This document shows positions 1 through 5,610 of a stretch of 5,610 nucleotides of DNA, piece after piece (within the stretch, counting starts at the first letter, position 1; the number at the start of each line of letters is the position of its first letter). Origin of the DNA: Candidatus Latescibacterota bacterium. GTDB taxonomy: Bacteria; JAAXHH01; JABIQT01. The stretch lies in NCBI GenBank assembly GCA_018667995.1, contig JABIQT010000100.1:1-5610 (forward strand), read 5' to 3'. The notes beneath the pieces are model-generated. The model had not been told where the DNA came from and searched no databases. It worked only from the letters and a program-made list of their open reading frames with translations. Made by a program: the position numbers and the translations under genes.

Positions 1-1
1 C

Positions 2-1123
2 ATGAGGCTGCCCTACTGTGATTCTGACATATCCCTCCATCTCAAATGCGGACCGGATCATCACGTTTCGTATAGCAAGTTGTCCCATCAACCAATTCGG
101 GCTGCCTGAAGGCTTTACAGGCATGAAATTGGTATCTGTTTGCACAGGCTCATGCCCTAGAGCCTCCAGTTCTCTGTGAAGGTACTCTCGGCCCTGTTTG
201 ACCATGTCCACGCAATAACGTACATGGGTCTGATCCCCCAAGGCCGCTATTGCAGCTTCGGTTGAAAGTGCGTTCTTTCGCATATCACCGATGTTGAACC
301 TGGTCAGGCGACGCAACAACCCAGGCTGGGCAACTCCGTATCCGACCCGTATTCCTGCGAGCCCGTACACCTTGGAGAAAGTACGCGCCACGATCAGGTT
401 GGGGAGTTCGTTGGTAAGTTGCATCATCGATCGGTATTCAGGGCCGGCAAATTCGATATAGGCCTCATCCACCAGCACAATAACGCTTTCCGGCACATTT
501 CTAATGAATGATTCAAGTGCGTCGGAATCGAGAATCTGTCCCGTGGGGTTATTTGGGTTACAGATATTTACCAGCCGCGTTTCGTTGTCGATGGCGGCAG
601 CCATGCCGTCCAGATCGAGGCCCCAGCCGTCAACAGTGGGAATTCGCTTGACGATGCCTCCAAGATTCGTGGTCCGTCCGGGGATGTCGAAATAGGAGGG
701 CCGCCCGGTTATCGTATTGCCTGAATGCTCGTAATATGCGGCAAGAGCGACAAGATTCAGAATCTCCGTGGAACCGCCTGAGGTCAGGATATGGCTCTCG
801 GAGATCCGGATATGAGCCGATATGGCTTCTTCCAGACGATCATGAAAAGGATATCTGTTCATTCCAAACATACGCTGTGAAACGGCTTCAATGGCCAGGC
901 GTGAAGCCCCAAAGGAGTTCTCGTTGAGCGACATCTGTACCCGATTGGGATCGTCGAGGCCGATGCCGTTGATAGACGGTTTCGGGCCGACTATTAAGTC
1001 AGAAGCTGCTTCCAACATACTCGATGCATTCAGAGCTACTGCGCCACCGCCTATAGCGGCTCCCCCCAATGTGAGCCCCCGCCTCAGGAATCCACGACGA
1101 TTCATTCGTTTTCTGTCAGACAT
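2..1123 (-). CDS. HisC-like PLP-dependent aminotransferase with Tat signal peptide (3' end cut by window edge)
   Basis: Reading the minus strand from the ATG at 1123 gives 374 codons without a stop before the left edge. The protein is a fold-type I aminotransferase, closest in motifs to histidinol-phosphate aminotransferase: SLNENSFG (65-72), TSGGSTEILNL (114-124), CNPNNPTG (188-195), VDEAYIEF (218-225) and TFSKVYGLAGIRVGY (248-262), with Lys251 as the expected PLP Schiff-base lysine and Arg368 in YVRITVG as the substrate-carboxylate arginine. By comparison with HisC, only about 20 residues should be missing. The N-terminus carries a twin-arginine signal: NRRGFLRRG (8-16), then a Gly/Ala-rich hydrophobic stretch to about residue 32 and a possible cleavage region near 36-41. 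The start is supported by AGAGGAGA eight bases or so upstream. Export makes a role in histidine synthesis unlikely, so hisC is not assigned. It is divergent from the first PhyH gene. The family is well supported, the substrate unknown. Confidence 0.9.
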   Translation of the reverse strand, partial: MSDRKRMNRRGFLRRGLTLGGAAIGGGAVALNASSMLEAASDLIVGPKPSINGIGLDDPNRVQMSLNENSFGASRLAIEAVSQRMFGMNRYPFHDRLEEAISAHIRISESHILTSGGSTEILNLVALAAYYEHSGNTITGRPSYFDIPGRTTNLGGIVKRIPTVDGWGLDLDGMAAAIDNETRLVNICNPNNPTGQILDSDALESFIRNVPESVIVLVDEAYIEFAGPEYRSMMQLTNELPNLIVARTFSKVYGLAGIRVGYGVAQPGLLRRLTRFNIGDMRKNALSTEAAIAALGDQTHVRYCVDMVKQGREYLHRELEALGHEPVQTDTNFMPVKPSGSPNWLMGQLAIRNVMIRSAFEMEGYVRITVGQPH

Positions 1124-1130
1124 AACAGGA

Positions 1131-1138
1131 TCTCCTCT
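1131..1138 (-). promoter_or_regulatory. Ribosome binding site of the Tat-aminotransferase
   Basis: On the minus strand this reads AGAGGAGA, with the AGGAG core eight bases before the ATG at 1123. It supports that start over the internal ATG six codons later, and so keeps the full charged region ahead of the twin arginines. Confidence 0.75.
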
Positions 1139-1288
1139 ATTCAATAAGAGTTCTTATGGTCGAGACAAGGTGCCATCTATATACGTTTCGCCTCTATATC
1201 ATGGTGGACTCGCAACAGCCCTACCGGTTCTGAAATCAATTCCGAAATTCGACTGTTCCAACGATCAGCATGTTGCGTTGCGATGTGT

Positions 1289-1318
1289 CAGAATCGGCAA
1301 CTGAACTTTGAGATTCTG
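1289..1318. repeat. Short inverted repeat in the divergent spacer
   Basis: CAGAATC at 1289-1295 and GATTCTG at 1312-1318 are perfect 7-base complements separated by 16 bases. No run of T follows either arm, so it does not look like an intrinsic terminator. It could be a regulator site or chance; arms this short are weak evidence. Confidence 0.25.
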
Positions 1319-1402
1319 TATATCGATACTCTTGGAAGACACACCACAAGAATACTAAGCTACAATCATGCCAGGAAATCTCAATTCGAACATCTTCGAC
1401 GA

Positions 1403-1430
1403 TTGACAACCGGAAAATGTACGTTATGCT
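1403..1430 (+). promoter_or_regulatory. Putative sigma70-type promoter for the first PhyH gene
   Basis: A perfect TTGACA (1403-1408) is followed after 16 bases by TATGCT (1425-1430), which matches four of six bases of the -10 consensus. Transcription would start near 1437 and give a leader of about 85 bases before the ATG at 1521. The orientation and location fit the gene downstream. Confidence 0.45.
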
Positions 1431-1507
1431 CTATCGGTGATACACGTGACTATGCACGACACGGCTCAATGACTTTCATCTGACATATCGGACATGCAGG
1501 CAAATAT

Positions 1508-1513
1508 GAGGAG
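1508..1513 (+). promoter_or_regulatory. Ribosome binding site deciding the start of the first PhyH gene
   Basis: GAGGAG lies seven bases before the ATG at 1521. The in-frame ATG at 1494, nine codons upstream, has no comparable purine-rich site, and the site itself lies inside the extra codons that the earlier start would add. This favours 1521. Confidence 0.7.
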
Positions 1514-1520
1514 CGTACTT

Positions 1521-2288
1521 ATGGCTGACGATCATCTCAAATACGCCGAAGAGGGATACTACATAGAACCAGACCCTGTTACACCCACCCACATTCTGGC
1601 ACGGGCGCAAAGCGGCATGGAAGCCGTTCGAGCTGGCATTTTCGACACGACCAAGGGGTCGACAGATCACCCCGGTTATGATCCAACGAGACTATGCAAG
1701 ATTAACAACTGCCATCCGTCAGATCCCGGGCTCTATGGTCTGGTGACCTGTTCCGAACTGGGAAGCCGTGTGGCCCAAATTACCGGATCCAGATTTATCC
1801 AGGTCTGGGCAAGTCAGCTGCTGATCAAACCCCATGGATCGCAAGACGCGGGACAAGTTGGGTGGCATCAGGACAGACAGTACTGGCAGTATTGGCAGCA
1901 AGCCGAAGGTCTATTTACGGTATGGATAGCACTTAGCGAAGTGGGAATTTCCTCGGGGCCCATGCAGTTTGTCACGGGATCACATGCATGGGGCTTTAAG
2001 AATTCAGGTGATTTCTTCAGTCACGAACAGGATTCACTTCGTGCGGCCATCCCGATTCCCGACAATGAATCCTGGCACGAGAAACCAGCACTATTAAGCG
2101 CCGGAGGATTCTCGGTACACCACTGCCTGACATACCATGGTTCCGGTGCTAACGTGTCCGATGCGCCCAGATGTAGCCTGGCTGTTCATGTACGGGACGA
2201 GCGGTCCCAGCCGGTGGAGGGCGATACTTCGTACTATACGACTCACTTGGATGACCCGCAGATTTGCCCTATGATGTACGAATCGTGA
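1521..2288 (+). CDS. Phytanoyl-CoA dioxygenase (PhyH) family protein, copy 1
   Basis: A 255-residue protein of the PhyH family of Fe(II)/2-oxoglutarate-dependent oxygenases, which couple decarboxylation of 2-oxoglutarate to oxidation, usually hydroxylation, of a substrate. Iron ligands are visible as His116 and Asp118 in GWHQDRQYW, and His206 in TYHGSGANVSDAPR; Arg217 in that last block is the expected 2-oxoglutarate-binding arginine. The family's double-stranded beta-helix core also shows in FTVWIALSE (131-139) and GPMQFVTGSH (146-155, family form GxxxxxPGSH). No signal peptide or membrane segment is seen, so it should be cytosolic. The start at 1521 is chosen for its GAGGAG site; the upstream ATG at 1494 would add nine residues. 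The N-terminus and the aromatic stretch YWQYWQQ after the HxD motif differ from the other two PhyH proteins here, so it belongs to another subfamily. The substrate cannot be read from sequence. Confidence 0.9.
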   Translation: MADDHLKYAEEGYYIEPDPVTPTHILARAQSGMEAVRAGIFDTTKGSTDHPGYDPTRLCKINNCHPSDPGLYGLVTCSELGSRVAQITGSRFIQVWASQLLIKPHGSQDAGQVGWHQDRQYWQYWQQAEGLFTVWIALSEVGISSGPMQFVTGSHAWGFKNSGDFFSHEQDSLRAAIPIPDNESWHEKPALLSAGGFSVHHCLTYHGSGANVSDAPRCSLAVHVRDERSQPVEGDTSYYTTHLDDPQICPMMYES

Positions 2289-2317
2289 CAGACTGAGGCT
2301 GATCTATGAGGAGCTTG

Positions 2318-3106
2318 TCAGCTTGATGGGGGGATGTACTCGATCAGTTGTGCAAGGTGCTTCATCCGCTCCGTCGATGCAGACTCGAGGAGTGGAGCGA
2401 GGCCGTCACCGAATACCTCGGCTTTCGTATATCCATGCTGACTGATAATTTCCCGGAAAGCCTGAATGGACTGCACATCCCCATGGTGTTCTGTGTAGAC
2501 CATGGTGAACATCCTGCGCTTTGCGCCGCCGCCCCAAGCGCTGTGCTTGGTTGAATGGTTGAAAACCACGATATCACCAGGATCAGTCTCCAGAACTACA
2601 GACGGCACGTCGGCCCCATCGAGTCCGCCCCAGAACCCCTTCATCACAGACACTTGATCGTGGACATCTTCCGCAAAATTATCTCCAAATCTATGACTGC
2701 CCGGAATGACCCGCAACGCGCCGGTATCGTGTGTCATTGGATCAAGATATATGGCTATTTTGTAGAATCGAATCGGCTCGGGCCATGACGTGTCCGAGTG
2801 CCACGGGGTATCCCCCACATAGTAATTACCGTCGCTATTCCAGTACTGGTAATCTTCGCCCAAGAGCCCCGATGCGATACCATGAATGCGCTCGTCATCT
2901 AGTAGACTGCTCAGGTAGACACTGTGATTGAGACACGGTGCCATGCAGTAGCGCTCCTGTCCGCTGTGTGCCTGACTCCCGTGCTCCTGCATAAGTGCCT
3001 CGAAGGCTTTGTCGATCTCTTCAATCCGATCTGCAACCAGGTCTGGTAGCGACAGATATCCGAAGGTGTCCATGAATGCAATCTGCGCGTCAGTCAGTTT
3101 AAACAT
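2318..3106 (-). CDS. Phytanoyl-CoA dioxygenase (PhyH) family protein, copy 2
   Basis: A 262-residue PhyH-family Fe(II)/2-oxoglutarate oxygenase. It begins with the typical LTDAQIAFMDTFGYLSLPDL segment (4-23). His103 and Asp105 in PWHSDTSW, with His188 in NHSTKHSAWGGG, form the iron triad, and one of Arg197/Arg198 should bind 2-oxoglutarate. TGALRVIPGSHRFGDN (128-143) and TDPGDIVVFNH (174-184) are textbook family blocks. No signal peptide is present. It shares the N-terminal plan and a DERIHG block (71-76) with copy 3, suggesting a paralogous pair. The gene faces left, converging on copy 1 with 29 bases between stop codons, and has its own promoter candidate at 3144-3171. The Shine-Dalgarno region is only a GGGGG run before the ATG, weaker than that of its neighbours. 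The substrate is unknown. Confidence 0.93.
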   Translation of the reverse strand: MFKLTDAQIAFMDTFGYLSLPDLVADRIEEIDKAFEALMQEHGSQAHSGQERYCMAPCLNHSVYLSSLLDDERIHGIASGLLGEDYQYWNSDGNYYVGDTPWHSDTSWPEPIRFYKIAIYLDPMTHDTGALRVIPGSHRFGDNFAEDVHDQVSVMKGFWGGLDGADVPSVVLETDPGDIVVFNHSTKHSAWGGGAKRRMFTMVYTEHHGDVQSIQAFREIISQHGYTKAEVFGDGLAPLLESASTERMKHLAQLIEYIPPSS

Positions 3107-3143
3107 AACGGCCCCCGTGTCTTTTTATTGTTGTAGTTGAACG

Positions 3144-3171
3144 ATAATAATGGTCCAGGAATCTATGTCAA
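3144..3171 (-). promoter_or_regulatory. Putative sigma70-type promoter for PhyH copy 2
   Basis: On the minus strand TTGACA (3171-3166) is followed after 16 bases by TATTAT (3149-3144), eleven of twelve consensus positions. Transcription would begin near 3137, leaving a leader of about 30 bases before the ATG at 3106. This is the best promoter match in the window. Confidence 0.6.
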
Positions 3172-3194
3172 GCGTGCGTCAGCATCGGTTATCA

Positions 3195-3222
3195 TTGACA
3201 TCTTGATCAAGGATCTTACCAT
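3195..3222 (+). promoter_or_regulatory. Weak putative rightward promoter for the CBM9-PhyH pair
   Basis: A perfect TTGACA (3195-3200) is followed after 16 bases by TACCAT (3217-3222), four of six -10 positions. It points toward the CBM9-like gene but lies far upstream, so a closer promoter that I did not recognise may be the real one. Confidence 0.3.
3202..3211. promoter_or_regulatory. Perfect 10-base palindrome, possible operator
   Basis: CTTGATCAAG is a perfect palindrome lying between the -35 and -10 elements of the putative rightward promoter and upstream of the leftward one. Its place would suit a dimeric repressor controlling the divergent pair. A 10-base palindrome can arise by chance, so this is suggestive only. 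Confidence 0.3.
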
Positions 3223-3503
3223 AGCAGGGCGTTTACGCCTTCACGTCCCGGAACCCACACAGATTAATCGCCCCTGTGACGGTAGATACTAAGTTGAGTC
3301 GACAATGGGTTTATAGATTTGAAGGCGCATACCCAAGCTTGAACCACCACATTTAGTAATAAAAGATAGGTGTTTCACCCAGCGGCACCCCGTCGAGATA
3401 TTAGGAATTTGGCATCAAAACTTAGAGCCGATCACTCCCTTTGAGTCCTTCCGGCCTAGTTCAAGATGGCAGGCTTCAACATCACAACTACATGGAGTAA
3501 CCT

Positions 3504-4289
3504 ATGAGCGAGATCATCCCAGAGCAATATATGTGCTATCGTTCAACTGCCCCGCTGGTGATCGACGGCCATCTGACTGAACCGTCGTGGAAACGGGCGC
3601 CTTGGACTCAGCTATTTGTTGATATCGAGGGTGACAAGAAACCCATTCCTCGATTTGGAACCAGGGTTATGATGCTGTGGGATGAAACCTATTTCTACTT
3701 CGCTGCGGACATGGAAGAACCCCATGTCTGGGGAACGCTCACTGCCCGCGATTCGGTCATCTGCCTCGACAACGACTTTGAGATATTCGTCGACCCCGAT
3801 GATGATGGTCGAGACTATATGGAATTCGAGATCAATCCGCTAAATGTGGTCTGGGATCTGTATCTGCCAAAGCAATACAACAAGGGAGGGCAAGCCGATC
3901 ACGGATTCGATTTCGACGGGATCAAACATGCTGTTCAAATTGATGGAACCCTCAACTGCCCTGTAGACACAGACCGTGGATGGTCGGTTGAGGTAGCCAT
4001 ACCGTGGACAAGCATGTCCGGATATGCCGGAACGGACTGTCCGCCAAAAGCAGGTGACAGATGGCGGGTGAATTTCTCCAGAGTCGAGTGGGAATTTGAC
4101 GAATATAAAGGCGGATATCTTAAGCGGGAAGGTACGACCTGCGATAATTGGACCTGGTCACCCCAAGGCGTAATCAATATGCACGAACCGGACATGTGGG
4201 GTTATGTTCAATTTTCAGACATCACCGTAGGCGAGGGCCAGGACGAGTTTTCGGAGATACCCGCGGCGCGCCCCGAGCCCGAAGCCTAA
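3504..4289 (+). CDS. CBM9/DOMON-like carbohydrate-binding family protein
   Basis: A 261-residue protein whose single recognisable domain resembles the family 9 carbohydrate-binding-like beta-sandwich often found in proteins of environmental bacteria. Visible family features are the opening LVIDGHLTEPSWKRAPW (18-34), then VMMLWDETYFYFAADMEEPHVWGT (55-78), DNDFEIFVDPDDDGRDYMEFEINP (89-112), WSVEVAIPW (160-168), GDRWRVNFSRVEW (184-196) and the closing NWTWSPQGVINMHEPDMWGYVQF (215-237). The tail from about 245 is Pro/Glu/Ala-rich and probably disordered. Oddly for a sugar-binding-like module, there is no signal peptide, membrane segment or attached catalytic domain. The start is supported by GGAG six bases before the ATG. 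It sits 37 bases before PhyH copy 3, so the two are probably co-transcribed. The domain call is firm; actual carbohydrate binding is not shown by sequence. Confidence 0.82.
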   Translation: MSEIIPEQYMCYRSTAPLVIDGHLTEPSWKRAPWTQLFVDIEGDKKPIPRFGTRVMMLWDETYFYFAADMEEPHVWGTLTARDSVICLDNDFEIFVDPDDDGRDYMEFEINPLNVVWDLYLPKQYNKGGQADHGFDFDGIKHAVQIDGTLNCPVDTDRGWSVEVAIPWTSMSGYAGTDCPPKAGDRWRVNFSRVEWEFDEYKGGYLKREGTTCDNWTWSPQGVINMHEPDMWGYVQFSDITVGEGQDEFSEIPAARPEPEA

Positions 4290-4316
4290 CATTCCCTATC
4301 AGCAGAGACAATAATC

Positions 4317-4320
4317 GGAG
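4317..4320 (+). promoter_or_regulatory. Ribosome binding site of PhyH copy 3
   Basis: GGAG, six bases before the ATG at 4327, lies in the 37-base gap after the CBM9-like stop codon. It supports the chosen start and independent initiation within a shared transcript. Confidence 0.6.
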
Positions 4321-4326
4321 ACGAGC

Positions 4327-5091
4327 ATGCTCACAGAACAACAGCACGCCTTTTTTGATGCCTTCGGGTTCATTCATTTGAAGCAAGTTTTCTCTGCGAA
4401 GGAATTTGAAGAGATCACCAGCGAAGCAGATAAAATCTTCAAGCAGAATGCCGAGAAAAACCCGGAACGCTCATACCAGACCATCGTCGGGTTCGTAGAA
4501 CAGAATGCGATTCTGTCACGTCTCGCCGTCGACGAACGAATTCATGGCGTCATAGAGGAACTACTGGCCTCTGATTTCGTATGGGGCAACTCGGAAGGAA
4601 ACAAAGGAAGCTTTAATCAAGATCAGCTTCACAACTGGCACTGCGACCGCGTTGGGGAGTATGACATGCAATACGCCCGCCTCAAGGTTATGATCTACCT
4701 CACTCCTACCACAAGGGATGGCGGTGCCTTGCGCGTCATGCCGGGATCGCACCGGGCTCCGTTACATCAGGCTATGGTGCCACTAAATTCCCAGGGAGAC
4801 AATGCCAGTCAAACAGTCTTTGGCATTTCCGGCAGCGAAGTTCCCGGCTATCCACTCGAGTCGAACCCCGGAGACGTGGTTTTCTTCAACCACTATCTCT
4901 TTCACGCAGTCTATGGTAAGTCATCAACACGACGCTATATTACACTGAAGTATGCGGACAAGCCCACCAAACACGAACATTTTGAGTCGCTAAAACGCCA
5001 CTGTCAGGGCCAGGGATATCTTCATCAGGCAGCCCTAAGTAGTACAGATCCCAAAATGCAACGTATGCTGGCTCCATTGATAGGCACGTGA
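4327..5091 (+). CDS. Phytanoyl-CoA dioxygenase (PhyH) family protein, copy 3
   Basis: A 254-residue PhyH-family Fe(II)/2-oxoglutarate oxygenase. The N-terminus LTEQQHAFFDAFGFIHL (2-18) is the usual family opening. His105 and Asp107 in NWHCDRVGEYD, with His193 in NHYLFHAVYG, complete the iron triad, and Arg202 or Arg203 should bind 2-oxoglutarate. GGALRVMPGSHRAPLH (132-147) and SNPGDVVFFNHYLFH (179-193) are the core family blocks. DERIHG (69-74) and the following GNSEGN (87-92) parallel DERIHG and WNSDGN in copy 2, although the two differ at most other positions. No signal peptide is seen, so it should be cytosolic. It probably forms an operon with the CBM9-like gene upstream, and perhaps with the dehydrogenase downstream across a 249-base gap. 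The substrate is unknown. Confidence 0.93.
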   Translation: MLTEQQHAFFDAFGFIHLKQVFSAKEFEEITSEADKIFKQNAEKNPERSYQTIVGFVEQNAILSRLAVDERIHGVIEELLASDFVWGNSEGNKGSFNQDQLHNWHCDRVGEYDMQYARLKVMIYLTPTTRDGGALRVMPGSHRAPLHQAMVPLNSQGDNASQTVFGISGSEVPGYPLESNPGDVVFFNHYLFHAVYGKSSTRRYITLKYADKPTKHEHFESLKRHCQGQGYLHQAALSSTDPKMQRMLAPLIGT

Positions 5092-5201
5092 GGCTATCTG
5101 GGAGTTTGTCGTCCAGTTCTGCTGAATCGCCGATATTCGTAGCTGTGAGGAGAGTCGGAGACTTGAGTACCATGCATCGGATTCGGCATTCTCAGCAAGA
5201 T
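5092..5201. other. Left part of the gap between PhyH copy 3 and the dehydrogenase
   Basis: This stretch follows directly on the PhyH stop. I see no hairpin with a T run, no gene with a ribosome binding site and no clear promoter. It may contain further degraded sequence of the acetyltransferase remnant to its right, since the frame of that remnant stays open back through here, but the translation has no motif I can name. Confidence 0.4.
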
Positions 5202-5339
5202 CTATATTCGTAATTGGGTAGCACACAAAGTCCGGCCGCCCTTGAGTTCTACCGCAGCAACGGCTACTCCGGCACTGACCTGTTCTTGGGCCAGGTGTCC
5301 GGATGGCAACAATCCTGCCGCAATAAACCGGAGGAATAG
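5202..5339 (+). pseudogene. Probable remnant of a GNAT acetyltransferase C-terminus
   Basis: One frame ending at TAG 5337-5339 translates from 5214 to LGSTQSPAALEFYRSNGY followed by about 23 residues. The pattern G-[ST]-x-Q-x-x-A-x-x-[FL]-Y-x-x-x-G-[FY] is the usual C-terminal signature of GNAT N-acetyltransferases, which transfer an acetyl group from acetyl-CoA to an amine. A TAA at 5211-5213 interrupts the frame exactly where the family usually has Glu-Thr-Gly or similar, so a single GAA-to-TAA change is possible. No upstream start, and no clear acetyl-CoA-binding motif, remains in frame. The reading frame ends one base before the dehydrogenase ATG and overlaps its ribosome binding site, an arrangement expected of an old operon partner. 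It is too short to work alone. The left boundary is uncertain, and chance resemblance cannot be excluded. Confidence 0.42.
5330..5334 (+). promoter_or_regulatory. Ribosome binding site of the 2-hydroxyacid dehydrogenase
   Basis: GGAGG with six bases to the ATG at 5341 is a near-ideal Shine-Dalgarno site and fixes the start of the gene that runs off the right edge. Confidence 0.8.
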
Positions 5340-5340
5340 A

Positions 5341-5610
5341 ATGACCGATGATGAACCCTTTCGTATCGGGCTTACCGATGACAGTGTGTACGAGAAGTCT
5401 ATCTCTGTACCGACCACCTTGAAGATGCTCCAGGAAGCAAGTGGTGCGGTCTTCGAGCGTTTTCCGGTAGACATAGACCCGGTACCCAGCGAAACGCTCA
5501 ATCGTTACGACGCCGTCTTGGCAGGTGGCAGCCATTTTACCCCAGAAAGTATGTCAGCGGTAGATCGGTGTAGCCTGATTGTGCGATTCGGGGCCGGTTA
5601 CGATAGGGTC
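5341..5610 (+). CDS. D-isomer-specific 2-hydroxyacid dehydrogenase, N-terminal part (cut by window edge)
   Basis: The first 90 codons are open to the right edge. The protein resembles the N-terminal substrate-binding domain of the D-2-hydroxyacid dehydrogenase family (phosphoglycerate dehydrogenase, glyoxylate/hydroxypyruvate reductase and relatives), which interconvert 2-hydroxy and 2-oxo acids using NAD(P)H. Evidence is the YDAVLAGGSHFTPESM segment (56-71) followed by CSLIVRFGAGYDRV (77-90), the family's conserved block (commonly LKxIxRxGxGxDNVD) that leads to the first inter-domain linker. The Rossmann motif GxGxxG and the catalytic Arg, Glu and His lie beyond the window, so activity and cofactor cannot be judged. 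The start is well supported by GGAGG. The gene reads in the same direction as the CBM9-PhyH pair and may belong to that operon. Within the family, the exact substrate is open. Confidence 0.8.
   Translation, partial: MTDDEPFRIGLTDDSVYEKSISVPTTLKMLQEASGAVFERFPVDIDPVPSETLNRYDAVLAGGSHFTPESMSAVDRCSLIVRFGAGYDRV

Follow-up and report, generated by a model that had tools for sequence, protein, structure and literature searches.

Transamination is commonly treated as cytosolic chemistry. Among the closest described systems is PtaA of P. fluorescens, a HisC-like periplasmic transaminase that is exported by Tat together with its PLP and converts the glutamate side chain of pyoverdine to 2-oxoglutarate; according to a review, PtaA is also found in species without pyoverdine (PMC6206403). 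PtaA, the only characterised periplasmic transaminase that we found, was described as surprising. PA2531 of P. aeruginosa, an annotated aminotransferase, has a Tat signal validated by an amidase reporter (PMC6085387). Here we describe a gene for a HisC-like fold-type I PLP enzyme that carries a predicted signal of the same type and is one of about 13 such paralogues in its genome.

Results

The window, by which we mean the whole stretch of 5610 bp analysed here, is an entire contig (G000:C759) from a draft genome of 6.06 Mb with 85% completeness. The translation of the aminotransferase gene (Table 1) begins MSDRKRMNRRGFLRRGLTLGGAAIGGGAVALNASSMLEAASD. Because the window is the whole contig, the reading frame is open at base 2, and alignment with orthologues, which run on, indicates that about 16 C-terminal residues are absent. 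ATG1 has a good ribosome-binding site, unlike the other candidate starts of this frame. The product matches Pfam Aminotran_1_2 (E 6e-40), the class I/II aminotransferases, in agreement with the preliminary description of a HisC-like aminotransferase.

Table 1. Coordinates of the aminotransferase gene, its functional elements and nearby genes (window positions unless a locus is given).
Feature	Position	Strand	Remarks
HisC-like PLP aminotransferase gene with predicted Tat signal	2..1123	-	3' end lost at contig edge
Ribosome-binding site AGAGGAG	1132..1138	-	8 nt upstream of ATG1
Predicted Tat signal peptide codons, residues 1 to ~41	1001..1123	-	sequence rule, conservation, low model pLDDT
Twin arginines Arg9-Arg10 of NRRGFLR	1094..1099	-	invariant in alignments
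Lys251, PLP Schiff-base lysine (E. coli HisC Lys214)	371..373	-	alignment
Arg367, carboxylate/phosphate-binding arginine (E. coli HisC Arg335)	23..25	-	alignment
PhyH dioxygenase genes	1494-2285; 2321-3106; 4327-5088	+; -; +	three in 5.6 kb
GGT near orthologue	G002:C1:421456-422967		hydrophobic leader
GGT divergently adjoining orthologue	L010 3193-4872		Acidobacteriota G039; hydrophobic leader

The first 15 residues of the product, MSDRKRMNRRGFLRR, are followed by an uncharged Gly/Ala-rich stretch, and the twin-arginine signal noted at the outset (NRRGFLRRG with this stretch) proved to be conserved, selected and rare by chance. The twin arginines were kept in 16 of 16 orthologues examined and are invariant both among 19 family members aligned at the N-terminus and in a full alignment of the window protein with seven orthologues. 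Orthologues lacking the N-terminal 40 residues, or a conserved start downstream of the twin arginines, either of which the preliminary description took as speaking against export, were not found in this search. For 12 sister-family orthologues, dN/dS was 0.29 for signal codons 1-27 compared to 0.15 for the core; the signal is thus translated and kept, its codons being under purifying selection. When the first 60 residues were shuffled, 18 of 20,000 permutations satisfied a strict Tat rule, a twin-arginine motif and then an uncharged run. Among about 290 other genes called in the loci, outside the family, one satisfied it, encoding a gluconate-dehydrogenase subunit 3. The search for a Tat translocase rested on TatC, which was present in all 15 genomes searched, with an E value of 3e-64 in the window's genome. 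The cleavage site can be placed approximately, near Ala-Ala-Ser 39-41, where orthologues have AAAQ. Export of the product by Tat is thus strongly predicted, and the earlier proposal that a folded, PLP-loaded enzyme is exported remains the best-supported reading of the sequence, with the signal in every orthologue.

A fold model of the window protein (alignment A4) reached a pLDDT of 86.9, with residues 1-32 almost all below 50 and most of the remainder at high confidence; an earlier model from 8 rows (pLDDT 47) was set aside. Two fold programs gave 3ly1 from Erwinia as the closest solved structure (Z 40.7 over 319 residues, 28% identity). Residues N157, D184, Y187, K214 and R335 of E. coli HisC correspond to N192, D219, Y222, K251 and R367 of the window protein, and the PLP residues are invariant over 36 relatives, E. 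coli HisC among them. Lys251 had therefore been assigned correctly in the preliminary description, whereas its arginine, given as residue 368, is residue 367. R322 of E. coli HisC is kept as R357 and Y20 has no clear counterpart in the window protein; both positions vary among paralogues.

The window protein does not reach the curated cut-off of any of the NCBIfam models that it matched best, including TIGR01141 hisC (276.55 bits), PRK09105 (NF006580; 444 bits) and PtaA (NF051461; 500 bits). Against TIGR01141 it scores 216.4 bits while about 16 residues short, and its full-length orthologues at L009 and L011 score 241 and 249 bits. A separate cytosolic HisC, encoded on contig C315 of the same genome, scores 322 bits. 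Because this HisC passes the cut-off and the window protein fails it, histidinol phosphate is an unlikely substrate, and a role in histidine synthesis appears unlikely from these model scores. PRK09105 gave 183 bits, aligned from window residue 8, and a Proteus mirabilis relative (L088) was also below its cut-off with 253 bits.

Copies were counted as profile matches starting before model position 10, the twin-arginine region, with paralogues taken as genome regions and the phylum represented by 16 genomes of a single order. All 16 contain several copies, from 5 to about 15, with 13 in the window's genome, 15 in G013, 9 in G002 and 5 in G001. Matches in 23 genomes outside the phylum were limited to the enzyme core, bar one weak match in G021; two Acidobacteriota genomes gave 4 and 7 matches. 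The relative behind the G021 match (L048 1351-2481) begins with a twin-arginine region, carries a lipobox-like LPAC and is possibly a Tat lipoprotein.

A tree of 44 rows was built on the enzyme core alone, with the signal columns excluded. One clade (support 98/97) holds 32 Tat-borne and 3 non-Tat sequences, with cytosolic HisC outside; all Tat-borne rows lie inside it. Members of the clade come also from Proteus mirabilis, Novosphingobium and Acidobacteriota, those of Proteus and Novosphingobium being Tat-borne. The Tat label needs three changes on this tree, such as a single gain with two losses. The window's genome and G002, which belongs to another family, share several subfamilies, and the amplification therefore predates the split of those families. 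One paralogue, L013 10576-11808 (-), has no twin arginines and an N-terminus resembling a Sec signal; a signal is absent from its sister (L013 16885-18015).

PhyH matches number 63-105 per genome across all 16 genomes of the phylum, and high PhyH abundance has been reported for Poribacteria (PMC3909097). To judge from this abundance and from its small size and single order, the phylum is possibly Poribacteria. With so many copies per genome, the mere presence of PhyH says little on function, and the neighbours in the window, three PhyH genes and a CBM9-like one, were not considered part of the system. The PhyH gene at 2321-3106 has an orthologue (63% identical) in G002, G006, G007 and G012, at a distance of about 13-18 kb from that of the aminotransferase. 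Genes common to the sister-family orthologue loci encode PhyH dioxygenases, Amidohydro_2, FmdA/AmdA, an amino acid permease, NIPSNAP, a class-V aminotransferase, HpcH aldolase, TenA and gamma-glutamyltranspeptidase (GGT). The neighbourhoods of the paralogues in G000 and G002 showed no single common partner. In two families of the phylum, a RelA/SpoT gene (L019 1094-3310 and L084 4299-6551) adjoins the gene of a Tat-borne aminotransferase, which belongs to one and the same subfamily in both.

In G002, G007 and G012 the distance between GGT and the aminotransferase orthologue is 7-8 kb, a proximity that is notable because each of these genomes has only two or three GGT genes; the three are close kin, and the linkage there counts as about one event. 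A second linkage, in Acidobacteriota (L010), is weakened as evidence because that genome has 12 GGT matches. Hydrophobic leaders at the N-termini of the GGT proteins, both at L010 and in the sister family, were recognised by eye. The window's genome has GGT genes on contigs C355 and C1162, and the window contig is too short for linkage to be seen; no GGT was seen in the L011 stretch. Near the G013 copy (L063), the GGT gene (G013:C107:7568-8062) looks degraded, its matches being confined to two short pieces apart from each other. The linkage to GGT, seen in two phyla, suggests that the amino donor is periplasmic glutamate.

Discussion

Combining these results, we consider the product to be a periplasmic, PtaA-like aminotransferase, PLP-dependent and of fold-type I, within a Tat-borne clade of HisC-like enzymes, with a probability of about 0.7. 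The steps with sequence support are a selected and translated Tat signal, an intact PLP site and a TatC gene, together with orthologues and ancient paralogues carrying the same signal and a separate cytosolic HisC. The protein would fold and take up PLP in the cytoplasm, cross the inner membrane in folded form through Tat and shed about 41 residues, and the mature enzyme would carry out ping-pong transamination in the periplasm. PLP would take up the amino group of an extracytoplasmic amino acid, and the PMP so formed would hand it on to a 2-oxo acid, or the cycle would run in the opposite direction. Glutamate freed by the exported GGT encoded near the orthologue would be the likeliest partner on the amino side, and the paralogues probably differ in substrate.

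Transaminase chemistry is likely, and it has to be weighed against a Tat-exported protein of the same fold that in practice is a decarboxylase, a lyase, a cyclodehydratase or an amino-acid-binding PLP protein. Decarboxylases and cyclodehydratases use this fold and these PLP residues, the product also matches threonine-phosphate decarboxylase, GntC and VioD models, CobD-type structures score near HisC (Z about 36.5 compared to 36 to 40), and the Arg322 and Tyr20 positions of E. coli HisC are among those that vary between paralogues. However, the best matches in both sequence and fold are aminotransferases and PtaA, the Tat relative that has been characterised, acts as a transaminase, making a non-transaminase unlikely.

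It is quite improbable that the enzyme is targeted to Tat and stays uncleaved, anchored in the membrane and facing the periplasm: the window protein has EAASD, an imperfect AxA site, but orthologues retain an AAA-like site beyond the hydrophobic stretch. An ordinary cytosolic HisC, or another aminotransferase with a mis-called start, would account for the HisC fold and the catalytic residues, and yet is very hard to reconcile with the good ribosome-binding site at ATG1, with a conserved and selected signal, and with a genome whose C315 protein passes the HisC cut-off that the window protein misses.

For the exported aminotransferase that we favour, the new element is the scale, namely, as read from the genomes compared, an old and diversified set of 5 to about 15 exported copies per genome. 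No description of this amplification or its age was found in the limited literature searched, which is not proof of novelty, nor any literature joining Poribacteria with aminotransferases and Tat. We propose only tentatively, with the odds against it, that these 5-15 exported aminotransferases form a periplasmic amino-group exchange layer in which GGT-released glutamate is the donor for the window's subfamily. If diverged exported copies have indeed been kept in such numbers since before the family split, extracytoplasmic amino-group transfer would be routine in these organisms, and there would be many proteins on which substrates and donors can be sought.

Compared with known systems, the window protein has the fold and PLP residues of HisC (TIGR01141), and differs from it in its export signal, its score below the cut-off and a genome with its own HisC. 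The PRK09105 (NF006580) model, for whose family we found no characterised function, likewise spans a twin-arginine N-terminus. PvdN of Pseudomonas, a Tat-exported PLP enzyme of what the preliminary description called a different family, stands as a precedent but is not the sole one. PA2531 resembles the window protein as an annotated aminotransferase with a Tat signal. PtaA, compared here through its NCBIfam model alone (163 bits over window residues 57-373, far under the cut-off of 500), is a HisC-like PLP enzyme exported by Tat with its cofactor, as we read the window protein to be, whereas the window's group has many copies per genome, and no link to pyoverdine was seen in its surroundings. 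The window gene thus belongs to a kind already known, and PtaA and PA2531 are closer precedents for it than PvdN.
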